From Bdellovibrionales bacterium (GTDB taxonomy: Bacteria > Bdellovibrionota > Bdellovibrionia > Bdellovibrionales > Bdellovibrionaceae): 10,847 nucleotides of DNA. Positions 1 through 10,847 of the stretch are shown one piece after another; positions within the stretch are counted from its first letter, which is position 1, and each line of letters begins with the position of its first letter. Both the position numbers and the translations under genes were made by a program. The notes under the pieces are model-generated. The model did not search any database. It saw nothing but the letters and a program-made list of their open reading frames with translations, and was not told where the DNA came from. The stretch is taken from positions 1 to 10,847 of the forward strand of contig DAHVKR010000015.1 in assembly GCA_027320785.1 (NCBI GenBank), in the 5' to 3' direction.

Positions 1-715
1 CCGATCTGACGATGCGGCCGGGCTTGCGATTTCAGAAAGTTTAAAGTCTCAAATACGCTCTGGAGCGCAGGCAGCACGAAATGCGAATGATGGTATTTCA
101 ATGGTGCAAACGGCTGAGGGTGGTTTGAACGAAATCGGAAACATCATCACTCGTCTTCGCGAGTTGGGAATCCAAGCGGCTTCTGATACCGTAGGTCACA
201 CAGAGCGCGGATTTATTAACAAAGAGGTTAACCAGTTGAAATCAGAAATTCAGCGTATCGCTTCTGTGACAACTTGGGGAACAACGAAACTATTGGATGG
301 TTCGTCTCCAGATTTCGATTATCAAGTGGGTATTTTCAACAATGAATCTCAAGATCGAATTCAATTCAAGTCTTCTGAGAACATTGCAACACTTGATCAT
401 TTAGGTTTGGCTGATTTGGACTATACCTCTAAAGAGGGAGCTCAAGAAGCTTTAGGTCAGTTGGATGCGGCTCAAACTTCAGTGAACGGAACACGTTCTT
501 CACTGGGTGCCCTTCAAAATCGATTGACCTCAACAGTTGATAACTTGGGTGTTGCTCAAGAAAATATGGCTGCAGCGAACTCTCGTATCCGTGATACAGA
601 CGTAGCTCAGGCTTCTTCTGAGATGACTCGTAACAGTATCTTGCTCCAAGCTGGTACCGCGACATTAGCTCAGGCTAATCAAACAAGCCAATTAGCACTT
701 AAACTAATCGGTTAA
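1..715 (+). CDS. Flagellin, C-terminal part (5' end outside window)
   Basis: Structural subunit of the flagellar filament, exported through the flagellar type III apparatus and polymerised at the tip. The open frame runs from base 2 and the first residues read SDDAAGLAIS, the conserved flagellin N-terminal signature, so roughly 35-40 residues lie upstream of the window; the Met codon at 101 is internal (GISMVQTAEGGLNE). The visible 237 residues hold the D1 helix with RLRELGIQAAS, a short middle section, and the C-terminal D0/D1 helices ending in ILLQAGTATLAQANQ. The N- and C-terminal conserved regions are nearly contiguous, so surface domains D2/D3 are absent or minimal; the whole protein would be about 275 residues. 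An intrinsic terminator follows 17 bases after the stop. Several paralogous flagellins are common in predatory deltaproteobacteria, so no numbered fliC symbol is given. Confidence 0.96.
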   Translation, partial: RSDDAAGLAISESLKSQIRSGAQAARNANDGISMVQTAEGGLNEIGNIITRLRELGIQAASDTVGHTERGFINKEVNQLKSEIQRIASVTTWGTTKLLDGSSPDFDYQVGIFNNESQDRIQFKSSENIATLDHLGLADLDYTSKEGAQEALGQLDAAQTSVNGTRSSLGALQNRLTSTVDNLGVAQENMAAANSRIRDTDVAQASSEMTRNSILLQAGTATLAQANQTSQLALKLIG

Positions 716-732
716 TATTCGCTCTTTATTTG

Positions 733-766
733 AAAGTGGGGAGATGTTTTCATCTTCCCACTTTTT
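733..766 (+). terminator. Intrinsic terminator after flagellin gene
   Basis: A 14-bp stem (733-746 with 751-764, one G-T pair) closes a TTTT loop, and a T run (762-766) forms the end of the right arm. It sits 17 bases after the flagellin stop, as expected for a highly transcribed filament gene. The next start codon comes only 21 bases after the T run. Confidence 0.9.
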
Positions 767-787
767 GTATTCGATACCGAGAATTTT

Positions 788-1432
788 ATGAAAAAAACTT
801 TGTGGATTATTTTATTTTTTATAACAGGCTGCAGTGGTTTCCACCAAGATAGTCTGTCGTCTCTTTCTGGAGCTGGAGACAATACTTCCACATCTGTTAA
901 TTTAGACTACCAGCTCGCCATTCAAAACGGGCCTTACTCAGGACAGATCGTCATCGACAATATCCGAGACTCTAAAGTCCGAGTTCTTATTCCACTGGGC
1001 ACAAACCCTTCTGTTTCCCCCGCCAACTTTAGCTCAACGCAATGGTCTTTAAGTGGCTCTATTTCACAAGACGGAAACGGCTATAAAATACTCCAGGTTG
1101 ATGTTCCTTATTCTTTCGTTTCGCAAGGCGTTAGTGGCGCCGATATCGTGACCCAACTTCCCAATGGGGATGCGCTTGATTTTATCACCTCTGGGCAGGC
1201 TCAGCATTTTAGTATTCCTGTTGATTCCAATACCAACGTCTATCTTCACTTTTATTTCAGCCCTCCTACTCTTTTAGGTGTCTTTATCCAAACCCCTTTT
1301 GATCTTTCCTCATCGAACAAATACTCAGTGACGCCTGTAGGTAGCTTTATGGAAGCTGGTTTCTTTGGAACCTACCCCCATCATTCCCCTCTAAACGGTG
1401 GGGAACTTGTCTTCATTTCCTTGCCTCAATAA
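788..1432 (+). CDS. Predicted lipoprotein of unknown function
   Basis: A 214-residue protein with a lipoprotein signal: two Lys after Met, a hydrophobic stretch LWIILFFIT, and a lipobox ITGC with the lipidated Cys at residue 15. Ser follows the Cys, which in the E. coli sorting rule would favour the outer membrane; whether that rule holds here is unknown. The mature part starts with a Ser/Thr/Gly-rich linker and then alternates polar and hydrophobic residues in a beta-rich pattern. I recognise no family and see no catalytic motif. The ATG has only a weak ribosome-binding site (CCGAGA, 5 bases upstream). The start lies 21 bases after the flagellin terminator, so its promoter must overlap that hairpin, or expression depends on read-through. 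No terminator separates it from the following H1-like gene. Confidence 0.8.
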   Translation: MKKTLWIILFFITGCSGFHQDSLSSLSGAGDNTSTSVNLDYQLAIQNGPYSGQIVIDNIRDSKVRVLIPLGTNPSVSPANFSSTQWSLSGSISQDGNGYKILQVDVPYSFVSQGVSGADIVTQLPNGDALDFITSGQAQHFSIPVDSNTNVYLHFYFSPPTLLGVFIQTPFDLSSSNKYSVTPVGSFMEAGFFGTYPHHSPLNGGELVFISLPQ

Positions 1433-1454
1433 GGCTTTATCGTTAGTCTCGATT

Positions 1455-1472
1455 CTTGTAACCCCTTACAGG
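1455..1472 (+). promoter_or_regulatory. 5' leader hairpin just before the H1-like gene's ribosome-binding site
   Basis: CTTGTAA (1455-1461) pairs with TTACAGG (1466-1472) across a CCCC loop, with one T-G pair. It ends 4 bases before the AAGGAG ribosome-binding site (1477-1482). There is no T run, so it is not a terminator. It could protect the mRNA end or influence ribosome access; this is inference from position only. Confidence 0.4.
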
Positions 1473-1488
1473 ACTCAAGGAGATCATC

Positions 1489-1971
1489 ATGGCAAAAAAG
1501 AAGAAGGCGACTAAAAAGGCTGCTAAGAAAACAACTAAAAAAGTAAAAGCTAATAAAACCACTAAGAAAGCAGCAAAGAAGGCTGCCACTAAAAAGACAG
1601 CTAAAAAAGCCACCAAAAAAGTAGCCAAAAAGGCGACAAAGAAGGCCGCAACTAAAAAAGCTGCTAAGAAAACAACTAAAAAAGCAAAATCTCAACCTAA
1701 AGCTAAAAAAGTTATAATTGAAGAAACAATCATTCAAACGACTCCTATCCTTGATGACATCGCCAGTGAATTTGATGATGAATCTGAAATGGACTCCATG
1801 ACAGGTTTGGATGATGATCTGACTCCTGAGGAAGATGATGAGTGGAGTGAGTCTGAAAAAAATGATGAAGATAACTTTGAAGATCTCGAAGATGATGAGA
1901 CTCTAGAGTCAGAAGACCTTCCTGACGACGATGAAGATGATGATGATGATGGAGAAGAAGGTTACTTCTAA
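1489..1971 (+). CDS. Histone H1-like lysine-rich protein with long acidic tail
   Basis: A 160-residue, strongly dipolar protein. Residues 1-74 hold 36 Lys and no Arg in KKAA/KKTT/KKAT tetrads, the composition of bacterial H1-like DNA-binding proteins (Hc1/Hc2, AlgP C-terminus and similar). Residues 75-88 form a short hydrophobic link (VIIEETIIQTTPIL). Residues 89-160 are dominated by Asp and Glu, ending DDDDDGEEGYF; I count 43 acidic residues and one Lys after residue 74. The halves nearly cancel in charge. A perfect AAGGAG ribosome-binding site lies 6 bases before the ATG, and a strong terminator follows. The likely role is nucleic-acid binding or compaction, with the tail perhaps competing with DNA or binding basic partners; this is inference. 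No AT-hook (RGRP) is seen. The antisense open frames here are artefacts of the AAG/AAA repeats. Confidence 0.85.
   Translation: MAKKKKATKKAAKKTTKKVKANKTTKKAAKKAATKKTAKKATKKVAKKATKKAATKKAAKKTTKKAKSQPKAKKVIIEETIIQTTPILDDIASEFDDESEMDSMTGLDDDLTPEEDDEWSESEKNDEDNFEDLEDDETLESEDLPDDDEDDDDDGEEGYF
1510..1543 (+). repeat. 34-nt direct repeat, copy 1, inside H1-like gene
   Basis: This stretch recurs 141 bases (47 codons) downstream at 1651-1684 with a single third-position mismatch (G/A). It encodes TKKAAKKTTKK in both places. Near identity at synonymous positions, with varied KKxx codons between the copies, points to recent duplication or gene conversion. Confidence 0.85.
1651..1684 (+). repeat. 34-nt direct repeat, copy 2, inside H1-like gene
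   Basis: Second copy of the element at 1510-1543, in the same reading frame, with 33 of 34 bases identical. Recombination between the copies would delete or add 47 codons of the basic region without a frameshift. Confidence 0.85.
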
Positions 1972-2003
1972 TAGCTACTCAAAAAAAGTCTAATGAATTG
2001 AAT

Positions 2004-2031
2004 AAAAAGGGTGCCCAACGCACCCTTTTTT
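2004..2031 (+). terminator. Intrinsic terminator after H1-like gene
   Basis: An 11-bp perfect stem (2004-2014 with 2020-2030: AAAAAGGGTGC and GCACCCTTTTT) closes the 5-base loop CCAAC, with T's in the right arm continuing to 2031. Located 33 bases after the stop. The A run on the left arm means it could also work on the other strand, but no minus-strand gene enters from the right. Confidence 0.92.
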
Positions 2032-2099
2032 ATTTGCTCGCTTATCAAATTGTCAGTATCTAAATGGTCAAACTCATTCACATGAACTCGAGGTTTGTG

Positions 2100-2621
2100 A
2101 TGTCTAAAATATTACTCTGTGCTCTCTTAACTCTTTTCACGACAACATCTGTATGGGCTATTCCTTTTCCTCAACTTCCAATTTCCCAAGATTCAAAAGA
2201 TATCGGATGGGAACAACTTGTCCAATATGCCATTGCCAAGGGCGAGAGAGTTGACACAAACATAGGTACCTACTGCATCCTCACCGACCTGGGTGGCAAG
2301 TCCATGCAAGAACCCCACATCGGAAACTATTTTAGCGTGATTGGTGGTGGTCAGGGAGATCAATTTGGTATCGATCATACTGAGGTTATTTGGGAAAATT
2401 GGACACTGAATTCAGACGGAAATCGAAATGGCGATCTTTGGCAATACGTTCTCACTCGTGACGGACAAGTTCGTCACTTTATGCACTCTGAACTCATAGA
2501 AGATCAAACAGGCACCGTTCTATCTCAAAAATATTTTGATACTCCCGATCAAGAACGTGATGCAAAACTCGTCTATGTTCTACAAGGTTGGTATCAAAGA
2601 ATAAAAGCGAATACCCACTAA
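2100..2621 (+). CDS. Exported protein of unknown function
   Basis: The open frame begins at 2064, but the ATG at 2100 is preferred: GAGG (2090-2093) lies 6 bases before it, and starting there gives a clean signal peptide (Lys, hydrophobic ILLCALLTLF core, cleavage after SVWA at residue 20). The precursor is 173 residues and the mature form about 153. The mature part has one Cys (TYCILTD), a Gly-rich stretch (VIGGGQGDQFG), and many aromatic and acidic residues; it looks like a small soluble periplasmic or secreted domain. I recognise no family. It follows the terminator at 2004-2031 and so needs its own promoter in 2032-2090, where I see no convincing -35/-10 pair. It converges on the gene at 2656-3501, with 34 bases between stop codons. 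Confidence 0.75.
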   Translation: MSKILLCALLTLFTTTSVWAIPFPQLPISQDSKDIGWEQLVQYAIAKGERVDTNIGTYCILTDLGGKSMQEPHIGNYFSVIGGGQGDQFGIDHTEVIWENWTLNSDGNRNGDLWQYVLTRDGQVRHFMHSELIEDQTGTVLSQKYFDTPDQERDAKLVYVLQGWYQRIKANTH

Positions 2622-2635
2622 GTTGCATTCGCTTT
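2604..2635 (-). terminator. Possible terminator for the minus-strand Cys-repeat gene, overlapping the convergent gene's 3' end
   Basis: AAAGCGAAT (2604-2612) pairs perfectly with ATTCGCTTT (2627-2635) around a 14-base loop. Read on the minus strand the stem is followed by TATTCTTTG, T-rich but not a clean run; on the plus strand CGAAGG follows, so it fits termination of the leftward gene better. The stem's far side lies in the last codons of the plus-strand gene. Confidence 0.45.
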
Positions 2636-2655
2636 CGAAGGGTTCATTTATTAAT

Positions 2656-3501
2656 TTAGAGAGGCAAAGACTCGGAGTTTGAAGTGGACCCTGTGTTTAA
2701 AGGCTGATCCTTCACATTTGGTTTTGAACTTTTCTCGATCTTAATTTCAACTGGTGTTGGAACTTTACGTCCTGATGGCTTTTCTGCTGTTTTTTCAGTT
2801 GAGTTGTTTGATTTTGTTTTTTGATCCACTGGAGTTTGATCTTTCACTTCAGGTTTTTGAGTCGGATGAACCGTAGGTGGTGTGTACTGCTGTGGTTGCT
2901 GAGTCGTTTGAGTTGGCTCCACACTTGTTGGAGGTGTCGGATGGGTGATTTGTTGATCACAACTGACAACATTTGAGTAAACATCCAAACCCTGCTGAGC
3001 ATTTCGAATCGCACAAGATACAAACTCAGGAATCTTATTACGATACTCTGTATTCGCAAAACTACAGTATTGAATCGCATGTTCAGGGTGAAAACCTGCT
3101 TGCCCAACTAAACTCACAAGACAAAACTGCATGGTGGGCGAAGAGTCCCATTGGCAAATTTGTCGAGCTCTAGAGCTTTCCATATAAGCATGTGATTGTA
3201 AATTACCAGAGCAAGAATAGAAGTTATTGTACGTGGGATCTGAGGAATCAAGAGGAAGATTCATTCTTTTTTGAGTGCAAAAGGGAGCTACACTTAACAC
3301 ATGATGGTTGGTATTGATTCCTTCTCTCACCATACATTTCAAAAATGATTCAGATGAGTCCTGCCGACAAACCACATCAGCTTCCGCTTGGCTAGCTAAG
3401 TAGTAATATTTCAGAGATTTGACACAAGTTTCGTATGATGACTGTGCGAAGGCCGAGTAACCGATCGACAAGGAAAATATCAAAATCAAACTTTTCAACA
3501 T
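2656..3501 (-). CDS. Exported Cys-repeat protein with Pro/Thr/Lys-rich tail
   Basis: The open frame extends to 3534, but the ATG at 3499-3501 is preferred: GAGGAG lies 6 bases upstream and the product then starts with a normal signal peptide (MLKSLILIFSLSIGYSAFA, cleavage before QSS). The precursor is 281 residues. The mature N-terminal domain contains ten Cys (26, 45, 56, 75, 97, 116, 127, 146, 163, 181) in five pairs spaced C-x18-C four times and C-x17-C once. Pairs 1-2 and 3-4 share the connector C-x2-DSS-x5-C, so a two-pair unit appears duplicated. Residues 185-281 are low-complexity Pro, Thr, Gln, Lys and Ser, probably disordered. Disulfides in the periplasm or outside the cell are likely. 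I recognise no family. It lies downstream of the sigma-54 activator on the same strand with 56 bases between them. Confidence 0.8.
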   Translation of the reverse strand: MLKSLILIFSLSIGYSAFAQSSYETCVKSLKYYYLASQAEADVVCRQDSSESFLKCMVREGINTNHHVLSVAPFCTQKRMNLPLDSSDPTYNNFYSCSGNLQSHAYMESSRARQICQWDSSPTMQFCLVSLVGQAGFHPEHAIQYCSFANTEYRNKIPEFVSCAIRNAQQGLDVYSNVVSCDQQITHPTPPTSVEPTQTTQQPQQYTPPTVHPTQKPEVKDQTPVDQKTKSNNSTEKTAEKPSGRKVPTPVEIKIEKSSKPNVKDQPLNTGSTSNSESLPL

Positions 3502-3520
3502 ACCAAACTCCTCAAGACAG

Positions 3521-3545
3521 AAGCAGGTGGACATGCCACCTGCTT
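3521..3545 (-). terminator. Perfect hairpin between sigma-54 activator and Cys-repeat gene
   Basis: AAGCAGGTGG (3521-3530) and CCACCTGCTT (3536-3545) form a perfect 10-bp stem with a 5-base loop. On the minus strand it starts 12 bases after the activator's stop codon and is followed by CTGTCTTGAGGAG, so it lacks a proper T run and ends close to the next gene's ribosome-binding site. It may be a weak terminator or attenuator, a processing site, or an operator. Confidence 0.5.
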
Positions 3546-3557
3546 GAGTAAATCATC

Positions 3558-4631
3558 TTATTTTGTTGGACGAGTATGAACGGCGTACTTATCAAACTCA
3601 CCATATTCATGCAGTTTGTTATACAAAGTCTTAATGGTAATACCTAAGTTCGTTGCCGCTTGAGTTTTGTTTCCACCGTAGAAATCAAGAGCTTTTAAGA
3701 TATATTTTTTCTCGAGTTCATAAAGAGGAAGCTGTGGATCATACTCAATAAACTTATCATTCTTTTCAGGAGTTCGGATATGATCAGGAAGATCTCCTAA
3801 CATAATCTCATGACCCTCTGAAAGAATTTGTAATCTTTCACAAACATTTTGAAGCTCACGAATATTTCCCGGCCAATCATATTTCATCAAAGACTGCATT
3901 GCCTCTTCAGAAACTTTACGACCACGATTTAAATAAGCGTGATGAGATTGATTTAAAAAATGGCTAATCAAGACAGGAATATCTTCTTTTCGACGTCTTA
4001 AAGGCGGAGTTGTCACAACGATTGTATTGATTCGATAGTAAAGATCTTCACGGAAGTGATTGTTTGCAACTTCCTGCTCTAAATCTCGATTAGTTGCAGA
4101 GATCAAACGGATATCCACTTTAATAGGCTCTTTACCTCCTACACGGTAAATCTCACCCTCTTGGATAAAGCGCAGAAGCTTAGCTTGAATTCCAGGTGAT
4201 AATTCACCAATTTCATCTAAGAAAAGGGTTCCACCATTGGCAACCTCCGCCAATCCCATCTTGCGATTGTAAGCTCCTGTAAATGAGCCCTTTTCGTGAC
4301 CAAAAAGCTCTGACTCTAAAAGAGTTTCACGAAGAGCTCCACAGTTGATGGCGACGAAAGGCTTTGATTTGCGGTTTGAACGATCATGAATCGCTCGAGC
4401 AATAAGCTCCTTCCCCGTACCAGACTCACCCATCACCAACACATTGGCTTGCGAGGGAGCTACACGATCAATCATCTTAAGAAGCTGGCCCATCACATCT
4501 GATTGGTAAATGATGGCTCGTGTTGTCTCAGCCTTCGCTGCAGGAGCATTCTGCGTGCCCCACTGAAGTTGCTGTCCATTACTGGAAGATGTCGGGAGAA
4601 TTGTGGTCGAGCTATTTGAATTCTCGTTCAT
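3558..4631 (-). CDS. Sigma-54-dependent transcriptional activator lacking a sensor domain
   Basis: A 357-residue bacterial enhancer-binding protein that uses ATP hydrolysis to open sigma-54 RNA polymerase promoters. After a short Ser/Thr/Gln-rich N-terminus (about 1-35) comes a complete AAA+ domain: Walker A GESGTGK (68-74), sigma-54 contact loop GSFTGA (115-120, a common variant of GAFTGA), Walker B TLFLDE (135-140), Arg-finger region FREDLYYR (193-200), and DWPGNIREL (252-260). A Fis-type helix-turn-helix (GGNKTQAATNLGITIKTLYNKL, 319-340, shown here by its span and ends) binds DNA. No receiver, GAF or PAS domain is present, so like PspF it probably depends on a partner protein or its own level for control. 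The ATG has AAGG 8 bases upstream. Targets cannot be read from this window. Confidence 0.95.
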   Translation of the reverse strand: MNENSNSSTTILPTSSSNGQQLQWGTQNAPAAKAETTRAIIYQSDVMGQLLKMIDRVAPSQANVLVMGESGTGKELIARAIHDRSNRKSKPFVAINCGALRETLLESELFGHEKGSFTGAYNRKMGLAEVANGGTLFLDEIGELSPGIQAKLLRFIQEGEIYRVGGKEPIKVDIRLISATNRDLEQEVANNHFREDLYYRINTIVVTTPPLRRRKEDIPVLISHFLNQSHHAYLNRGRKVSEEAMQSLMKYDWPGNIRELQNVCERLQILSEGHEIMLGDLPDHIRTPEKNDKFIEYDPQLPLYELEKKYILKALDFYGGNKTQAATNLGITIKTLYNKLHEYGEFDKYAVHTRPTK

Positions 4632-4863
4632 ACGTACCGCCTTTCAACATATAATAAATTTGTGGCGATGCTGACTGCCCACTCCCCCGACTGGCCTTCA
4701 CAGGCTTTTTGGGAGGAGCGATAAATCACAAGTGAGCTCCACTGACGTTCTGAATTCTCACTTTGATACACCGCGTTTACGCATTGCAATATAACTAAGG
4801 TCCTGTAGTATTTGCAAGAGAAAATTTCAGGGGCGTGAAAAAAAGTAAGGACGAGAGCAAATT
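4632..4863. other. Divergent intergenic region between the sigma-54 activator and xerC
   Basis: This 232-bp gap must hold promoters for both genes. For the leftward gene a TATTAT hexamer (complement of 4651-4656) is a plausible -10 close to the start, but no good -35 lies upstream. An inverted repeat AAGTGAG (4730-4736) and CTCACTT (4757-4763) is separated by 20 bases, an operator-like arrangement. CTCCC (4682-4686) and GGGAG (4711-4715) enclose a small GCCT/AGGC hairpin (4694-4705). For xerC, a TATAAC hexamer (4790-4795) has no -35 at the right spacing. I see no GG-N10-GC sigma-54 promoter and no tRNA. Confidence 0.5.
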
Positions 4864-5739
4864 ATGTTAAACTGGCTCCAAGAAGTAGATAACTACTTGA
4901 AATATCTTCAAAATATTAAATCCGCATCCCCTCATACATTACGCTCATATCGAGCAGATCTGCTGCAAATATTCGATGAATCCTCATATAAGATCGGTGA
5001 AAGCGATATCCTATCGCATATTCGATCTCGTCAGGCTAAGTGGTCTGACCTGTCGCCAGCCACCCGAAATCGAAAAGCCGCGGCTCTTAAGAGTTTTTTC
5101 AATTGGCTCTACTCACGTGGAGAAATTTCAAAGGAGATATCTCCCCAAATTATTTGCCCGAAAGTACCACAAAAAATTCCCCACTTTCTCTCTCCAGATG
5201 AGGCCTTAAGCATTTTAAAATCCTATCCTCCAGAACTGAGCCTGGATGAGCTCTACGATAAAACGCTTTTTAGCTTACTTTATGGGAGTGGCCTTCGAGT
5301 CAGTGAGGCCTGCCAACTTGGCTGGAAGCAGGTTGATTTTTCTGGGAGAAGGCTTCTTGTCACTCGTAAGGGACAAAAAGACCAGTGGGTACCCACTCCG
5401 AAGCTTACACAAAATCTTCTTAAAAAATTACAGTCTACGATGAAAAGTAAAAGCTTTATATGGGGAGATCAACCCCTCTCAACTCGTAAAGCCTACGAAA
5501 TAGTCCGCCAAAGGGGAGTCAAAGCTCAGCTCCTCAAGCCACTTCACCCGCATGCTCTGAGACATAGCTTCGCAACACATCTCTTAACCAGTGGAGCAGA
5601 CCTGCGAACACTCCAAGAGCTTCTAGGCCACAATTCTTTGGCCGCGACTCAAAAATATACTCATATCACAACACATGAGTTGGCTCGTATGATGGAATCC
5701 CACCATCCTCTCGGTGGAGAGACTAAAAATTCAAAATGA
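4864..5739 (+). CDS. xerC: Tyrosine recombinase XerC
   Basis: Site-specific recombinase that, with XerD, resolves chromosome dimers at dif in the FtsK-dependent reaction. The 291 residues match the family length. An N-terminal SAM-like core-binding domain (about 1-90, with SPHTLRSYRADL at 22-33) is followed by the catalytic domain, which contains the full set: Arg145 in GSGLRVSEA, Lys169 in TRKGQK, His230 and Arg233 in HPHALRHSF, His256 in LLGHNS, and the nucleophile Tyr265 in QKYTHI. The C-terminal THELARMMESHHP is closer to XerC than XerD endings; the choice rests mainly on that. The ribosome-binding site is modest (GAGAG, 6 bases before ATG). The stop overlaps the end of the convergent recO by 9 bases, so the pair cannot have a terminator between them outside coding sequence. 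Confidence 0.93.
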   Translation: MLNWLQEVDNYLKYLQNIKSASPHTLRSYRADLLQIFDESSYKIGESDILSHIRSRQAKWSDLSPATRNRKAAALKSFFNWLYSRGEISKEISPQIICPKVPQKIPHFLSPDEALSILKSYPPELSLDELYDKTLFSLLYGSGLRVSEACQLGWKQVDFSGRRLLVTRKGQKDQWVPTPKLTQNLLKKLQSTMKSKSFIWGDQPLSTRKAYEIVRQRGVKAQLLKPLHPHALRHSFATHLLTSGADLRTLQELLGHNSLAATQKYTHITTHELARMMESHHPLGGETKNSK

Positions 5740-6348
5740 GGCAGACTTAATATAATGTAAAACGAGCTTTTCAAGAGGCACAGACTTCTCTGTTGCGACA
5801 GCTTTTTGACTTCTGAGCTGCTCCCCAGAATCTGGATCATTCAAATTTAACTTCAAAAAAGGCCTCATCCACTCTTCAACATCCAGTACACCTTGCTGAA
5901 GTAAAAATTTAAGAAGAAACTGCACCTTCAAGAGAATAAGATCCTCAGGATCTTCTAAAGATTCGAGTCTTTTTAATAAATGCCCCATGAGGTTATAAAG
6001 TGAAGCTGAGTGAGAATCTCCCTCTAGAGAAACATGGGAGACACAATTTAGTGACATCAAAGCTAACTCAAGTTTGTCATAATCTTTGCGAATGGGCTCG
6101 AAGCCATTTAAGAGCTGCGCTTCTTTCAGCGAATGCATATCAGATCGAGAAGAAGTCGTATAAACAAGTTTTACATGATGTGTGGGTTCTAAAATGCCCC
6201 CGCCAAATCTCTTTTTAGACCGAAGAGCTCCTCGCGCCAAAAAGGACATTTTTTCACCTTCCCGCGAAAGCGCATGAATAATCAGATCAGCTTCACCGTA
6301 TTTTATTTTCTTGAGTATGAGAAAATGACCTTCTGTTTCTATGCCCAC
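5731..6348 (-). CDS. recO: DNA repair protein RecO
   Basis: RecO binds SSB and single-stranded DNA and, with RecR, loads RecA in the RecF pathway. The 205-residue product has the N-terminal OB-fold of the family: EGHFLILKKIKYGEADLII (6-24), then FLARGALRSKKRFGGGI (36-52), where RecO proteins carry a basic GARxxxSRF..G segment, and ILEPTHHVKLVY (52-63). A helical C-terminal half follows. It is somewhat shorter than E. coli RecO (242) and has no zinc-binding Cys cluster, which many RecO proteins also lack. The start is GTG at 6346-6348, lying within the last codons of the upstream gene: the reading frames overlap by 10 bases, so translation is probably coupled. The 3' end overlaps xerC by 9 bases on the opposite strand. 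Confidence 0.9.
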   Translation of the reverse strand: MGIETEGHFLILKKIKYGEADLIIHALSREGEKMSFLARGALRSKKRFGGGILEPTHHVKLVYTTSSRSDMHSLKEAQLLNGFEPIRKDYDKLELALMSLNCVSHVSLEGDSHSASLYNLMGHLLKRLESLEDPEDLILLKVQFLLKFLLQQGVLDVEEWMRPFLKLNLNDPDSGEQLRSQKAVATEKSVPLEKLVLHYIKSASF

Positions 6349-7379
6349 TCTGACTCTGCCCTCAATTCGGACAAAGTTTGCTTTAATTTGGGAATAAAAT
6401 CATCCCGCTGAGCGATATGAAGAGAGAAAACAACCAATCCTCGCAGTTGCTCAGGAGTTGGTTCTGGCAACCACCATCCTTTAAAAACCTTAATCGAATT
6501 CCACTGACAAACATGCGTTGTTTGCGCTTCGGTCAGGTCAATCCCTCCCATATACTCGCTGAGCTTTTTTAAAATTCGATCTCCTGTTAAGTCCTGAAAA
6601 CAGAGAACTACTCGATCATACCTTCGCAAAGTAGGACCGTGAAACCAGGCTGAATCTGAAAACTCTTTCTCAATTCTTTCAACAAGATCTTTTTGCTCCA
6701 CACCCAAATCTACTTGCACCTGAGTTGGTTTTTCCCAAGGTCCGTAGGGAATGGCTCGCTCGGGCGCTCGAAATCGAGCTCCACATACGGCTAGAGCTGG
6801 CGCATGGGCACTCAAATTGGCAGGGCCTATCCAAATCGTGAAAGGCGAAATTTCACTCTGCGGGTCTGGCAAAGTGAAATGAGACACTCGAATCATATAT
6901 ATTTTTTTTTCGGCTAAACTTTTTTCTAAACTCCCCATCTGAGTTTTCTGTCCCGTCACGGCATGATCTTCAAAGCATAAGACAAAAAGCGTGTCTGTAG
7001 GCAGAGCCTGAACCCAGACCTGAGGATCCACACTCCCCGCTTCAAAGGTCTTCCAATCAATTGATTGAACTTGAAAGCCGTCTCTCAAAAACTGAGGAAG
7101 CGAAGCTTGAAAAAGGGGCGAAAAGCCCTTCATCCAGGTAAAGGCTCTTTTATGAGATAAAAAAGCTGCCAATTGCCCTGTGATTTCATCCACAGCTAAA
7201 TATAAGTTCGGATAGCACTTCACGAGATTTTCTTGCTTATATCCAGCACTCGCTCGGTAAGCTTCATTTAGCAAATCCCAATTTTCTGAGGGCTGTAAGG
7301 GTATAAGCATATTAAAAAGGCTAGCATCCCCTCTTGTCTTAAGCCAGAAAATAGGCCCGAGACAATGGTCTATTTTCAA
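6339..7379 (-). CDS. Cysteine-desulfurase-like (class V aminotransferase fold) protein, probably inactive
   Basis: 346 residues with no perfect motif, but the order of segments resembles fold-type I PLP enzymes of the NifS/class V group: FLSHKRAFTWMKGFSPL (73-89), EDHAVTGQ (137-144, where the family has HNETG), LSAHAPALAVCGARFR (189-204, where the family has SxHKxxGPxGxGxLyvr), and a C-terminal part with Cys291 then FSLH (318-321) before a final helix, like desulfurase ends. At the place where PLP-binding Lys is expected (SAHK) this protein has Ala193. The alignment is by eye and is inference. The start is uncertain: the TTG at 7377-7379 lacks a good ribosome-binding site, and the first ATG is at 7308-7310. 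It overlaps recO by 10 bases and is presumably in one operon with it. Confidence 0.6.
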   Translation of the reverse strand: MKIDHCLGPIFWLKTRGDASLFNMLIPLQPSENWDLLNEAYRASAGYKQENLVKCYPNLYLAVDEITGQLAAFLSHKRAFTWMKGFSPLFQASLPQFLRDGFQVQSIDWKTFEAGSVDPQVWVQALPTDTLFVLCFEDHAVTGQKTQMGSLEKSLAEKKIYMIRVSHFTLPDPQSEISPFTIWIGPANLSAHAPALAVCGARFRAPERAIPYGPWEKPTQVQVDLGVEQKDLVERIEKEFSDSAWFHGPTLRRYDRVVLCFQDLTGDRILKKLSEYMGGIDLTEAQTTHVCQWNSIKVFKGWWLPEPTPEQLRGLVVFSLHIAQRDDFIPKLKQTLSELRAESEWA

Positions 7380-7394
7380 TTCTGATTTAATATA

Positions 7395-7423
7395 TTGCCC
7401 CTCAGATAAGGCTAAAATAATAA
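7395..7423 (+). promoter_or_regulatory. Weak candidate promoter for the beta-barrel gene
   Basis: TTGCCC (7395-7400) and TAATAA (7418-7423) are 17 bases apart in an AT-rich 77-bp divergent gap. The -10 match is poor (3 of 6), and nearby TAAAAT hexamers are at wrong spacings. It is offered because a promoter must lie here; a transcript from it would start about where the leader hairpin begins. Confidence 0.25.
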
Positions 7424-7426
7424 AAT

Positions 7427-7445
7427 AGTCTCTACAAAAGAGACT
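7427..7445 (+). promoter_or_regulatory. 5' leader hairpin next to the beta-barrel gene's ribosome-binding site
   Basis: AGTCTCT (7427-7433) and AGAGACT (7439-7445) form a perfect 7-bp stem with a 5-base ACAAA loop. The AGGAG ribosome-binding site starts 2 bases later (7447-7451). Leader stem-loops of this kind stabilise outer-membrane protein mRNAs such as E. coli ompA; a similar role here is inference. Confidence 0.5.
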
Positions 7446-7456
7446 CAGGAGAATCC

Positions 7457-8074
7457 ATGAAGTTAAAAAATTCTGCCCTTATCATGATCCTTCTTCTCTT
7501 TTCTATTCCTGCGTGGTCCCTTGTTGAAGTTCGCGTGACTTATACAGGCCTGACAAATAGTCCGAACAAAAACTTGCTCTACAGTGGCTCTTACACAATT
7601 CCATCTACAAAACCCACAACAGGCATTGGCGCTGATCTTATTTTTGAGCTCCCCATGAGTGGAATTAACTTTGGGGTTCGTTACGAAAACTTTGCTATTA
7701 ATTATAAAGGAAACTCTCTGGAATTTGATGGCGATGCATCTCGTACATCTGCCCTTTTAGGTTGGCGCTGGATTGATACCCTCGTTTACTTTGGCCCCGT
7801 TCTGACCTACGGACTTTCTCACTCTGGCGGAAACATGAAAGTAACTGAAAACACAACAACAGTCGTGTCTGATTTATCCGCTGGTAAGCAAAGTTCCTAC
7901 ACAGCAGGCCTTGAATTGGGCGGTAAATTTCTCGGACTGCGAGTCGGAGCTGAGGCTGGTTATATGAGTTATATCTGGAAGAACCTCAGTGGAACTTCTG
8001 GCACTATCACATCCGTTAATAAACTCGACATGAGTGGCAGCTACGCAAAAATAGTAATTGGATTCGGCCTTTAA
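7457..8074 (+). CDS. Small outer-membrane beta-barrel protein
   Basis: A 205-residue precursor with a signal peptide (MKLKNSALIMILLLFSIPAWS, cleavage before LVE; shown as 21 residues by span 1-21 only in outline) and an alternating aromatic/Gly pattern typical of 8- to 10-strand barrels: FGVRYENFAINYKG, SALLGWRWIDTLVYFGPVL, AGLELGGKFLGLRVGAEAGY and the final strand YAKIVIGFGL. The last residue is Leu rather than the usual Phe. Its closest look-alikes are OmpW/OmpA-type small barrels, but no family-specific motif is visible, and ligand or function is unknown. AGGAG lies 5 bases before the ATG, with a hairpin directly upstream. It is divergent from the recO operon and converges on nuoI with 24 bases between stop codons. 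Confidence 0.8.
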   Translation: MKLKNSALIMILLLFSIPAWSLVEVRVTYTGLTNSPNKNLLYSGSYTIPSTKPTTGIGADLIFELPMSGINFGVRYENFAINYKGNSLEFDGDASRTSALLGWRWIDTLVYFGPVLTYGLSHSGGNMKVTENTTTVVSDLSAGKQSSYTAGLELGGKFLGLRVGAEAGYMSYIWKNLSGTSGTITSVNKLDMSGSYAKIVIGFGL

Positions 8075-8084
8075 TTAAAAGGCC
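8066..8084. terminator. Hairpin at the convergent junction of the beta-barrel gene and nuoI
   Basis: GGCCTTT (8066-8072) pairs with AAAGGCC (8078-8084) across AATTA. It includes the last codons of the plus-strand gene. Neither strand has a T run after the stem, so it is at best a weak bidirectional terminator or 3'-end stabiliser. Confidence 0.35.
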
Positions 8085-8098
8085 CTCCACCAATAGAA

Positions 8099-8623
8099 TT
8101 AAATTCCAGACTTATGACGTTCTGATTCATCCACAACAGAAACCACACCACCCTTGAGCTGAGGGCGATAGGCTAAGTGATTAATGTCATAGATAAACTG
8201 ACTTCCGTTTATGCCCGGAGTTTGCCATTCAGGTCCCATACGAATTGCATCGACAGGACAAGCCTCTTCACAAAAACCACAGAATACACATCGAAGCACA
8301 TCAATCTCATAAGAGATCGGATACTTTTCAACTGTAGGATCATTGTGCTCAGCAGCTACAATCTTAATACACTCAGCAGGGCAATTAGTCGCGCACAACA
8401 TACAAGCCGTGCATCGAATGCTTCCATCTTTTTTTACAGTCAGAACATGATTACCCTTGAAGCGAGGTGAGTATTCGTACTTCTCCTCAGGATAGTTCAG
8501 AGTCATCATTTTCTTTCGATTGAAAAGATTTGTGACCATGTGACGAGCTGTAATAACCAGGCCGCCCATAACACCACTTAAATACCATTTAGATTTTTCA
8601 GGATTTTTGATCACAACGCTCAT
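8099..8623 (-). CDS. nuoI: NADH:quinone oxidoreductase subunit I
   Basis: Peripheral-arm subunit of complex I that carries clusters N6a and N6b and passes electrons to NuoB's N2 near the quinone site. The 174 residues include both ferredoxin motifs: Cys71, 74, 77 with Cys81-Pro, and Cys112, 115, 118 with Cys122-Pro. The N-terminal part (about 13-45, GVMGGLVITARHMVTNLF) is the amphipathic membrane-facing segment of the family. The ATG overlaps the nuoG stop as ATGA (8620-8623), so translation is coupled, with AGAGGA just upstream inside nuoG. Unlike the E. coli order F-G-H-I, no nuoH lies between nuoG and nuoI, and the next gene converges, so nuoI ends this operon. Confidence 0.97.
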   Translation of the reverse strand: MSVVIKNPEKSKWYLSGVMGGLVITARHMVTNLFNRKKMMTLNYPEEKYEYSPRFKGNHVLTVKKDGSIRCTACMLCATNCPAECIKIVAAEHNDPTVEKYPISYEIDVLRCVFCGFCEEACPVDAIRMGPEWQTPGINGSQFIYDINHLAYRPQLKGGVVSVVDESERHKSGI

Positions 8624-10200
8624 AAAGATCCTCTTTTATAAACAAATTCATTTTTCTTCCGATGTTCTAATGTCACTTGATCGGGACGTCGATTTGTCTC
8701 GATGAATGTATCCACGGAAGGAACTTTAGGAAGTGGGATGCTCTGTCCTGATAGAAGGTAAGAAGCTTCTTCAAGAGTTAGGGCTTCACTCACAATAGTC
8801 GTTGCCTTCTTGAAGTTCTGCTCAAGTCCTTGATGGTTGATAAAAGATCCATTTTTCTCGAGGTAGGACTTCATTGGAAGAAGCCAGACATTTCCACTGA
8901 ACTTATCAAAAAGATTCGACTTACAAGCTGTCGCCCAAATTACCTGAGGTGCGGCCCCTATCATCTGAATTTTCTCTTCCAGATCTCCGTAAACAGCCAT
9001 GTTCTCGGGACCTGCAACGATCACAGTTGTAATCGCTCCGGATTTAATCCCACTCGCAAGCTCATTCCAATCAGTTTTGATACTCGCTTCAGACAAGGCT
9101 TTCACAAGACCTTTTGTGTTTGGATTTTTATCCCCTCGGTTGAGAAGGCCATCAAACTCTTCCCATTTCTCAGGATGATTTTTCCAATGGTAAACTTTTT
9201 TCGTTGGAAGATTTTTAAGTAAGGTTTGATATTCATGAGTTGAGTATTGACCCGTCAAAACAACAGCCAACTTATCTCCGGCAGCCTTAATAGCCTTGTG
9301 AGCATCTTGTGCTAAGGCTCCAGCCTCAATATCTTCCTGCCAACCATTTTGACCTTGAGTTTTTTTACGACCTTTTAAAAGACGGAATTCTCGGTTGACC
9401 CATTGGTAAATGAATCGACCCTCGTCACACATCCAGTAGCCATTTACTTTTTCATTATAGATTGGCTTTACGCGGAAAGCGCCCTCTTTATTGTAGTAAA
9501 CTTTGACATTACAGCCTGTTGAACATCCCGTACAAACTGTTTCAGAATCTTTCAGATACCAAACCCGCTGACGGAAACGGAAATCCTTAGAGGTCAAGGC
9601 TCCCACCGGACAAATATCTACAGTATTCAATGAATAGTTGTTATCGAGAGGTTTTCCAGCAAAGGTTCCAATTTCAGTTCGATCTCCGCGATTAAAAAGA
9701 CCGAGCTCATTTGTTTTGGAAACTTCATCTGTAAAGCGAACACAACGAGCGCATAAAATACATCGTTCAGAATCCAAAACAACCGTTGGACCTAAATCCA
9801 CAACCTTATGTTTTTTAACTTTGGGCTCGGCCATTTCAGATGAGTATTTTCCAAACTGCATATACTGATCTTGCAATCCGCACTCACCCGCCTGATCACA
9901 AATTGGACAATCCAAAGGATGGTTAATCAAATGAAAATCCAAAACCCACTTCACACCTTCTTTAATCTTTTCAGACTTGTTGGTGATTTTCATTCCCTCT
10001 GTCACAACTGTATTACAGGCAATCTGAGGACGTGGGTTTCCCTCAATGTCCACAATACAAAGACGGCAAACGCCTGCTACGCTGAGACCGGGGTGATAAC
10101 AGTAATGAGCAATTCCCTCATTCAGCTTTGAAAAAGCCTCCATGATGGTTGAACCGTCTTTAACTTCAACTTCCTGACCATTAATCGTACATTTTGGCAT
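8620..10200 (-). CDS. nuoG: NADH:quinone oxidoreductase subunit G (short form)
   Basis: Iron-sulfur subunit linking NuoF/NuoE to NuoI in complex I. All ligands are visible: [2Fe-2S] N1b Cys34, 45, 48, 62; N5 His94, Cys98, 101, 107 (HPLDCPICDQAGEC); N4 Cys147, 150, 153, 197; and the off-path N7 Cys223, 226, 230, 258, a cluster kept in bacteria such as E. coli and Thermus. After residue 263 the molybdopterin-oxidoreductase-like region is much shortened: the protein is 526 residues against 908 in E. coli. Only fragments such as VAGPENMAVYG (about 391-401) and a late EKNGSFINHQGLEQ remain. TAGGAG lies 6 bases before the ATG, in the 13-bp gap after nuoF. The stop overlaps nuoI. Confidence 0.97.
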   Translation of the reverse strand: MPKCTINGQEVEVKDGSTIMEAFSKLNEGIAHYCYHPGLSVAGVCRLCIVDIEGNPRPQIACNTVVTEGMKITNKSEKIKEGVKWVLDFHLINHPLDCPICDQAGECGLQDQYMQFGKYSSEMAEPKVKKHKVVDLGPTVVLDSERCILCARCVRFTDEVSKTNELGLFNRGDRTEIGTFAGKPLDNNYSLNTVDICPVGALTSKDFRFRQRVWYLKDSETVCTGCSTGCNVKVYYNKEGAFRVKPIYNEKVNGYWMCDEGRFIYQWVNREFRLLKGRKKTQGQNGWQEDIEAGALAQDAHKAIKAAGDKLAVVLTGQYSTHEYQTLLKNLPTKKVYHWKNHPEKWEEFDGLLNRGDKNPNTKGLVKALSEASIKTDWNELASGIKSGAITTVIVAGPENMAVYGDLEEKIQMIGAAPQVIWATACKSNLFDKFSGNVWLLPMKSYLEKNGSFINHQGLEQNFKKATTIVSEALTLEEASYLLSGQSIPLPKVPSVDTFIETNRRPDQVTLEHRKKNEFVYKRGSL

Positions 10201-10213
10201 GAAGGACTCCTAC

Positions 10214-10847
10214 TTAGTGACTCGCATGCGCGGATGAAAAGTTTGTACCTTTAACTTTTGAGCGACCTTCGCGCACGAAGAACTCAAACTCGTCCCGGAA
10301 CTTCGTTACAAAGCTGAGAACAGGTAAGGCAGCAGCATCGGACAGAGCACAAATCGTGCGCCCTTTCATGTTATCAGCTACCTTCAAAAGTAAATCGATA
10401 TCTTGTAATCGGCCCCGCCCCTCCAGAATGGAATGGACGATTTTATTTAACCAGCCCGTTCCCTCACGACAAGGTGTGCACTGCCCACAGGACTCATGGT
10501 GGTAAAAATGAGTCAAAACACCCAACATATCCACCATACACTGAGAATCATCAATCACGATGATAGCTCCAGAACCCAACATAGTTCCCATACCCGCCAG
10601 GCATTCATAGTCCAAAGTCGCTTTTTCGGCTTCTTCAGCTGTCAAAACAGGGGCTGAAGATCCTCCGGGAATGACTGCCTTCAACTTGCGACCTGGCTTC
10701 ATCCCACCGCCGAGATTATAAATCATATCTTTCAAGCTATAGCCCAATGGAACTTCGTAGTTTCCAGGTTTTACCACATTACCACTGAGAGAAAAAAGCT
10801 TCGAACCTGCTGACTTCTCAGTTCCATACTTTCGGTAACCTTGAGCC
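10214..10847 (-). CDS. nuoF: NADH:quinone oxidoreductase subunit F, C-terminal half (5' end outside window)
   Basis: The NADH-oxidising, FMN-binding flavoprotein subunit of complex I. The frame is open to the window edge and reads SLSGNVVKPGNYEVPLG across position 10777, so the GTG there is an internal Val codon and not a start. About 210 residues are visible, roughly the last half of the protein. The N3 [4Fe-4S] site is clear: ESCGQCTPCREG supplies three Cys, and the Cys in GRTICALSDAA is the fourth. PGGSSAPVLT and the MLGSGAIIV segment are typical of the family. The N-terminal FMN and NADH sites lie off the window. nuoG follows 13 bases after the stop. Upstream genes (probably nuoE and others) are not seen. 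Confidence 0.97.
   Translation of the reverse strand, partial: AQGYRKYGTEKSAGSKLFSLSGNVVKPGNYEVPLGYSLKDMIYNLGGGMKPGRKLKAVIPGGSSAPVLTAEEAEKATLDYECLAGMGTMLGSGAIIVIDDSQCMVDMLGVLTHFYHHESCGQCTPCREGTGWLNKIVHSILEGRGRLQDIDLLLKVADNMKGRTICALSDAAALPVLSFVTKFRDEFEFFVREGRSKVKGTNFSSAHASH

Follow-up and report, generated by a model that had tools for sequence, protein, structure and literature searches.

A conserved dipolar protein of Bdellovibrionales joins an H1-like lysine-repeat half to an acidic half in a single chain

The protein encoded at positions 1489-1971 of the plus strand in the window analysed here, a 10,847-nucleotide stretch from a Bdellovibrionales bacterium, is real and conserved, and represents a known general kind of protein in a new arrangement: an H1-like lysine-repeat half is joined within one chain to an acidic half that ends in a short conserved tip. 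Its gene (P0001), whose boundaries as given in a preliminary description made from the letters alone proved exact when the open reading frame (ORF) was re-read, starts with ATG behind a ribosome-binding-site-like AAGGAG (1477-1482, +, read directly from the sequence), encodes 160 residues and is followed by an intrinsic terminator (2004-2030, +) composed of an 11-pair stem and a T run. Residues 1-74 (1489-1710, +) are built of KKA/KKT repeats with 36 Lys and no Arg, Asp or Glu, and residues 75-160 (1711-1968, +) contain 43 Asp/Glu, a single Lys and no Arg, counts that agree exactly with those first reported for this DNA. The net charge of the whole protein is -6, and its charges are strongly segregated: the contrast is 78, and 20,000 shuffles of its residues averaged 12.1 and never exceeded 36. 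We take the ORFs on the antisense strand of the repeats, which mirror the lysine codons, to be artefacts.

AlphaFold2, run on 38 sequences, returned a mean pLDDT of 54 and a pTM of 0.15 with one weak helix at residues 87-103 (ILDDIASEFDDESEMDS; 1747-1797, +), the sole and low-confidence helix predicted and a stretch that is similar in near relatives by alignment; as modelled, the protein is probably disordered along its length. Three conserved pieces of non-acidic character are embedded in the acidic half: this helix, a FEDLEDD segment and the GYF end, the last being part of the C-terminal tip EEGYF (1954-1968, +).

To follow the two halves among relatives, we searched 99 genomes at the protein level, the window's own included, of which 74 matched at E ≤ 0.01, and read 92 genes: the window's, 68 with a match across both halves, those of G021, G082 and G039, and 20 from further families that were likewise picked as spanning matches. 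Both halves lie within one ORF in 90 of these 92 genes, all from the same class, although this is not an unbiased sample because every gene was picked because it matched, and over its full span. Homologues split into two genes or lacking the acidic half, which the preliminary description had named as the outcome that would speak against a built-in pairing, were thus sought, and the dipolar reading came through unrefuted. Counted by genome, 69 of the 74 are represented by a gene read or by the window, and in 67 of these 69 a single ORF encodes both halves. In the other two, G084 and G033, the gene is cut by a contig end and frameshifted, respectively; the repeat half of the G033 gene has suffered an out-of-frame deletion in an otherwise complete genome whose close relatives have intact copies, and an assembly error within the repeat is possible. 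Of the remaining five matched genomes, G066 and G083, read later, have both halves, G056 and G079 match the profile over almost its full length, and G012 matches it only in part. An automatic score, requiring a net charge of at least +20 followed by one of at most -20, was passed by 89 genes; the G021 protein, tested directly, passes at +40/-34. Most of the Bdellovibrio-like genomes examined carry the dipolar protein. A profile model built from 38 members (A1) matched 129 of 143 class genomes at E ≤ 1e-3 and 231 of 368 phylum genomes at E ≤ 1e-6, both counts including partial, lysine-only matches; the 14 class genomes without a match at E 1e-3 include two of the three of family f11. In the scan of named genomes the sole match was a Sandaracinaceae locus (L133), at 52% over query residues 4-102.

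Charge is maintained in kind rather than in exact amount. Among 66 full-length relatives the basic half carries a net charge of +29 to +88 (median +38) and the acidic half one of -21 to -56 (median -40), leaving the whole protein at -14 to +49 with a median of -2.5 and some members strongly positive (+31, +49). Across species, however, the charges of the two halves are hardly correlated (r = 0.18), so that equal charge is typical but inexact and exact matching is not maintained. Arginine is absent in 60 of the 89 scored genes and numbers at most five in the remainder. Of 12 pairs of relatives compared for dN/dS, with some genomes standing in two pairs, three were saturated; the nine usable ones gave 0.012-0.223 over the whole gene, with the basic half at 0-0.147 and the acidic half at 0.022-0.416. 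Purifying selection acts on each half, and the ORF behaves as a real gene.

After the protein start, the C-terminal tip is the best conserved stretch, one that, like the promoter-like element and the gene block described below, goes unmentioned in the preliminary description. Among the 89 scored genes it reads GYF in 70, with Tyr at -2 in 85 and Glu at -4 in 70; the last residue is Phe in 80 and otherwise Val, Ile or Met (9/89), and a hydrophobic pair closes every one of the 89. A tip of this type ends none of 545 ORFs of at least 200 residues in the fetched loci, any frame being considered and lysine-rich ORFs set aside. At the DNA level, the pattern (D/E)(D/E)GYF-stop occurs at 46 places in 40 of 59 genomes, compared with 17 for a reversed control pattern (hand count), and 37 of the places lie at the dipolar gene, two just behind it and seven elsewhere. 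In G029 (L171) and G008 (L170) the coding end, with its GYF tip and stop, recurs 33 nt and 46 nt downstream, respectively, as if by tandem duplication.

Searches of Pfam, NCBIfam and PHROGs yielded no family above cut-off and those of the PDB no fitting chain, and among the open-access papers searched none describes the protein in its title or the start of its abstract. Matches to sigma-factor and TFIIA models were rejected as reflecting composition only, the sigma-factor model NF004560 scoring 20.8 bits (E 1.7e-4) against a cut-off of 711. The basic half can be compared with H1-like proteins such as AlgP of Pseudomonas and Hc2 of Chlamydia, which have lysine-rich repeats whose number varies among relatives, as it does here: the long Lys/Ala/Pro/Thr low-complexity repeat of that group is present (36 Lys in 74 residues), but a strongly basic character overall is not (-6 in the window, a median of -2.5, few members strongly positive). 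In the portions of the literature available on them, neither AlgP nor Hc2 is said to have an acidic half of matching charge, and AlgP is described there as having a helical N-terminal domain in its place.

Basic and acidic regions are nonetheless combined in other proteins. HMGB1 and Myxococcus CarD both join a basic DNA-binding part to an acidic region, and the AT-hooks of CarD and HMGA contain arginine, of which P0001 has none, in keeping with the absence of AT-hooks claimed at the outset. In the Firmicutes RNA polymerase delta subunit and in actinobacterial sigma-factor N-terminal regions a lysine tract stands beside an acidic disordered region, but the folded delta or sigma domains of those proteins are not seen in the dipolar protein by Pfam, NCBIfam or the structural model. 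Likewise, neither a CarD/CdnL domain nor a histone fold of the Bd0055/HBb type gave a Pfam match above cut-off, the model being disordered, and Pfam returned no match to the OB-fold of SSB. HMGA2 is also reported to join a basic DNA-binding part to an acidic region (PMC4482583); from it, as from HMGB1 and CarD, the dipolar protein differs in having no AT-hook, HMG box or folded CarD domain.

Outside the class, 19 of 20 loci read, picked among the matches listed, combine a lysine-repeat half with an acidic one; the exception, in G347, has hardly any acidic part, and in G346, counted among the 19, the second half is rich in Asp and His. The GYF end is found in none of these 20 loci, and none of the window's genes appears in the flanks fetched around them (up to 3 kb). 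Their aromatic motifs are different ones, GYGWGYEEGLDSPE-like in family f12 and EDYFSR-like in f22; in seven f12 loci (L142, L143, L147-L151) the motif GYGW(G/S/D)Y(E/D) recurs within the acidic half and differs from the terminal GYF of the class. The two-half design thus occurs elsewhere in the phylum, and the tip and the gene block described below are seen in this class only. The outside proteins are likened to ours by design, since low-complexity sequence does not settle true orthology. This qualifies the initial view of a built-in acidic half as unusual: the half is indeed kept in 90 of the 92 genes read, but, being shared by other classes of the phylum, it is less isolated than that view implied.

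The gene may well be transcribed independently of the flagellin gene fliC upstream, as it lies between a promoter-like element and the terminator. The element, TTGCCT-17-TAGTCT (1421-1449, +), stands 68 nt before the start codon, overlaps the end of an upstream lipoprotein-like ORF (788-1432) and is unlisted in a strict sigma-70 scan. In 29 of 67 genes the stretch 56-87 nt ahead of the start holds a pattern of TTGC(C/A/T) followed by TAGTCT, TACTCT or TAGCAT, compared with a mean of 0.41 and a maximum of 2 over 200 base shuffles, and the other 38 have no element in that form; the support is weaker than 29/67 suggests because the pattern was drawn up once the sequences had been inspected and many of these 29 genes come from close relatives. 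In genus g6 (G036, G007, G047, G055 and others) an inverted repeat, GCCCCCTTA...TAAGGGGGC, flanks the -10 region of the promoter-like element and is a possible operator.

In light of these data, we propose that the protein is a disordered, polyanion-binding polyampholyte of Bdellovibrionales, probably of the nucleoid, whose acidic half competes with DNA and whose tip serves as a docking peptide, a reading to which we give an even chance and which the self-regulated condenser or chaperone suggested in the preliminary description fits. The lysine-repeat half would bind DNA, or some other polyanion, irrespective of sequence, as do the lysine repeats of histone H1 and of the bacterial H1-like proteins, and the acidic half would fold back on its own lysine half or pair with that of a neighbour, thereby competing with DNA. 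Binding would in this way be weakened and become fast-exchanging and dependent on salt and concentration, following within one chain the logic of prothymosin-α and linker histone H1 of eukaryotes; these are likewise opposite disordered polyelectrolytes, for which a similar exchange on DNA is expected, but they are two proteins rather than one chain, and we know of no homology between them and the dipolar protein. The (D/E)EGYF tip could act as a peptide for docking or as a signal for proteolysis, and a partner that grips the acidic tail there would shift the balance between the DNA-bound and the self-bound state. Autoregulated polyanion binding appears the most likely activity because H1-like lysine repeats are reported to bind DNA, those of AlgP (PMC9239181) among them, and Hc2 is a DNA-binding protein (PMC2848022), because an acidic chain of similar strength should compete electrostatically with DNA, and because H1 and prothymosin-α associate with high affinity in a fully disordered complex (PMC7661507).

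The role of such a protein would likely be to tune nucleoid condensation where the chromosome compacts and decompacts strongly over the life cycle, as the biology of these predators suggests. The chromosome of B. bacteriovorus is reported to be very compact in the attack phase and to relax at replication, and the same account describes how it is squeezed and relaxed as an open question, with as yet unidentified proteins expected to take part in compaction (PMC11318664). Nucleoid proteomics of B. bacteriovorus by LysC/trypsin digestion singled out Bd0055 and Bd1238 as notably abundant DNA-binding proteins, the dipolar protein going unnamed in the available portion of that report (PMC10627809). 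It could have escaped such an analysis because that digestion leaves few usable peptides: cut after every Lys, the G036 orthologue gives one ordinary peptide of at least 7 residues and two hyperacidic ones. The gene is a widely kept candidate for compaction that tryptic proteomics could miss and that is absent from the three family libraries searched, and its product offers a simple natural system for asking whether a disordered acidic half can act as the built-in chaperone of an H1-like half.

Against a DNA-specific version of this proposal, RNA or polyphosphate would be equally plausible ligands of the lysine half, and a polycation that binds RNA, ribosomes or polyphosphate, prevented from aggregating by its acidic tail and acting away from the nucleoid, is possible but rather doubtful in our estimation. 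Any polyanion can be a ligand for lysine repeats, AlgP, which has a lysine-rich domain, has been tied to polyphosphate granules (PMC9239181), and in G036 a ribosomal-L21-like protein (L168, minus strand, read by eye) bears a lysine-repeat tail, a basic-only protein related to ours by composition; nothing in the present data separates this reading from the DNA one. A hydrophilic polyampholyte that shields against aggregation under stress or crowding, with no specific nucleic-acid role, would suit the disorder and the composition, but we consider it highly improbable, as a mere shield should need neither the segregated charges nor the nearly invariant tip. That tip suggests a further possibility, namely that (D/E)EGYF mimics the C-terminal peptide of SSB, for which RecO, PriA, RecQ and others have pockets, and so brings the lysine arm to the replication/repair machinery or competes with SSB. 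The main SSB was found in seven of eight genomes searched, the exception being the window's incomplete genome, and in all seven it ends in (D/E)(D/E)IPF; in five of these seven (G001, G003, G004, G036 and G074) the dipolar protein ends in (D/E)EGYF and shares with SSB the acids at -5/-4 and the terminal Phe, and a recO-like ORF (5731-6348, read by eye) lies in the same window. The dipolar proteins of G067 and G087, however, end in GGGYF, with no acid at -5/-4, and DEGYV, and the Val, Ile or Met that closes nine of the 89 scored proteins contrasts with the PF of all seven main SSBs; moreover, -2 is Tyr and not Pro, three second SSB-like proteins have no such tip, and the nearness of recO may be chance. 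This is a resemblance; we consider an SSB-like hub unlikely and treat the similar ends as a lead on partner pockets. The most specific form of our own proposal, a one-chain counterpart of H1 and prothymosin-α in which a condenser carries its own disordered chaperone, and the replication/repair machinery reads the tip, strips the lysine arm at the onset of replication and opens the attack-phase chromosome, is in our judgement similarly a long shot.

The gene neighbourhood points in yet another direction, toward an accessory that would serve flagellin expression or assembly. The order fliC-[dipolar gene]-sigma54 activator-xerC forms a conserved block: fliC (2-715, +, with its 5' end beyond the window) is a same-strand upstream neighbour, at most 2.7 kb away, in 52 of the 59 loci whose flanks are long enough and, in a further set of loci, in 14 of 20; the sigma54-activator-like gene (3558-4631, -) follows downstream in opposite orientation, at most 5.2 kb away, in 48 of 63 loci with sufficient flank, and xerC is in syntenic position in 44 of 63; since xerC is syntenic too, the block may be no more than gene order that has been conserved. 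Flagellin was detected in 128 of 143 class genomes, and the dipolar gene is unmatched in 6 of the 15 flagellin-less genomes (G118, also flagellin-less, matches weakly at 5e-5) compared with 8 of the 128 flagellin-bearing ones, a difference confounded by general gene loss because the flagellin-less genomes are small (1.2-2.4 Mb). Conversely, G131, G133 and G134 have no flagellin yet carry a full dipolar gene, with the ends DYM, DYM and GFF, the flagellin-less G063, G130 and G132 match over most of the model at the profile level, and many members have the promoter-like element of their own. We accordingly regard a flagellar accessory as improbable, and a strict flagellar link is contradicted by the flagellin-less genomes that keep the gene.

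The product of the sigma54-activator-like gene, an NtrC-like AAA+ protein with an HTH named by eye and with no receiver domain seen on the same reading, is strongly conserved: at E 1e-115 it is matched in 115 of the 143 genomes of the class, with identities of up to 91%. Its co-loss with the dipolar gene was considered and dropped, as the pattern is unclean and what remains is confounded by gaps in the assemblies and by genome reduction: in eight chosen genomes, seven of them without the activator at E 1e-120, a dipolar match is missing in G010, G044, G073 and G109, weak in G012 and G034 and mostly full in G017 and G063, and the activator is present without the dipolar gene in G104, G106, G123, G141 and G142. 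We also rejected an identity of the activator with Bd1238, which Hocher et al. report as an abundant nucleoid protein: the best match of the activator in G036 is at 2,973,493, 10 kb from the dipolar gene, a position that, judged by the numbering, is presumably at odds with a locus number near 1238. Further upstream, a clpB-like ORF (read by eye) is present in six of seven loci laid out. G036 has six flagellin matches, and six flagellin genes are reported for B. bacteriovorus HD100, among them Bd3052 as fliC5 (PMC2791853); by its estimated position, the fliC beside the dipolar gene in G036 fits fliC5.

Lysine-rich segments also occur in other settings. The window's own genome encodes a protein with a Lys/Ala/Thr repeat N terminus followed by a SWIB/MDM2-like segment (L002, 1504-1905, G000:C123) and a Bcp-type peroxiredoxin-like protein with a Lys/Arg-rich N-terminal extension (L003, 1501-2139, G000:C394), both read by eye, and G036 encodes a 43-residue protein of lysine repeats alone (L169, about 409-549, +), a basic-only relative in composition.
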